Below are positions 1 through 62,831 of a stretch of DNA of 62,831 nucleotides, in pieces (position 1 is the first letter of the stretch; the number at the start of each line of letters is the position of its first letter). Made by a program: the position numbers and the translations under genes. A model generated the notes under the pieces. That model did no database searches and was not told where the DNA came from. It saw only the letters and a program-made list of their open reading frames with translations. Origin of the DNA: an uncultured bacterium (lineage in GTDB: Bacteria > Cyanobacteriota > Vampirovibrionia > Gastranaerophilales > Gastranaerophilaceae); assembly GCA_902766395.1 (NCBI GenBank), contig CACXDL010000054.1:1-62831 (forward strand). Reading direction: 5' to 3'.

Positions 1-1122
1 AGGAATAATTGAAACTGACAAAAACCAAAGTGCTTCTGTCACCATAAATGTAGCTATTTTATCAAATTCGCCGTGTTCAAAAATTAATCTGACAGCATCC
101 ATACCGACAACCAAAATTCCTATAATAATCGGAATAGCGCCAAATAATAAAACTCCGACACCTTTGTTGAAATAATTTTTTATTCCGTCATAATCTTTAT
201 CTGCAACGAGCCGTGCAAAAATCGGGAATAACGGAACTAAAAAGGCCGTAACAAGTATTCCGACAGGAAACTGAAAAATTCTGTTTGCGTACCCTACTGC
301 CGTCCAGGCACCTTCTGAAATAGAAGATGTAAAAAACATATCAACATAAATATGAACCTGCCCGACAGTTGAACTTAAAACCGCCGGGAAAAGAAGTTCC
401 CCTATTTTCCTGAAATGCGGATTATTTACAAATTCAAAATTCGGTTTTAATTTGTACCCGAGTTTTTTAATATTCGGATATTGAATTATAAGCTGTAAAA
501 CAGCACCGATTGTAGTTGCCCAGGCAAGGGCATACCCCTTTTGATCATTCGGGACAGCAATAACAATCCCTATTATAGCCAAAGACATAATTATCGGAGA
601 TAAATTAGGAAGCATGAATTGTTTATAAATAATCAAAATTCCGTAATAAATTCCGACAATACCACCAATTACAAGTAACGGTGTCATAATTTGCAAATGA
701 ACAGCCGCAAGGTTTACCATTTCTGATGAACCTGAAGATATAATAAGACCCATTATTTGCCTTGGGAAAATAAACATTAACGCTGACAATGCAAGAAAAA
801 ATACTATCGTTGCGGTCATAAAAGTTGAATATAATTTATTAACTTCTTCTGATGGTTTTTCTTGTAAAGATGGTATAAGTTTTGAAAAAATTGCAACGGT
901 CGCACTATGAAAAGGACCTCCTACCCCGCCCAATAAAATTAGAGATAGTGAAGGAATTTGATATGCATAATAATAAGCATCTGATACCATTGAAGCACCA
1001 TAATAATTTGCAATTATTATATCCCTTATAAAACCAATTAATTTGCTGACAATAGTAACAACCGCAATTATCCATGCGGCCTTTAAAACACTTATTTCTT
1101 TTTTATTATCTGTTAAATTCAT
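1..1122 (-). CDS. murJ: MurJ/MviN lipid II flippase (3' end beyond window)
   Basis: Read on the minus strand from ATG at 1122, an uninterrupted frame of 374 codons runs off the window edge. The translation begins MNLTDNKKEISVLKAAW and continues with hydrophobic segments and MurJ-like stretches such as KLIGFIRDIIIANYYG and LLLGGVGGPFHSA-type sequence near the N-terminus. MurJ (MOP superfamily, about 500 aa, 14 helices) flips lipid II across the inner membrane for peptidoglycan synthesis; about three quarters of it is present here. The start lies inside the end of the upstream SpoIID-like gene (17-nt overlap), so the two are probably translationally coupled. Seen: frame and membrane pattern. 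Known: family role. No sign of disruption within the visible part. Confidence 0.85.
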   Translation of the reverse strand, partial: MNLTDNKKEISVLKAAWIIAVVTIVSKLIGFIRDIIIANYYGASMVSDAYYYAYQIPSLSLILLGGVGGPFHSATVAIFSKLIPSLQEKPSEEVNKLYSTFMTATIVFFLALSALMFIFPRQIMGLIISSGSSEMVNLAAVHLQIMTPLLVIGGIVGIYYGILIIYKQFMLPNLSPIIMSLAIIGIVIAVPNDQKGYALAWATTIGAVLQLIIQYPNIKKLGYKLKPNFEFVNNPHFRKIGELLFPAVLSSTVGQVHIYVDMFFTSSISEGAWTAVGYANRIFQFPVGILVTAFLVPLFPIFARLVADKDYDGIKNYFNKGVGVLLFGAIPIIIGILVVGMDAVRLIFEHGEFDKIATFMVTEALWFLSVSIIP

Positions 1123-2803
1123 CTTTTCCCACTATTTCAACATATATTTTCAGATTTTTATTATGACCTGCTTCTAACGGATAGTTAAATGTTATCGTAT
1201 TTACTCCCTTTTGTAAATAAGAGGACAAATCTATTTTATTAATTATATTTGTTGTATCAAAATCAATTTTTCCTTCCGTATAATTAACATTTATCTTTAA
1301 ATAAGGAAGTTTTCCTTTATTCTCAACAATAAGATACCCCTTACCGTCTTTTGAATAAAATGTTTGCGTTTGCTGATTAGCACTTTGAGAAAGAATAAAC
1401 GGTTCCGTTGTCAATGCGACCCCGCTATAATAATGCTGCAAAATTTTATCAAAAGGCAAATGCAGATTCGTTGCCATATAACCGGCACCAAACTGACTCA
1501 TACCAACCCCATGTCCGTATCCGCCACCATAAGCTTTTATACTTTTTAAATTCCCATTATCATCAAATTCCTGTTCAAAAACAACATTTGCACTTGGTAA
1601 AGCCTTGCCTTTATTAGTCAAAAGACGTCTTATAACAAGTTCTTTTTCTACAATATAATTTTCTTTTTCAGTTTGAATTTCGAGTTTCATTATTTTGCCT
1701 GATAATCCTCTTTGTAAAACATTCAGGCGTAAAATCTTTGCAATAACTTCTCCTTTATTCACCTCAGGATGAACAAATCCCGCCGCACTTTGCGCGGCTA
1801 TATGATTTTGAATTTCCTGCTGAAGTTCTTCTTGTGTCCATTCTCTTTCCCATCTGAAATATCTTGAATTTTCATCAAATGATTTTGGTTTTGTTTTGTA
1901 GAAATCATATGCTCTGTCATCATTATCAAGCGTACAAAAATGTTCGAAATCCGGTCTTGCTTTCAAATACGGTTTTGGTTCTGCCGGAAATTTTCTGGTT
2001 TTGGGATCCGAAAAAGCATTTTCATAACTTTCTGTATATCCGCCTGCAGTAGAAGAATAAAGTGCAAGAATCATTTCTCCATTATATGTTGCAACAATTC
2101 CTTTTGTTTCTTCAACAGCCTTATTGGAAAGTTCTTTTTCAGTATTTGCACCGTAATATACCTGACTTGCGACAGAATCAACTACATCATAATTAGGATT
2201 TGCTTTCACTCTTGGAGATAAAACGTAATTTCTTGCAGCTACGGCCTGAGCTTTTAATGCCTCAAGACCAAAATGAACAGGCATTTCATTAGGAACAACT
2301 CCACGCAGATAATCTTCTACATCCAAACTGTTTACAACATGAAAATATCCGTCTTTTGCAAAAACCAGTTCTATTTCCCCACGGTACACAGCATCTTTAC
2401 CCCCGCGTTTTAAACCATTAATCCCTATAAATCCAAAATATGAATTAAATTTTATTGGTCCTGATGCTTTTATTATTTCATTTCCTTCGGCATCGGATAA
2501 TATAAATGTCCTTCCTGAGATTGATATATTAATTACGTTACTTGCATCATACGTATTTATATAATCTTTTCCGCTATAAACTTCGAACTCACCTGTACCG
2601 TATATTGAAACTTTGTCCCATACATAAGAAGAAAAAGTCTGATTCCCAATTCCGACTCTGACTGTTTTGTTATTTGGAACACAAGCAAGTCCGGCATCTT
2701 TTGCAATTTGTAATGTTGTTTGAGGAATTGTCCATGCTTTTACACTTTGAATTGGCATACATAATAAAATTAATATTATTAAAGCTGCAATCTTCTTAAT
2801 CAT
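1106..2803 (-). CDS. SpoIID/LytB domain protein (amidase-enhancer-like), secreted
   Basis: 565 aa with a clear N-terminal signal peptide (residues 1-23, ending QSVKA). SpoIID signatures are present: VEDYLRGVVPNEMP at 162-175, the AQAVAARNYVL segment at about 185-195, STAGGYTE at 251-258 and GYGHGVGMSQFGA at 428-440. SpoIID-family proteins are lytic transglycosylases acting on denuded glycan, or amidase enhancers (LytB); in non-sporulating lineages such as cyanobacteria they are wall-remodelling factors. The C-terminal 100 residues look beta-rich and may be an extra binding domain. The gene starts one base after the dnaE stop and overlaps murJ downstream, so it sits between replication and wall-export genes. 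No catalytic assignment can be made for this lineage from sequence alone. Confidence 0.85.
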   Translation of the reverse strand: MIKKIAALIILILLCMPIQSVKAWTIPQTTLQIAKDAGLACVPNNKTVRVGIGNQTFSSYVWDKVSIYGTGEFEVYSGKDYINTYDASNVINISISGRTFILSDAEGNEIIKASGPIKFNSYFGFIGINGLKRGGKDAVYRGEIELVFAKDGYFHVVNSLDVEDYLRGVVPNEMPVHFGLEALKAQAVAARNYVLSPRVKANPNYDVVDSVASQVYYGANTEKELSNKAVEETKGIVATYNGEMILALYSSTAGGYTESYENAFSDPKTRKFPAEPKPYLKARPDFEHFCTLDNDDRAYDFYKTKPKSFDENSRYFRWEREWTQEELQQEIQNHIAAQSAAGFVHPEVNKGEVIAKILRLNVLQRGLSGKIMKLEIQTEKENYIVEKELVIRRLLTNKGKALPSANVVFEQEFDDNGNLKSIKAYGGGYGHGVGMSQFGAGYMATNLHLPFDKILQHYYSGVALTTEPFILSQSANQQTQTFYSKDGKGYLIVENKGKLPYLKINVNYTEGKIDFDTTNIINKIDLSSYLQKGVNTITFNYPLEAGHNKNLKIYVEIVGKDEFNR

Positions 2804-2804
2804 T

Positions 2805-5800
2805 TTACCACTTTTTATCCATTGATTTTATTGTAACTGCAATCCTGTCCCCAAATCCCTTATTTAAGGTATTTACCAAATCATTTGAAGCATTTACCCA
2901 AAACATTGACGAAGTTAAAATTTTAGATTCTCCTGTCAAATCCGGCAATTTCAACATTACAGGATCAGAACCGGAATATTTACATAGCATTTGCTTCATT
3001 AAAATTAATTCTTCAAATTTGAATTCATCTTTCAATTCGACAGTAAAAATATTTGTATTATCGACAGGTTTAACCATATCAATCAAAATAATCGGCGGTT
3101 CATCATCACTTCTGCGGCTTACTTTACCCGATACAATTATCCTTTGTTCATTTTGAAGCAAATCACCATACTCAGCAATTTTAGAATTAAATGCAAGAGT
3201 ATCAATTTTACCTGTTAAATCCTCAATAGTAACAAATCGAATAAACTTTGTCGGATCATTTTTTGTAGGAATTTGGCGGGATGCCGTTACAAGGCCACAA
3301 ATAGTAACGGATTTATCATTCGGAATATCTTCAATTTGAGAAATTTTATGTGTCATTAAAAATGGCAATTTGTCCCTTATCGTTGATAACGGATGGCTTG
3401 TTACATAAAATCCCAAAAATTCTTTTTCCAAAATCTGAATTTCTCTGTCACCATATTCTTCATCTGAGCCGCCAAGAGTAAATTTTGCACTGTCAACAGA
3501 TGTTGTATCTCCCAACATATCAAACAAACTGCCCTGACCGGATTCTTTGGCTTTTGCTTCTTTTGAAGCAGTTGCAACAATATAATCAAGATTTTCAACT
3601 AATTGTTTTCTGCTTTTTTCTATAGATGAAAATGCTCCTGCTTTTATTAAACCTTCCAAAGCCCGTTTATTAGAACATTTTATATCTAATCTTTTTATAT
3701 AATCATAAATAGATTTGTATTCGCCATTTTCTTCACGTTCTTTTATAATTTCTTCAACAACCCCTTCACCAACTTGTTTGATTGATGCTAGTCCAAATCT
3801 GATATTATGCCCGTCAGGAGTGTACTCTAAATAAGATTTATTTATGTCCGGAGGAAGAACTTTTATACCATACTTCAAAGCTTCCTCAATATATGGCTGG
3901 GTTTTATCCTGATCTCCTGCAACACTTGATAATAAAGCTGATAAATATTCCACAGGATAATGACATTTTAAATATGCAGTCTGATAAGCAACAAAAGCAT
4001 ATGCAGATGAATGAGCCCTGTTAAAGCAGTATGATGCAAAGTTTTGAATTTGTTCAAATAATTTTTTCGCATCCTCTGCTTTCATTCCGTATTTTGCAGA
4101 ACCTTCAATAAGTTTCCCTTCCTGAGCAGCCATTGCGGCAGGATCTTTATGCCCCATCATACGGCGAACCTGATCTGCCTGACCGAGAGAATAATCAGCC
4201 ATAACCTGAAAGATCTGCATAATCTGTTCCTGATAAACCATTGTACCGTATGTATCTTTAAGAACAGGCTCAAGTCTCGGATGCGGATAAGTTATCTTTT
4301 TACGACCATGTTTTCTGTCAACAAACTCATCTACCATACCTGAACCTAAAGGCCCCGGACGGAATAAAGCAACTAACGCTCCCAAATCTTCAAATACGTC
4401 AGGCTGCAACTTTTTGACAAGATTTGTCATACCTTGAGATTCAAGCTGGAACACCCCGACTGTTTCACCTCGAATTAACATATCAAATGTAGGCTTATCA
4501 TCTAATGGGATATGGTTTATATCAACATCAATTCCCTGACATTTTTTGATTAGTTTCACAGTTTTGGCAATCATTGTAAGGTTTCTCAGACCTAAAAAGT
4601 CCATCTTAAGAAGTTTCATCTTTTCTAAGATCTCTCTATGATATTGAGTAACTACAACTCCGTCTTTACCGTGTTGAACAGGAACAATTTCATCTAAGGG
4701 TTTATAAGAAATTATGACCCCTGCAGCATGCATGCCGGTAGCATTTTTCAATCCTTCTACATGCAACGCAGTATCAACCAATCTTTTTACTTCAGGATCT
4801 TCATCATAGAGCTTTTTAAGCTCCATACCGTCTTGTAATGCATCAGAAATTTTTGCCCCCGGATCGCCTGAAATTAAATCAGATAATTGTTTACTTCTTG
4901 CATAAGGAATATCGAAAACTCTTGCGACACTTTTCATTGCATTTCTTGCAGCCAGAGTATTAAAAGTAATAATCTGACAAACTTTATCTTCACCGTATTT
5001 TTGAACAACATAGTCAATAACTTCACCACGTCTTTCAATACAAAAATCCGTATCAATATCAGGCATTGAGAATCTTTCAGGATTTAAAAACCTTTCAAAC
5101 AAAAGATGATGTTCAATAGGATCAAGATCTGTTATGTCAAGGCAATATGCAACCAATGAACCTGCAGCCGAACCCCTTCCCGGACCGACAGGTATATCAT
5201 GAGTTTTTGCAAAATGTATAAAATCCCAAGTAATAAGGAAATATGCACTAAATCCCATTTGCTGAATAACACCGAGTTCGTATTTTGCACGCTGGCGGAG
5301 TTCTTCTGTTATATTTTCTTCACCATATTTACGCTTCATACCCTGTGTTACAAGCAATTCAAGATAAGTATCTGTTGTATATCCCTCAGGAACAGGAAAA
5401 TCAGGCAATGGAGCTTTCCATTCTACAGTTATTGAACATTTTTTTGAAATTTCAACCGTATTAGCAATACATTCATTAAAAGTATCGGTATCCATCCAAC
5501 GAAAAGCCTGTCTCAATTCGTCTACAGTTTTTACATAAAATTCATTATTAGGAAATTTAAAGCGATTTTCTTCTGACTTAAGGGATTTTGTCTGCATACA
5601 AAGTAATGTATCATGCCAATCTGCATCTTCTTTTTTTAGGTAGTGAGAATCGTTGGTAATAATCATTTTTATCCCAAGTTCTTTTGCCAGCTTTATAAGT
5701 TCAGGGTTTGTTCGTTTTTGATCTTCTAAACCGTGATCCTGAAGCTCAATATAATAATCTTCCCCAAATAAATCCTGATATTTTTTGGCAACAGCTTTGG

Positions 5801-6320
5801 CTCCTTCATAATCTGTTTTTAAAAGATTTTGGAGTACTTCTCCTGCTAAGCAAGCACTACAGCATATTATCCCTTCGTGATACTTTTCCAAAAGCTCAAA
5901 ATTTATTCTCGGTTTTACATAAAATCCGTCAATATGAGCAATTGAAGATAATTTGACAAGATTTTTGTAGCCTGTATTGTTTTTCGCTAACAATACCAAG
6001 TGGTACCTTGGATTATGATTTGCATTATGTTCAGAGATATCCCCATCATGCAAATAAAATTCTTCCCCGACAATAGGGTTAAATAATTTCGGCTGGTATG
6101 TAGGATCTTCTTGTGCCTTTGCCTTTTCTGAAGCATTGATTTTATCTGCTTCAATGTATAAATCCATAGCTCCATACATAACCCCGTGATCTGTTACGGC
6201 GACACCCGGCATGTTATGTTCTTTACAGAACTTACACAAATCCCCTATTCTTATTGCCCCATCCAGAAGTGAATATTCCGTGTGCAGATGGAGCGGAACG
6301 TATTGCATTTCATCTGACAT
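2805..6320 (-). CDS. dnaE: DNA polymerase III subunit alpha
   Basis: 1171 aa, the normal DnaE1 length. The PHP domain is at the N-terminus (HLHTEYS at 11-17, TDHG near 44, NDSHYL at 223-228), so the metal-binding histidines look kept. The polymerase palm has GPGRGSAAGS at 379-388 and the catalytic PDIDTDF at 420-426, followed by fingers and helix-hairpin-helix regions, and an OB fold near the C-terminus (VTICGLVTASRQ). It is the replicative polymerase alpha subunit. There is no intein and no split, unlike many cyanobacterial dnaE genes. No clear Shine-Dalgarno precedes the ATG at 6320. It leads the dnaE-spoIID-murJ run with one base to the next gene. Confidence 0.97.
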   Translation of the reverse strand: MSDEMQYVPLHLHTEYSLLDGAIRIGDLCKFCKEHNMPGVAVTDHGVMYGAMDLYIEADKINASEKAKAQEDPTYQPKLFNPIVGEEFYLHDGDISEHNANHNPRYHLVLLAKNNTGYKNLVKLSSIAHIDGFYVKPRINFELLEKYHEGIICCSACLAGEVLQNLLKTDYEGAKAVAKKYQDLFGEDYYIELQDHGLEDQKRTNPELIKLAKELGIKMIITNDSHYLKKEDADWHDTLLCMQTKSLKSEENRFKFPNNEFYVKTVDELRQAFRWMDTDTFNECIANTVEISKKCSITVEWKAPLPDFPVPEGYTTDTYLELLVTQGMKRKYGEENITEELRQRAKYELGVIQQMGFSAYFLITWDFIHFAKTHDIPVGPGRGSAAGSLVAYCLDITDLDPIEHHLLFERFLNPERFSMPDIDTDFCIERRGEVIDYVVQKYGEDKVCQIITFNTLAARNAMKSVARVFDIPYARSKQLSDLISGDPGAKISDALQDGMELKKLYDEDPEVKRLVDTALHVEGLKNATGMHAAGVIISYKPLDEIVPVQHGKDGVVVTQYHREILEKMKLLKMDFLGLRNLTMIAKTVKLIKKCQGIDVDINHIPLDDKPTFDMLIRGETVGVFQLESQGMTNLVKKLQPDVFEDLGALVALFRPGPLGSGMVDEFVDRKHGRKKITYPHPRLEPVLKDTYGTMVYQEQIMQIFQVMADYSLGQADQVRRMMGHKDPAAMAAQEGKLIEGSAKYGMKAEDAKKLFEQIQNFASYCFNRAHSSAYAFVAYQTAYLKCHYPVEYLSALLSSVAGDQDKTQPYIEEALKYGIKVLPPDINKSYLEYTPDGHNIRFGLASIKQVGEGVVEEIIKEREENGEYKSIYDYIKRLDIKCSNKRALEGLIKAGAFSSIEKSRKQLVENLDYIVATASKEAKAKESGQGSLFDMLGDTTSVDSAKFTLGGSDEEYGDREIQILEKEFLGFYVTSHPLSTIRDKLPFLMTHKISQIEDIPNDKSVTICGLVTASRQIPTKNDPTKFIRFVTIEDLTGKIDTLAFNSKIAEYGDLLQNEQRIIVSGKVSRRSDDEPPIILIDMVKPVDNTNIFTVELKDEFKFEELILMKQMLCKYSGSDPVMLKLPDLTGESKILTSSMFWVNASNDLVNTLNKGFGDRIAVTIKSMDKKW

Positions 6321-6492
6321 AATTTAAGATTAGCAAAAACCACTTTTAGTTAAAAGTATTTATTAAATAAAATTAAACTGTTTTGCTTTTGTATAGTTAT
6401 ATTAACAAAATTTATTTTTCTGAAATCTTTAGTTCCTAAATTTGTTTATATCTATGTTGAAGTTTAAATATGAAGTTATTAAGGAGATTTTT

Positions 6493-6657
6493 ATGCCAGA
6501 AATTTTTGAGTGCTTTTATAATTTGGGAGAGCTATTAAGATTAATCCCTACAGAAAACATAAATATGGATCGTGAAATTCAGGAATATGAGAATAAAACA
6601 TTAGATGATATGGCTCAAAACAGAATAAAACTGTTTGAACAATACGGTTATTGCTAA
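6493..6657 (+). CDS. Small hypothetical protein (54 aa)
   Basis: Short frame beginning MPEIFECFYNLGELLRL. The start at 6493 is chosen over an upstream in-frame ATG at 6442 because AAGGAG lies 7 bases before it, and nothing comparable precedes the upstream ATG. The product is acidic, with no signal peptide or membrane segment, and ends EQYGYC. It stands alone between the divergent dnaE start and a minus-strand terminator. I do not recognise a family; the good ribosome site is the main support. Confidence 0.5.
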   Translation: MPEIFECFYNLGELLRLIPTENINMDREIQEYENKTLDDMAQNRIKLFEQYGYC

Positions 6658-6664
6658 TTTAAAG

Positions 6665-6692
6665 CAAAAAAAAAGCAGGTATCATATACCTG
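6665..6692 (-). terminator. Rho-independent terminator of the 184-aa gene
   Basis: A 7-bp perfect stem (CAGGTAT/ATACCTG at 6676-6692, loop of 3) is followed on the minus strand by a run of T (the A tract at 6666-6674). It lies 35 bases beyond the stop of the gene ending at 6727. Confidence 0.8.
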
Positions 6693-6726
6693 TCTAATCA
6701 ATTACTAATTTTTATACTCTATACTC

Positions 6727-7281
6727 TTAACCTTCTACACCTGTTTTTAAAACACTGTGAACAAGAACAATAAACGCTCCTACAACAGCACCTGCTGCCA
6801 GGAAGAAGTTTGTTGGTCTAAAGTGTTTTGTTGCAGATTCGTACACTCTTACATATTTTTTTGCAACTTCTGCTGCTTCAAATTTTGCAGTATCAAATAA
6901 ACGTGTCAATTCACCGACTTCGTCAGGTTTTTGGGATTTAATCGTCGCAAAAGCCCTGCGAAGTCTGTCTGAACCAACTTTGTCACCTTCTTTTAAGCCT
7001 TCGTATGTTTTAATAAAAACATCTTCTGCTAAAGAAAGGTTTCCTCTTTTTTGGAGTTTATCCAAATAAGATTTTGTCCACGCACTATATGAAGTGCGTT
7101 TTGCATTTATATCTCGAATAGTGCTTTTATATTCCGGAGTGCTTTTTTCTTCGCTATTTAACGGTTGAATATACTTTAGAGCAACTCCACCTGCAGCACC
7201 AATAACAGCTCCTTTTGTCATTGGTACAATACAGCCTTTTCTTCTGTTGTTGCTATCTACAGCTTCTACTTTGATTGTCAT
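6727..7281 (-). CDS. Hypothetical membrane-associated protein (184 aa)
   Basis: Not recognised as a named family. The N-terminus has a small glycine/alanine-rich hydrophobic stretch (TKGAVIGAAGGVALKY, about 23-38). The middle is helical and charged, and a second hydrophobic segment sits near the C-terminus (FFLAAGAVVGAFIVLVHSVL, 158-177). The two short hydrophobic ends around a soluble helical core suggest a membrane-anchored scaffold; this is inference. It has its own perfect consensus promoter (7418-7446), a leader of about 130 nt and a clean terminator, so it is an independent and probably strongly expressed transcript. The ribosome site is weak (TAGG just before ATG). Confidence 0.7.
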   Translation of the reverse strand: MTIKVEAVDSNNRRKGCIVPMTKGAVIGAAGGVALKYIQPLNSEEKSTPEYKSTIRDINAKRTSYSAWTKSYLDKLQKRGNLSLAEDVFIKTYEGLKEGDKVGSDRLRRAFATIKSQKPDEVGELTRLFDTAKFEAAEVAKKYVRVYESATKHFRPTNFFLAAGAVVGAFIVLVHSVLKTGVEG

Positions 7282-7417
7282 AAGCCTACATTCATCCTTT
7301 TCGGTCTATATACAATACATCCCATTTCGAGTCTTGACTCATTCTGGTTATCTGGAAGAATTTGCACTTAAATATTCCATTTCTGAAACTGAGTAATCAA
7401 ATTCTTGATTTTTACAC

Positions 7418-7446
7418 ATTATACAACAAGTTTATTTTTTTGTCAA
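7418..7446 (-). promoter_or_regulatory. Perfect consensus sigma70 promoter
   Basis: On the minus strand TTGACA (7441-7446) and TATAAT (7418-7423) are separated by exactly 17 bases. It overlaps the last codons of the WecA-like gene and drives the 184-aa gene at 6727-7281, leaving an untranslated leader of about 130 nt that contains two very short frames (10 and 16 codons). Confidence 0.85.
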
Positions 7447-8469
7447 CACTCTTGCCAAATTTAATAGTAACATTATTGTAACAAGAGCTATTGTTAGCAA
7501 AAAATCATACTTTATGGCATTGTGACTTGCAAAAAGACAAGCTAATCCACCTGCAATTATTGCAGCGGAAGTTAAAATAACAACAGTTTTTTTCTGGGAG
7601 AACCCGGCATGAAGAAGTTTATGGTGAATATGCTCAGCATCCGCAACAAAAGGAGATTGCCCTTTAAATATTCTTCTTAAACTTGAATATGTTATATCTA
7701 AAATAGGAACAGCCAAAACAACAAAAGGCAATAAAATTGCTAATGTCGCAACTTTCATAACTCCGGTAATTGAAATTGCAGCAAGTAAAAAACCTGAAAA
7801 TAATGCACCGCTGTCTCCCATAAATATTTTTGCGGGATTAAAATTAAATGTTAAAAATGCAAGCATTGAACCTGCTAAAATAAACCCAATAAGAGCGCTA
7901 ATCGGACTTGAAGGTGTTAATGTTACTGCAAGAATTGCCAATGTAATAGAATTTACGGTAACAACAGAACCTGCTAAACCATCAACTCCATCAATGAAGT
8001 TCAATGCGTTTGAAATTCCGACAATCCACAATAACGTAATAGGATAAGACCATATTCCAAGTTCAAAACCTCCGAAAAACGGAACACTATCAATTTTTAC
8101 CCCAAGCAAATAAGCAACAGTAGCAATAGATAATTGCATTACCAACTTAAACTTAGCACCCAAGCCATAAACATCGTCAACCAAACCAAGCAAGAACATC
8201 AATGAGCCTCCAAGTAATATTCCTGAAAGCAGCTTGCCATATGGATAGTAACTCATCAAAACCAAACACAAAAATGTAAGCATAGTGCTTGCCCAAATAG
8301 CAACACCCCCTATTCGCGATATCGGCTTTGTATGAATTTTTCTGGCATTAGGCTCATCAACAAGTCCTTCTTTTTTAGAAAAACTTATAACCATAGGAAC
8401 TATAAATACCCCCAAAATATAGGCTATTACAGTTCCAATTATGTGTGCGTGTGTTAACTTGATAATAAT
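7432..8469 (-). CDS. Polyprenyl-phosphate GlcNAc-1-phosphate transferase-like (WecA/TagO/MraY family)
   Basis: Multi-pass membrane glycosyltransferase (GT4, phospho-sugar transferase). Key motifs: PNARKIH after the first helix, LVDDVYGLGAK, NFIDGVDGLAGS, FMGDSGA, and DAEHIHHKL, whose HIHH is typical of WecA/TagO rather than MraY. It should load a sugar-phosphate on undecaprenyl phosphate to start an envelope polysaccharide. The first possible conventional-type start (TTG at 8415) would remove most of helix 1 (IIGTVIAYILGVFIVPM). The frame stays open back to the glyA stop, and an AAGGAG at 8479-8484 is placed to serve ATT at 8469 (9-base spacer). I therefore propose ATT initiation, giving about 345 aa. 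The start is uncertain; the family is not. Confidence 0.85.
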   Translation of the reverse strand: MIIKLTHAHIIGTVIAYILGVFIVPMVISFSKKEGLVDEPNARKIHTKPISRIGGVAIWASTMLTFLCLVLMSYYPYGKLLSGILLGGSLMFLLGLVDDVYGLGAKFKLVMQLSIATVAYLLGVKIDSVPFFGGFELGIWSYPITLLWIVGISNALNFIDGVDGLAGSVVTVNSITLAILAVTLTPSSPISALIGFILAGSMLAFLTFNFNPAKIFMGDSGALFSGFLLAAISITGVMKVATLAILLPFVVLAVPILDITYSSLRRIFKGQSPFVADAEHIHHKLLHAGFSQKKTVVILTSAAIIAGGLACLFASHNAIKYDFLLTIALVTIMLLLNLARVLTKK

Positions 8470-8472
8470 GGT

Positions 8473-9717
8473 TTAGTTCTCCTTATATAATGGATGTTTT
8501 GAGCATAATTTCATGCTTCTGTCTCTGAGATTATTTAATGCTACTTCATTATCTGACGAATATATTGCAGATGCAATAATTTTTGCAACTTCTGTCATAT
8601 CTTCTTCTTTAAAGCCCCTTGTTGTAACCGCAGGAGTTCCCAACCTTATACCTGAAGTAACAAAAGGACTTTGAGGATCATTCGGAACGGTATTTTTATT
8701 AGCAGTTATACCTACTTTTTCAAGAACATTTGCCATATCTTTTCCGGTTTTTCCTGTTTTTCTTAGGTCCAAAGTCATAAGATGGTTTTCTGTCATACCG
8801 CCTACGATATCCAAGCCTTCGTCCATAAGCCCCTGAGCTAATGCCTTCGCATTTTTAATAATTTGAGCAGCATATTCTTTAAATTCAGGTTTTGAAGCCT
8901 CGAGCAATGCAACAGCTTTACCTGCAATAATATGCTCTAAAGGTCCGCCTTGCATCCCCGGGAAAACAGCTTTGTCAATTGCTTGTGCATACTGCTCATC
9001 ACACATTATTATACCACCTCTTGGTCCCCTTAAAGATTTGTGAGTGGTAGTTGTAACAAATTGAGCATATCCGGCAGGTGAAGGATGTAATCCGGCAGCA
9101 ACAAGACCTGCGATATGGGCAATATCTGCTAATAATAATGCTCCCACTTCATCTGCAATTTCTCTGAATTTTTTAAAATCAATAATTTTAGAATAATTGC
9201 TTGCTCCGCAAATTATCAGTTTTGGTTTATGCTCGATTGCCATTTTACGAACTTCATCATAATCTATTTCACCGTATTCATTTATTCCGTAGGATTTTAC
9301 ATCAAAATACAACCCCGAAAAATTAACCGGTGAACCGTGTGATAAATGTCCGCCATTTGATAAATCCATTGAAAGAACTCTGTCTCCGGGTTTCATTGTA
9401 GCCATAAATACAGCCATATTTGCCTGAGCACCGGAATGTGGCTGAACATTAGCATGATCCATATGAAACAATTCACATGCTCTCTTTTGAGCCAGTTCTT
9501 CAACAACATCAATATGCTCACAACCATTGTAATAACGTTTATGTGGTTTACCTTCAGCATATTTATTTGTTAAAACACTTCCGCATGCTTCCATAACTGC
9601 CAGTGATGTACAGTTTTCGCTTGCGATAAGCTCTATAGTATTTTGTTGTCTATCTAATTCTGCCTCTATAGCTGTCGCTATCTGAGGATCAACTCTTTTA
9701 ACATTTTCTAAATTCAT
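8473..9717 (-). CDS. glyA: Serine hydroxymethyltransferase
   Basis: 414 aa, full length. It interconverts serine and glycine with transfer of the one-carbon unit to tetrahydrofolate, using PLP. The PLP lysine is K227 in the signature [14 protein letters not shown]; other family stretches are [19 protein letters not shown] and [16 protein letters not shown]. It has its own promoter (9744-9771) and GGGAG upstream of the ATG. Its last codons contain the ribosome site for the WecA-like gene downstream, so the two are coupled. Confidence 0.97.
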
Positions 9718-9743
9718 GCCTTTACACTCTCCCTTTTTAACTA

Positions 9744-9771
9744 ATTATATTACATAAGGTTTTCATGGCAA
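9744..9771 (-). promoter_or_regulatory. Promoter of glyA
   Basis: On the minus strand TTGCCA (9766-9771) and TATAAT (9744-9749) with a 16-base spacer, about 30 bases before the glyA ATG. Confidence 0.7.
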
Positions 9772-9792
9772 AATTTGTTACGAATGTATGTA

Positions 9793-10764
9793 TTAAAAAA
9801 TATATTTTTCTTTAAGTAATTGTATTCTGTTGTATGAATCTTCGATATTTTTTTGCAAATCTCTATCACTCAAAGCAAGATTGTACACTTCTTCAATTAT
9901 ATTGATAGTTTCTTCATCACTGTTTCTGTAGATAAACATATCCAGACCTGCTTTTATGCCCATAACACAGGCCTCAACTTTGCCATAATCAGCAACCCCT
10001 TTCATAACCATATCATCAGAAATCAAAACACCGCTATAGTTAAGTTCTTTTCTCAAATATGAGATTGCTTTTTTGCTAAGCGAAGTCGGAATAGATTCTT
10101 TGTCAAAACAAGTACAATGCAGATGTGCAACCATAATCATTTCTATTCCACTATTTACTGCAGAAATAAAAGGCTTAATGTGGATTTGTTCCATATCACG
10201 CATACCCAGATTTATAACGGGAAGAGAAAGATGAGAATCCGTCTGAGCATCACCGTGACCCGGAAAATGCTTCACACATGGAATAATCCCATTGCGCCTG
10301 TATATATCAGAAACAATTTTTTCTCCCTCTATAACTTTTTCTGTAATAGATGAAAATGCCCTTTCACCAATAATAGGATTATTTGGATTTGTATTCACAT
10401 CAATACAAGGCGCAAAATTTAAATTAATACCATAATCCTTCAATTCTTTTGCAATTTCAAAGGTTTGCTCTTTTAAAAATTTTTCACCTTTCTCAAAGGC
10501 AAATTTTGCGGATATATATTTTTTCCCATTATGAATATTCTGAGTGCGCTCAACACGTCCACCTTCCTGATCAATAGATAAAAATGGAGGGATCAAACTT
10601 TGTTCATTGACCGTTTCAATCAATTTTTTAAATTGCGCCACAGACAAAATGTCATCGGTAAAAAATATTATACCTCCAAGGCCCTTTGACAAAGCACTAC
10701 TATACAAACCACCATTTAAACCCAAAATAAACATTTGGTACAATTTAGTTCTTAGATCTGCCAT
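9793..10764 (-). CDS. nagZ: Beta-N-acetylhexosaminidase, GH3 (NagZ-like)
   Basis: 323 aa, one GH3 catalytic domain, the size of NagZ. The NagZ signature KHFPGHGDAQTDSH is at 165-178 and carries the acid/base His-Asp dyad; the nucleophile Asp is in LISDDMVMKGV at about 250. LSIDQEGGRVER near 62-73 is also typical. It removes GlcNAc from anhydro-muropeptides in peptidoglycan recycling. There is no signal peptide, consistent with a cytoplasmic enzyme. It starts 4 bases after the stop of the upstream unknown protein (minus strand), so both are on one message. Confidence 0.92.
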   Translation of the reverse strand: MADLRTKLYQMFILGLNGGLYSSALSKGLGGIIFFTDDILSVAQFKKLIETVNEQSLIPPFLSIDQEGGRVERTQNIHNGKKYISAKFAFEKGEKFLKEQTFEIAKELKDYGINLNFAPCIDVNTNPNNPIIGERAFSSITEKVIEGEKIVSDIYRRNGIIPCVKHFPGHGDAQTDSHLSLPVINLGMRDMEQIHIKPFISAVNSGIEMIMVAHLHCTCFDKESIPTSLSKKAISYLRKELNYSGVLISDDMVMKGVADYGKVEACVMGIKAGLDMFIYRNSDEETINIIEEVYNLALSDRDLQKNIEDSYNRIQLLKEKYIF

Positions 10765-10768
10765 GTAA

Positions 10769-11371
10769 TTATTTTCCTTTTGAGAGGACTAAATCTAAAA
10801 CCTCCGTTAAATCAAGCAATTTCCCTGTTTCAATAACTTCTTCAATTTTGGACTTTATAAGAGTTAAATCTTTATCAGAAGGAACAGATATTTCATCAGG
10901 AAGAATGATCTCATTTGTAGTCTTAGTTTCTACAAAATTTTTATTTAAGGTTAAAAATTCTTTGTATAAATTCAATATTCTGATATATGCTGGATCTGCC
11001 TTATATGTTTGCCCAAGATAATATTTTGAATCTTTCTCCAGTTGGTCAAAATACTCAATTGAAAAATCTATTTCCTCAATTGCCTCTGCTTCATTATATT
11101 TATCACCAAGACACGGGTTACCTTCAATAGGTAAATCTCCAAGAGACTTTATATATGTAGCCCATAGCAAACTGCCCAAACAAAAACCAACATTATTTTC
11201 CACAATTTTAATTATATTTTGGTAGTTTAGTTTAAATTTCATTTTCTTTTGTCCAAAATTTTTGAATGAATTTAAACTTTGATAAATGTAGGACAAACTA
11301 ATTGATAATATTGTTGTATGTTGTGCAAATCCGGGATCAAACTTTACACTTTTATCTTTTACTGTTGTCAT
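10769..11371 (-). CDS. Hypothetical protein (200 aa)
   Basis: Not recognised. The start is supported by AAAGGAG upstream of the ATG. The sequence is soluble, with a mixed alpha-helical pattern: a moderately hydrophobic region (VGFCLGSLLWATYIKSLG, about 61-78) followed by an acidic helical half. No signal peptide and no cofactor motif. It lies 35 bases after the CorC-type gene and 4 bases before nagZ, which suggests co-transcription but says little about function. Confidence 0.7.
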   Translation of the reverse strand: MTTVKDKSVKFDPGFAQHTTILSISLSYIYQSLNSFKNFGQKKMKFKLNYQNIIKIVENNVGFCLGSLLWATYIKSLGDLPIEGNPCLGDKYNEAEAIEEIDFSIEYFDQLEKDSKYYLGQTYKADPAYIRILNLYKEFLTLNKNFVETKTTNEIILPDEISVPSDKDLTLIKSKIEEVIETGKLLDLTEVLDLVLSKGK

Positions 11372-11405
11372 TTATTATACTCCTTTAGCAAGCTTAATTA
11401 TCTTG

Positions 11406-12749
11406 CTACTGTTGTTCTTCAGTCTGAATCTCTTTTTTTACAATTAAAATTTTAGTAATTCTTGCTCCGTCAACTTCTTTGACAGTAAAATCAAATATGC
11501 CGTATGAAACACTGTCACCGATTTTAGCAATTCTTTCAAGTTCTTTAACAACAAGCCCTGCAATCGTATCAACATCTTCAACCTCTAAATCTTCATCCGG
11601 AAGGTCAAAATATTTTGCAAGTTCATCAAGTCGCATAGTGCCGTTTGCAAGATAATGATTCGGTTTTATCTCTTTAATATCTGTTTCTTCATCAATATCA
11701 AATTCGTCCTGAACATCCCCAAAAATTTCTTCCAAAACATCTTCTAACGTTATAATTCCTGATGTTCCTCCAAATTCATCAACAACAACCGCCATCTGAA
11801 CTCTTTGTTTTTTAAATAAAATTACCAATTTATCAAGAGTAATTGTCTCCGGTACAAGCGGTATTTTTCTTTGGATTTGTGCAACAGATTTTGATTTTTT
11901 ATCAAGCAGCAACTGAAACAAATCTTTTACATGAACAAAACCTGTAATATGGTCAATATCCTCATCATAAACCGGATATCTTGTATATTGATTTTCAGTT
12001 GCAATTTTATTCAATTCTTCAAGCGGAGTATTGATAGAAACACAAATCATATCAGTTCTTGGTGTCATAACTTCATGAGCCGTCAAATCCGAAAACTGAA
12101 CCATATTATGAAACATATCTTTTTCTGTTTCATTAAGCACCCCTTCATCATAACTCGTTTCTACCAATAAATCCAAGTCATCAATTGTATGTACGGTTTT
12201 CAAAGACGGATTTACAGGAATTCTCAGGGTTTTTAGGATTCCGTTGCAAGATTTATTCAATAACCATACAAATGGTTTAGAAAAAGTCATAAATACATCC
12301 ATAGGTTTTGCAACATATAGTGTAATTTTTTCAGGATACTGAAGTGCAACACATTTTGGAACTTGTTCACCTATCAAAACATGGATAAATGTTATTATTG
12401 TAAATGCGATGATTGCCACTATTAAGTGTGCAATGTATGCATGGCCTTCAGGAAAACCCGCTACAATTGGCGTTAACATTTTTTCTATTGTAGGAGACCC
12501 AAACCAACCTATACCAATACTGGCTATTGTCACGCCCACCTGAACAGCAGCAATAAAGAAATTAACATCTTCCAGTGCTCTGAGAGCCAATTTTGCATCA
12601 ACATTTCCCTCTTTAGTCAATTGCTCAATCTTTGCTTTTCTTGCTCTGACTATTGCAAACTCTGCGGCTACAAAAAACGCATTAACAAATAATAATAGAA
12701 ATACGATAATCCAATTTATTGTAATTATACTAAAATCCGAGTCGCTCAT
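11406..12749 (-). CDS. CNNM/CorC family membrane protein with CBS pair (HlyC/CorC-like)
   Basis: 447 aa with the classic order: an N-terminal CNNM (DUF21) membrane domain with about four helices (1-190), a CBS pair (about 226-345, with VMTPRTDM at 227-234 and the VVDEFGGTSG segment near 322), and a C-terminal CorC_HlyC domain (about 360-440). These proteins are linked to Mg/Co efflux; older annotation as hemolysin is not supported functionally. It has its own promoter (12781-12809) and AAAGAG before the ATG. It heads the minus-strand run that includes the 200-aa unknown and nagZ. Confidence 0.92.
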   Translation of the reverse strand: MSDSDFSIITINWIIVFLLLFVNAFFVAAEFAIVRARKAKIEQLTKEGNVDAKLALRALEDVNFFIAAVQVGVTIASIGIGWFGSPTIEKMLTPIVAGFPEGHAYIAHLIVAIIAFTIITFIHVLIGEQVPKCVALQYPEKITLYVAKPMDVFMTFSKPFVWLLNKSCNGILKTLRIPVNPSLKTVHTIDDLDLLVETSYDEGVLNETEKDMFHNMVQFSDLTAHEVMTPRTDMICVSINTPLEELNKIATENQYTRYPVYDEDIDHITGFVHVKDLFQLLLDKKSKSVAQIQRKIPLVPETITLDKLVILFKKQRVQMAVVVDEFGGTSGIITLEDVLEEIFGDVQDEFDIDEETDIKEIKPNHYLANGTMRLDELAKYFDLPDEDLEVEDVDTIAGLVVKELERIAKIGDSVSYGIFDFTVKEVDGARITKILIVKKEIQTEEQQ

Positions 12750-12780
12750 TACTCTTTCTTTATGTCCTTTTAATGAAACA

Positions 12781-12809
12781 ATTATATTATCCTAATAATA
12801 AAAAAGCAA
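12781..12809 (-). promoter_or_regulatory. Promoter of the CorC-type gene
   Basis: On the minus strand TTGCTT (12804-12809) and TATAAT (12781-12786) with a 17-base spacer, about 32 bases before the ATG at 12749. Confidence 0.75.
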
Positions 12810-12864
12810 GTTTTAAACCCTTATGTCTAAAACCCATACTATATTTGAAAAATCAAATTTATCC

Positions 12865-12893
12865 TTGAAAAATATGATTATATATGGTAGAAT
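12865..12893 (+). promoter_or_regulatory. Promoter of the YtxH/DUF948 operon
   Basis: TTGAAA (12865-12870) and TAGAAT (12888-12893) with a 17-base spacer, 34 bases before the proposed start at 12928. Confidence 0.7.
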
Positions 12894-12927
12894 GGTTTTG
12901 TTATTTTAGAATATGAGGTTTACAACT

Positions 12928-13257
12928 ATGTGCAAGAAAAATGATACATTTGCGTTCACAATGGGTATAATAGCCGGTGTTGTCGGAGGAATAATCGGAG
13001 GCGTTTTATTTGCTCCAAAATCAGGTGAAGAATCCAGAAAAGAACTGAAAGAAGCGGCTTGTGATTTATATGAAAAACACGCACCTCAAATAATTGATGC
13101 GAAAAGACAAGCACTCGAATCAGTAGATTTAATGAGATATAAACTTGAAAGACAGTTCAGAAAAATAAACAGTTCGCTGAAATCAAGAAAAATGCAAAAA
13201 GCCAAAGAGCTTGAGGATTCTGAATCTAACGTTAATGACAGCGATTTTGATTATTAA
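12928..13257 (+). CDS. YtxH-like membrane protein 1
   Basis: About 109 aa. The start at 12928 (MCKKNDTFAFT) is preferred over ATG at 12913 because GAGG lies 9 bases before it. A glycine-rich hydrophobic segment (GIIAGVVGGIIGGVLFAPKSGEESR) passes into a long charged helix; the APKSGEE motif at the helix end is the YtxH hallmark. YtxH-type proteins are small membrane-anchored helical proteins of unknown biochemical role, often stress-linked. It is the first gene of a three-gene set with a DUF948-like protein and a second YtxH, 14 bases before the next start. Confidence 0.8.
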   Translation: MCKKNDTFAFTMGIIAGVVGGIIGGVLFAPKSGEESRKELKEAACDLYEKHAPQIIDAKRQALESVDLMRYKLERQFRKINSSLKSRKMQKAKELEDSESNVNDSDFDY

Positions 13258-13271
13258 GAAAGGAGTCATAA

Positions 13272-13643
13272 ATGGATATTGAATCATCTCAGGTCTTGCT
13301 AAATCAGGGACTTGCTTTTTTGGTAATAGCAGGCGGAATATCACTTATCGTCATAATGGGTTTCCTTGCAAAGCTTATTTATGATTTATCAAAATTAGCC
13401 CAAAATGCAAATGAGTCAACAGTTCTTATAAATACAGAACTTAAACCTATAATGAAAGAACTTAATAAAACAATTAAAACATTTAATGAAATCATTCAAA
13501 GCACAGGTGAAGGTGTAGGCAACGTAAAATTGGGAATTGAAAACATATTTTCAAAAACCAAAGCTATTTCAGGAAATATTTTGGGTGGTTTTATAAATGG
13601 ATTCTTAGCCATTTATACACTTTTTTCGAAAAAGAAAAAATAG
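13272..13643 (+). CDS. DUF948-like membrane protein
   Basis: 123 aa with one N-terminal membrane helix (about 13-37) followed by amphipathic helices rich in Asn, Lys and Thr, the layout of DUF948 (YtxG-like) proteins that commonly neighbour ytxH. AAAGGAG stands before the ATG. A weak second hydrophobic patch (ILGGFINGFLAIYTLF) precedes the basic tail KKKK. Probably works with the two YtxH proteins at the inner membrane; no enzymatic motif. Confidence 0.75.
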   Translation: MDIESSQVLLNQGLAFLVIAGGISLIVIMGFLAKLIYDLSKLAQNANESTVLINTELKPIMKELNKTIKTFNEIIQSTGEGVGNVKLGIENIFSKTKAISGNILGGFINGFLAIYTLFSKKKK

Positions 13644-13712
13644 CAAATAAGGCAATATTTAAAAATACAAATAATGTAATAATGTAAGTATTCAAGTAAA
13701 GGAGAATTAACA

Positions 13713-13985
13713 ATGTCAGCATCAAAATTTTTCGGAGGTTTTATAGTAGGAGCAGCAATAGGCGCTGTTGCGGGAATTTTATTAGCACCTAAATCAGGCG
13801 AAGAAACAAGACAAATTCTTGCAGATACTGCAAAAGATGTCGCAAGAAGAGCTGATGAGACAGCTAAACAAATCCAATCAAAAGCAGATGATGCCGTATC
13901 TGAATTGCAAAAAAAAGGTGAAGAAATTAAAGATAAACTACAGGATCTTATAAATAAACAAAAAGATAAAAAAGAAGAAGAATAA
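13713..13985 (+). CDS. YtxH-like membrane protein 2
   Basis: 90 aa, AAAGGAG before the ATG. The N-terminal glycine-rich helix and motif (GAAIGAVAGILLAPKSGEET) closely match the first YtxH in this operon, followed by an Ala/Lys/Glu coiled-coil-like helix (KQIQSKADDAVSEL). The two are paralogues with different tails. A strong terminator at 14005-14035 ends the transcript. Confidence 0.85.
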   Translation: MSASKFFGGFIVGAAIGAVAGILLAPKSGEETRQILADTAKDVARRADETAKQIQSKADDAVSELQKKGEEIKDKLQDLINKQKDKKEEE

Positions 13986-14004
13986 TGTTTATATGATTTT
14001 AAAA

Positions 14005-14035
14005 GACGCCAAAGGATTTCCTTTGGCGTCTTTTT
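14005..14035. terminator. Bidirectional-looking terminator after the YtxH operon
   Basis: A 12-bp perfect stem (14005-14016 with 14019-14030; GACGCCAAAGGA and its complement, a tight turn) is followed by five T and preceded by a run of A. It lies only 17 bases before the ispE start. Confidence 0.9.
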
Positions 14036-14052
14036 GTGCAATAATTTTTTTT

Positions 14053-14847
14053 ATGAAAAATATAACAGTACAATGTCCGGCTAAAATTAATCTGTCACTA
14101 AAAATTATTAATAAAAGACCTGATGGCTATCATAATATTGATAGCATAATGCAGACAATTAATCTTTTTGATTATTTAGAGATTGAAACAGAATTATGTA
14201 AGGATTTTGGTATTTATCTTAATGGGAATAGCAATGAAATCCCATATGATGAAACAAATCTCGTTTATAAAGCCGCAAAAATGTTCTATGAATCAATTAA
14301 TAAAAAAGATGTTAAAACAAAAATATATATAAATAAAAGTATTCCTGTATCAGCAGGTTTGGCAGGAGGAAGCACTGATGCCGCCGGAACTTTGTATGGT
14401 TTGAACAGATTATATAATAATATTCTTACAGACGAACAATTACACAAATTATGTGCAAAACTGGGATCAGATCTGAATGTTTGTCTAAAAGGGGGAAAAA
14501 TAAAATCAAGCGGAAGGGGAGAAATTATTGAACAATTGCCTTTTAAAGATTTTAATTTGAGCCTTATTAAACCCATAAAACTCGGAATTTCGGCAAAAGA
14601 AGCCTATACTAAGTTTTCATTAAAAGAGAAAGATTTATCAAGAGATGAATATAAAAATGATTTGGAATGGGCAATAATTGATGATTATGAAGAATTAAAA
14701 TATATAAAAAAAAGATACCCTGAATCTATTATGACAGGTTCAGGATCAACATATTTTCTGATAAATGGTACTTTTGATCAAGAAGAAAATTATTGGGTTT
14801 GCAATAATTTAAAATCTGTAGAATATGGAGTAAAAGAAAGACCCTGA
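14053..14847 (+). CDS. ispE: 4-diphosphocytidyl-2-C-methyl-D-erythritol kinase
   Basis: GHMP kinase of the MEP isoprenoid pathway. The start at 14053 (MKNITVQCPAKINLSLKI) gives 264 aa; an in-frame extension to 13993 would run through the upstream terminator and is rejected. PAKINLSLKI near the start and the ATP loop PVSAGLAGGSTDAAG (about 95-109) are diagnostic, and MTGSGSTYF near the C-terminus is the last GHMP motif. There is no Shine-Dalgarno, and the terminator ends 17 bases upstream, leaving no room for a normal promoter: expression by readthrough or an unusual leader is implied. The TGA stop lies inside the next terminator stem. Confidence 0.93.
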   Translation: MKNITVQCPAKINLSLKIINKRPDGYHNIDSIMQTINLFDYLEIETELCKDFGIYLNGNSNEIPYDETNLVYKAAKMFYESINKKDVKTKIYINKSIPVSAGLAGGSTDAAGTLYGLNRLYNNILTDEQLHKLCAKLGSDLNVCLKGGKIKSSGRGEIIEQLPFKDFNLSLIKPIKLGISAKEAYTKFSLKEKDLSRDEYKNDLEWAIIDDYEELKYIKKRYPESIMTGSGSTYFLINGTFDQEENYWVCNNLKSVEYGVKERP

Positions 14848-14872
14848 GGAGTAAGCCTCAGGGTCTTTCTTT
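14833..14872. terminator. Bidirectional terminator between ispE and the LysM protein
   Basis: Long stem: GACCCTGAGG at 14840-14849 pairs with 14856-14865, extended outward by AAAGAAA/TTTCTTT, loop of 6. It serves ispE on plus and the 836-aa gene on minus. The ispE stop codon (14845-14847) is part of the stem. Confidence 0.9.
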
Positions 14873-14877
14873 ATTTT

Positions 14878-17388
14878 CTATTTTTTAGATGCTTCTGCTG
14901 AACGTCTGTCAACTTCAGCTTGAGCTTCTTCTCTCGTATGACCACTGCTTATAACTTTTTTGTTTTTAGGATCGCTACAGTCAACTACATCATATGTTAA
15001 TTTTCCTGTAACCGGATCTATTTTGGATGGGGTAAATCGTATCTTACGACCGCCTCTGACCTTTTGAACCTGTCCGTCCATTTTAGGTTTTGTGCCATCT
15101 GCTAAATCTGGAAGTACAAATTCTTGTCCCGGTTTGATACTGTTGATATCTTTTAATGCAGGGTTTGCTTCTAAGAATGCTTTTCTCAAGTCAGATAATT
15201 TCTTACCAGGATATTTTGCTTTTAGAATTGTATCAACTGTATCATATGGTTGAACCTTGTATGTATTAGGTTTTACGGTTGCACCTTCTTGAACATCATA
15301 GCAATACGACGGTGTAGTAGGTCCGGTTGGTCCGGTAGGGCCGGTTGGGCCGGTTGGGCCAGTAGGTCCTGTTGGACCTGTTGGTGTTGTTGGCTGAGGT
15401 TTCTCGTTCAACTTATCGATTGCTTCTTTAATTTGATCTAAGTGAGCCAATGCACTTCTTAACTCTCTGGTTGTCGGATTTGTATTTTGCATACCGATAT
15501 CATTATTTAATACTGCTACAACAAGAGCTTCATCTAGGGCTTTATTTCCTGTCAAGCGACCTTCGGCGTATTGAACAATTTGGTTACCGATATTTTTATT
15601 TTTACAATGCTTGAATACATTAACATATCTTGCCATTTTTTCGGTTGTCGCACCACTAATTGTTGCACTTGATTCTACAGGTTTCTTCATAAACCCTGCA
15701 AGGAAAGCCAATGCAGGAGCACCCCATAATGCTGCAGGGGACAATTTTGCAATTGCTGTTGCCGCTACGTCAACACTTACATCGGCATATGCATGTGCTT
15801 CAGCATGAGCTTCTGCGTATGCATAAGCTTCAGCTACAGCTTCATCGTGAGCAGTTGCTGTTTGACCAGGAATTCTTTCATTATGTGTTATACCATCAGC
15901 ATCAACCCAGGTGAATTTTTGTCCGGGAACGTTTGCTTCTGCATCAGCAACTGCTCTTGCAATATCAGTTTGTTCATCAATAGCAGTTTGAGCATCATGA
16001 CCTTCAGCATGGCCATCTGCGTGACCAGATGCTGTTCTTGTATTTTTGGATAATAAGAATTCTCCAAGAGATAGAGCTGCTACAGGAGCTGCCAATTTCA
16101 AACCGTTAACGATTCTTTTGCCAAGATCACTTGGTGCTTCAAAACCAAATGTTTCAAAAGCATGTCTTATCTGTCTTTTAGATATACCCAATTCTTTTGA
16201 AAGCATATCAGCCTCAGTAAAATCAAGTTTACCATCGCCACCAGTCAAATTCATCATTGCATCTTGAGCTTCTCTGGTATTAATTCTTGTAAAATCAGTT
16301 GTTCCGTCCGGATTTTTAGGGAAGATATTTTTGAAGTTATCCCATACTGCTGATGCTAGTCGTCTTTCGCCTTCAGTTTTTGCTTTACTCATCATGGTTT
16401 CGCCCATTTTGTACAGATCTACAAGGACTTCAAAATCTTTATCGGAAACACTGGCTGTTTTGCCTTTTAATCCAGCATTTTCCGGTTTTGCCAAAAATTC
16501 TGCTTCTTTAGTACTGTCAAAGAAAACAAATTCGGTTCCGGCGATATTATTATATCGTTTAAGATTTTTGTTATACGCTTGTTTGTCACCGCGAAGACCA
16601 TGACCGTGAGCAGCTTTATCTGCTTGTTTTACTTGCGCATATTCCTGAGTTAAATTATCTCTGGCTTGAACAGCTTGCGCATGTTTAGATGCGGCTGCGT
16701 CGACTTTTGCATTTGCAGCTTCTATAGCTGCTGCATCGCCTGATTTTGCTGCCTGTCTTAATTCTCTGATAGCAGCTCTTCGTTCTTTTCTTGCAGCCTT
16801 AACATCTTTTTTAGCTTGTTTTTTCTCTGCTTTTATTTCTTTGCGTTTTGCACGAAGTTTATCTTTGTCTGTTATTTTTTCTCCGGTTTTTTCATCATAA
16901 TAAACAGCCATTCTTTCTTTTTCATCGGCTTTTGTATGTTTATTTTTATCATAATCAACCTCATCTCTAGGAGCATTCAAGGTGTACTTTAACTGATCCG
17001 TGTCACCATTAATTACATGAACAGTACCACCTTTTGTGTCTATTTTATCTTGCTGGCGCACAGTTTGTGCTCGTTGAGGGTCAGGATCTTCCGGTTTAGC
17101 CGGTTTTACTTCTTGTTCTTTTGCTTTAGCTTTTGTCTCAGCCACTTCCTGAACAGCTTTGCTCTGAGCATCAGCTGAGGCTTTTGCTCTGTCAGCATCA
17201 TCTGCACCCTGAGGTCCGCTTTCTACTCGGGTACCTTTGCCTTCTTCAGCTTTTTTCTGGTCATAATCAAAAAGAGCAGCTTTTGCTTCATTAATTTTTG
17301 CTGTATCACCAGTTCTTTGTGCTTCTTGCAGCTTTGTAACTAATCCCGCTCTAATTGCGTCGATTGCACCACTTCCGTTTGTTCCCAT
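14878..17388 (-). CDS. Large LysM protein with collagen-like GPT tract and Ala/His-rich regions
   Basis: 836 aa, no classical signal peptide. In order: an Ala/Lys/Glu-rich helical region (about 1-260, with very basic stretch 180-210); a helical region with a degenerate EF-hand-like loop (GGDGKLDFTEAD, about 383-394); a hydrophobic segment (430-447); a His/Ala-rich stretch (GHADGHAEGHD at 455-465, AYAYAEAHAEAHAYA at 521-535); a second hydrophobic segment (541-567); seven perfect GPT triplets (671-691); a LysM domain (about 708-761, NTYKVQPYDTVDTI); and a basic C-terminus. LysM binds GlcNAc polymers such as peptidoglycan. AAAGGA precedes the ATG, and a promoter is seen at 17507-17535. Function unknown; a wall-associated structural protein is my inference. 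Confidence 0.85.
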   Translation of the reverse strand: MGTNGSGAIDAIRAGLVTKLQEAQRTGDTAKINEAKAALFDYDQKKAEEGKGTRVESGPQGADDADRAKASADAQSKAVQEVAETKAKAKEQEVKPAKPEDPDPQRAQTVRQQDKIDTKGGTVHVINGDTDQLKYTLNAPRDEVDYDKNKHTKADEKERMAVYYDEKTGEKITDKDKLRAKRKEIKAEKKQAKKDVKAARKERRAAIRELRQAAKSGDAAAIEAANAKVDAAASKHAQAVQARDNLTQEYAQVKQADKAAHGHGLRGDKQAYNKNLKRYNNIAGTEFVFFDSTKEAEFLAKPENAGLKGKTASVSDKDFEVLVDLYKMGETMMSKAKTEGERRLASAVWDNFKNIFPKNPDGTTDFTRINTREAQDAMMNLTGGDGKLDFTEADMLSKELGISKRQIRHAFETFGFEAPSDLGKRIVNGLKLAAPVAALSLGEFLLSKNTRTASGHADGHAEGHDAQTAIDEQTDIARAVADAEANVPGQKFTWVDADGITHNERIPGQTATAHDEAVAEAYAYAEAHAEAHAYADVSVDVAATAIAKLSPAALWGAPALAFLAGFMKKPVESSATISGATTEKMARYVNVFKHCKNKNIGNQIVQYAEGRLTGNKALDEALVVAVLNNDIGMQNTNPTTRELRSALAHLDQIKEAIDKLNEKPQPTTPTGPTGPTGPTGPTGPTGPTGPTTPSYCYDVQEGATVKPNTYKVQPYDTVDTILKAKYPGKKLSDLRKAFLEANPALKDINSIKPGQEFVLPDLADGTKPKMDGQVQKVRGGRKIRFTPSKIDPVTGKLTYDVVDCSDPKNKKVISSGHTREEAQAEVDRRSAEASKK
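15316..15378 (-). repeat. Seven tandem 9-bp units encoding (Gly-Pro-Thr)7
   Basis: Seven 9-bp units, with synonymous third-position changes between them, encode residues 671-691 of the LysM protein. Gly-X-Y triplets with Pro in X are collagen-like. The tract is GC-rich against the surroundings and is a likely site of length variation between strains. Confidence 0.9.
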
Positions 17389-17506
17389 GTTTTAATCCTT
17401 TCTATTTTATACTCTTATATTTTTTTCACTATAAACTTATAAACGTTTTTATTGTTTCCAAATTTACACAAGATATTTATTTTTTATATACTTTATATCT
17501 AAACCC

Positions 17507-17535
17507 TATATATAACAGGGATTTCAGAATGTAAA
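17507..17535 (-). promoter_or_regulatory. Promoter of the LysM protein gene, with dyad at the -10
   Basis: On the minus strand TTTACA (17530-17535) and TATATA (17507-17512) with a 17-base spacer; leader about 110 nt. An inverted repeat (CCCT/AGGG arms, 17504-17520) covers the -10 and could be an operator or an early hairpin. Confidence 0.55.
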
Positions 17536-17693
17536 GTTTTATTAATAAGTACCTTTTTAGATTAACTTGGTTTGCCTCTTACACTATAAATTTGCATGTC
17601 AACCTTTCTCATGTAAAACCTTTTACTACATGTGTTATCGACCATTATTAATTTTAACTTTAATAATGTTTAAATATTTTTATAGACAGAAAC

Positions 17694-17714
17694 AAAAAAC
17701 CTTTATTTATAAGG
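17694..17714 (-). terminator. Weak terminator-like hairpin after rsmA
   Basis: On minus, CCTT/AAGG arms (17700-17714) followed by six T. The stem is only 4 bp, so this is tentative. Confidence 0.35.
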
Positions 17715-17740
17715 ATTTCGCAAGTTTACAAAACTTTATA

Positions 17741-18604
17741 CTACTTATTTTTTAACAAACTCTCAGACAAAATACCAAATGTATCGATTGATAATTTTTC
17801 GCCTCTGATATTTTCGTCTAAATTCATTTGACCAAGAACTTTATATACAGTTTCTTTTTCAAAACCCGCACTTAAAAGGCAATTTTTTAAATTTTTTCTT
17901 CTGTGAGCAAATGCAGCTTTTATAGTTTTTCTGAAATGAGAATAATCAGTTAATTTCAATTTCGGTTCCGTTTTTACTTCCAGATTAACAAGAGCAGAAT
18001 TTACTTTTGGAGCAGGGTAAAAACATTTTCGGCCGACTTTGCGTAAAATTTTTACATCAGCCCAAAATTGAGACAATATAGACAGTAAACCGTATTGTTT
18101 TCCAGGGGCCTCAGGATTTGCACACATTCTTAGCGCAACTTCTTCTTGTACCATGAGAATTATATTTTTTATACTTGCCCTGTTTTTATTTTCCAGATCA
18201 TCAACCTCTCCTAACAAATGAGCAATAATAGGACTGGTAATATAATAAGGTATATTTGCAACTACTTTTATTTTTTCATTACAAAGTTCTGAGATATCAG
18301 TTTTTAGTATATCTTTATGTATAATTTCAAGATTTGGGGCATCAAGCTTTTGCAATTCTTTAATTGCTTCTTCATCCAGCTCAACGGCTATAACTTTTTT
18401 TGCGTGCTTCACCAATTGTTCTGTTACAAAACCAACTCCCGGACCTATTTCAAGAATTACATCCTCAGAAGAAATATCTGCAAAATCAATAATATCTGCA
18501 ATAACTTCTCCATCTATTAAAAAATTTTGTCCAAGACGCTTTTTAGTTTTAAAATATCTTGCCCGTTCAAAGTAATTCATCTTACTAATAATATTACCAC
18601 ACAT
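17741..18604 (-). CDS. rsmA: 16S rRNA (adenine1518-N6/adenine1519-N6)-dimethyltransferase
   Basis: 287 aa. Rossmann methyltransferase that dimethylates two adjacent adenines in the 3' hairpin of 16S rRNA during 30S maturation. LGQNFLID at about 24-31, the SAM motif ILEIGPGVGFVTEQL (50-64), the catalytic NIPY at 117-120 and the FYPAPKVNSALV segment are all present. Two starts are possible (18604 and 18580, MNYFERARYF); neither has a strong ribosome site. Divergent from gshA with 74 bases between. Confidence 0.95.
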   Translation of the reverse strand: MCGNIISKMNYFERARYFKTKKRLGQNFLIDGEVIADIIDFADISSEDVILEIGPGVGFVTEQLVKHAKKVIAVELDEEAIKELQKLDAPNLEIIHKDILKTDISELCNEKIKVVANIPYYITSPIIAHLLGEVDDLENKNRASIKNIILMVQEEVALRMCANPEAPGKQYGLLSILSQFWADVKILRKVGRKCFYPAPKVNSALVNLEVKTEPKLKLTDYSHFRKTIKAAFAHRRKNLKNCLLSAGFEKETVYKVLGQMNLDENIRGEKLSIDTFGILSESLLKNK

Positions 18605-18678
18605 AGACTAATGTTTATAAACTTTTATTTGTTATTTTAAGTATTGTTATGATATATTAGTTTGATAAAGGGATGAAG

Positions 18679-20007
18679 ATGTTTAAATCAGCTGTTAATG
18701 TTTTGGCTAAAAGTGATATTTTAAAGCTTTATACAAAAGGGTTTGTACCATCGGAAGATTTCAGAATCGGTTTAGAGTATGAAAGAATTCCAATAGATAA
18801 GTCTTCTTATGTGACAGTTGATTACTGGGGGGATAAAGGAGTTTGCACCCTTTTAAAACGTTTTGCGTATTTAAACGGATGGGATCATATACTTGATCAA
18901 GATAATATCATTGGCTTAGCAAAAGGGCATGACACTATTACGCTTGAACCGGGAGCTCAAATTGAAATTAGCGCAAAACCTGAAAAAACAATATTCGAAT
19001 TAAAAGAAAAAATAGACCAAATCGATACACAACTAAAAGATATTTCAGACGAAATGAATATAACTCTGCTGGAATACGGAATTTCTCCGTTTTCAACATT
19101 TAAAAACATTCACCTTATACCAAAAAGAAGATATAAAATAATGGCAAATTATCTCTGGGGTATACTATCTGATGTTATGATGAGAGAAACTGCCGGTATC
19201 CAGTGCTGTATTGATTTTAAATCAGAAGAAGACGCAATGAGAAAGTTCAAGCTGGCAAATAAACTTACACCGTTTATAACGGCAATGTTTGCCAATTCTC
19301 CGATAAGAGGAGGGGTAGATACCGGCTATAAATCTTTCCGAGCATTAAGCTGGCTAAATACTGATAATGACAGATGCGGATTTGCAGGAAAAATTAGCGA
19401 AGAATTCTCTTTTGAAGATTATATAGATTGTATTTTAAAAACCCCAATGATATACATAGAAAAAGATGGTATAAATCATGAAATTCATGGAGATTTAACT
19501 TTTGAAGAATACATGAATTCAGGTTATGAAGGGCACTACGCATCAATTGAGGATTATGAACTTCAGGCGAATCTATGCTTTCCGGAAGTAAGATTGCGCA
19601 ATTTTATTGAAATAAGAAACCACGATTGCGTCTATGGTGATTTAAAATACGCATTGTTAGCTATCTATAAGGGCATATTTTATGAAAAAAACGCAATGTA
19701 TGAATGCGAAGAATTACTTAAATCACTGCAATACAAGGATTATTCAGAACTAAGATACAATGTTCCAAAACAAGGTCTGTCCGCCAAAGTAAAAAAAGGC
19801 AAAGTCCTTGATTATGCAAAAGATATAATCAATATTGCGGAAAAATCTTTAAAAGATGCGCAAACAGGCGAAGCAGCATTTTTGAATTCAATAAAAGAAT
19901 ATACCATGAAGGGAATTTCTCCGGCAGATGTTATTCTGAAAAAATGGAATACCTCCTGGAAAAAAGATTTAGGTAAAATCGTCAATTACATAAACAGTTA
20001 TTCTTAA
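18679..20007 (+). CDS. gshA: Glutamate-cysteine ligase, plant/cyanobacterial/proteobacterial type
   Basis: About 442 aa. It forms gamma-glutamylcysteine from glutamate and cysteine with ATP. Recognised by IGLEYERIPID near the N-terminus, ITLEPGAQIEISAKP (about 98-112), and the RETAGIQCCIDF segment, which match the GCS2/plant-like class (as in cyanobacteria) and not the E. coli class. The start at 18679 is chosen over 18673 because AAAGGG is then 6 bases away; at 18673 it would abut the ATG. A weak promoter (TTGTTA at 18629, TATATT at 18653, 18-base spacer) is possible. No gshB is in the window, so the final thiol may be gamma-glutamylcysteine or glutathione. Confidence 0.88.
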   Translation: MFKSAVNVLAKSDILKLYTKGFVPSEDFRIGLEYERIPIDKSSYVTVDYWGDKGVCTLLKRFAYLNGWDHILDQDNIIGLAKGHDTITLEPGAQIEISAKPEKTIFELKEKIDQIDTQLKDISDEMNITLLEYGISPFSTFKNIHLIPKRRYKIMANYLWGILSDVMMRETAGIQCCIDFKSEEDAMRKFKLANKLTPFITAMFANSPIRGGVDTGYKSFRALSWLNTDNDRCGFAGKISEEFSFEDYIDCILKTPMIYIEKDGINHEIHGDLTFEEYMNSGYEGHYASIEDYELQANLCFPEVRLRNFIEIRNHDCVYGDLKYALLAIYKGIFYEKNAMYECEELLKSLQYKDYSELRYNVPKQGLSAKVKKGKVLDYAKDIINIAEKSLKDAQTGEAAFLNSIKEYTMKGISPADVILKKWNTSWKKDLGKIVNYINSYS

Positions 20008-20012
20008 CAATT

Positions 20013-20039
20013 TTGATTATGCAAAAAAAATTGTATAAT
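20013..20039 (+). promoter_or_regulatory. Promoter of the small secreted protein gene
   Basis: TTGATT (20013-20018) and a perfect TATAAT (20034-20039) with a short 15-base spacer, 18 bases before the ATG at 20058. Confidence 0.55.
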
Positions 20040-20057
20040 ATATCTAAAGAGGATTTC

Positions 20058-20492
20058 ATGAAAAGGGTAACCATAACTTTTATTTTGACTATATTATGTA
20101 CCTGTGTTGTAAAAGCACAAACAGGAGCATATTCACCTGTTCATCTGCAGCACTTGAAAAACTGCAGCCCATACTCAGAAGTATATGAAACCAAAATTGA
20201 TTCCAATGATCCATTTTCACCAAACATGAACTTACGTTCTACTGAAACAATTCTCGGATGGTTAAATGGTAAATGCAGAGTAAAAAGCACAATATATAGT
20301 ACTGAAGCCCAACAAGACATTATGGAAATAAAATGTGCGTATTCTAAAGATAAACTTGCATCAATTATTAAAAAAATGAAAAACATTAATTCCGGAAATT
20401 CTGACGAAATCCAAAATCTCAATAAGGAACTGCAAACATATATTAATGATCCTTCAGTTTGTACAATTAAAACACTTGTAAACGAAGATTAA
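20058..20492 (+). CDS. Small secreted hypothetical protein
   Basis: 144 aa. The start at 20058 gives a clean signal peptide (MKRVTITFILTILCTCVVKA, cleavage about residue 20) and has AAAGAGGA upstream; the longer in-frame start at 20013 sits on the promoter and is rejected. The mature part has four cysteines (KNCSPY, NGKCRV, EIKCAY, SVCTIK), enough for two disulfides, and looks small and folded. No family recognised. Its stop overlaps the dnaB stop on the other strand by two bases (convergent). Confidence 0.75.
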   Translation: MKRVTITFILTILCTCVVKAQTGAYSPVHLQHLKNCSPYSEVYETKIDSNDPFSPNMNLRSTETILGWLNGKCRVKSTIYSTEAQQDIMEIKCAYSKDKLASIIKKMKNINSGNSDEIQNLNKELQTYINDPSVCTIKTLVNED

Positions 20493-21883
20493 AACGCATC
20501 AAAAGAATCGTTTGTAAGTGGATTTTTGAATTTTGTAATATTGGATTGGAACAATAACTTAACAGTATCAACAGGACCATTTCTGTGTTTTGCAATAATT
20601 ATTTCTGACAATCCTTTTGAACTTGCTTTTATACTTTCTTCTTCCTCAGACTCTTCTGCTTTTGCATAATAATCAGCTCGATAAATAAACATTACAATAT
20701 CAGCATCTTGCTCGATAGAACCCGATTCTCTCAAATCAGAAAGCATTGGTCGTTTATCGTTTCTTGATTCAACAGCACGAGATAACTGAGACAGCGCAAT
20801 TACAGGAACATCAAGTTCTTTTGCAAGAATTTTTAAACCTCTTGAAATAGCAGAAATCTGCTGCAAGCGATCTTCTGAACCTGAACTTTCCATTAATTGT
20901 AGATAGTCGATTACAACAAGCCCCAAATCTTTTTCCTGAGATTTTAAACGGCGGCACTTCGTTCTAACATCTGTCAAAGTACAACCACCGGTATCATCGA
21001 TATATATTTTGGCCTGGCTGAAATCATTCATAGCCATTGCAAGTTTATCCAAATCTTTTTGCTGCATGTTTCCTGTTTTTAGCCTTTGAGCATCAATTTC
21101 CGCATAAGAACATAACATTCTCTGCACTAACTGGCTTGCCGACATTTCGAGTGAGAATATACAAACAGGAACCTGCTCTTTTACTGCGACATTTTGAGCA
21201 ATGTTAAGCGCTAATGCCGTTTTACCCATCGCAGGACGAGCAGCAAGAATAATTAAATCTGATTTATTTAAACCGTTTAATAATGTATCTAAATCGTTAA
21301 ATCCGGTTCTTAAGCCAGATAATTCATCTTTATGATTATACCTGTATTCAATTTTGTTCCAAGCATCAAGCACCAAATCTTTTACAGGCCTTAAATCAGA
21401 AGTGGCCTTACTTGAACTAATATCATAAATTAATTTTTCAGCTTGCTCAATAGATGCATCACTTGGTTCTAAGTCGTAACCTTTACTTACAATTTCTGAT
21501 CCGGCACTTATTAAAGCACGTTTAATAGATTTTTCTTTTATAATCTTTGCATAATATGCAACATTTGCAGTCGTAATTGTGTTCTCTGCCAAATCGTTTA
21601 TATAAGCTCTTCCTCCAACAGCATCCAGTTTCCCCGCATAACTTAATACGTCTGAAACGGAAACAATATCAATATTATCGTTATTATTAAATAGTTGAAG
21701 CATTGCATCATAGATATATCTGTGAGCCGGCTTGTAAAAACATCCCGCATCAAGAGAATCCGAAACCTTAGCAAGACAACCAGGATTTACAAGAATTGCA
21801 CCTAAGATTGCTTCTTCGGCTTCTATGTTTTGAGGAATTAATGTTTCATCAACGTGTTTTTTTTCTTTTACTCTTGGCGGCAT
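20489..21883 (-). CDS. dnaB: Replicative DNA helicase
   Basis: 464 aa, normal length, no intein. The N-terminal domain begins LIPQNIEAEEAILGAIL; the RecA-like ATPase has Walker A AARPAMGKT at 214-222, IFSLEMSASQLVQRML, Walker B VVIDYLQLM, and the DnaB C-terminal AKHRNGPVDTVKLLF. A Glu/Ser-rich insertion (EESEEEESIKASSKG) precedes the last motif. AGGAG stands before the ATG. It unwinds the fork ahead of the polymerase. Confidence 0.97.
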   Translation of the reverse strand: MPPRVKEKKHVDETLIPQNIEAEEAILGAILVNPGCLAKVSDSLDAGCFYKPAHRYIYDAMLQLFNNNDNIDIVSVSDVLSYAGKLDAVGGRAYINDLAENTITTANVAYYAKIIKEKSIKRALISAGSEIVSKGYDLEPSDASIEQAEKLIYDISSSKATSDLRPVKDLVLDAWNKIEYRYNHKDELSGLRTGFNDLDTLLNGLNKSDLIILAARPAMGKTALALNIAQNVAVKEQVPVCIFSLEMSASQLVQRMLCSYAEIDAQRLKTGNMQQKDLDKLAMAMNDFSQAKIYIDDTGGCTLTDVRTKCRRLKSQEKDLGLVVIDYLQLMESSGSEDRLQQISAISRGLKILAKELDVPVIALSQLSRAVESRNDKRPMLSDLRESGSIEQDADIVMFIYRADYYAKAEESEEEESIKASSKGLSEIIIAKHRNGPVDTVKLLFQSNITKFKNPLTNDSFDAF

Positions 21884-22023
21884 ATTTTTCTCCTATAGAA
21901 AATATTTTATTACATAAAAAAAACTTGTCCGTACATGATTAATTTATTTTTACAAACTCAAACTTTTATATAAATCATGTTTTAGCTACAATTATTAAAG
22001 CAGAAATATAAAAAGGGATAAAA

Positions 22024-23349
22024 ATGAAAAAAGTTTATATTGAAACAATGGGTTGCCAGATGAATAAATCAGATACCGAAAGAATGTTTGGTATGCTCTC
22101 AAATTTTGGATATGAGGAAACTTCTGAGCCCAAAGAAGCTGATTTATTGATGGTTAATACTTGCTCAATTAGACAACTTAGTGAAGACAAAGCATACAGC
22201 TTAATTGGCACATGGGGGAAATGGAAAAAATCCAGACCTGATTTAAAGATAGGATTCTGCGGATGTGTAGCGCAACAAAAGGCTCAACAAATATTCAAAC
22301 GCGCACACTATGTTGATTTTGTTCTTGGAACACATAAAATTTATTCGCTCCCTGCAATTATTGAAAAAATTAATCAGGGCGAAAAAGTATGTGAATGTGA
22401 AGAGACAAACCAAACTGAAGATAAAGAAGCTATAAAATTTGAAATTAATCGTGTAAAATCAGTTAATGCCTGGATACCTATAACAGAAGGCTGTAACAAT
22501 TTCTGTACATACTGTATCGTTCCATACACCAGAGGCAGAGAACGTTCAAGGCTTCCTGAGACAATACTAAAAGAAGTAAAAGATGCACTAAATTCCGGCT
22601 TTAAAGAAATTACATTACTAGGTCAGAATGTCGATAGTTACGGCAAAGATTTTAAAGATAAAAAATACAGACTCGCAGATTTGCTTAGAGAAGTAAATGC
22701 TATAGAAGGTAACTTCAGAATTAGATTTGTTACTTCTTATCCGACTGATATAACAGACGAACTTATTAAAACGGCTGTTGAATTAGATAAAGTTTGCGAA
22801 TATTTTCATATTCCGATGCAATCAGGTTCTACACCGGTTTTAAAAGCGATGAACAGACGCTATGACAGAGAAACATATTTTAAAATTGCAAATAAAATAA
22901 GAGAAATGGTACCTGATGTAACAATAACAAGTGATTTTATTGCAGGTTTTCCGGGAGAAACAGAAGAACAGTTTCAGCAAACTCTGACTGCAATGGAAGA
23001 ATTGGGTTTAGATTACTCAAATACCGCAGCATATTCTCCAAGAGAAAAAACAGTTGCAGCACGCTGGGTTGATAAGTTTATAGATGAAGATACAAAATTT
23101 GAACGTCTTGCAAGACTAAATGAACAAAACAGAAAATGCTGTCTTTCTTCAAATAAAAAATTTGTTGGACGAACTATGGAAGTTTTAATTGAAAATTTTG
23201 AAAATCGCAAAGGTAAAAATGTTATTACAGGCAGAACACGTAATAATAAAATTGTTCATATTCCCTATGATAAGGATTTAACAGGACAATTTGTCAATGC
23301 AAAAATTACGGGCTGTAAAACCTGGTATCTAAATGGTGAACTTGTATAA
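22024..23349 (+). CDS. miaB: tRNA-2-methylthio-N6-dimethylallyladenosine synthase
   Basis: 441 aa radical SAM methylthiotransferase that adds the methylthio group to i6A37 of tRNA. The N-terminal UPF0004 domain supplies three cysteines of the auxiliary cluster (GCQMNKSD at about 10, NTCS near 47, GFCGC near 79). The radical SAM motif CNNFCTYC is at about 156-163, and a TRAM domain closes the C-terminus. AAAGGG lies upstream of the ATG. Full length and intact. Confidence 0.96.
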   Translation: MKKVYIETMGCQMNKSDTERMFGMLSNFGYEETSEPKEADLLMVNTCSIRQLSEDKAYSLIGTWGKWKKSRPDLKIGFCGCVAQQKAQQIFKRAHYVDFVLGTHKIYSLPAIIEKINQGEKVCECEETNQTEDKEAIKFEINRVKSVNAWIPITEGCNNFCTYCIVPYTRGRERSRLPETILKEVKDALNSGFKEITLLGQNVDSYGKDFKDKKYRLADLLREVNAIEGNFRIRFVTSYPTDITDELIKTAVELDKVCEYFHIPMQSGSTPVLKAMNRRYDRETYFKIANKIREMVPDVTITSDFIAGFPGETEEQFQQTLTAMEELGLDYSNTAAYSPREKTVAARWVDKFIDEDTKFERLARLNEQNRKCCLSSNKKFVGRTMEVLIENFENRKGKNVITGRTRNNKIVHIPYDKDLTGQFVNAKITGCKTWYLNGELV

Positions 23350-23371
23350 TTATTTACCGGCAAAAAATATT

Positions 23372-23400
23372 TTTACAATTTTTATATGAAATACTATGAT
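23372..23400 (+). promoter_or_regulatory. Promoter-like sequence overlapping the annotated start of the HExxH protein
   Basis: TTTACA (23372-23377) and TATGAT (23395-23400) with a 17-base spacer. The -10 covers the ATG at 23396, so if this promoter is real, translation must begin downstream (ATG at 23420). Confidence 0.5.
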
Positions 23401-24178
23401 AAAACTATCTCCAAATACAATGTTTTCTTATTCTGTTTCCAAGGGAACAGCAGAAGCAAGGGCAAAACTGGCAGAACGAATAAACGACAAAGTTTTCAAA
23501 AATGTGCTGGATTTATACGGTAAAAAAGGTTCATGCGGACTTGGATCAATTAAACAACGATATAATTTGGCACTACCAGAGAGAAAGAATGTCAACATCG
23601 TTCCTTTACCAGTAAAAGATTATGAAGATTTCGGCGGAGGCATGCAAATTGAAGATATGGGTGACCGAATTTTAGGTTATTCTATACAAATACCGGTGAG
23701 CAAAAAAAGAAAAATGAATATTCTCGACTTACCGGAATTTATGCATGAATCAACTCACGTTTTAGATTATCTATTAAATCCGAGGTACATTTCAAATACA
23801 AAAAGAATGTATGATTTGAATATTTTTGATAAAGAATATTTCAGCATCTACGAAAAATTATTTGATAATCCTGATGCGATGTTTTCAAATTCAGCAAAGA
23901 AGATGCTTTTTCTTGCTGACGAAAAAACGAGAGAAGCTATAAAAGATCTGCCATTTAAAGAAAAAATAACATTTTTAAAATATATAAAATACAATATGCA
24001 AATGGAAGATCATGCCTACAATCAAGATCTAAAGTTTGCAAAACTAATGAAGAAACTTGGGCGGCCAACAGATTCTGAAAGTTTGCAAGACTATGCATCA
24101 GTCATGCATTTTCGCAAAAAAATTGGAATTGTAAATAATATAATTCAGGAAGAATTGGCTAAAGCAAGAGTTAAATAA
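23396..24178 (+). CDS. Putative zinc metallopeptidase-like protein (HExxH), unknown family
   Basis: 260 aa from 23396, or 252 aa from 23420. The segment EFMHESTHVLDYLLNPRY contains HESTH at 117-121, an HExxH zinc-binding helix in a suitable hydrophobic context, and MQMEDHAY (201-208) could give a third ligand (Glu or His) from a later helix. No signal peptide. I do not recognise the family. It follows miaB by 46 bases, with a promoter-like sequence between, and precedes a small unknown gene. The metallopeptidase reading is inference from the motif and its context. Confidence 0.65.
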   Translation: MIKLSPNTMFSYSVSKGTAEARAKLAERINDKVFKNVLDLYGKKGSCGLGSIKQRYNLALPERKNVNIVPLPVKDYEDFGGGMQIEDMGDRILGYSIQIPVSKKRKMNILDLPEFMHESTHVLDYLLNPRYISNTKRMYDLNIFDKEYFSIYEKLFDNPDAMFSNSAKKMLFLADEKTREAIKDLPFKEKITFLKYIKYNMQMEDHAYNQDLKFAKLMKKLGRPTDSESLQDYASVMHFRKKIGIVNNIIQEELAKARVK

Positions 24179-24234
24179 GTATGCGAAAGTGTACAAATAT
24201 ATGAGATATCAAAAGACAAATATGAGGTAAACAA

Positions 24235-24603
24235 ATGCGAATTGAAAATTATAATAATTCACAATATTTTGGAGCAAATTTTACAAAGGAATTTACTGAC
24301 TTTGCCCATTCATACATAAATACAAAACCAAACAGATTAAAAAATAATTATATATTTAACCGTAAAATAGAAGAATTCAAAAATTTTGGATACGATTATC
24401 TGACAATAGGTCTCTATCAAAAATCAGTCAGCTGCGGAATCAAGCATTCACTGGTTGCACTGAAAGACGGACAAGATTTAAAAGAAGGGATTGTAATTTG
24501 CAGTAAAACTTCTTTAAAATATTTGCTAAATGATTTTTTAAATATGACAAAAAAAGAATTTATAACAAAATTGCATATAAATAAAAAATACGAACCTGTA
24601 TAA
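24235..24603 (+). CDS. Hypothetical protein (122 aa)
   Basis: GAGG upstream of the ATG. The N-terminus MRIENYNNSQYFGANFTKEF has a short aromatic FGAN motif of a kind seen in other unknown proteins of this window. The rest is a small soluble alpha/beta-like sequence with two cysteines (SVSCGIKH, IVICSKT). No family recognised. Stop is adjacent to the stop of the convergent TPR gene. Confidence 0.6.
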   Translation: MRIENYNNSQYFGANFTKEFTDFAHSYINTKPNRLKNNYIFNRKIEEFKNFGYDYLTIGLYQKSVSCGIKHSLVALKDGQDLKEGIVICSKTSLKYLLNDFLNMTKKEFITKLHINKKYEPV

Positions 24604-25143
24604 TTATTCTTTATCATCATTTTTAGGGTTTTTAATTGCAGAGTTATCCGAATTTATTAAAGAATTCGCCTTTTCGAGGTCTTTGTCCGCCCCATCAAAG
24701 TCGCCATTGTCAAGCTTTATCATTGCACGCATGGAATATGCTGAACTATTATTTTTTTCCAGTTCAATGGCCTTATTGTAATCTTCTAATGCGCCTTTCT
24801 CATCTTTTAGATTATATTTGCATATTCCTCTCATTACATAGAGTTTTGCATTATCAGGTGCAAGCGAAATTGCTTTATTATAATCTTTTAGTGCTAATTT
24901 TTTATTACCCTGAGCATTGTATACCGCTGCTCTCCAATAATATAAAAAATATTCCTCCGGATATGTTTTCAAAGCTTCATTACATTGCTTCATAGCAGTT
25001 TCATATTGCTTATTACCAACAAGTATCCCTATTTTAGAAATAGTTAAATCTTTATCCTGAATAGTTTCCTGAGCAATAACAACTCCGGAACTGAAAGAAA
25101 ATAAACATAAAATTAAACCAAAAATAACAAACAATCTTTTCAC
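24604..25143 (-). CDS. Secreted TPR repeat protein
   Basis: 179 aa from a GTG start with GGAG 8 bases upstream. Signal peptide at 1-25 (ends VVIAQ). Then about three to four tetratricopeptide repeats (for example AAVYNAQGNKKLALKDYNKAI, shortened here to its core NAQGNKKLALKDYNKAI, and YNLKDEKGALEDYNKAI). TPRs mediate protein-protein contacts; a periplasmic scaffold is likely. Extended -10 promoter at 25170-25178. Confidence 0.85.
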   Translation of the reverse strand: MKRLFVIFGLILCLFSFSSGVVIAQETIQDKDLTISKIGILVGNKQYETAMKQCNEALKTYPEEYFLYYWRAAVYNAQGNKKLALKDYNKAISLAPDNAKLYVMRGICKYNLKDEKGALEDYNKAIELEKNNSSAYSMRAMIKLDNGDFDGADKDLEKANSLINSDNSAIKNPKNDDKE

Positions 25144-25169
25144 TTTTAAAACTCCTTAACAACATCGCA

Positions 25170-25178
25170 ATTATATCA
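25170..25178 (-). promoter_or_regulatory. Extended -10 promoter element of the TPR gene
   Basis: Minus strand TG-A-TATAAT; the -35 region is poor, which fits an extended -10 promoter. About 27 bases before the GTG. Confidence 0.55.
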
Positions 25179-25273
25179 CATTTTAAACTTAATTTCCAGT
25201 CCCACATCATTTGCAATGATAAGCAATTTATTGTACCATATAATTATACAAATAGTGCAGAAAGGTTGTTCAA

Positions 25274-25828
25274 ATGGCAATTAAAAGAGTATTAACATAC
25301 GGTGAACCTTCATTGAGAGAACCTTCAAAAGAAGTTCATAAAGTCTCAAAAAAAATATCAGATTTGATCAGAGATTTGTTTGATACAATGTATTCCCAGA
25401 ATGGAGTCGGATTGGCTGCTCCTCAAATAGGAGTTAACTTGAGAGTATTTGTAATAGATGCTTCAACTAAAGAAGAACCTCTGGAACCAATGGTATTTAT
25501 AAATCCTAAAATTATAAAAAAATCTGGTGCTATTAAAAGTAACGAAGGCTGTTTAAGTTTTCCTGAAGCATATTCAGATGTTGTCCGTTACAAAGATGTC
25601 ATGATAAAAGCAATAAATGAACACGGAAAACCTTTTGTAATGGAAGTAAAGGGAGGAAATCTTTTAGCCAGAGCAATTCAACATGAAAATGATCACTTGG
25701 ACGGGATATTGTTTATTGATCATTGTTTGAACAGATTTGAAACTGAAGAGGTTTTAAAAAAATATAATTTACCGGATATTGACCCTGAGAAGTTATTGGA
25801 TGAATCGGAGTTAAAAGAACAAATATGA
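25274..25828 (+). CDS. def: Peptide deformylase
   Basis: 184 aa. Removes the formyl group from nascent proteins. All three motifs are present: GVGLAAPQIG (about 45-54), EGCLSFP (about 97-103) with the metal-ligand Cys, and QHENDHLDG (about 139-147) with the HExxH helix. AAAGG precedes the ATG. Overlaps fmt by 4 bases (ATGA), the usual def-fmt coupling. Confidence 0.97.
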   Translation: MAIKRVLTYGEPSLREPSKEVHKVSKKISDLIRDLFDTMYSQNGVGLAAPQIGVNLRVFVIDASTKEEPLEPMVFINPKIIKKSGAIKSNEGCLSFPEAYSDVVRYKDVMIKAINEHGKPFVMEVKGGNLLARAIQHENDHLDGILFIDHCLNRFETEEVLKKYNLPDIDPEKLLDESELKEQI

Positions 25829-26739
25829 TAAAAATAGTATTTTTCGGAACTCCTGACATAGGTTTAAAATCTTTGGATTATTTAAACAATTCAAAAAATA
25901 TAGATGTATGTGCAGTAGTAACACAACCGGACAAACCGGCAGGCAGAGGGCATAAATTACAAGCTTCTCCCATAAAAAAATATGCTCAAGAGCATAATAT
26001 CCCTGTATTTCAGCCAAAATCAATACGAAAAGAACCGGAAATAATAGAGGAATTAAAGAAATTTAATCCGGATTTTTTTGTGACATTTGCATTTGGTCAA
26101 ATTTTATCACAAGAGGTTTTAGATGTACCAAAATATGAAACAATCAACCTTCATGCCTCATTATTACCTAAATACAGAGGCGCAAATCCTATTCAGCGTG
26201 CGATTATAAATGGAGATAAGGAAACCGGCATATGCACGATGATTACAGAATTAGGGCTTGACTGTGGTGATATCTGTCAAAAACTTGTTATCCCAATATC
26301 TGACACAATGAATTGCGAACAACTTTGGAATGAGATTGCAGAAAAATCTCCTCAAATGATAGAACAAACACTAATCGGATTAAAAGAAAACAGGCTCACC
26401 CCATGTAAACAATGTGAAGATGGGGTTTGTATGGCTAACAAACTCTCAAAAGAAGAATGTTTAATAGATTGGAACAAAACAAATACGGATATTCACAATT
26501 TGGTAAGAGGTATTTGTCGCAATCCAAGTGCATATTTTGTAATGAATGATAAAATTATAAAAGTAATTGAAACTATACCAATCGATGGTGAAGGTAAAAC
26601 AGGCGAAGTGATATCCCACACAAAGGAAGGGGTAGATGTTGCCTGTGGAAAAGGTTTACTTCGTTTAATTAAAGTAAAACCTGAGGGAAAAGGTGAAATG
26701 CCGGCTCGGGATTGGTATCACGGAGTAAAAAAGGGGTAG
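25825..26739 (+). CDS. fmt: Methionyl-tRNA formyltransferase
   Basis: 304 aa. Formylates Met-tRNAi with 10-formyl-THF. N-terminal Rossmann-like formyltransferase domain (IVFFGTPDIGLKSLDYL at the start, SLLPKYRGANPIQRAI at about 113-128) and the C-terminal OB-like domain (KPEGKGEMPARDWYHG). Start overlaps def; 6 bases to aroH. Confidence 0.97.
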   Translation: MIKIVFFGTPDIGLKSLDYLNNSKNIDVCAVVTQPDKPAGRGHKLQASPIKKYAQEHNIPVFQPKSIRKEPEIIEELKKFNPDFFVTFAFGQILSQEVLDVPKYETINLHASLLPKYRGANPIQRAIINGDKETGICTMITELGLDCGDICQKLVIPISDTMNCEQLWNEIAEKSPQMIEQTLIGLKENRLTPCKQCEDGVCMANKLSKEECLIDWNKTNTDIHNLVRGICRNPSAYFVMNDKIIKVIETIPIDGEGKTGEVISHTKEGVDVACGKGLLRLIKVKPEGKGEMPARDWYHGVKKG

Positions 26740-26745
26740 ATCAAA

Positions 26746-27099
26746 ATGTTTTGCAAAGGTATACGCGGGGCTACAACTGTTGAAAATAACTCTTATGAAT
26801 CAATAAAAGAGGCAACACTTGAATTATTATCTTTAATGTGCTCTGAAAACAATATAAAAAAAGAAAATATTTCACACGCAATTTTTACAACAACTAAAGA
26901 TCTTAATGCAGATTTTCCGGCAAAATTCGCACGTAAAGATTTTGGATGGAATGATGTTGCAATGATGTGTTTTCATGAACTAGATGTTCCAAATTCTTTA
27001 CCTAAGTGCCTGCGTATTTTGATCGTTGTTAATTGTGAACAAGATTTTAAACCTGATTTTATATATCTTAAAGGTGCATCCAACTTAAGAAATAACTAA
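26746..27099 (+). CDS. aroH: Chorismate mutase, AroH class
   Basis: 117 aa. Trimeric AroH-type mutase that converts chorismate to prephenate for Phe/Tyr synthesis. RGIRGATTVE at the N-terminus carries the conserved arginine and the start of the active site; FTTTKDLNADFPAKFAR is the second signature, and RILIVVN closes the fold. Last gene of def-fmt-aroH. Its stop overlaps the stop of the minus-strand GNAT-like gene. Confidence 0.93.
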   Translation: MFCKGIRGATTVENNSYESIKEATLELLSLMCSENNIKKENISHAIFTTTKDLNADFPAKFARKDFGWNDVAMMCFHELDVPNSLPKCLRILIVVNCEQDFKPDFIYLKGASNLRNN

Positions 27100-27668
27100 A
27101 CGTTATAGTATAATTTTGTCGGATCTTCTTCTGATACCCTTTTAAAATCATTCATTGTATAAAAATTTACAGCTTCAAGAGCAGAATTTACAAAAATCGG
27201 TTTTTGCTCTGAAATACTTTTCATATAATCTAACATTGCTGTGCCGATTTTTTTATATTTTCTTTTTTCCCCGACTTTTGAATAACTGTTTGTTGGTTTT
27301 ACCTGCAAATAATTTATTTCATTATCATAATTATATTCACTTAATAAAGATAAACCTATAACTTTTTTAGGGTCAAGTTTTTCAAAATTATCATCCTGCA
27401 ATGTCATTGCAATATAATGTTCTTTTAATTTATCTGTCCAATCTGTTTCGTCTTCATCAGAAATTGCGGAAATCAAAATACTCTGAGCATAGTTAAAACC
27501 TTGCTTTGACCAGTTATCACCGATTGCAAACATTGTATCTATATCGTGATTATTTTTTCTGTCTAATTCCACAACCGAAACGGTTTTATCACAATAATTT
27601 GAACTGCCATCGCGGGTTTGAATAATCATATTTTTTTTAAACTGAGAGGTAAAAGTAACAGTGTTCAT
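27096..27668 (-). CDS. GNAT-like acetyltransferase domain protein
   Basis: 190 aa from ATG at 27668 (MNTVTFTSQFKKN); a TTG start at 27725 would add 19 residues and overlap the upstream gene. The C-terminal half has the GNAT layout: a beta strand (INYLQVKPTNS), a motif-A-like segment (EKRKYKKIGTAMLDYM), then a strand and ALEAVNFYTMNDFKRV, which matches the acetyltransferase end motif A..FY...GF. The acetyl-CoA loop is not a perfect Q/R-x-x-G-x-G/A. Substrate unknown. Weak ribosome site, so the start is uncertain. Confidence 0.6.
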   Translation of the reverse strand: MNTVTFTSQFKKNMIIQTRDGSSNYCDKTVSVVELDRKNNHDIDTMFAIGDNWSKQGFNYAQSILISAISDEDETDWTDKLKEHYIAMTLQDDNFEKLDPKKVIGLSLLSEYNYDNEINYLQVKPTNSYSKVGEKRKYKKIGTAMLDYMKSISEQKPIFVNSALEAVNFYTMNDFKRVSEEDPTKLYYNV

Positions 27669-27711
27669 ATTTAAAATAAACACCGTAAAATATTTTTTTG
27701 TTACACAATTT

Positions 27712-29613
27712 TTAAATTCTTTCAAATTCTGAAATAGAAGGATCTAAAAGACGACGTCCGACATTTTCAAAGTTTATTGAACACAGAGTCTTGTTTCCAT
27801 ATTTTATTATTTTTTCTATTGTTCCCTGCCCATATCTTGGATGATTTACAACATCTCCCTTTGCATAATCAATATCTTCGTCAGATATTTCTTCATATTC
27901 ATCTTCTTCTATAGGGTAAACGGGAACCATTTGCTGCTCTGCAGATTCATCTGCATCAAACTTTTCAAAATCATCTAAGTTAGCGGATGTATCTTGTTCC
28001 TCTTCACTCTCCTCTTCATCAGACGATTTCGGAACATCCATAAAATCCAAATCTTCATCTGTTAATTCTGTATAATCCGCGTTTTCTTCTGATTTTTGAG
28101 AAAAAGACTCTGATTCTTCTGAATCATAATCATCATCAGAAAGAATATTTTCAATTTCATCAGGAGATGAAACCTCTTCTGCTTCATTACCATTTGATGA
28201 ATCCAAAAGATCTGTTGGCTCATCTTCTACATAGAATGTATTATCTTTTTCCTGAATAGAATTAATTATATCAATATTCTCCTTTGTAAGAGTCGGAGTA
28301 ATAATCTCTGTTTTTGGGGCACTATCATTTTCTGAAACCTGATCATTAAGCATAATTTCAAAATTATCTGAAGTTTTTTCTTCTTCTCCAAAAACATCTT
28401 CTTGTGTTAAATCAAGATCTAATTCTTCAACATCAATTATAAACGGAATGTTTTGAGTTAATTGGCCATAGACAATACATTCCCCATCTGAAAGCTTGCT
28501 GAGAAATGTATTATATGCCGCAAAATCATGTTGAATTGTTTGAGGAGCAAAAAGTATCATATTCTGCGCGTATTCTTTTAATTCTTGAGAATATTTATAT
28601 GAATGTCCGGCAATTACAACCGATAATACGTGCTTGTTATTTAATAATTTTTTCAAAAGCTTTTTATCAGAATTATCATCATTTAAATATATAAATAAAC
28701 AAGTATAATTTTCAAAATTGTTTATTACCTGATGAATATATGAAATAACATACTTTTGTAACTTATCCCCTACATCTTTTAAATCAATAATTGATGCATT
28801 CCTTTGCATCAAAGCGTTTTTCAAAGCTTCTAATTCGCTTACATCACTTGCAAATATGTTTGCATCTTTATATTTCAATAGCTTATTTTTTAATAGCGCA
28901 AGTTCCGGCATCTGAGTTTCTTTATACTGAGATGCAACTACATCAATCAAATTTTCTATCGGTAAAAATTCGTTATCCAAAGTTTTAATATACTGAGACA
29001 CATCAGAAAAAATATCTTGTATCACAGCTTTTGTATGAGATTCAACACCGGAAAGTTCACTTTCAAAAATAAAATCTATCATTTCAGAATTTAGAGGTAA
29101 TTTAAAATTTTCCTGAAGTTTTATACATGAAAAAGATGAAAAAGCCCCTGTTGTATCAATAATTACACTTTTTTCTTTCATTTGAAATAATTGTCTGACC
29201 AGATTCGATACAAGCGTTGCAGATTCATTTTTTTTCTCGGAGAATATCACCAAATTATGTTCAAAGACAGAAGTGTCAATTTGTAACACTTCATTTTGTC
29301 TGGTTATAGTTCCTATTTTTATTGGGAGACTTACCGGTAATAAATTCAACAGTTCATTTACATCAAGAGGGGCTATTTTGGATTCTATATCCGGAGCAGA
29401 ACCATCATAAACATCAACAATGCCCTCTTTGGAAAAAACAAATAATAATCTGGCGATTGCGAAATTCCCACTCAAATCAACCTTAATATTTACAAATTGA
29501 GCAACATAAGATTTTTCTTCAGATGCAATGGTAACAAATTTTCCTAAAATCGGATTTTCACCTTTTTCATATGATATTTTTACCAAATTATTTCTGATTT
29601 CAACTATTTCCAT
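27712..29613 (-). CDS. HerA/FtsK-like protein with degenerate P-loop, acidic linker and UvrD-type C-terminal domain
   Basis: 633 aa from ATG at 29613 (GAGAGG 6 bases upstream; a GTG two codons earlier is less likely). 1-70 resembles the HerA-type beta-barrel. 101-160 follows the HerA ATPase order: GTITRQNEVLQIDTSVFEHN, then IFSEKKNESATL where a Walker A should be (no GxxxxGKS), then SVIIDTTGAF in the Walker B position. A helical region and C-terminal HerA-like strands (GECIVYGQL) follow. 410-585 is a very acidic Ser/Glu/Asp-rich linker. 588-632 (GDVVNHPRYGQGTIEKI) is like the C-terminal Tudor-type fold of UvrD/PcrA that binds RNA polymerase. Family reading is inference from order and motif positions. 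It sits downstream of nadD and yqeK. Confidence 0.7.
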   Translation of the reverse strand: MEIVEIRNNLVKISYEKGENPILGKFVTIASEEKSYVAQFVNIKVDLSGNFAIARLLFVFSKEGIVDVYDGSAPDIESKIAPLDVNELLNLLPVSLPIKIGTITRQNEVLQIDTSVFEHNLVIFSEKKNESATLVSNLVRQLFQMKEKSVIIDTTGAFSSFSCIKLQENFKLPLNSEMIDFIFESELSGVESHTKAVIQDIFSDVSQYIKTLDNEFLPIENLIDVVASQYKETQMPELALLKNKLLKYKDANIFASDVSELEALKNALMQRNASIIDLKDVGDKLQKYVISYIHQVINNFENYTCLFIYLNDDNSDKKLLKKLLNNKHVLSVVIAGHSYKYSQELKEYAQNMILFAPQTIQHDFAAYNTFLSKLSDGECIVYGQLTQNIPFIIDVEELDLDLTQEDVFGEEEKTSDNFEIMLNDQVSENDSAPKTEIITPTLTKENIDIINSIQEKDNTFYVEDEPTDLLDSSNGNEAEEVSSPDEIENILSDDDYDSEESESFSQKSEENADYTELTDEDLDFMDVPKSSDEEESEEEQDTSANLDDFEKFDADESAEQQMVPVYPIEEDEYEEISDEDIDYAKGDVVNHPRYGQGTIEKIIKYGNKTLCSINFENVGRRLLDPSISEFERI

Positions 29614-29679
29614 ATACACCCTCTCATGCTACAGAAAAATTCTATCATAAAAAGCTCATTATTATTATAATATATTAAG

Positions 29680-30273
29680 TTAGTTAACATTTAAACGTTC
29701 TTCGAGTTTATTATATATTTCAATAGTCGCAAAGCAAATTTTCAGATCTCTTTTAACTAAACTCATAATTGTCTCTTTATAAGAAGCCAATAGTGCCTTA
29801 TTCAAACCGTCTTTTTCTTTTATATATGGTGCAATCAGGTCAATATAACTCTGCTCTCTGGTTTTTGGTTCAATTTTATCTGCCAGAAACACTATTTTTT
29901 CAAAATCTGTCATATTCATTTTGCCTATAGTATGCCATCTTATTGAAGATAAAATCTCTTCATCTTCGACTCCGAATTCTTTTTGTGCGATATAAGCACT
30001 AACAGGAGCATGCCATGTTTTATAACTTATAATTTCTGCTTCTTCAATATCTAAATAATTATCAATAATTTCTTTTAACTTTTCATTAGGAAAACATTTT
30101 GCACAATCATGCAAAAGTCCTGCAATATACAATTTCTCAGAATCCAGCCCGAATTTTATTCCTAAATCTCTTGCTGTTTCTGCAGTTCCTATTGAATGCT
30201 GAAATCTTTTTTCGCTTAAATTTGTTTTTAACCAATTTAATAAATCGTCATTACTAATTTTTGTATAATTCAT
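29680..30273 (-). CDS. yqeK: HD-domain Ap4A hydrolase (YqeK family)
   Basis: 197 aa. HD phosphohydrolase: HSIGTAETA gives the first His, and GLLHDCAKCFP the HD pair, with the WHA and HTIG histidines following. The YqeK family hydrolyses diadenosine tetraphosphate symmetrically and is commonly paired with nadD, as here (20-nt overlap). Cytoplasmic. Full length. Confidence 0.93.
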   Translation of the reverse strand: MNYTKISNDDLLNWLKTNLSEKRFQHSIGTAETARDLGIKFGLDSEKLYIAGLLHDCAKCFPNEKLKEIIDNYLDIEEAEIISYKTWHAPVSAYIAQKEFGVEDEEILSSIRWHTIGKMNMTDFEKIVFLADKIEPKTREQSYIDLIAPYIKEKDGLNKALLASYKETIMSLVKRDLKICFATIEIYNKLEERLNVN

Positions 30274-30844
30274 TTTTTATAATATATTCCTCTACTTCTT
30301 TTGTAACGTAATCTGATAAAGGTTCTCCATATTTAATTTTATTCCGTAAATCCGTGGATGAAATATTTTCAAATGGCAGAGATTCAATAATATAATCATA
30401 CCCTTTTTCTTTTAAATAAACTAAATCCGTTGAATTGAATTTATTTTCTCTTTCAAAAACTATAAATTTAACCAGTTCTTTCAGTTTATCTGTTTCATAC
30501 CATTTTTCAATATTTCTAAATGCATCTGTACCGATTATGAAATTTATTTTTCCTGAGATTTTGTATTTATCATACAATTCACAAATTGTTATATATGTAT
30601 ACGATTTTCCTCTCCTTTTGTATTCTATATCAGATAACTCAAATTTTTCATTTCCTGAAATCGCAAGTTTTACCATATTAAACCTGTGGATAGACATATT
30701 TAAATCACATTCTTTATGAGGAGGTTCGTAAGCCGGTATAAATAAAAATTTGTCAAAATCATATTTATCCGCAACATAATTGGCAACTCGCAAATGAGCA
30801 TTGTGAATAGGATTAAATGTCCCTTGAAAAACACATAAATTCAT
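30254..30844 (-). CDS. nadD: Nicotinate-nucleotide adenylyltransferase
   Basis: 196 aa. Transfers AMP to nicotinate mononucleotide in NAD synthesis. GTFNPIHNAHL (8-18) is the nucleotidyltransferase signature with the HxxH, and SSTDLRNKI (about 165-173) is the C-terminal SxTxxR motif. Starts the minus-strand nadD-yqeK-HerA-like-GNAT run. Divergent from cysK with 63 bases between. Confidence 0.96.
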   Translation of the reverse strand: MNLCVFQGTFNPIHNAHLRVANYVADKYDFDKFLFIPAYEPPHKECDLNMSIHRFNMVKLAISGNEKFELSDIEYKRRGKSYTYITICELYDKYKISGKINFIIGTDAFRNIEKWYETDKLKELVKFIVFERENKFNSTDLVYLKEKGYDYIIESLPFENISSTDLRNKIKYGEPLSDYVTKEVEEYIIKNELYKN

Positions 30845-30853
30845 ATTGAAATA

Positions 30854-30882
30854 TTAACATAATCCGAATAATAAAGTATAAT
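30854..30882 (+). promoter_or_regulatory. Promoter of cysK
   Basis: TTAACA (30854-30859) and TATAAT (30877-30882) with a 17-base spacer, 25 bases before the ATG. Confidence 0.75.
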
Positions 30883-30907
30883 TATTTACAAATAAAGGAG
30901 AGATTAT

Positions 30908-31825
30908 ATGAAAATTGCAAACGATTTAACCCAAACAATAGGAAATACCCCCCTTGTATATCTAAATAAATTAAATAACGGTTATGCTAAAATCGCATTA
31001 AAACTGGAATATTTTAACCCCGCGAATTCAATTAAAGACAGGGCAGCCTTACAGATGATTCTTGATGCGGAAGAAGCAGGTAAAATCAATAAAGATACTG
31101 TAATTATCGAACCTACAAGCGGGAATACAGGTATAGGTCTTGCAATGATTTGTGCAGTACGAGGCTATAAATTAATTATTGCAATGCCGGAGACAATGTC
31201 TTTAGAACGAAGAAAATTAATGTTAGCTTATGGTGCAGAATTAGTTTTAACTTCAGGTTCTTTAGGAATGAAAGGTGCTGTCGATAAAGCAAATGAACTT
31301 CACAAAAAATATCCTAACTCCTTTATCCCATCTCAATTTGATAACCCTTCAAATCCAAAAGCACATTACCTGAATACAGCAGAAGAAATTTGGTCTGATA
31401 CAGACGGGAAAGTTGATATTATAGTTGCAGGGGTTGGGACAGGAGGAACAATTTCAGGGACTTCAAAAAAATTAAAGGAAAAAAATAAAAAAATAAAAGC
31501 TGTCGCAGTTGAACCTTTTGATTCTCAAGTCCTTGAAGGGAAACAAGCAGGTCCGCATAAAATTCAGGGAATTGGAGCAAATTTCAAGCCCAAAAACTAT
31601 TCAGATGAATATGTTGACCAAATTATTCCTATCAAAAACGAAGACGCAATATTAACTGCCAGGAACCTTACAACTAAAGAAGGTATTCTTGCCGGTTTTT
31701 CCGGAGGGGCTAATGTCTGGGCGGCAATAAAACTTTCTCAAAAAGAAGAAAACAAAGATAAGTTAATTATCGCAATTTTACCCGATTGTGGCGAGCGATA
31801 TCTTAGTTCAGAACTTTATTCATAA
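30908..31825 (+). CDS. cysK: Cysteine synthase (O-acetylserine sulfhydrylase)
   Basis: 305 aa. PLP fold-type II enzyme making cysteine from O-acetylserine and sulfide. The PLP lysine is K43 in NPANSIKDRAA; EPTSGNTGIGLAM (substrate loop) and GVGTGGTISGT (phosphate cup) are present. AAAGGAG precedes the ATG. Single-gene unit with its own promoter and terminator. Confidence 0.95.
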   Translation: MKIANDLTQTIGNTPLVYLNKLNNGYAKIALKLEYFNPANSIKDRAALQMILDAEEAGKINKDTVIIEPTSGNTGIGLAMICAVRGYKLIIAMPETMSLERRKLMLAYGAELVLTSGSLGMKGAVDKANELHKKYPNSFIPSQFDNPSNPKAHYLNTAEEIWSDTDGKVDIIVAGVGTGGTISGTSKKLKEKNKKIKAVAVEPFDSQVLEGKQAGPHKIQGIGANFKPKNYSDEYVDQIIPIKNEDAILTARNLTTKEGILAGFSGGANVWAAIKLSQKEENKDKLIIAILPDCGERYLSSELYS

Positions 31826-31853
31826 AAAAAAGCGGCTCTTAGCCGCTTTTTTT
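31823..31853. terminator. Bidirectional terminator between cysK and the M29 aminopeptidase
   Basis: AGCGGCT (31831-31837) pairs with AGCCGCT (31841-31847), flanked by A-run and T-run. It begins at the cysK stop and reaches the M29 stop on minus. Confidence 0.9.
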
Positions 31854-32958
31854 AAATTAAAAATTTCCCATTTTCGTAAATCAGTATATCATCAGCATAA
31901 ACTTTTGAGCCGTTTTTCATATTTTTTATCATATCCCAGTGCAGACCTGATACATTTTTTCCGCCTGTTTCAGGATATGATGCTCCGACTGCCATATGAA
32001 TCGCTCCACCAATTTTTTCATCAAATAATATATTGCCTGTTACATCCTGAATTTCTTCATTTGTGCCAAAAGCAATTTCACCGATACCGTGAGAGCCTTC
32101 ATCCATATTTATCATTGCATTTAAGAAATCTTGTCCCTGAGAGGCTTCAGCTTTAACAACTAAACCGTTTTCTATCCACAAATGAACATCATGAGCACTG
32201 TTTCCTCTGTAATTTTGCGGGAAATCAAAATAAATTTCGCCATTTATACCATCTTCAACAGGGGAAGTAAATACTTCACCGTCAGGATAGTTATTCAAAC
32301 CTGAGCAGCTTATCCATTTTCTGCCTTCTACATTAAAAGTAATATCTGTTTTGTCTCCGACAATATGTAATTTTTTTACGCCGTTAAGATAATTTGCCCA
32401 TTTTGTTTGCTGTTGGTCTAAAGTTTTTAATTTGTTAACAGGATCATCTAAATCCAAATAGCATGATTTTATTAAAAATTCGGTATAATCATCTAAAGAC
32501 ATTTTAGCTTCTTGCGCAAGAGCATGTGTTGGTACATCTGCAATAACCCATTTTAAATCCCCATCTGCAGATCTTTTTAGCATTTTTTCAGATAATGGCT
32601 TTGTTGCTTTCCCGCGTCTTGCCATTTTATTTAAATCTGCTCCAGCCATTGCTTTTGTATTTAACGGCGCACCCAATGAAATAAATACATCTGCTTTTTC
32701 ATACTCTAATTGCGTCATTGGATCAACATAATCAAGCTGCTCATCACTAGCATATTTCATAAAAATTTCCGCAATATCTCCAAAGCCTGTACGTAAAACA
32801 GGATTACCCCCTTTTTCCAAAACACGCTTGTATACAGCTTTTACCAGATCTTTAGCATATATAGATTGAGTTGAAATTACTACTAATTCACCTTTTTGCA
32901 CATTTGTGGAATAATCCACCAAAACTTTTGCATATTTGTCCCAAATATTTTCCACCAT
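31852..32958 (-). CDS. Aminopeptidase, M29 family (AmpS/PepS-like)
   Basis: 368 aa, typical M29 length. The N-terminus (WDKYAKVLVDYSTNVQKGE) and the C-terminal metal-binding region (EGSHGIGEIAFGTN, HMAVGASYPETGG, SGLHWDMI) carry the conserved Glu, His and Asp ligands. Metal-dependent leucine-type aminopeptidase, cytoplasmic peptide turnover. A possible promoter lies at 32993-33019 and GAGG before the ATG. Confidence 0.92.
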   Translation of the reverse strand: MVENIWDKYAKVLVDYSTNVQKGELVVISTQSIYAKDLVKAVYKRVLEKGGNPVLRTGFGDIAEIFMKYASDEQLDYVDPMTQLEYEKADVFISLGAPLNTKAMAGADLNKMARRGKATKPLSEKMLKRSADGDLKWVIADVPTHALAQEAKMSLDDYTEFLIKSCYLDLDDPVNKLKTLDQQQTKWANYLNGVKKLHIVGDKTDITFNVEGRKWISCSGLNNYPDGEVFTSPVEDGINGEIYFDFPQNYRGNSAHDVHLWIENGLVVKAEASQGQDFLNAMINMDEGSHGIGEIAFGTNEEIQDVTGNILFDEKIGGAIHMAVGASYPETGGKNVSGLHWDMIKNMKNGSKVYADDILIYENGKFLI

Positions 32959-32992
32959 AAAACACCTCTTAAACTCTGTATTACAGGACTAT

Positions 32993-33019
32993 CTTATACC
33001 ATAACAACAGGCTTGTAAA
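32993..33019 (-). promoter_or_regulatory. Possible promoter of the M29 aminopeptidase
   Basis: Minus strand TTTACA (33014-33019) and TATAAG (32993-32998); the 15-base spacer is short. Confidence 0.4.
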
Positions 33020-33111
33020 GAGAATATTTTATTATTTATCTCATACAAATGGAGTAGATTTAAAAAAATTATTAAATAAAAAAAAATACATACCGATATC
33101 AATTATATAGA

Positions 33112-33182
33112 TATGAAAAACGAAAGTTTTTCATACCTCCTCCCCAAGTCTGGTAGCCGTTCTTTGAAACGGCTTTTTTTTT
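33112..33182 (+). ncRNA. Candidate small RNA with C-rich anti-Shine-Dalgarno linker
   Basis: A compact non-coding module of about 70 nt on plus, with both neighbours on minus. It has three parts: a perfect 10-bp hairpin closed by a GAAA tetraloop (33112-33121 with 33126-33135); an unpaired C-rich stretch beginning CCTCCTCCCC (33136-33145), complementary to GGAGG-type ribosome sites; and a Rho-independent terminator (33155-33182). A -10-like TATATAGA at 33104-33111 is present but no good -35. I see no open frame. This is the usual build of a trans-acting small RNA; function and boundaries are inference. Confidence 0.55.
33155..33182 (+). terminator. Rho-independent terminator of the candidate small RNA
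   Basis: AGCCGTT (33155-33161) pairs with AACGGCT (33168-33174), followed by nine T (33174-33182). On minus there is no matching U-run, so it is oriented to the plus strand. Confidence 0.85.
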
Positions 33183-33223
33183 AGCCCGAGCAGAGGCGCA
33201 ATGACCCGACAAGGGTCGGGGCT
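33183..33223. repeat. GC-rich palindromic element (REP-like)
   Basis: A short GC-rich island in AT-rich DNA. CCCGAC-AAGG-GTCGGG (33205-33220) is a perfect 6-bp stem; AGCCC (33183-33187) can pair alternatively with GGGCT (33219-33223). No U-run follows on the minus strand after prs, so it is not a simple terminator. It could be a dispersed REP-type repeat; copy number cannot be seen here. Confidence 0.5.
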
Positions 33224-33251
33224 GAGATTTGCTTTAAAAACTATAAAATTA

Positions 33252-34268
33252 CTAAACCTTCATTTCTTTTTCAAATCCAAATAAAGAACTCACTGATTCA
33301 TCATCATGAATTCTGGAAATTGCCTGCGCTAACAACGGAGCTACTGAAATTTGTTTGATATTAGAAGGCATTTTACTCATATCTAAAGGAATAGTGTTTG
33401 TTACAATGCATTCTGTAATCGGCGCAGAGCCTAATCTTTCAATCGCTGGGCCTGAAAATACAGGGTGTGTTGCTCCAACATAGATTTCTTTCGCACCTTT
33501 TGATTTCAAAAGTTTTGCGGCTTCGCAGATAGTTCCTGCTGTATCAATAATATCATCAAACATAAGACAAACTTTACCTTCAACGTCGCCTATTACGTTT
33601 GTTGCAATAGCTTCATTGTGTTTGTCTCGTCTTTTATCAATAATCGCAATAGGGCAATCTAATCTTTTTGCAAAATATCTTGTTCTGTTTGCTCCACCCA
33701 TATCAGGAGAAACTGCAACCATTTCATCAGGATTTATATTTAAGCTTTTAATATAATTTGTTAAAATAGGTGCGGCAAAAATGTGATCAACAAGAATATT
33801 AAAAAATCCCTGAATTTGACCTGTGTGCAAATCCATTGCCAAAACTCTGTCCGTTCCGGCTGTTGTCAATAAGTCCGCAACAAGTTTTGCCGTAATTGCT
33901 TCACGACCTGAAGTTTTTCTGTCTTGTCTGGCATAACCATAGTATGGTATTACTGCGGTGATAGATTTTGCGCTGGCTCTTTTGAATGCATCTATTATAA
34001 TTAATAATTCCATCAGGTTCTCATTAACAGGATTACAAATAGGTTGAATAATAAATACATCATCCCCCCTTACGCTCTCTTTTACCTGAACATAAATTTC
34101 CCCATCTGAGAAATTTTTCACAACCATAGGACCTACAGATGTACCTAATTCTGTGGCAATTTCTTGTGCCAACGCAGGATTTGAGCGACCTGCAAACAAT
34201 TTGATGTCATGATTAGGACTTATCGCACGTTCTAACTCTGCATAAGTCTTTTCTTCAATAAAAGCCAT
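33252..34268 (-). CDS. prs: Ribose-phosphate pyrophosphokinase (PRPP synthase)
   Basis: 338 aa, class I. Makes PRPP from ribose-5-phosphate and ATP. KLFAGRSNPALAQEIA near the N-terminus, GRQ-type ARQDRKTSGREAIT, the flexible loop and the PRPP loop DDIIDTAGTICEAA (about 240-253) are all present. Its own promoter is at 34309-34337; AAAGGA upstream of the ATG. Confidence 0.97.
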   Translation of the reverse strand: MAFIEEKTYAELERAISPNHDIKLFAGRSNPALAQEIATELGTSVGPMVVKNFSDGEIYVQVKESVRGDDVFIIQPICNPVNENLMELLIIIDAFKRASAKSITAVIPYYGYARQDRKTSGREAITAKLVADLLTTAGTDRVLAMDLHTGQIQGFFNILVDHIFAAPILTNYIKSLNINPDEMVAVSPDMGGANRTRYFAKRLDCPIAIIDKRRDKHNEAIATNVIGDVEGKVCLMFDDIIDTAGTICEAAKLLKSKGAKEIYVGATHPVFSGPAIERLGSAPITECIVTNTIPLDMSKMPSNIKQISVAPLLAQAISRIHDDESVSSLFGFEKEMKV

Positions 34269-34308
34269 TCTTTAAAAATCCTTTCCACTTACACCACTTG
34301 GTAAAAAC

Positions 34309-34337
34309 ATTATAAAACTCAACAGCATGAACCTCAA
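34309..34337 (-). promoter_or_regulatory. Promoter of prs
   Basis: Minus strand TTGAGG (34332-34337) and TATAAT (34309-34314) with a 17-base spacer, about 40 bases before the ATG. Confidence 0.75.
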
Positions 34338-34389
34338 GTTTTTTTTAAGTTTTGTAATATCAAAACATCAAAATTTTATTTTTTGCCAC

Positions 34390-34421
34390 AAAATAAAGAG
34401 GTAAACTTATGTTACCTCTTT
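34390..34421 (-). terminator. Terminator of the 92-aa gene
   Basis: Perfect 10-bp stem (34395-34404 with 34412-34421, loop of 7), followed on minus by TATTTTG. It separates the 92-aa gene from the prs promoter. Confidence 0.75.
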
Positions 34422-34443
34422 AAACTGATTGTATAAATCTGTG

Positions 34444-34722
34444 TTATTTCATCCAGAACGGTTTTAACTCACGTATTACGGCACTATCCTTTGCGGCTTC
34501 GACATCTGCCATCTGTTGTTCTAATTCTTTCAATTGCTCTTTCTGCTCTTTTGTCAATTGGGCTTCCATTTCCTTAATCTGAGCATTTGATTTTCTTTTA
34601 TTCCTAATACTTTTCGCAACCGCATTATGTACCTTTTTTGATTTCCTGACCTTGTCAAATTCTTCAAATCTGGTTGTTTGCTGAATTGAATCTCCTTGAC
34701 TAACTTTACCTATATTGCCCAT
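34444..34722 (-). CDS. Small charged helical protein (92 aa)
   Basis: GGAG upstream of the ATG. Very charged, with a long predicted helix or coiled coil from about 45 to 78 (NAQIKEMEAQLTKEQKEQL) and a basic segment before it (KSIRNKRKSN). No signal peptide, membrane segment or cysteine. Not recognised. Single-gene unit with its own terminator. Confidence 0.65.
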   Translation of the reverse strand: MGNIGKVSQGDSIQQTTRFEEFDKVRKSKKVHNAVAKSIRNKRKSNAQIKEMEAQLTKEQKEQLKELEQQMADVEAAKDSAVIRELKPFWMK

Positions 34723-34803
34723 ATTTTACTCCTTATTTCTAACCTGTACAGATAACATTACGGAATAAAACTAAAAATCTTTAATGATTTTAAGAAATAT
34801 TAA

Positions 34804-34833
34804 GGCGGTACTTAACTAATGCCAAGTACCACC
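34804..34833 (-). terminator. Hairpin downstream of hppA
   Basis: Ten-base arms (34804-34813 with 34824-34833) with a single mismatch and a 10-base loop, followed on minus by TTAATATTTCTT. Probably the hppA terminator, though the U-run is broken. Confidence 0.5.
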
Positions 34834-34853
34834 AATGAATTATCGTTTTGATT

Positions 34854-37268
34854 TTATTTACCCTTCGGAATTCTCATTTCGTAGAAAGAACGATAAACAA
34901 AATACAAAGCAATTACAAGGAACACAACACCGACATATGGGGCTATTTGACGGAAATTTTCATTTATCGCAATTTCCATCGCAAGCAATCCAAATAACGT
35001 CGTGAACTTGATAATAGGGTTCATTGCAACTGAAGAAGTGTCTTTGAAAGGATCCCCGACAGTATCACCAACAACAGTTGCTTCGTGTAAAGGAGTACCT
35101 TTTTCTGCCAAATCAACTTCAACAATTTTCTTTGCATTATCCCAGCATCCACCGGCATTTGCCATGAATACTGCCTGGAACAAACCAAAAATCGCAATTG
35201 CTATCAAGTAACTTACAAAAAATGAAACTGCAAGTTGAGTTTTATCTCCCGGAGCAGACAAACAAGCAAGAGCAAGAGCGAATGCAAACAATGCAATAAA
35301 GATATTTATCATTCCTTTTTGAGCATATTGAGTACAAATTTTTACAACCTCTTTTGAGTTTGCAACATTTGCACTTTTTTCATCCGCATCACCAAGCTTT
35401 ATATTCTCTTTGATATATTCAACAGCTCTGTATGCACCCGTTGTAACAGCCTGCATTGAAGCTCCGCTGAACCAAAATATTACTGCTCCACCCATCAACA
35501 AACCTAACAATGTATATGGGTTTAATAAGTTTAATATCATTTCTGGCTCAATACCTAAAGTATTTTGAATAACCAATATCAAAGAGAAAATCATAGTTGT
35601 TGCACCAACAACAGCAGTTCCTATCAATACAGGTTTTGAGGTTGCTTTAAATGTGTTTCCTGCGCCATCATTTTCTTCCAAATATTTTTTTGCATTTGCA
35701 AAATCAGGTTCAAATCCATATTCGTTTTTGATTTCTTCTGCAATATTCGGGATTTCTTCAATTAATGACAATTCATAAACAGATTGCGCATTATCAGTAA
35801 CAGGGCCATATGAGTCAACTGCAATGGTTACAGGCCCCATGCCCAAGAAACCAAAAGCTACAAGCCCAAATGCAAATACAGATGAATAACTCATCAAAGA
35901 TTCAGGTATCATTGTACTTGCGATATACGCTAACCCCATAAGTAAAACAATTACTGCCCCAATCCAAAACGCAGAAAAGTTTCCGGAAACAATACCTGAA
36001 AGTATTGTTAAAGAAGATCCACCTTCGCGTGAAGCTGTAACAACTTCTTCTGTATGTTTTGCTTTTGGAGAAGTAAATATTTTCGTAAATTCAGGAATCA
36101 ATGCCGCACCTAAGGTACCACAAGAAATTATTGTTGCGAGAATAAACCATGTACAATTTGTACCGTTTAAATCTCCCAACATCCAGTAACTTACACCATA
36201 TGTCATACCGATTGACAAAATTGATGTAAGCCATACCAGACGGGTTAATGAAACTTCAAAATCAAATTTTTCAGTTTTTGCAGCATATGCTTTATCTGCA
36301 AATCCATTAATCCAATATGCAACAACTGATGTTAAAATCATCAAAAATCTCATTACAAAAATCCAGGCAAGTAAAAAGACTTGATTTGCCTGACCGGTAA
36401 CAGCAAGAAGAATAAAACTTACAAGAGCAACACCCGTTACACCATAGGTTTCAAATCCATCGGCTGTCGGTCCGATAGAATCGCCGGCATTATCACCCGT
36501 ACAATCCGCAATAACACCAGGGTTTCTTGGATCATCTTCTTTTATACCAAATTGAATTTTCATCAAATCAGAACCGATATCTGCAATTTTAGTAAAGATA
36601 CCACCTGCAACACGAAGAGCAGATGCACCAAGAGATTCTCCAATTGCAAAACCGATAAAACATGCTCCTGCAATTTCACCGGGAACAAACAATAATATTA
36701 TTAACATCATTATTAATTCAACAGAAACTAAAAGTACCCCAATAGACATTCCGGCTTTTAAAGGAATGTTTAAAATATTCAAAGGATTGCCTTTTAGCGA
36801 TACAAATGCCGTTCTTGCATTTGCCAAAGTGTTCATTCTGATACCAAACCACGCAACAGAATATGAACCCAAAATACCAATTACAGACCAGCCGAGTATC
36901 GTTAATACCGCGCCTAACCCCATTTTTTGGAGAAATCCAAAATAAAATGCTATACAAAGACCTATTATAATCTCCAATGCAAGCAAAAATTTTCCCTGCT
37001 GAACCAAATAAGTTTTACAAGTTTCAAAAATAGTATTTCCTACGGTATTCATAGATTTATGAACATCCAGTTTTTTCACTTCACAAAACTTCCATACACC
37101 AAAAGCCACTCCGACAAAAGCTATACCCAGACCAATAAGTAATAATATATAACTTAGAGGAGAAATGGATTTTATGCTCGGAACAACTAAATCAGCTTCA
37201 CTTGCAAATGCTGGCGTAATACCAAATACAAATAACATTACCATTAGTGATGTTAATTTTTTAATCAT
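34854..37268 (-). CDS. hppA: Membrane pyrophosphatase (proton or sodium pump), divergent subfamily
   Basis: 804 aa with about 16 membrane helices and an extra N-terminal signal-like segment (1-23, ending TPAFA). It couples PPi hydrolysis to ion export. Motifs are present but altered: IADIGSDLMK at 228-237 where canonical enzymes have ADVGADLVGK; EDDPRNPGVIAD at 244-255 conserved; DNAGDSIGPTADGFE at 259-273 for DNVGDNVGDCAGMAADLFE; then VDSYGPVTDNAQ and GDTVGDPFKDTSSVAMNP. These changes mark a divergent clade, and I cannot assign the ion or K dependence from sequence. Strong promoter at 37303-37331. Confidence 0.92.
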   Translation of the reverse strand: MIKKLTSLMVMLFVFGITPAFASEADLVVPSIKSISPLSYILLLIGLGIAFVGVAFGVWKFCEVKKLDVHKSMNTVGNTIFETCKTYLVQQGKFLLALEIIIGLCIAFYFGFLQKMGLGAVLTILGWSVIGILGSYSVAWFGIRMNTLANARTAFVSLKGNPLNILNIPLKAGMSIGVLLVSVELIMMLIILLFVPGEIAGACFIGFAIGESLGASALRVAGGIFTKIADIGSDLMKIQFGIKEDDPRNPGVIADCTGDNAGDSIGPTADGFETYGVTGVALVSFILLAVTGQANQVFLLAWIFVMRFLMILTSVVAYWINGFADKAYAAKTEKFDFEVSLTRLVWLTSILSIGMTYGVSYWMLGDLNGTNCTWFILATIISCGTLGAALIPEFTKIFTSPKAKHTEEVVTASREGGSSLTILSGIVSGNFSAFWIGAVIVLLMGLAYIASTMIPESLMSYSSVFAFGLVAFGFLGMGPVTIAVDSYGPVTDNAQSVYELSLIEEIPNIAEEIKNEYGFEPDFANAKKYLEENDGAGNTFKATSKPVLIGTAVVGATTMIFSLILVIQNTLGIEPEMILNLLNPYTLLGLLMGGAVIFWFSGASMQAVTTGAYRAVEYIKENIKLGDADEKSANVANSKEVVKICTQYAQKGMINIFIALFAFALALACLSAPGDKTQLAVSFFVSYLIAIAIFGLFQAVFMANAGGCWDNAKKIVEVDLAEKGTPLHEATVVGDTVGDPFKDTSSVAMNPIIKFTTLFGLLAMEIAINENFRQIAPYVGVVFLVIALYFVYRSFYEMRIPKGK

Positions 37269-37302
37269 TTTTTCTCTCCTTTACTAAACAATTTATAAAA
37301 GA

Positions 37303-37331
37303 ATTATAAAATATCCATAAATATTTAACAA
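37303..37331 (-). promoter_or_regulatory. Promoter of hppA
   Basis: Minus strand TTGTTA (37326-37331) and TATAAT (37303-37308) with a 17-base spacer, about 35 bases before the ATG; AAAGGAG is close to the start. Confidence 0.8.
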
Positions 37332-37350
37332 TATATTTACAATAATAAAT

Positions 37351-37383
37351 AAAAAATCGTTAGTTTGTACTAACGATTTTTTT
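37351..37383. terminator. Terminator after the CpxP-like gene
   Basis: ATCGTTAGT (37356-37364) pairs with 37369-37377, loop of 4, flanked by A-run and T-run. On minus it ends the anti-sigma/sigma/CpxP-like operon before the hppA promoter. Confidence 0.9.
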
Positions 37384-37390
37384 GATAATG

Positions 37391-37915
37391 TTATTTTTCT
37401 TCTTTAGGAGGAGGTGGTGGTGGGAATAGTCCTTTTTTATTCCAAAAGCCATCACCGTCAAACATGTTAAATGGCGGTTTTGGAGGGTGCTTTTTGTGAA
37501 ACTTTGCTCTACCTTCAGCCTTCATTTTCTCTAATTCTTTTTTCTGGTCTTTTGTAAGAATTTTTTCGAAATCTTTACTGTTTTTCTTTCTTATTTTGTG
37601 AGCTTTTTCATTCAGTTTTTTTAACTCTTCTTTTTTCTGAGAAATTTTTTCTCCTTTAGCCGGATCATCCGATTCTTTAAGAGCTTTTAACTCTTTTCGC
37701 TTTTTGCCAATTTCTGACATAACAGGCTTCATTTTTTCGAGCCCTTTCTGATGAATTGATTTTGCTTTTTCTTTTTGCTTTTCAGTCAGATTTAAACGTT
37801 TTTCGAACTGTTGTTTTGCTTGTTCGTTTGGAGGAGGCATCGCATTTGCAGCAGAATAATAACTCCCTGCTCCAAGTACTAGGCCAATTACCAGTAATGT
37901 TAATACTTTTTTCAT
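37391..37915 (-). CDS. Periplasmic CpxP/Spy-like LTxxQ protein
   Basis: 174 aa with a signal peptide (1-25, ending AANA). Two LTxxQ-type motifs, LNLTEKQ (41-47) and ILTKDQKKEL (119-128), bracket a charged helical core, the CpxP/Spy/CnrX pattern. The C-terminus is rich in Pro, His and Lys (KFHKKHPPKPP, then a six-proline run) and may bind metal or partner proteins. Third gene of an operon with an anti-sigma and an ECF sigma (16 bases after the sigma stop, AAAGGA before the ATG), which suggests a periplasmic stress or metal sensor. Confidence 0.82.
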   Translation of the reverse strand: MKKVLTLLVIGLVLGAGSYYSAANAMPPPNEQAKQQFEKRLNLTEKQKEKAKSIHQKGLEKMKPVMSEIGKKRKELKALKESDDPAKGEKISQKKEELKKLNEKAHKIRKKNSKDFEKILTKDQKKELEKMKAEGRAKFHKKHPPKPPFNMFDGDGFWNKKGLFPPPPPPKEEK

Positions 37916-37931
37916 CTTGGATCCTTTCTTT

Positions 37932-38429
37932 TTATAGTAAATCTTCTAATTTTATACTTAATTCTTTCTTTGCGTTATAAATTCTGGATTTTACCGTTCC
38001 CATAGGACACCTTAATTTTTTTGCACATTGTTCGTATGAATAACCTTCTATTTCACATAGCATTATCACTTCTTTAAATTTTGGTTTTAAACTGTCTATG
38101 GCTCTTATTATTTTTTTTTGTCTTTCCAGATTTATAACATTTTTTTCCGGAGTATCTTTTTTATCTTTTATTCCAGAAATAACATATTCATCCGATTCAG
38201 AATTCATAAAGACTCGGTGATAAGCTGATTTCAAATAATCCAGAGAAGTATTTCGTGCAATCGCAGATATCCAACTCTTTATGGAACCTTTTTCTTTATA
38301 TTTGTCAGAATTCTTCCATATTTTAAGATAGACTTCCTGCTCAATATCTTCATTTTCTTCCTTTGTGATAAGTCTTATAATATTTTTAATATTTTGTTTA
38401 TTTGTTTGTATTATTTTTTCAAAATCCAT
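37932..38429 (-). CDS. ECF-type RNA polymerase sigma factor
   Basis: 165 aa. Region 2 (EDIEQEVYLKIWKNSD, SWISAIARNTSLDYLK) and region 4 (MLCEIEGYSYEQCAKKL followed by MGTVKSRIYNAKKEL, the HTH) are intact. No region 1 or 3, hence extracytoplasmic-function type. Its ATG directly follows the TAA of the anti-sigma gene, so translation is coupled. Expected to direct transcription of its own operon and envelope-stress genes. Confidence 0.92.
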   Translation of the reverse strand: MDFEKIIQTNKQNIKNIIRLITKEENEDIEQEVYLKIWKNSDKYKEKGSIKSWISAIARNTSLDYLKSAYHRVFMNSESDEYVISGIKDKKDTPEKNVINLERQKKIIRAIDSLKPKFKEVIMLCEIEGYSYEQCAKKLRCPMGTVKSRIYNAKKELSIKLEDLL

Positions 38430-38774
38430 TTATTCTACCATTATCAAACCGTATGAATCCACAGGGAACCCTAAATCTTCCGCACTCAATGTTGTTCCGT
38501 ATTTTATGGTGTCGGAAACATCAGTATTCATACTAATAACACCAAATGCTGCTCCGCAAAATAAAAATACAAAAATAATACATGCAGCCTTGAGTTTTGC
38601 AAAATTTCTTCTCTTATTTATGTAATGTCCACGGACTTCACTTATAAGAGCAGAAATTTTTTTCATTTTCAAATCTTCTTTCGCACATTCTTCACACTCG
38701 TTAATGTGCTTTTCTAACTCTTCATTCGAGCGAAAAATAAATAATGATTCATATTTAGTACATTTTTCTTTCAT
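38430..38774 (-). CDS. Membrane-anchored anti-sigma factor with zinc-finger-like motif
   Basis: 114 aa. The N-terminal cytoplasmic part has C5 and HINECEEC (H23, C27, C30), the HxxxCxxC of zinc-binding anti-sigma factors. One membrane helix at about 62-82, then a short periplasmic tail. It precedes the sigma gene with zero spacing, the reverse of the usual order. GAGG before the ATG. The pairing makes anti-sigma function likely although the sequence is short. Confidence 0.82.
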   Translation of the reverse strand: MKEKCTKYESLFIFRSNEELEKHINECEECAKEDLKMKKISALISEVRGHYINKRRNFAKLKAACIIFVFLFCGAAFGVISMNTDVSDTIKYGTTLSAEDLGFPVDSYGLIMVE

Positions 38775-38792
38775 AATTTAACCTCTTGCATG

Positions 38793-38822
38793 ATTATAAC
38801 GATTAAAAATTTAAAATGTTCA
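38793..38822 (-). promoter_or_regulatory. Possible ECF-type autoregulatory promoter with overlapping sigma70 -10
   Basis: On minus, TGAACA (38817-38822) and CGTTA (38797-38801) are 15 bases apart, similar to ECF (SigW-like) promoters. A TATAAT (38793-38798) overlaps the second element. It lies 20-50 bases before the anti-sigma ATG. Confidence 0.45.
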
Positions 38823-38867
38823 TTTTTTAATATTTGTTTCAATCTATACAAACAAAAACGAAAATTC

Positions 38868-38896
38868 TTGCACAAACTTTTTTTTGATAGTAGAAT
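38868..38896 (+). promoter_or_regulatory. Promoter of the envelope operon
   Basis: TTGCAC (38868-38873) and TAGAAT (38891-38896) with a 17-base spacer, 22 bases before the start of the 34-aa gene. Confidence 0.7.
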
Positions 38897-38918
38897 GTCA
38901 ATAAACAGGGGAGAAATT

Positions 38919-39023
38919 ATGGAATTTTTCAGAAAACATCAAAAAGCCATTGTTGCAGTTATAGCGTTAACATTTATTGCCTGGACAGTAGGTTTAATGA
39001 TGCTACCGTTACTTTTTAGATAA
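38919..39023 (+). CDS. Single-span membrane peptide (34 aa)
   Basis: MEFFRKHQKAIVAVIALTFI and then a short hydrophobic remainder. GGGGAG is 7 bases before the ATG at 38919; a longer in-frame start at 38790 has no site and would overlap the promoter. A basic N-terminus followed by one long hydrophobic helix suggests an inner-membrane peptide with the N-terminus in the cytoplasm. First gene of the operon that continues with an M23 peptidase 10 bases later. Confidence 0.65.
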   Translation: MEFFRKHQKAIVAVIALTFIAWTVGLMMLPLLFR

Positions 39024-39033
39024 ATATCGTATT

Positions 39034-40197
39034 ATGAAAATAAAAAACATACTAAAATATTTTTTTATAAGCTGGATAGTTATAGGAGTTATAGGTCTAT
39101 GGCAAACTCCTTATTGTGCAGCAGAACAGTCTTTAAATCAGCGTTTGAAACAAACAAACAAACAAAGAAATCTAATTAAGCAAAAAAAACAACAGGCAGA
39201 TTTACGTCTAAAAAAAGAAAAGAGTAAACTGAGTAATAACCAACAAAAACTTGAAAATGCACATATAAAACTTCAAGAAAATACTGTTAAATATAACAAC
39301 CTTGTAACAAATTTGTTATCAATGGAATCACAGTTAAGTACTGCAGTTTCAGAATTTCAACGTATAGACAAAGAAATGAAATCAAGAATAAACGATATGT
39401 ATAAACACCAGCGCAGAGGCATGTTTGAAATGATTCTATCTGCCAAAGACATCAATTCTTTGCTGGATACAATATATTTTGAAAGGATATTAATACAAAA
39501 AGATTATGCAAAAATGCAGAGAATGAAAACAAAAGCTGATGAAATTGCTCGTTTAAAAATTCAGGTAATGTCACAAAAGAGAATGATAGAAGCTTCCATT
39601 CGCGAAATCAAATCACAAAGAATCACAATACAAAACTCTATCCAAACAAATAAAATAATGATAGAACGTTTACAAAAAGATAAAGCTTATTACGAAAAAA
39701 CGGAAAAAGAATTAGCAAGACAATCTGCAAATTTACAAAACATGATTGCGAATCTTACTAAATCAAATTCTAAAAGACAAACAACACCTGTAAAAGTTTC
39801 CTCAACCGGTTTTATTAAACCGATATCAGGCCCTATCACATCTCCGTTTGGATATAGAATTCACCCGATTTTCAAAAGCAGAATTTACCATTCCGGAATT
39901 GATATAGGAGGTCCAAACCGCGGAGCTATAAAAGCATCTAATGACGGAAGAGTAATATATTCCGGATGGTACGGAGGATACGGGAAAGTTGTAATACTTG
40001 ACCACGGCATTATTAACGGTAAGCCAATAACCACTTTGTATGGACACATGTCTCAAATAAAAGTAAGTAACGGGCAAGATGTAAAAAAAGGCCAAACTAT
40101 AGGTTTGGAAGGATCAACAGGATACAGCACCGGACCCCATTGTCATTTTGAGGTTCGTGTAAACGGAAAGCCTACAAATCCGATGAACTATATATAA
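39034..40197 (+). CDS. EnvC-like murein hydrolase regulator/peptidase, M23
   Basis: 387 aa. N-terminal membrane anchor or signal (about 8-28), a long coiled coil (30-245, EnvC-like), then a LytM/M23 domain. Zinc ligands H286, D290 (HSGID) and H371, with H338 and H369 (HCH) in catalytic positions, so unlike E. coli EnvC the site looks active. Role in septal peptidoglycan hydrolysis or activation of amidases. No ribosome site; likely coupled to the small peptide gene just upstream. Confidence 0.9.
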   Translation: MKIKNILKYFFISWIVIGVIGLWQTPYCAAEQSLNQRLKQTNKQRNLIKQKKQQADLRLKKEKSKLSNNQQKLENAHIKLQENTVKYNNLVTNLLSMESQLSTAVSEFQRIDKEMKSRINDMYKHQRRGMFEMILSAKDINSLLDTIYFERILIQKDYAKMQRMKTKADEIARLKIQVMSQKRMIEASIREIKSQRITIQNSIQTNKIMIERLQKDKAYYEKTEKELARQSANLQNMIANLTKSNSKRQTTPVKVSSTGFIKPISGPITSPFGYRIHPIFKSRIYHSGIDIGGPNRGAIKASNDGRVIYSGWYGGYGKVVILDHGIINGKPITTLYGHMSQIKVSNGQDVKKGQTIGLEGSTGYSTGPHCHFEVRVNGKPTNPMNYI

Positions 40198-40208
40198 GGA
40201 GATAACTC

Positions 40209-42443
40209 TTGAAAAAATATATAATCTTAATATCTGTATTAACATTGTTAAATGGCGTATCCCTTGCATCAGAGGGGATTGATCCAAGAGTGGTTAATCC
40301 TGAGGATGTTATTTTCAGAGGTCCATCAAATGAAAATATTCAAGAAATAAATGATGAAACACAAACTACAGAAAACACTTTTGGTAACGGATATGAAGTT
40401 GTAGACCCATACAAGATGCCGGTTTTTCAACAAATGCGTTTAAGAATTTCAAATTCTTTATACAGAAGAAAAATTAAGCCGAAAAATAACGATAAAATTA
40501 ATGCTATATCTAACAAGCTAAAATTTTGGGATAAGAAACAAGAAGTTCAAATCTCCGAAGAAACAGAAAAAGATGAAATTGCAAAAGAAATTGAAGACCA
40601 GACAAATGCTTCATTATCAGGAGACGAATTATCCCTAGAAGGAGGAATTAATAAAGAAGTTACAGAAAAACAACTTGTTTTGGATTCAGCAGAAGTAAGT
40701 TTTGACGATGAAACAGGAGATATGATTGCAACAGGAAGACCAAAGCTTGTTATACCTCCTCAAAACACAACTGTTATTGCCGATAAGATGACATATAATG
40801 AAGACTCAAATATACTAAAAGCTTTTGGCAACGTAATTATCATCAAGGACGGAGTTCCGACAAAATCTGATTATTTTGAAGTTGATATGAATGAAGAAAC
40901 AATGTTTTTGGATAAAATGAATACAGCTCTTGAAGATATGTATACAAAAGCAGAAAATGCCGTTCAAAAAGAGGGCTTGCTGATATTGAAAAATGGTCTT
41001 ATACACTCTGATAAAGATTCTATAACTCGCATTGAGTCTTCAGTTGCCGGACCAAGATTTAAGGATATTGTTGTAGACAAAGATGCTCAAGAACTATTCT
41101 TCGGTAAACCTGAAGGAAATAATATGAATGTAAAGGTTGAAGAAATAGAAGTTGATGCAAGAAAAGATCACGATATTATTAAAATTAAAAATGCCAGATT
41201 TTATCACAAAGACAAATATTTCTTTAGAATAAAGCATATGAAAGCTTATATGGATAAAGAAAGAACATATTTTGAAGCTAATTACCCTGAACTTGGTTCA
41301 AGACCAAAGATAGGTATGTTCATCGGACCCGGTGTAACTTTTGGAAGTCCTTTTGGGGGAGTAATGAAAGCCGTTCCATTACTGGATTACAATCACGGCA
41401 AGTTCGGTCTTGGAGGATATCTTAAATACACCAACACCCATAACCGAACTGAATTAGGATATGTATCAGCTAATAGCATTTTCTTTGCAAGAGGTAAACA
41501 AAGATTAGATAACAACTTGTATTTGATTTATGCCGCAAATTCTTACACAGATGAATGGTTTTTGGGTGGAAGAATGGCTAAATACATGACCGAATTATAC
41601 TATGATAAAGCCTATCCGTTTAAAAATTTCCTTGGTAAAAATATGGATATGACATTCCAACAGAGAATCGGTTTTGGTTTTATGCATGAAGACGACATAG
41701 ACAGTGATGGCAAAAAATTTAAAAACGCATCCAAAATGTCAACAACAAGAACAAGATATATGGCTCAAATAGCCCAAACACTTTACAAATACGAAAACAA
41801 TAAAGACAGAATCAGAGCAAATTTATCTTTAGTAATGCAGGGGTCTGCTGCTTTATATGGAACAGGAGATACACAATTTATTGGTCGTATAGGGCCTAGT
41901 TTAACAACACAATATAAAAATTGGATGCAAAATGTGGCATACTATGCAACTGCATACCAAGATCTGACACCAATGCCGAGATACGATGCATACCGATATG
42001 GTAAGCACAGTGTATACTTGTCTGAAGCACTCAGGATTAATAAATACTTGTCTGTCGGTTGGTCAGGATATGTCAATTTATCTAATGATGCACCAAATAG
42101 AAAAATGTTTCAGGAAAATGCCTTCCTCGTTTCTATCGGACCTGATGACTTAAAAGTAATTTTAGGATACGATTTTATAAGAGAAGTAACTTATTTAGGT
42201 GTTAATATTGCATTTAATTCAAGAGGTACGAATATATATTACGACAAAATGACAATAAAAAATCCTGAAAAAATTGGGCAACATGAAAATAAAAAAGAAG
42301 CAGAAATTGCATTCATAGGTTCAAACAAAGAAACATATCAAGAAGAAAAGGGATTATTTAACAGAACTCCTGTAAAACCTCAGGTTTTGCAATACGCACA
42401 GGTTATAGAAATAGAAGATCCTGATAAGGAAACTATAGAATAA
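40209..42443 (+). CDS. LptD/OstA-like outer-membrane LPS assembly protein
   Basis: 744 aa from a TTG start, supported by AAGGAG upstream and a signal peptide right after (1-20). A charged linker (about 90-150) is followed by an OstA/LptA-like beta-jellyroll (about 157-320: DSAEVSFDDETGDMIATG, IADKMTYNEDSNILKAFGNV) and a C-terminal region of alternating aromatic strands resembling a barrel. In proteobacteria LptD inserts LPS in the outer membrane. Neighbouring lpxI and lpxB support a lipid A link. The C-terminal barrel is divergent, hence no symbol. Confidence 0.75.
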   Translation: MKKYIILISVLTLLNGVSLASEGIDPRVVNPEDVIFRGPSNENIQEINDETQTTENTFGNGYEVVDPYKMPVFQQMRLRISNSLYRRKIKPKNNDKINAISNKLKFWDKKQEVQISEETEKDEIAKEIEDQTNASLSGDELSLEGGINKEVTEKQLVLDSAEVSFDDETGDMIATGRPKLVIPPQNTTVIADKMTYNEDSNILKAFGNVIIIKDGVPTKSDYFEVDMNEETMFLDKMNTALEDMYTKAENAVQKEGLLILKNGLIHSDKDSITRIESSVAGPRFKDIVVDKDAQELFFGKPEGNNMNVKVEEIEVDARKDHDIIKIKNARFYHKDKYFFRIKHMKAYMDKERTYFEANYPELGSRPKIGMFIGPGVTFGSPFGGVMKAVPLLDYNHGKFGLGGYLKYTNTHNRTELGYVSANSIFFARGKQRLDNNLYLIYAANSYTDEWFLGGRMAKYMTELYYDKAYPFKNFLGKNMDMTFQQRIGFGFMHEDDIDSDGKKFKNASKMSTTRTRYMAQIAQTLYKYENNKDRIRANLSLVMQGSAALYGTGDTQFIGRIGPSLTTQYKNWMQNVAYYATAYQDLTPMPRYDAYRYGKHSVYLSEALRINKYLSVGWSGYVNLSNDAPNRKMFQENAFLVSIGPDDLKVILGYDFIREVTYLGVNIAFNSRGTNIYYDKMTIKNPEKIGQHENKKEAEIAFIGSNKETYQEEKGLFNRTPVKPQVLQYAQVIEIEDPDKETIE

Positions 42444-43064
42444 ATGTATAAAGATTTAAAAAAAGAAATAATAGAATGTGGTTCTCTGTCGGGAGAAAGA
42501 GGTTATACTCCGGGCTTATCAGGTAATATGTCCTGCAGGAGAGGTGATAAAATTTTTATAACCTCAACAGGAGCCGCAAATGGATTTTTAAGCGAGGATG
42601 ATATTTGCGAAATTGATTTTAATGGAAATATATCAGACGGAAAAAAATGCCCTTCAAGTGAAATGTATTTACATCTGGAATTTTACAGGCAACGTGAAGA
42701 TATTAACGCAATATTACATTTTCACAGTCCATGTCTTACAGCATTTGCAGTTTCTGGCGTCACACCTGATAAAAATATTTTACCTGATATAATTTATACT
42801 TTTGGAGAAATTCCTATAGCTGACTATGCAATACCGGGATCCAAAGATTTGGTAAAAAACACCTCAGTTTATTTTAAATCACATGATGTAATTCTGATGA
42901 AAAATCATGGGGTGATCGTAGGTGCAAAAGATTTAAAAAGTGCATTTTTTAAACTGGAAATTTGTGAAAATTATGCAAAAACTCTGCTCTTTTCAAAAAT
43001 TCTTGGAGGTGCTAAAATATTACCGGAAGAAGAAGTGGAAAAAATTTATTCATTAAGAAATTAA
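42444..43064 (+). CDS. Class II aldolase/adducin family protein
   Basis: 206 aa, starting directly at the stop of the LptD-like gene. SSEMYLHLEFYRQRED with the conserved Glu and HFHSP (metal His pair), plus KNHGVIVGAKDL, mark the class II (zinc) aldolase fold shared by fuculose-1-phosphate aldolase, ribulose-5-phosphate 4-epimerase and methylthioribulose dehydratase. The true substrate cannot be told. Being inside a lipid A operon, a role in sugar supply for LPS is possible (inference). Confidence 0.85.
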   Translation: MYKDLKKEIIECGSLSGERGYTPGLSGNMSCRRGDKIFITSTGAANGFLSEDDICEIDFNGNISDGKKCPSSEMYLHLEFYRQREDINAILHFHSPCLTAFAVSGVTPDKNILPDIIYTFGEIPIADYAIPGSKDLVKNTSVYFKSHDVILMKNHGVIVGAKDLKSAFFKLEICENYAKTLLFSKILGGAKILPEEEVEKIYSLRN

Positions 43065-43077
43065 GAGGGATCTAGTT

Positions 43078-43893
43078 GTGACATTAACATTAGAAAATAA
43101 ACAAGGACTAATTGCCGGCGATGGCATATTACCTATAAGAATGGCTCAATATGCAAAAGAAAACGGTTTTGAAGTTGTATGTATTTCATTGGCTAAAGAT
43201 AACGTAAGAGAACTAAAAAAATACTGTTCGAAAATATATTCCTGCCATCCGGGAGAAGTTAACAAGATAGAAAAAATTCTTAAAGATGAAGAAATAAAGC
43301 AATTGACTTTTTTGGGGAAAGTTCATAAAAAAGTTTTGCTCCAGTTACATAAATTTGACAAACGAGCAATAGATCTTGTAAAAGAAGCAACTCGTTTAAA
43401 TGATGATCAGGTTATGTTATTGATTGTCGATGAGCTTGCTAAGATTGGCGTAGAAGTTCTTGATCAAACAATATTTATTAAAAATTTAATGATTCCTGCA
43501 GGAGTTTTGGGTAAACATAAACCGACAAAAGAACAAATGGATGATGTAAACTACGGATTCTGGCTTGCAAAAGAAATGGGTAAATTAGATGTCGGACAAT
43601 CTGTTGTTATTAAAGATAAGATGATTATGGCTGTTGAAGCAATTGAGGGAACCGACGTATGTATAAAACGTGGTGCAAAATTAGCAAAAAAAGGTGCTGT
43701 AGTTGTTAAAGTTGCAAAGCCTAAGCAAGATAAGCGATTTGATATTCCTGCTATAGGAATGCGTACATTGAGAACAATGTCACATAAACAGGCTGCATTA
43801 ATTGCTGTTGAAGCAAATGAAACAATTATTGTTGATCAGGAAAAAGTTATTGAATACGCAAATAACCATAATATCGTAATAATGGCGGTTTAA
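43078..43893 (+). CDS. lpxI: UDP-2,3-diacylglucosamine pyrophosphatase LpxI
   Basis: 271 aa from GTG with GAGGG upstream. LpxI (DUF1009) hydrolyses UDP-2,3-diacylglucosamine to lipid X, replacing LpxH in alphaproteobacteria and other lineages. N-terminal GDGILPIRMAQYAKENG and C-terminal VVKVAKPKQDKRFDIPAIG with GMRTLRTM are family signatures. Its TAA shares one base with the lpxB ATG. Confidence 0.93.
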   Translation: MTLTLENKQGLIAGDGILPIRMAQYAKENGFEVVCISLAKDNVRELKKYCSKIYSCHPGEVNKIEKILKDEEIKQLTFLGKVHKKVLLQLHKFDKRAIDLVKEATRLNDDQVMLLIVDELAKIGVEVLDQTIFIKNLMIPAGVLGKHKPTKEQMDDVNYGFWLAKEMGKLDVGQSVVIKDKMIMAVEAIEGTDVCIKRGAKLAKKGAVVVKVAKPKQDKRFDIPAIGMRTLRTMSHKQAALIAVEANETIIVDQEKVIEYANNHNIVIMAV

Positions 43894-45017
43894 TGAAAAA
43901 AATATTTATTGTAACAGGTGAATATTCCGGAGATATCCATGCTTCTAATGTCGTAAAAGAACTAAAAAAAATTAGTTCTGAATATATTATAGAAGGTATT
44001 GGCGGAGATAATATGAAAGCTCAGGGTGTTAAACTTTTTGAGCATATAAAAAACCTGTCTGCTGTCGGACTTTCTCCTAAAATAATATTTCATCATATAA
44101 ACCTTGGTAAAAAACTTGTATCTTATTTAAAAAACGAATATAAACCTGACTTGGTATTATTGATTGACTATGGCGGCTTTAATCTCGGAATTTCAAAATT
44201 TCTCAAAGAAGCAAGTATAAAAGTATTTTATTACATTCCGCCACAGGTATGGGCAAGCAGAAAATACAGAATAAAACGTATAAAAAAATATGTTGATAAA
44301 GTTCTTTGCATTTTTCCTTTTGAGGAAACGATGTATAAAGAATACGGCATAAATGTCCATTATTGCGGGCACCCGTTGATTGCACAATTACCTCCAAAGG
44401 CTAATAAAGCTGAATTTTTCAAAAAACATAATTTAGATCCTAAAAAAAAGCTGGTGTCTGTATTTCCTGGGTCAAGAATTTTTGAACTAAAGTATCTGAT
44501 GGATACTTTTAAAAAATCTGTTGATATTTTGAAAAAGAAACATTCGGAAATTCAGTTTTGTATGTCACAGGCTCCAAATTTATCTGATAGCACTTATAAT
44601 AAATTTTTAAAAGATTATGATATAAAAGTTATCAAGGGTGAAAATCAAGCTTTATTAAGTGTCTCAGATGCATTAATTTTAGCTTCAGGAACAGTAGCAC
44701 TGGAAGCATGTTTATATCAAACACCTATGCTTATTGCATACAAAGGGCCTTATTTGTTCTACTTGATATATTTAATGGTAAGATGTATCAAAAGAGTTTC
44801 CCTGCCAAATATAATTGAAGATAAATCTATAATTCCGGAATATATAGAAAATAAAGCCAATCCAAAAAATATTTCACAGAAAATAGAAGAAATATTGTAT
44901 GATGAAACATATCGAAATAATATGATCAATGAATTGGGACTTGTTAAAGAAAAATTATCACAGAGATTTTCTGCCCTCGAAGTCGCAAAAGAAATAGACA
45001 GGGAATTATTATCGTAA
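43893..45017 (+). CDS. lpxB: Lipid-A-disaccharide synthase
   Basis: 374 aa GT19 enzyme that joins lipid X and UDP-diacylglucosamine. The GExSGD motif (TGEYSGDIHASNVVKEL) is at the N-terminus; GHPL (YCGHPLIAQLPP) and FPGSR with the sugar-nucleotide region SGTVALEAC are conserved. It overlaps lpxI by one base and is the last gene of the envelope operon. Confidence 0.96.
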   Translation: MKKIFIVTGEYSGDIHASNVVKELKKISSEYIIEGIGGDNMKAQGVKLFEHIKNLSAVGLSPKIIFHHINLGKKLVSYLKNEYKPDLVLLIDYGGFNLGISKFLKEASIKVFYYIPPQVWASRKYRIKRIKKYVDKVLCIFPFEETMYKEYGINVHYCGHPLIAQLPPKANKAEFFKKHNLDPKKKLVSVFPGSRIFELKYLMDTFKKSVDILKKKHSEIQFCMSQAPNLSDSTYNKFLKDYDIKVIKGENQALLSVSDALILASGTVALEACLYQTPMLIAYKGPYLFYLIYLMVRCIKRVSLPNIIEDKSIIPEYIENKANPKNISQKIEEILYDETYRNNMINELGLVKEKLSQRFSALEVAKEIDRELLS

Positions 45018-45071
45018 TATAACTTAAGAAAGCATTGATATATAGCAATTTTCTCCATTTCTACTTTTTGT

Positions 45072-45077
45072 TATAAT
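45072..45077 (+). promoter_or_regulatory. -10 element of the 548-aa gene
   Basis: Perfect TATAAT 14 bases before the ATG; no convincing -35 and the spacing to the start is tight. Confidence 0.35.
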
Positions 45078-45090
45078 TGAAGGCAAAGCT

Positions 45091-46737
45091 ATGATAAATT
45101 CGGTAGGAACGGTAGAAATACAAAACAGGCGTAATTCTTTTGAAGAAGTAAGTCAAAATACTTCTGCCGAGAGATATTGGATAACTTCGCAAAATCTTCC
45201 TCAGGATAAACCACTTTTGGGTTCAATAAAAATTATGACACCTGAAAAAGCAAGAAAAACACACAATGCAAAGGCAATCGGAATTTCCATCGCTTCTGCA
45301 ACAATTTTAACTGCCGCAGGAGTATTTTTCTTTTTAAAAGGAGGTCCGAAAGGGTTAAGTAAAGGTTTAGAGGCTTTAAGAAATGTTTTGGAAGAAAGAA
45401 TCCAAAAATCTAAGTTAAATAACAATATTCCGCCAAAAGTTTTATCAACATACGAATTTATCATAAGAAATACAGATTCAATACTTAAAAGAGCGGAAGC
45501 AATAAATAATTACACAACAATCAAAGATTACTCGCTAAAAAAAATAATGTGTAATAAGAGCAATTCTTCTATTTTATCAAAATTGCATAGTGGTATAACA
45601 GAGATGTTTATGCGAATAGCAAAAAAAACTGTTATTTCTTCGTATAAAAATACCGAATCGATTTTTAAAGAAATTGGAGCGGTTACAGATAAAGCAAACG
45701 GCCGAATATTAAGTATGAAACTTCCTCCTGTTATAAAAATAAACAAAAAGGAAATGACTAAATACGAATTATTAGAAAAAATTACAGAGTCTAACAGTGA
45801 AATTTTAAGACTGTATAAAATGAATTTTTCACCACAAAAGGTGAACTCCAGATTTAAAAGATTACTCCATGCGGCACTTGATACTGAAAGAGAATTTGAT
45901 AAAAAAGGATTTTTCTGGTTTTTATCTAAAGATACATTGAAATCCTTTGTAGCAGAAAATTCCATGCTTGCAAAGAAAACAAAAATACAGTCAGAAATAA
46001 ACAGTTACAGACATGATTTGTCTTATTCACGAAGCGATATGCTTGAAGAAGCGGAAAAGAAAATTATAGAAATAACAAAAGAAGTAGATTACAAGGATAG
46101 CGAAAAACTACAGCTTTTACGCAATATCAAAATTGGATTTAAAGAACTGCAAAAATCTCAGGGAAGCGAAAAGGCTGCAGAAATAGAAAAATATATCACT
46201 AAAAACATCAGAGAATTAAAGAATAAGTTCAAAGATTCTTCTGCGGAAACTGTTCAAACCCTTAATGAATTGGTAGAGTTTAAAAATTTTAAACAGGGGA
46301 AAATTCAGGAATTACTTGAGATTTATAAAGAAGTATTACCACAAAAAGATTATGAAGAAGTTGAAAAAGCATTCAATATAGGAATAAAATCACTTGATAG
46401 TTCCATAAAAAAAGAAACAGAAGATTTTGTTAACAAATTAAGAGATTTAATTCTTGGCAGTGCTCCTACAGATATTATGGCAATGCTTTCCGGCGTCTTT
46501 ACATTGGGATTTTTCCTTGAAAAAGCAGAAGACTATAAAGAAAGAACAAACGTTGCACTTAAATATGGTATTCCTGCACTTGTTGGTATAGGAACTTCTC
46601 TATACGGTAATGCAAAATTATTTGCAGGTTCCAAATCTTTGGCATTTGGTGCAATTTCAATGTGGATAACAAATAAGATAGGTAATTACGCAAATAACAT
46701 GCTGCAAAAATACTGGAACAAAAACTCTGATAAATAA
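45091..46737 (+). CDS. Hypothetical membrane protein (548 aa)
   Basis: GAAGG precedes the ATG. A polar N-terminus, a membrane helix at about 62-82 (followed by a glycine/lysine-rich turn), a long charged helical core of about 350 residues, and a hydrophobic C-terminus (about 455-530) with two or three weak helices. The shape (anchors at both ends, large helical middle) recalls the 184-aa protein at 6727-7281 on a larger scale. Not recognised; no motifs. Confidence 0.7.
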   Translation: MINSVGTVEIQNRRNSFEEVSQNTSAERYWITSQNLPQDKPLLGSIKIMTPEKARKTHNAKAIGISIASATILTAAGVFFFLKGGPKGLSKGLEALRNVLEERIQKSKLNNNIPPKVLSTYEFIIRNTDSILKRAEAINNYTTIKDYSLKKIMCNKSNSSILSKLHSGITEMFMRIAKKTVISSYKNTESIFKEIGAVTDKANGRILSMKLPPVIKINKKEMTKYELLEKITESNSEILRLYKMNFSPQKVNSRFKRLLHAALDTEREFDKKGFFWFLSKDTLKSFVAENSMLAKKTKIQSEINSYRHDLSYSRSDMLEEAEKKIIEITKEVDYKDSEKLQLLRNIKIGFKELQKSQGSEKAAEIEKYITKNIRELKNKFKDSSAETVQTLNELVEFKNFKQGKIQELLEIYKEVLPQKDYEEVEKAFNIGIKSLDSSIKKETEDFVNKLRDLILGSAPTDIMAMLSGVFTLGFFLEKAEDYKERTNVALKYGIPALVGIGTSLYGNAKLFAGSKSLAFGAISMWITNKIGNYANNMLQKYWNKNSDK

Positions 46738-46809
46738 ATCATTAAATCCTTTAAAAATAGGATAACCCTTGTTATGTTTTTTGTTAAAATAAAACAAAAA
46801 GGGGAGAAT

Positions 46810-47832
46810 ATGACTATTACAATAAGAGAGAAACTCGAAAAACGTGAAGAACAATATTTGAGCGAATTTGCAACTAAATCGGCTCTATCAAAAGGCAGAA
46901 AACTTCCGGAAGAACAAAGCGAATTTAGAACAGATTTTCAAAGAGATCGTGACAGAATACTGCATTCAAAGGCTTTCCGAAGATTAAAACATAAAACTCA
47001 AGTATTTTTATCTCCTTTTGATGATCATTTCAGAACTCGCTTAACACACACTTTAGAAGTCTCCCAAATCGCAAGAACTATTTCCAGATCCTTAGACTTA
47101 AATGAGGATTTAACAGAGGCAATTGCTCTGGGACATGACTTGGGGCACACCCCTTTCGGGCATTGTGGAGAAGGAGTTCTTGACGAGTTACTGCCCGGTG
47201 GTTTCCACCACAATTTACAAAGTGTACGTGTTGTTGAAGTACTTGAGCATCTAAACCTTTGTCAAGAAACAATAGACGGTATAAAAACCCATACCTGGGG
47301 ATATGAGCCAACTACTCTTGAAGGAAAAGCCGTTCAACTCGCTGATAAAATTGCATATATAAATCATGATATAGAAGATTCTATCAGAGCAGGAGTTATA
47401 TCTGAAAGTGATTTACCTAAAGATTGTATTGACTTTTTCTCTTCAAATCAAAGCAAAAGATTAAATAAAATGATTTCTGAAATTGTTTATAATTCTCAAG
47501 GGAAAGCAGATGTAGCTATGAGCGAAGAAGGATGGGCATACACAACCAAACTGCGCAAATGGATGTTTGAAAATGTCTATATTGATTCTCCTGCAAAATT
47601 GGAAGAAAATAAAGCAAGAAATGTCATAAGAGAATTATTCTTTTTATATAAGAATATGCTCAAAGATGTATGCCCGGAAGATAAAGCTGAAAGAATCGTA
47701 ACAGACTACATTTCCGGAATGACAGATAGATATGCGATAGAAAGATTCAAACGTAATTTTATTCCGGAAGGTTTTCAAAACGGCACAAAAGACGATTATT
47801 TATTCCGTCTTGCAAATTTAGAAATGAAATAA
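46810..47832 (+). CDS. dgt: dGTP triphosphohydrolase-like HD protein
   Basis: 340 aa from ATG at 46810 (GGGGAG 3-8 bases upstream; the in-frame start at 46774 is less likely). The N-terminus [30 protein letters not shown], the [11 protein letters not shown] His, and [14 protein letters not shown] (HD plus HxxxxH) define the dGTPase family. Cleaves dGTP (or other dNTPs) to the nucleoside and triphosphate. Confidence 0.93.
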
Positions 47833-47846
47833 CAAAGGCAAAAGTT

Positions 47847-48716
47847 ATGGATATTCAGTACTTATCCGAATACTTAGAATACATTGATGTCGAAAAGGGT
47901 TTATCTATAAACACTGTAGAGGCCTATAAAAGTGATTTGTCTGATTTTATTGATTTTTGCCTTGAGAAAGGTATTTCTGATATAAATGAAATTGTCAGAA
48001 CCCATATGAATTCTTATATTATGAATTTGCGAGAACGTAACTTTAATCCGAGAAGTGTTGTAAGAAAAATCGCTTCAATAAGAGGTTTTTTCAGGTGGCT
48101 TGGTGCTAATGAATACATAAAAACAAATCCTGCTCAAACTTTGGAACAACCAAAACTCCCCAAAAAGTTGCCTAAAGTTATGACTATTGAAGAAATAAAG
48201 ACTATTTTTAGACAAGAATTGAACAGCACAGAACTGTTAATTGTCGAATTGTTGTATGATTGCGGTTTGAGAGTTTCTGAACTTGTTAATTTAACACTAA
48301 ACAGCATAGACATAAAATCAAAATACATACAGTGCTATGGTAAAGGTTCAAAAGAAAGAGTTATACCTTTTGGCAAAAAAGCGCAAGCGGCAATTTATGA
48401 ATATTTAAAAAAACGAGATTTAATAATTTTAAAAAATAAAATTTCCGATACAAAATATTTATTATTGCGTGATAACGGTAAAAGAATAACAAGACAGGAT
48501 GTATACAATTTTATAAGAAAGCAGGGAGAAAAAATCCATAAACATATCTCCCCACATACTCTTAGACATACATTTGCAACTCATTTGTTAGAAAATGGGG
48601 CAGATTTAAGAGTTGTCCAAGAATTATTAGGACATAGCGATGTTGCAACGACACAATTATATACACATATAACCAAAAAAAGGCTTAAAGAAGTTTATTT
48701 TGCAATCAATAAATAG
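47847..48716 (+). CDS. XerC/XerD-type tyrosine recombinase
   Basis: 289 aa, the size of chromosomal Xer. N-terminal core-binding domain and C-terminal catalytic domain with R142 (LRVSEL), K166 (YGKGSKER), H237 and R240 (HTLRH), H263 (LGHS) and Y272. Complete active site. It resolves chromosome dimers at dif. No phage or integron genes are near, so this is a housekeeping recombinase. 15 bases after dgt. Confidence 0.92.
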
Positions 48717-48734
48717 TCATGATATTATAAACTT

Positions 48735-50603
<1,869 letters not shown>

Positions 50604-50623
50604 TCAGAAAATGGAGATAAATT

Positions 50624-51787
50624 ATGGACATTAATGAATTAAGAAAAGAAAATGAATTAGTAGACTTATTTTGTAATTTGGCTGAAATACCATCCCCTTC
50701 GACAAAAGAAGAAAAGGTTTTAGATTGGATTTGCCAATATTGCAAAGAAAATAATTTAAACTGTGAACAAGATGACTACAAAAATATTTATATAAAGATC
50801 CCTGCGACTGATAAAACAAAGGAATCAATATTATTATCATCCCACGTTGATGTAATTGGAGATGATTCTCCTGTTATTCCTTTTCTTGACGGAGATTTAA
50901 TAAAAGCAAAAGGCAGAACACTTGGTGCAGACGATAAAGCAGGTGTTGCAAATGCCTTGTATTTTGGGAAGTACCTGGCACAAGATAAAAATTTAAAACA
51001 CGGAGGACTGGAAATACACTTTACGAGAGATGAAGAAGACGGAATGACAGGAATTAAAAACACAGACTTTAATAAAATAAATTCTAAATATGTACTTGTA
51101 TTAGATAGTGATGCATTAGGCCAATGCCTGGTTGCAGGAGCAAGTTATGTAATGGCAAATTTAGACCTTGAGGCTCCTAAAGGAGGCCATTCAGGTAATG
51201 ATATTGGTGATAAGACAAGAGAAAATGCTGCAAAATTAATTGCAGATTTGGTATCAGAATTACCTCAGGGGGCATACTACTGTGAAGACGGAAAAGTCGT
51301 TACATCTTGTAATATAGGAGGCATTCAAGCCGGTGACCTAAAAGTTACAAATGTTATAAATACCAGCGCGCATGCAACCTATTCTCTTAGAAGTTCTGAT
51401 AAAGCAAAAGAAGATGAACTTATCAATATGATGAAAGAAATTGTAGATAATTTCAACAAAAAGCACGAAGGAATTGCAAAAGCTGAAATTACATTTAAAG
51501 TAAAAATGCCAATGTTTGAAAAAAATACAGATCAATATTTACCGATATTATTCGAAACCGTAGCAAAAAAAATAGGAATAACACCTGAAATTTCATCTTT
51601 TCATGCTGGAGCTGAAACTCATATATACGCTAATAAAACAAATGCAAAGGGTGAAAGATTTTCTCCTTATTTAATTGGTCTTGCCACAGTTTGCAATATG
51701 CATTCGGCAAGAGAATATGTCGATTACAAAACAATGATTAAAGGTCAGGAATTATTAAAAGAATTTTTCAAAGCATATAATTCATAA
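50624..51787 (+). CDS. M20 family peptidase (PepT/tripeptidase-like)
   Basis: 387 aa, ATG with GGAG upstream. SSHVDVIGDD (His and Asp), TLGADDKAGVA (bridging Asp), TRDEEDGMTG (Glu pair), VLDSDA, and FHAGAETHIYANK (last His) give the full dinuclear zinc site of M20B peptidases. Releases N-terminal residues from tripeptides. Single gene with its own promoter. Confidence 0.9.
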   Translation: MDINELRKENELVDLFCNLAEIPSPSTKEEKVLDWICQYCKENNLNCEQDDYKNIYIKIPATDKTKESILLSSHVDVIGDDSPVIPFLDGDLIKAKGRTLGADDKAGVANALYFGKYLAQDKNLKHGGLEIHFTRDEEDGMTGIKNTDFNKINSKYVLVLDSDALGQCLVAGASYVMANLDLEAPKGGHSGNDIGDKTRENAAKLIADLVSELPQGAYYCEDGKVVTSCNIGGIQAGDLKVTNVINTSAHATYSLRSSDKAKEDELINMMKEIVDNFNKKHEGIAKAEITFKVKMPMFEKNTDQYLPILFETVAKKIGITPEISSFHAGAETHIYANKTNAKGERFSPYLIGLATVCNMHSAREYVDYKTMIKGQELLKEFFKAYNS

Positions 51788-51811
51788 AACATTAAATATT
51801 GTTAAAATTAC

Positions 51812-51840
51812 TGGGAATTATAACATTTTAAATGTATAAT
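51812..51840 (+). promoter_or_regulatory. Candidate promoter of the six-gene envelope system
   Basis: TATAAT at 51835-51840 with a weak -35 (TGGGAA at 51812-51817, 17-base spacer), 23 bases before the first gene. Confidence 0.4.
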
Positions 51841-51863
51841 TTTTTCAAAAGAAGGTAGGAAGT

Positions 51864-52142
51864 ATGACTCTCGCAATTCTTGTAATAATTTTATTTATCG
51901 TTTTTATATTATCAGTTATGGCTTTAAAAAAGTTTAATTTGAAAGGCTTTGGGATAATAATATCTATTTTTTGTCTGATAATTTCGGGATGGATATGTTT
52001 TAGTTTACCGAAAATGCATAAACCTTTTTCAATTGATATTATAGAATATCTTATTAAAATAAATGATGACGGTTCTATGACAACAACAAAACAGGTTACA
52101 AAAACAATAATAAAAGACGCAAATGAGGACATTAAAAAATGA
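51864..52142 (+). CDS. Envelope system gene 1: two-helix membrane protein
   Basis: 92 aa. Two N-terminal hydrophobic helices (about 3-20 and 28-47), then a short polar domain (KINDDGSMTTTKQVTK). AGGTAGGAAG before the ATG. Stop overlaps the next start by 4 bases (ATGA). No family recognised. First gene of the 51864-57609 run. Confidence 0.75.
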   Translation: MTLAILVIILFIVFILSVMALKKFNLKGFGIIISIFCLIISGWICFSLPKMHKPFSIDIIEYLIKINDDGSMTTTKQVTKTIIKDANEDIKK

Positions 52143-53179
52143 AAAAAATAATTGCCTTATTCATAACTTTTATCTTATTTAGTTCAAATGCAAGTTTTGC
52201 ATTTAGCGAATTATATTATCTGAAAAATACCACAGAAGCAGCAATAAAACCAATTGTTGAATCAAATTATTCTGACAGAAATTATAAAATAATAAAATAT
52301 AATCCTTACTATGCACAATCTCAGAAAAATGCACAGGATTATGCAGTAATTATACTGCAGCAAAGTGGTTCAAACATGTTTTATTACTACCAATCAAACG
52401 ATGATAAACGATTAAACAAAAGAATTTTGAAAGAAATCAAAAACAAAAATATTACATATGAGCAATCATACAATACAAATATAATAAGCATATATGACGA
52501 ATTAGCAAAAAAAGCAATGAATACCCAAACAACACAGAATTACGTATTCACAGAGCCAATTGCGCAGAACAATATTAATAGAACAGACGGTTATACCCAA
52601 ACAGTACCAAAACAAACTCCTAACACATTAAAAGGATATGTTGCTCAACTTGCTTCAGGAACAAAAATAAATGTTTATTTACAAAGTTCTATAAATACAG
52701 CAAGCGCAGTTGAAGGAGACAGAATAGTTGCTGTTTTGACATCAGATATAAGGTACAACGGCGTAACAGTATTTCCGCAGGGAAGTGTTGTTTATGGCAT
52801 ATTAACCAAAGCAAGACACGCAACATACGGTTCCAGAAACGGAAGAGTTGTAATTGATTTCAATCAAATAGTTACTCCGGACAATAAAACATACAACATT
52901 TCAACAGAAAAGATCGACTTTACGGTAACAAACGAAGGTAAAATCGGAAGAGTTGCTACTAATGTCGCTGTCGGTGCTATTGTTGGAGGTCTGACAGGTT
53001 TATTAGTCGGAGCACTGAGCGGGAATATCGGTTCCGCAGCTGCAATAGGCGCAGGAGTTGGGGCAGGAGGAGCCTTAATTGGCGGAACTGCTGAAAGAGG
53101 CGTTGATGCAGAAATTCCGTCTTTTACGGAAATGGAGTTAGAATTAACTTCTCCTGTAAGTGTGACAGTTAATTATTAA
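52139..53179 (+). CDS. Envelope system gene 2: secreted TrbI/VirB10-like protein with glycine zipper
   Basis: 346 aa, signal peptide (1-21). A polar N-terminal half, then 165-262, whose layout (SGTKINVYLQSS, FPQGSVVYGILT, VVIDFNQIVTPDNKTYNI) resembles the C-terminal beta domain of TrbI/VirB10-type conjugation proteins, then a glycine-zipper hydrophobic stretch (272-317, GAIVGGLTGLLVGALSG). VirB10 spans the envelope and forms an outer-membrane pore. The similarity is by pattern only, and the zipper could be a membrane-inserting or assembly segment. Confidence 0.7.
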   Translation: MKKIIALFITFILFSSNASFAFSELYYLKNTTEAAIKPIVESNYSDRNYKIIKYNPYYAQSQKNAQDYAVIILQQSGSNMFYYYQSNDDKRLNKRILKEIKNKNITYEQSYNTNIISIYDELAKKAMNTQTTQNYVFTEPIAQNNINRTDGYTQTVPKQTPNTLKGYVAQLASGTKINVYLQSSINTASAVEGDRIVAVLTSDIRYNGVTVFPQGSVVYGILTKARHATYGSRNGRVVIDFNQIVTPDNKTYNISTEKIDFTVTNEGKIGRVATNVAVGAIVGGLTGLLVGALSGNIGSAAAIGAGVGAGGALIGGTAERGVDAEIPSFTEMELELTSPVSVTVNY

Positions 53180-53188
53180 GGATAAAAG

Positions 53189-53851
53189 ATGAATAAAAGG
53201 CTGATTACAATAGGTTTTTTAATTTTAGGAATAGCACTTTTGGCAAAGTCCTTATTCTTCTTTGGCAAAAATATAAAAGTTGATGAATTTCACAAAGCAG
53301 CCGTTGTTTTTATTCTTGAATCCAGCGCATCAAATAAAAATAAATTAGCAGAAGAAATAAAATATATTAAATCTCTTTGTGCAATCTTAGATCCTGAAGA
53401 TTCTGTAAAAATAATTAAAACGGCCAATAGTTCATACCTGATATATGAAGGTAATCCAAGCGATGCAACAGGAATCTCAAAAGCAATAGAAACATACACA
53501 AAGGATAATACAAATTCAACTTCATATGGAGAAGCAATAAAAAAATCAGTTGAATATTCTCTGACTATGAAAAAAGACGGATATGTACCGGCAGTTGTTG
53601 TTGTCGGGAGTCTTGAAAATTCCGGAGATTATAAAAAGCAAATTAATTGGGATGTATTACCAAAAAATATACAAAAAACAAAAGATTATATCCCGGAATT
53701 GGCAATGATGTTTGTTTATGCGTCTCCGGAAAAACTTGATGAAGTTAAAACCAAATTAAACCCGATACTGGGAGAAAAAAAGCTGATAGTCGCAACAGAA
53801 GTTAATGTCGACAAAGCTAACAGAAGATTTTTAGATGCAATAGGACGATAA
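53189..53851 (+). CDS. Envelope system gene 3: membrane-anchored vWA-like protein
   Basis: 220 aa. N-terminal helix (about 5-26), then a Rossmann-like vWA fold: first strand AVVFILESSASNK, in which E44-S-S-A-S48 takes the place of the MIDAS DxSxS. The MIDAS Thr and last Asp are also replaced (STSYGEA, VVVVGSLEN). Metal binding is therefore likely lost or altered. vWA domains mediate protein-protein contacts in multi-protein assemblies. 9 bases after gene 2. Confidence 0.65.
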   Translation: MNKRLITIGFLILGIALLAKSLFFFGKNIKVDEFHKAAVVFILESSASNKNKLAEEIKYIKSLCAILDPEDSVKIIKTANSSYLIYEGNPSDATGISKAIETYTKDNTNSTSYGEAIKKSVEYSLTMKKDGYVPAVVVVGSLENSGDYKKQINWDVLPKNIQKTKDYIPELAMMFVYASPEKLDEVKTKLNPILGEKKLIVATEVNVDKANRRFLDAIGR

Positions 53852-53864
53852 AGGAGTAATATAT

Positions 53865-55460
53865 ATGTCATTTACAATTAGTTCAAAAAATAACGAAAAA
53901 ACTTTTAATGACAAAGATTTGGTAAATATAGGATCAAAGCCTAATTTTGATTATCAAATGAATGTCGGATTTGATTTTATGCTGACTATTCAGTATGATT
54001 CTTCTGCCGGCAAATGTGTGTTATTAAATCAATTTAACAATAAAAAATTTCTTTTTAAAGGAAAACCCATTCCTCAGAAACTGGATATAGATAAGGTTTG
54101 CAAAATAATGATTGAAGGCAGTGATGAATTTATAACAATCAAAGTTTCTCAGGTTGCAAATAGAAATGTTTCTCAGGAAAATTTGACAGAAGAAGACATC
54201 AAGGCTATATACGGAGATGATATAAATCCTGCAGCAAAGTTGAGAATAGAAAAAAGAAAAGCTGAACTCGAAGAAGCCAGAGTTTCTATAATAAAAGAAG
54301 TTGGCGCAACTATAAACAATTTAAAACATAAAATTTCAATGAACTCAAAAGGCGGGATATTACTTCATATTGCATTATTTTTAGCATCTTTTGTTTGCGC
54401 ATTTGGAGTTTCTAATTATTTAACAGGTTTGCCATTAAGCGATGCCGGTTCAGTCATACAAATGCCTACAAATATGAAATTGATATTTATATATGCAATT
54501 ATCGTCTACGGAGTAGGATTAACACTTAAACAAGGGGCATTTTTATATTTACAAAATCGCCTGGGTGAAGATACTACAACATCTAAAATTGCTGAAAAAT
54601 TTATGATAGTTCTCTCTACAATGTTTTTTATCGCTATATATCTGATAAATGTTTTGTATTACCTGACACCTAAAACAATATCTCTGTTTGCAGTATTTAT
54701 TTCGCTATTTTTTGTCGGAACCACTGCAACACTTGCTTTAGGATGCGGATATTTCAAAAATGCTAATACCGAAACCCGTAAAGAACTGGACGAATATGAA
54801 TACAGACAAGATTTTGAACATGTTATTAAAGAATATCAGCAATGGATCGAGAGATTTGTTAATACTTTAAGCAATACAAAAATCAGAAATGTAAAAGATA
54901 AACTATTCAATTTACAGTTAAAATCAATCGGAGAAATTGCACTGGGTATTATCACCGCACCGTTCCTTGCTTATGGTGTTTCAAACACTCTTGCAATGTG
55001 TTTCCCTGAAGCCGCTGGCTGGATAAGGATTTCAGGTTTGAGATTCAGTCCTATATTCCTGACCCTTGCCACATTTTTGATTATTTTCGCATTTTTCTCA
55101 TTTGTAAGTGCATTCACATCAAACAAGAAAATTCAGGCATCTAATGTTTTGAAACAAGACGGATTCAGCAACTACATTCAGCACGGAGTTGAAATTTACG
55201 GTCTTGAAGGAATTAAAAAACTTGATTCTGAAATGCGCAGATCATTTATAATCGCACTTGCAATTATATTTATAGAATTTTCAATGAACGTTTCCTTCTT
55301 TATGCAGGAAATGGGTTCAGATTTAGGTGGTTTGTTACTGAGTGGAGTTGCAGCATTAGTTCCGACGGCACTATTAATCGCTGAAACATTTATGCTGAGC
55401 CAAACACGATTTGAAACATTTGCTTGTGAAGAACTTATAGCTAAAATAGACAAAGACTAA
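53865..55460 (+). CDS. Envelope system gene 4: polytopic membrane protein with FHA-like N-terminal domain
   Basis: 531 aa. A beta-rich cytoplasmic head (1-96; VNIGSKPNFDYQMN looks like an FHA IGR-type strand), a charged linker (105-160), then about eight membrane helices (162-186, 204-230, 245-268, 270-295, 354-382, 392-418, 460-482, 486-512) with a cytoplasmic helical loop (302-350). Not recognised. Its stop shares one base with the next ATG. FHA-like is a hypothesis from the strand pattern. Confidence 0.65.
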   Translation: MSFTISSKNNEKTFNDKDLVNIGSKPNFDYQMNVGFDFMLTIQYDSSAGKCVLLNQFNNKKFLFKGKPIPQKLDIDKVCKIMIEGSDEFITIKVSQVANRNVSQENLTEEDIKAIYGDDINPAAKLRIEKRKAELEEARVSIIKEVGATINNLKHKISMNSKGGILLHIALFLASFVCAFGVSNYLTGLPLSDAGSVIQMPTNMKLIFIYAIIVYGVGLTLKQGAFLYLQNRLGEDTTTSKIAEKFMIVLSTMFFIAIYLINVLYYLTPKTISLFAVFISLFFVGTTATLALGCGYFKNANTETRKELDEYEYRQDFEHVIKEYQQWIERFVNTLSNTKIRNVKDKLFNLQLKSIGEIALGIITAPFLAYGVSNTLAMCFPEAAGWIRISGLRFSPIFLTLATFLIIFAFFSFVSAFTSNKKIQASNVLKQDGFSNYIQHGVEIYGLEGIKKLDSEMRRSFIIALAIIFIEFSMNVSFFMQEMGSDLGGLLLSGVAALVPTALLIAETFMLSQTRFETFACEELIAKIDKD

Positions 55461-56404
55461 TGATATACAATGCACTATTACAAATATTGCTTATACTGGC
55501 AATTATATCTACAATATGCATCTGCACACTAAAACCGCAGATGCACAAATCTGTGATGGTTTATAATTCTGATTATAAGCTCGTTCCGACTCAGGAAATT
55601 GAAATTGAGCAGCAAAATATCCCTGTTATGGAACAGCCGGTGAAACCACAAACCTCAGTTGTTAAAATAGAGAATCAGGTTCAACCTCAAACCACAACAG
55701 TACATGTTCAACCGGTGAAAATTACTCAGACAAAAGCTCCGGTAAAGAAAACAGTCACAACAAAATCTCAACCGGTAAAAGTTGTTCAAAACAACATAAA
55801 ATCAGCAAAAACCAATATCGTCCAAGCTCCAAAAATTGATACCCAAAAGATTTTGAATAATAATCAGAAAATATTACAGGAAAAACAAATCCAAACAACT
55901 TCTACACCAGTTAAAAGTAGCAATACTCAAGTCGCAAAAGTCCCTGTACCGGTACAGACAAAAACTGTTACGACAGCCCCAAAAACTGTTACAGTAGCCC
56001 AAAAACCAGCAGTAAGAATTTCTCAACCGACACAAAAAGTCTTAACTGCAAGAGAAGAAGAAATTGCCTGGAACATTTGGAGATCAAATTTACAAAACAA
56101 AATTATGCAGGATACGAAATTACCATATATCCCTATGGGAACAATATTTAGATTTTCTTTTGATGTGGATAAATATGGAAAAATTTCCAACATCCAAACC
56201 TGGTCAGATACGCCCAAATATACTCCTCACGCAATTCAATTTGTTGCACCCGTAATAAGAAGTTATCAGGGACGTTCTATTTTGAATTTTCCTCAGGGAA
56301 CAAACAGAACTTCAACAAAATTTGTAGGAGCATGGAAGATTTCTACCAGTTCAAAATACAGCACACCTCAGGATTATAATGATATAGAAAAAATACAAAG
56401 GTAA
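55460..56404 (+). CDS. Envelope system gene 5: TonB-like protein
   Basis: 314 aa. N-terminal membrane helix (4-24), a long Lys/Pro/Gln/Thr/Val-rich periplasmic linker (45-195, repeated KPQ, QPVK, KTV units), then a TonB C-terminal-like domain (about 200-305; EIAWNIWRSNLQNKI, FRFSFDVDKYGKISNI). TonB transmits proton-motive energy to outer-membrane proteins. No ExbB/ExbD homologue is identified nearby; gene 4 might take that place. Overlaps gene 4 by one base. Confidence 0.75.
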   Translation: MIYNALLQILLILAIISTICICTLKPQMHKSVMVYNSDYKLVPTQEIEIEQQNIPVMEQPVKPQTSVVKIENQVQPQTTTVHVQPVKITQTKAPVKKTVTTKSQPVKVVQNNIKSAKTNIVQAPKIDTQKILNNNQKILQEKQIQTTSTPVKSSNTQVAKVPVPVQTKTVTTAPKTVTVAQKPAVRISQPTQKVLTAREEEIAWNIWRSNLQNKIMQDTKLPYIPMGTIFRFSFDVDKYGKISNIQTWSDTPKYTPHAIQFVAPVIRSYQGRSILNFPQGTNRTSTKFVGAWKISTSSKYSTPQDYNDIEKIQR

Positions 56405-56412
56405 ATATATAA

Positions 56413-57609
56413 ATGTTTAAATGCAAAGAATGTGGAACAGAATATGAAACAAAGCCGGATTACTGTGATTGTGGGAATAATACTTTTGAAGAAATAATAT
56501 CAACCCCAAAAGTTAAACAAGATATTTCGCAAATTACACCAAAACCAATTATAAAAAAAGAATCTCAGCCACATACAAAAACAAAAAGTGAACACCACAA
56601 AAAAACTTTTGATGAACAGTACCCGGAATTAGTCAGATTGAAAGAATCATTAGATCCGATTTCATTAATAATATTTGCTACATGCATTATTTTATCAGTT
56701 GTTTCTTTTGTATTCATAGGAAAATCTGACGACAAAACTATAAAAGAAGGGAAAAATAATACCACACAGGAAAATATTATCAAAAACATTCCTTCCATTA
56801 ATTCATATTGGGATGATACACCAATAAAACCTGAAATCGCAGAAATACCTGCAGAACCAGAACCCGCACAGAATAAAATAGTTGAAGAAATAAAACAAAT
56901 TATACCGATAGTAAAAGTTCAGCCGCCAAAACAAATAAACAAGCAAAATAATAATAATGTAAAAAAACAAGCACAAAGCCCTAAAGTAACTCAAACAACA
57001 GCAGCTAAAAATAAGAATAAGCAAACTGTATCAACAGCAAAAACCAGTTCTGTAGCTAAAAACACTCCACAAGCAAAATCTCCATCTGTACCGGATTATA
57101 GTTCTATAACCAAAAGAGTACAAAATAACTTAACTAAAACAACTCAAAATAATCAAATTTCAAATACAAATATTCAAACAACAAATAAAGTCAATACTTC
57201 TAAGCCATCCCAGACGGTAAATGTTGCCTCATTACCAACAATAACAACAAATACTCCAAATTCAAATGTTGTCCAAAAACCGGCTGCACCCGTTAAAACC
57301 AGCCAGCAAATAAAACAGGAATTAACAGAATACAAGGCAAATTTGAGAAATATTATAGGACGTAAAATTGATTTTACAAAAGTTGTCGGAGATGGAGAAT
57401 GCATTGTATCATTCAAAATTAATTCTTCAGGAAAACTTACAAACAGAGTTTTTTCAAAACAGTCCTCAAATTTAACATTGAATGATGCTGTTTATACTGC
57501 GGTCAATTCTACCCCGAGTTATTCAGCTCCTCCATCAGGATATAACGGAGAAACTTTGAATTTAAAAATAAAATTTTATAATGGGAACTTTGAAATATCA
57601 CTTTATTAA
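56413..57609 (+). CDS. Envelope system gene 6: zinc-ribbon / TM / TonB-like fusion
   Basis: 398 aa. A cytoplasmic N-terminal zinc-ribbon-like knuckle (C4, C7, C18, C20: FKCKECGTE and YCDCGN), a charged region, one membrane helix (82-103), an Asn/Gln/Lys/Thr/Pro-rich linker (130-300), and a C-terminal TonB-like fold (about 305-398; IVSFKINSSGKLTNRV). Placing a cytoplasmic zinc ribbon in front of a TonB-type protein is unusual. Its C-terminal fold is related to gene 5 but diverged. Ends before a strong terminator. Confidence 0.75.
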   Translation: MFKCKECGTEYETKPDYCDCGNNTFEEIISTPKVKQDISQITPKPIIKKESQPHTKTKSEHHKKTFDEQYPELVRLKESLDPISLIIFATCIILSVVSFVFIGKSDDKTIKEGKNNTTQENIIKNIPSINSYWDDTPIKPEIAEIPAEPEPAQNKIVEEIKQIIPIVKVQPPKQINKQNNNNVKKQAQSPKVTQTTAAKNKNKQTVSTAKTSSVAKNTPQAKSPSVPDYSSITKRVQNNLTKTTQNNQISNTNIQTTNKVNTSKPSQTVNVASLPTITTNTPNSNVVQKPAAPVKTSQQIKQELTEYKANLRNIIGRKIDFTKVVGDGECIVSFKINSSGKLTNRVFSKQSSNLTLNDAVYTAVNSTPSYSAPPSGYNGETLNLKIKFYNGNFEISLY

Positions 57610-57611
57610 AA

Positions 57612-57641
57612 AAATCACCTGAGAAAATCTCAGGTGATTTT
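57612..57641. terminator. Bidirectional terminator closing the six-gene system
   Basis: 13-bp perfect stem (57612-57624 with 57628-57640), loop AAA, T- and A-runs on both sides. It separates the convergent gene at 57647. Confidence 0.9.
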
Positions 57642-57646
57642 ACTAT

Positions 57647-58027
57647 CTATATATCCATTTTTTCCGGATTTACATAAACACGATTTAATTTCTTATCTAA
57701 AGCTTTATCTTCAATTTTTTTAGGAGGTTTATGATCATTAAATTCGTTCGGTCTTTGCTCGTCAAATTTTGGATGCATACCTTTAAAATCTTTCTTTCCA
57801 AATTTATGGTGTTTGCATGGAAGTTGTTTTTCAAATCCCGGTCTTATACCATACATTCCCCTGTGGAATTGCGGAAACTGAGGCTTGTTTAACGCATGTG
57901 CCAATAACAGTGCAAATAAGGTGCCTAAGAAAATCGCACCGGTTAAAAAGAAAAATTTACCGACTAATTTGCAAATTTCACAATTTTTACATTTACATTC
58001 TTCTATTTTGTTTTGTTCTTCACTCAT
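57647..58027 (-). CDS. Membrane protein with N-terminal Cys cluster and His/Pro-rich tail
   Basis: 126 aa, AAGGAG upstream. C11, C13, C16 and C19 (ECKCKNCEIC) form a metal-binding-like cluster in the cytoplasm, followed by a membrane helix (about 23-45) and a His/Lys/Pro-rich periplasmic tail (CKHHKFGKKDFK, HPKFDEQ, DHKPPKK). Not recognised. Could sense or buffer a metal; this is inference. Convergent with the six-gene system, with its own terminator half. Confidence 0.65.
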   Translation of the reverse strand: MSEEQNKIEECKCKNCEICKLVGKFFFLTGAIFLGTLFALLLAHALNKPQFPQFHRGMYGIRPGFEKQLPCKHHKFGKKDFKGMHPKFDEQRPNEFNDHKPPKKIEDKALDKKLNRVYVNPEKMDI

Positions 58028-58092
58028 AAATTGTCTCCTTATTTTGTCTACATATTGTAAACGAAAAATACTAATTAATTGTTCATTTTTTA

Positions 58093-59142
58093 TTAAACTT
58101 TTACAGAAACCGTTTTGTAATCAGGGTTTTGAGACATTTTATCTTCTATTTGGTCAAATGTTAAAAGCCCTTGAGTAGCTCCAAATTCAGAGACGACTCC
58201 GGCAGAATTGATTGAAGCGGCAACAAGAGATTTTGCAATATCAATATTATATCGGTCCATTGCGGCACAGAATGTTGAAGCGAAAGCATCTCCTGCACCA
58301 AGGGTTGATGTTACAGGGCCATCAAAACAAGGGCAATAATAATATTCTCTGCCATTATAAGCATAAGCACCATTTCCTCCATCGGTGATTACTATAACCT
58401 GATAATCTGAGACTTTTAATTTTTTAAACATTTCTTTTAAATCCGGATGGATAAGCTCATGAGAATATTTTACTTCTTTGGTATCTTGTCTTAAATAAAT
58501 TCCTGTTGCCATTGACGCTTCTTCTTTATTCATTACAACAACATCTGCAAGAGCAAGAATTTTCTTTAAATAATTATAACCTTTTTTAAGGCCGGTAGTT
58601 CCGGCATTAAAACAAACCAATGTATCATTTTCTTTTGCATATTTCACTATATCATCAAGTAATTTGTTACTATCGCCATTTAAAGGAGCAATATATAATA
58701 ATTTCGCATTTTTAATCGCCTCAAAATTAATCTCGGATTTTTTTATATGTGCATTTGCCCCTCTATGAGCCAATACAGTTCTATCTCCTTCAAAACTGGT
58801 TAATATAATAGAAAAACCTGTTGAATCTTTTTTATCCTGAATAATAGAATTTAATTTTACATTCTTATTTCTAAAAAAGTCAAACAGACCTTTTGAATAT
58901 ATATCATCTCCAACCTTAAATATAACAGATGTGTCATAACCAAGATTTGCAAAGTTTACAGCAGTATTAACCCCTCCACCGCCAACTTGAGTATCAAAAT
59001 CCGTAATTTCTAGCTTAGAACCATAAGGATAACTCATAAAATCTGTTGAATGATCTTTTTTGCGAACAGAAACAACATTTGCACTATCACATTCCACAAA
59101 AACATCCATTGTTGCACTTCCAATTGTTACTACATCACTCAT
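58093..59142 (-). CDS. PfkB-family sugar kinase
   Basis: 349 aa. N-terminal substrate loop VGGGGVNTAVNFANLGYD and C-terminal GAGDAFASTFCAAMD with the catalytic Asp are the two PfkB signatures. Ribokinase or adenosine-kinase-like sugar phosphorylation; the substrate is not clear. GGAG upstream and promoter at 59174-59202. Confidence 0.9.
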   Translation of the reverse strand: MSDVVTIGSATMDVFVECDSANVVSVRKKDHSTDFMSYPYGSKLEITDFDTQVGGGGVNTAVNFANLGYDTSVIFKVGDDIYSKGLFDFFRNKNVKLNSIIQDKKDSTGFSIILTSFEGDRTVLAHRGANAHIKKSEINFEAIKNAKLLYIAPLNGDSNKLLDDIVKYAKENDTLVCFNAGTTGLKKGYNYLKKILALADVVVMNKEEASMATGIYLRQDTKEVKYSHELIHPDLKEMFKKLKVSDYQVIVITDGGNGAYAYNGREYYYCPCFDGPVTSTLGAGDAFASTFCAAMDRYNIDIAKSLVAASINSAGVVSEFGATQGLLTFDQIEDKMSQNPDYKTVSVKV

Positions 59143-59173
59143 TCCAATACTCCATAATTCCTTTACATTAGTA

Positions 59174-59202
59174 ATTTTATCATAAAATTCCGATTTTGTT
59201 AA
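59174..59202 (-). promoter_or_regulatory. Promoter of the PfkB kinase
   Basis: Minus strand TTAACA (59197-59202) and TAAAAT (59174-59179) with a 17-base spacer, about 32 bases before the ATG. Confidence 0.7.
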
Positions 59203-59269
59203 TTTTTAGATATCTAATGGCAAAAATATTATTTATGTATTTTAAAAATAGCAAAGCGGAGAATATATA

Positions 59270-61654
59270 ATGCAAGTACAAAAATTACAAAGTTATTCAA
59301 TTAAATATAGGTATACCAATTCTCAAAATACAAAAGATATTTCACCACACCCCCAAAAATCAAGTGTAAATTACAACCCTATTGCATATAGAGACTATAA
59401 TATAACCTTCTCTGCAAGAACTCCTGAAGATTTTTATGCTCAAGAGTTTAACAGAAATAATATGCCTTCAACAATGAAAGATTATTTATTTTTAGATTAT
59501 GAAAACAGACAACATATCCCACCTGAGCAGATGATGAGGGAAGTTTTTAAGTATCTTGAAATAGCTGACAACTTCACTGATGTAAAAAGTATTTACCCAA
59601 ATGAAGAATTATTTGCTAATTTGCATGAAAACCATACTAATTCCAGAACTGATACTGTTTTTGAAATTGAAATGGCAAAGGAATTAAGTGATGTGCCTTT
59701 ATTTAAAGATGGTAGTGATAATTTTGGGATCTATCTTTTAAGAAAAATTTATCAGGATGGAAAAACTTTAAGAGAAATTAACAAAGATTTTTTTGAAAAG
59801 GATATGAATATAGAATATAAAGGAATTATAACAAAACCTATGGAATATGAAACTTTGGGTAAATACGGCATCAGCTATCCAAATACTGCGTTTTGGAACT
59901 CCTTTATAAAAACAAGGGATGAATACAGAAAATTCTTTCAGCAATTACCAAAGGATTCTGTTATTCCAGGGGTACATATCCAAAGAGAATCTTCTAAAAG
60001 TGATTCAATTTCAAAGAAAGAACCAGCAGCTTCTGTTAGTGAAAAACCAAGAAAAAGACGCTTCAATATAAAACAGCATCAAAAGAAATCTATTCAGAAA
60101 GAAATAGCGGATAGAAAGATTATTGACCCCGAGTCCGTAAAAAAAATAGTAAGAAAGCGTTTTGCAAAAGATGATCCGGAAGCATCGTTTATTGTTCGTT
60201 ATATGAGTCCAATTATGACTATTGCTGCAGAACGAGCACATATGTCCGAGGAATTAAAATCTTTTGCAGATTATGAAAGGAGATTGGGCAAATCCGGGAA
60301 TGAGGATACAATGTTGGCTCGTTTTTGGAAGCAAAATCCTAAAATGATAGAAGTATTTTCTCATGCTGTAACTGATACCATGGATATGTTCGAAGATATT
60401 TATGGAGAAGGAGGCTCGATTGCTATAAATACTGATTTAGAAAAAATTATTCAAGAATCAGAAAAGAAAAAAATAATTGATTATATAAACCCGGAGTTTT
60501 TTGATTTATTGCAATATTCCCAGATAATTGATCCTGAGAGAAGAGAAAGATATGATTTGCATGACAAAATTCAAAGACAATGGGAACAACATTTTGATGA
60601 ACGTTATGGCAAGATAAATATTAATGCAGAAAATCCGAATATTCCTCAAAATGGTACTGAGGCACTTCTTTTAGAAGAAAAAATGGCACTTGAGGCTAAA
60701 AAGAATAATGCTCAACTTTACAAACTGCGCACGAAGGATGGAAGATATATTTATATTACTTCTAATCTTGATAAAGTATTAATTGATAATATAAAAGCAG
60801 GAGCAAAATATTTCCCTACAGAATATGCTTCAAAATATATAAAGGCAATTAAAAAAGAAGAATTCTCAGATAAATTTAAATTGTCGCTCGCAGCAAAGAA
60901 TACAGGAGAAGAATTTGAAGATGAACAATTATTGACTAAAGAAGAATTTGATAAAGAATTTTATAAAATTCTAAATTTCCATTATGACAATATTAATGAA
61001 GAACGCGCAGCTCATTTGTCGATGATTGATGTAATGGATTCAGATAAAGAAAAGCAAATAAAAGTTTATCCTGAGCTGTATAATACAGCAGTATTTAGTA
61101 TAAATGAGGGTGCCGTAGACGGAGATGAAAATGACCTCAAGCAGTTCAATACTTTTATGAAAAATTCAAAAAATAAAATTGATTTGAAATATTCAAATTA
61201 TTTGATTCCGCCTACTAAAAAAGAAATTGAGAAAATGAAAAATATAATATTTCAGATGCTCGAAAATTATGATAAACAAGACTTGGTCCTGAGTATAGAA
61301 GACTCAAATTCTGAAATTATCACAATGCTCAAAGAAACTTTACCATATGAGTTAAATAAAAATTCTCTTGATTTTTATTTAGCTTTGTTCTTGAAAAATA
61401 ACCCTTATTCAAAAACAATTTTACAAAATAGTAATAACCCTAAAATCAGGCAAGCAAAATTTGAGTTTGTAATGAATGATTTAGCAGATAATATCTTGTT
61501 CTCATTAGAAAGTTCTCCGGCTTATGTAATATTATTTAACAACAAAGTATATCAAAATCATAAACAAAAACTTTTACCAGATATCAGATATAAAATTGAA
61601 AATGCCGTAAATAAGCTTGATTTTAATCAAAAAATTACATATTATTCGGAATAA
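59270..61654 (+). CDS. Large hypothetical protein (794 aa)
   Basis: Start has CGGAG upstream. No signal peptide or membrane segment. The N-terminus (to about 60) is low-complexity with an aromatic motif (YNITFSARTPEDF), then a mostly alpha-helical, charged sequence. A basic linker (KPRKRRFNIKQHQKK, about 258-272) divides an N-terminal third from the rest. Acidic stretches and many Asn residues recur. I do not recognise a family or active-site motif. Single gene ended by a strong terminator; could be a secreted or cytoplasmic lineage-specific protein. Confidence 0.75.
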   Translation: MQVQKLQSYSIKYRYTNSQNTKDISPHPQKSSVNYNPIAYRDYNITFSARTPEDFYAQEFNRNNMPSTMKDYLFLDYENRQHIPPEQMMREVFKYLEIADNFTDVKSIYPNEELFANLHENHTNSRTDTVFEIEMAKELSDVPLFKDGSDNFGIYLLRKIYQDGKTLREINKDFFEKDMNIEYKGIITKPMEYETLGKYGISYPNTAFWNSFIKTRDEYRKFFQQLPKDSVIPGVHIQRESSKSDSISKKEPAASVSEKPRKRRFNIKQHQKKSIQKEIADRKIIDPESVKKIVRKRFAKDDPEASFIVRYMSPIMTIAAERAHMSEELKSFADYERRLGKSGNEDTMLARFWKQNPKMIEVFSHAVTDTMDMFEDIYGEGGSIAINTDLEKIIQESEKKKIIDYINPEFFDLLQYSQIIDPERRERYDLHDKIQRQWEQHFDERYGKININAENPNIPQNGTEALLLEEKMALEAKKNNAQLYKLRTKDGRYIYITSNLDKVLIDNIKAGAKYFPTEYASKYIKAIKKEEFSDKFKLSLAAKNTGEEFEDEQLLTKEEFDKEFYKILNFHYDNINEERAAHLSMIDVMDSDKEKQIKVYPELYNTAVFSINEGAVDGDENDLKQFNTFMKNSKNKIDLKYSNYLIPPTKKEIEKMKNIIFQMLENYDKQDLVLSIEDSNSEIITMLKETLPYELNKNSLDFYLALFLKNNPYSKTILQNSNNPKIRQAKFEFVMNDLADNILFSLESSPAYVILFNNKVYQNHKQKLLPDIRYKIENAVNKLDFNQKITYYSE

Positions 61655-61655
61655 T

Positions 61656-61690
61656 AAAAAGGAGATACCTGTTCTATGTATCTCCTTTTT
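61656..61690. terminator. Bidirectional terminator between the 794-aa gene and pnp
   Basis: 13-bp stem (61656-61668 with 61678-61690), loop of 9, with A-rich and T-rich flanks; it serves both strands. Confidence 0.9.
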
Positions 61691-61709
61691 TATTATTTGT
61701 ATGAACTAA

Positions 61710-62831
61710 TTAGTTTATACATTTAGCTTTATCTTCTTCGGTAACCCCTTTTAATGTTAAGTTTACACGACCTTTTTCGTCGATTTTAACAACTTTAACA
61801 ATAACTTCATCACCGATATTTAAGTGAGGCTCAATTGTTTCAATTCTCTCATTGCAAACTTGAGATATGTGAATCATACCATCTTTACCGCCGCCTAATT
61901 CAACGAAAGCTCCGATAGGAATAATTCTTACAACTTTACCTTTTATAACCATTCCGACTTCAGGTTTGAATGTTATATCTTTAATCATTTTAATTGCGAT
62001 TTTAGCACCTTCCTGATCGTTAGAAGTGATAGTTACAAGACCTGAATCCTGAATATCGATTTCAGCGCCTGATGCGTCAATGATTTCTCTAATTTGTTTT
62101 CCGCCAGGTCCGATAACTGCTCCGATATCTTCAGCCGGAATCGTAAGAGTTGTAATGCTTGGAGCAAATGGAGACAATTCCTTAGCCGGTTCTGTAATTA
62201 CTTCTCTCATTTTACCTAAGATATGTAATCTGCCTTCTTTAGCTTGGAATAATGCACGGCGTAATGTTTCATTAGGAATACCTTTAGCCTTCATATCCAT
62301 TTGTAAAGCTGTGATTCCTGTATCATTGCCGGTAACTTTGAAGTCCATATCGCCTAAGAAATCTTCAATACCCTGAATATCAGTTAATACAACAGGTTCA
62401 TATCCTTCTTCTTTAATCATACCCATTGCAACACCACCGATCATACATTTAACAGGAACACCTGCGTTCATCAAAGCCATTGAAGAACCGCAAGTAGAAC
62501 CCATTGATGTAGAGCCGTTTGATTCTAATACATCAGAAGTAACACGAATTGTGTAACCAAATTCATCTTGTGAAGGAAGTGCAGGTATATTTGCTCTTTC
62601 TGCCAAATTTCCATGACCAACTTCACGTCTGCCAGGTCCTCTTAAAGGTTTAACTTCTCCAACAGAGAATCCCGGGAAGATGTATTTATGCATATATGTT
62701 TTTTCTGTTTGAGGATCAACTCCATCCAATTCCTGTTTCATTGCAGGACCTGCTAATGTCGCAACTGATAGAATTTGAGTTTGACCTCTTGTAAATACTG
62801 CTGAACCATGTGCTCTTGGAATAACACCGAC
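61710..62831 (-). CDS. pnp: Polyribonucleotide nucleotidyltransferase, C-terminal part
   Basis: 373 residues visible; the frame is open to the window edge, where it reads VGVIPRAHGSAVFTRGQTQ, the second RNase PH core (LPRTHGSALFTRGETQ in relatives). Then the core continues (TSMGSTCGSSMALMNAG, GDMDFKVTGNDTGITALQM), a KH domain (VIGPGGKQIREIIDASG) and an S1 domain (GMVIKGKVVRIIPIGAFVEL). PNPase degrades RNA phosphorolytically from 3' ends. The N-terminal half is outside the window. Confidence 0.96.
   Translation of the reverse strand, partial: VGVIPRAHGSAVFTRGQTQILSVATLAGPAMKQELDGVDPQTEKTYMHKYIFPGFSVGEVKPLRGPGRREVGHGNLAERANIPALPSQDEFGYTIRVTSDVLESNGSTSMGSTCGSSMALMNAGVPVKCMIGGVAMGMIKEEGYEPVVLTDIQGIEDFLGDMDFKVTGNDTGITALQMDMKAKGIPNETLRRALFQAKEGRLHILGKMREVITEPAKELSPFAPSITTLTIPAEDIGAVIGPGGKQIREIIDASGAEIDIQDSGLVTITSNDQEGAKIAIKMIKDITFKPEVGMVIKGKVVRIIPIGAFVELGGGKDGMIHISQVCNERIETIEPHLNIGDEVIVKVVKIDEKGRVNLTLKGVTEEDKAKCIN

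What the first reader, a model, noticed from the sequence alone, without database searches (positions are those of the whole stretch)
51864..57609. Six-gene unknown trans-envelope system: TrbI-like, vWA-like, FHA-like polytopic and two TonB-like proteins
All genes are on plus with overlaps or gaps under 15 bases and share one terminator, so they form one operon. The parts span cytoplasm (FHA-like head, zinc ribbon), inner membrane, and periplasm (vWA-like, TonB linkers, glycine zipper). I know no described system with this set. It could be an energised export, adhesion or surface-assembly machine, with gene 4 standing in for ExbB/ExbD.
Basis: partly seen in the sequence, partly recalled or inferred. 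Interest (0 to 1): 0.8.

Follow-up and report, generated by a model that had tools for sequence, protein, structure and literature searches.

The report
Gut-cyanobacterial vWA–TolA envelope system
Gut-dwelling relatives of cyanobacteria carry a conserved, undescribed set of envelope proteins that looks like the Tol/Ton force-transmitting systems but is built around an unfamiliar inner-membrane protein and is always found with metal-site (vWA) proteins, which may be what it acts on.

Summary
The six plus-strand genes at 51864-57609 overlap by up to 4 bases or are 8-13 bases apart, and end at one strong hairpin. The genome is a Gastranaerophilales bacterium. In 73 related loci the gene order is never broken.

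Gene 5 folds at its C-terminus like TolA domain III/TonB; gene 6 is a TonB_2 protein. Gene 3 is a membrane-anchored vWA protein. Gene 4 is a degenerate FHA domain plus about eight membrane helices, with invariant intramembrane charges and no match to ExbB. Gene 2 is TrbI-like with a glycine zipper. Gene 1 shares gene 5's anchor motif (PxMHK).

It is often adjacent, and unlinked here. In this genus it occurs in 13/13 genomes with the six-gene type and 0/10 without.

The genome also has an ordinary TonB-ExbB-ExbD-ExbD operon. Its TonB keeps the ExbB-docking SxxxH motif, which genes 5 and 6 lack. TonB-receptor plugs, T6SS sheath and VirB4 were not found.

Best reading: a Tol/Ton-like system on a non-ExbB platform, acting on secreted vWA proteins. 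Parts and linkage are shown; energy coupling and tail capture are inferred.

The parts
51864..52142 (+). gene 1: 92-aa single-pass membrane protein; its segment after the membrane helix carries the PxMHK motif shared with gene 5
   Evidence: P-x-[MLI]-H in 45 of 46 gene 1 homologues and 68 of 71 gene 5 homologues against 4.0% of all ORFs; present in 46 of 73 loci
52139..53179 (+). gene 2: secreted 346-aa protein, TrbI/VirB10-C-like domain (about 165-270) followed by a glycine zipper (about 275-318)
   Evidence: 29% identical over 258 aa to the protein that precedes the ordinary TonB-ExbB-ExbD-ExbD operon of the same genome
53189..53851 (+). gene 3: one N-terminal membrane helix plus a vWA domain; the metal-site residues are conserved in the family but altered in the window copy (E44, S141)
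53865..55460 (+). gene 4: FHA-fold head (1-96), long helix, about 8 membrane helices; family signature of the system
   Evidence: AlphaFold2 model, mean pLDDT 83; FHA fold; 8 hydrophobic regions, invariant K222, E471, near-invariant E507
53865..54152 (+). FHA-fold domain of gene 4 (residues 1-96); the usual phosphothreonine-binding R and S-x-x-H are absent
   Evidence: no Pfam FHA hit
55460..56404 (+). gene 5: N-terminal membrane anchor (PxMHK), P/Q-rich linker, TolA-III/TonB-like C-terminal domain (about 197-300)
   Evidence: model pLDDT 93-98 in the domain; all of the 22 best structural rows are TolA or TonB
56413..57609 (+). gene 6: Cys4 zinc-ribbon-like N-terminus, one membrane helix, P/Q-rich linker, TonB_2 C-terminal domain
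   Evidence: PF13103 at residues 306-388, 3.8e-7, above cut-off; invariant Cys residues
57611..57641 (+). terminator-like hairpin shared with the convergent gene at 57647-58027

Best explanation
This is a Tol/Ton-like trans-envelope system. The polytopic FHA protein (gene 4) is the inner-membrane platform. It holds single-pass partners: gene 1 and gene 5 through their shared PxMHK anchor, the vWA protein (gene 3), and gene 6. The TolA/TonB-like domains of genes 5 and 6 reach across the periplasm to a TrbI-like, glycine-zipper protein at or near the outer membrane (gene 2) and to secreted vWA proteins. I propose that they seize the short C-terminal strand (Y-x-[FY]-[IV]) of the secreted vWA proteins by beta-strand addition, as TolA III seizes the N-terminus of TolB, and so move, release or display these proteins at the cell surface, perhaps for adhesion. 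Gene 4 may feed energy in, standing in for ExbB-ExbD. Shown: the parts, their fixed order, the folds of the gene 4 head and the gene 5 tail, the co-inheritance with secreted vWA proteins, the absence of the ExbB-docking motif. Inferred: membrane placement of gene 2, physical contacts, tail capture, energy coupling, surface role.
For: Order never broken in 73 loci. In 84 g4 loci with more than 3 kb of flank, g5 is beside g4 in 83, and a vWA protein (gene 3 or a secreted one) in all 84. Variants: a g3-g4-g5 triad (own genome C95), and g2-g4-g5-g6 without gene 3 but with 2 to 4 divergent secreted vWA genes. Secreted vWA: beside the operon in 18 of 73 loci; strong matches in 45 class genomes, all of which have g4; in genus g1, 13/13 with the six-gene type and 0/10 with the triad only (Fisher 8.7e-7, relatedness not corrected), although it is unlinked in most of these (own copy at C27). 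The tail motif is found in 28 of 610 ORFs with an N-terminal hydrophobic segment, 27 of them these vWA proteins. Gene 5 C-terminal domain has the TolA III fold, and TolA III binds TolB's disordered N-terminus by strand augmentation (PMC8928145). Genes 5 and 6 lack SxxxH (1/43, 1/33) while 13/14 ordinary TonBs keep it. K222 and E471 of gene 4 are invariant in 132 sequences, E507 in 131.
Against: No interaction was tested; only single-chain models could be made. The tail motif was read off after the fact and is short. The membrane part of gene 4 has no recognised relative, so an energy role rests on conserved charges alone. The same genome has an ordinary ExbB-ExbD-ExbD motor that could drive genes 5 and 6. 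Triad-only genomes have no strong secreted vWA match, so that protein is not needed by every variant. The window copy of gene 3 has lost two metal-site residues.
Confidence: 0.42

Rival explanations
1. Genes 5 and 6 are extra TonB/TolA effectors driven by the ordinary ExbB-ExbD-ExbD motor encoded elsewhere in the genome; gene 4 is only a scaffold or a transporter.
For: A TonB-ExbB-ExbD-ExbD operon is present and conserved in the order. It is preceded by gene 2-like proteins. The gene 6 C-terminal domain is related to that TonB (hhalign probability 91). ExbB is in all 12 further genomes tested.
Against: Genes 5 and 6 lack the SxxxH docking motif. ExbB is also there when gene 4 is not (8 of 8 genomes). 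Gene 4, not ExbB, is tied to gene 5 in 83 of 84 loci.
Confidence: 0.22
2. A sensing or signalling complex: the vWA domains read a surface or wall cue and the FHA head passes it to a cytoplasmic partner, with no force involved.
For: vWA and FHA are binding modules; the mix recalls the regulatory genes of some type VI systems (from memory; the TagQ hit of gene 2 is only 0.015). The FHA head also exists as a free 99-aa protein in another genus.
Against: The FHA head lacks the phosphothreonine-binding residues. No kinase, phosphatase or regulator is constant in the neighbourhood. Two TolA/TonB-type proteins are hard to explain without trans-envelope work.
Confidence: 0.15
3. A remnant or part of a known secretion machine (type VI or type IV).
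For: TrbI-like domain in gene 2; vWA, FHA and glycine-zipper proteins also occur around type VI systems (from memory).
Against: No VipB sheath and no VirB4-type ATPase in 21 genomes including the own one, with working positive controls. Operon intact in many genomes.
Confidence: 0.04

Closest known systems
Tol-Pal (TolQ-TolR-TolA-TolB-Pal)
   Same: Inner-membrane platform plus a single-pass protein with a TolA III-like end; proposed capture of a partner's disordered end by strand addition
   Different: No TolQ/TolR homologue in the operon, no SHLS-type histidine in genes 5 and 6, vWA and FHA parts, an 8-helix platform
TonB-ExbB-ExbD
   Same: Gene 6 has a TonB_2 domain; P/Q-rich linkers; the genome's own TonB operon also starts with a gene 2-like protein
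   Different: Gene 4 is not ExbB-like; no TonB-dependent receptor plug domain found in 16 genomes of the genus
VirB10/TrbI outer-membrane component of type IV secretion
   Same: TrbI-like domain in gene 2 followed by a helix pair that could enter the outer membrane
   Different: No VirB4-type ATPase; glycine zipper; weak similarity
FHA-containing membrane proteins such as Mycobacterium Rv1747
   Same: N-terminal FHA fold (best structural match, Z 12.6)
   Different: Rv1747 is an ABC transporter; gene 4 has no ATPase domain

Membership tests
Tol/Ton systems | single-pass effector with TolA III/TonB C-terminal fold | tested here: met
   gene 5 by model; gene 6 by PF13103
Tol/Ton systems | SxxxH stator-docking motif in the effector's membrane helix | tested here: not met
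   1/43 gene 5 and 1/33 gene 6 homologues against 13/14 ordinary TonBs of the order
Tol/Ton systems | ExbB/TolQ homologue in the system | tested here: not met
   gene 4 against ExbB, hhalign probability 0.1; no Pfam MotA_ExbB hit; an ExbB exists elsewhere in the genome
Tol/Ton systems | ExbD/TolR homologue in the system | tested here: not met
   no hit in the six genes; both ExbDs lie in another operon
Ton system | TonB-dependent receptor as client | tested here: not met
   no Plug domain in the own genome or 15 others of the genus; positive controls ring; assemblies are incomplete
Tol/Ton systems | energy from the proton gradient | not testable with these tools
   only conserved intramembrane charges seen
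Type VI secretion | VipB sheath | tested here: not met
   0 of 21 genomes
Type IV secretion | VirB4-type ATPase | tested here: not met
   0 of 21 genomes
Type IV secretion | VirB10/TrbI component | tested here: inconclusive
   PF03743 matches 9 of 39 gene 2 homologues, best 3.6e-10, but not the window copy; no sequence match to solved structures
FHA domains | FHA beta-sandwich fold | tested here: met
   Z 12.6, 2.2 A, 93 residues against Rv1747 FHA-1
FHA domains | phosphothreonine-binding R and S-x-x-H | tested here: not met
   position of R is S in 61 of 63; no S-x-x-H in the alignment
vWA domains with metal site | DxSxS ... T ... D | tested here: met
   gene 3 family: D44 50/51, T111 47/51, D141 45/51, but the window copy has E44 and S141; secreted vWA: D93, S95, S97, T201, D231 invariant
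any known polytopic membrane fold (gene 4 helices) | structural match of the membrane part | tested here: inconclusive
   searches were dominated by the FHA head; the helical part was not predicted alone

The most novel reading that the evidence does not exclude
Gene 4 is a new kind of inner-membrane energy transducer, unrelated to ExbB/TolQ/MotA, that drives TolA-like arms to mobilise secreted vWA proteins to or from the cell surface in Gastranaerophilaceae.
Probability: 0.27. Interest if true: 0.9.

Novelty: new variant of a known kind. Interest (0 to 1): 0.68.

Why it matters
Gastranaerophilales are common gut bacteria whose surface biology is largely unknown (general knowledge). Force transmission from the inner to the outer membrane is known for a few related motors (ExbB-ExbD, TolQ-TolR). 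A Tol/Ton-like arm on an unrelated platform would show that this job was invented more than once. The secreted vWA proteins give a specific, testable client, and the PxMHK anchor and Y-x-[FY]-[IV] tail give two short motifs to test directly.

Tried and rejected
Profile searches of genes 3, 4, 5, 6 and 2 against solved-structure sequences gave no reliable relative apart from weak TonB C-terminal hits for gene 6. NCBIfam gave no match above cut-off. Pfam hits of gene 4 (Tetraspanin, DUF2207_C) are far below cut-off and inconsistent between members, so were set aside. A 4+4 internal duplication of gene 4 looks attractive by eye (GVSN at 181-184 and 371-374; N262 and N475), but profile comparison of the halves (score 27.9) barely beats shuffled columns (best 26.7 of 40), so it is not claimed. 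Structural searches of the gene 4 model listed no fold for the helical part; this does not show that the fold is new. Type VI and type IV secretion were rejected by their hallmark genes. A TonB receptor system was rejected for lack of receptors in the genus. The glycerol-3-phosphate acyltransferase gene upstream in several other genera looks like ordinary synteny. Paper searches found no description of such a gene set; the library lacks most subscription journals.

Full report
What is there. The window is contig C54 of a 1.7-Mb draft genome. Its close relatives are gut Gastranaerophilales (non-photosynthetic cyanobacterial relatives), by the record titles of the best matches. A stable hairpin at 57611-57641 follows the last. 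Whether one promoter serves all six was not shown; sigma-70-like matches are no more frequent than in shuffled sequence.

Conservation of the set. A search of bacterial and archaeal species genomes with gene 4 gave 72 loci. With the paralogue in the own genome, 73 loci were scored: 37 carry all six genes in the same order, 17 lack a detectable gene 1, 9 lack a detectable gene 6 (some at contig ends), and the order is never violated. Median gaps are -1 to 15 bases. Flanking genes are mostly not shared, so the order is not mere regional synteny. Gene 4 was found only in one family of the class (138 of 289 genomes) and of the phylum (128 of 386), and within that family it is patchy.

Variants. 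The own genome has a second, shorter copy at C95: genes 3, 4 and 5 only; its gene 4 is 41% identical. Other genera have g2-g4-g5-g6 without gene 3 but with two to four secreted vWA genes on the opposite strand just upstream, or g2-g3-g4-g5 with a tiny PxMHK protein before g6. In 84 gene 4 loci with more than 3 kb on both sides, gene 5 is present in 83 and a vWA protein in all 84. The lasting core is therefore vWA + gene 4 + TolA-like protein.

The proteins. Gene 3: VWA_2 in 50 of 51 members, best 1.8e-11; metal-site residues conserved in the family, but the window copy reads E-x-S-x-S/T/S. Gene 4: model with mean pLDDT 83. Residues 1-96 have an FHA fold (Z 12.6, 2.2 A over 93 residues), but the position of the phosphothreonine-binding arginine is serine in 61 of 63 and the S-x-x-H motif is missing, so it is probably a protein-contact head. 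The rest has eight hydrophobic regions. K222, R388, E471 and N475 are invariant in 132 sequences of all variants and E507 in 131; E471 lies inside a membrane helix and E507 near the end of one. Profile comparison with the ExbBs of the group gives probability 0.1. Gene 5: the C-terminal domain is predicted at pLDDT 93-98, and the 22 best structural rows are all TolA or TonB, TolA III first (Z 8.0). Gene 6: PF13103 above cut-off, related to the genome's ordinary TonB (probability 91), with four invariant cysteines in front. Gene 2: signal peptide, TrbI-like domain, glycine zipper. Gene 1: a membrane helix and a conserved tail. P-x-[MLI]-H follows the helix in 45/46 gene 1 and 68/71 gene 5 homologues against 4.0% of ORFs, which suggests one docking site for both; the triad's and some other variants' gene 5 lack it.

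A likely seventh part. A secreted vWA protein of about 300 aa with an intact metal site lies next to the operon in 18 of 73 loci, mostly convergent. Strong matches (E below 1e-100) occur in 45 of the 138 class genomes with gene 4 and in none of the 151 without. Within the window's genus the match is exact: 13 of 13 genomes with the six-gene type have it, 0 of 10 with only the triad do (Fisher 8.7e-7; not corrected for relatedness). It is unlinked in the own genome (C27:12961-13872; 309 aa, ends QNYEFINTEE). These vWA proteins end in a P/Q-rich stretch and then Y-x-[FY]-[IV] near the C-terminus. Among 610 ORFs with an N-terminal hydrophobic segment in the loci at hand, 28 have this ending and 27 of them are these proteins. 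The motif was noticed first and counted second.

The ordinary motor. The own genome has TonB-ExbB-ExbD-ExbD at C41, conserved in other families of the order and preceded by one or two gene 2-like proteins. It is present whether or not gene 4 is. Its TonBs keep an SxxxH at the start of the membrane helix in 13 of 14; gene 5 and gene 6 homologues have it in 1 of 43 and 1 of 33. In TonB and TolA this motif is needed for stator association and function (PMC8928145). So genes 5 and 6 probably dock elsewhere, most simply on gene 4. No TonB-receptor plug was found in the genus, so uptake through such receptors is unlikely.

Mechanism. [quoted passage not shown] A TolA-like domain on one side and a disordered protein end carrying a short aromatic motif on the other, inherited together, suggest the same handshake here. 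I therefore favour a trans-envelope system in which gene 4 holds the TolA-like arms and these act on secreted vWA proteins, with gene 2 near the outer membrane. Contacts, energy coupling and purpose are inferred. Confidence 0.42 for the whole picture; the narrower claim that this is one conserved system with vWA proteins as members is much safer.

Novelty. No described system with this set was found, in the family libraries or in the papers searched. Effector folds and general plan are those of Tol/Ton, so it is filed as a new variant of a known kind, not as a member: two defining features (stator homologue in the system, docking motif) were tested and not met.

Noticed in passing
L113:2740-7052 (G000:C41): Two TrbI-like secreted proteins precede the ordinary TonB-ExbB-ExbD-ExbD operon; at least one does so in most of the order's genomes examined, yet the genus has no TonB-receptor plug domain. 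What this TonB serves is unclear.
   Followed up: partly
L158-L163 (genus g6 genomes): The FHA head of gene 4 occurs as a free protein of about 99 aa with no membrane part, opposite or beside an efflux-type gene cluster.
   Followed up: partly
L012, L025, L027: Public assemblies labelled 'uncultured Acinetobacter sp.' carry this operon, and their gene 4 falls among Gastranaerophilales in the tree; the labels look wrong.
   Followed up: no
window 53189-53851: The window's own gene 3 has lost two metal-site residues (D44E, D141S) that most of its family keeps, while the triad paralogue in the same genome keeps them.
   Followed up: partly
L133:4451-11615 (G196:C5): In one relative the six-gene type and the triad lie side by side, about 4 kb apart.
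   Followed up: no
window 59270-61654: A 794-aa protein without any Pfam match, on the plus strand.
   Followed up: no
gene 4, residues 168-290 and 360-510: Possible 4+4 helix internal repeat (GVSN twice, matching invariant Asn); not significant by profile comparison.
   Followed up: partly
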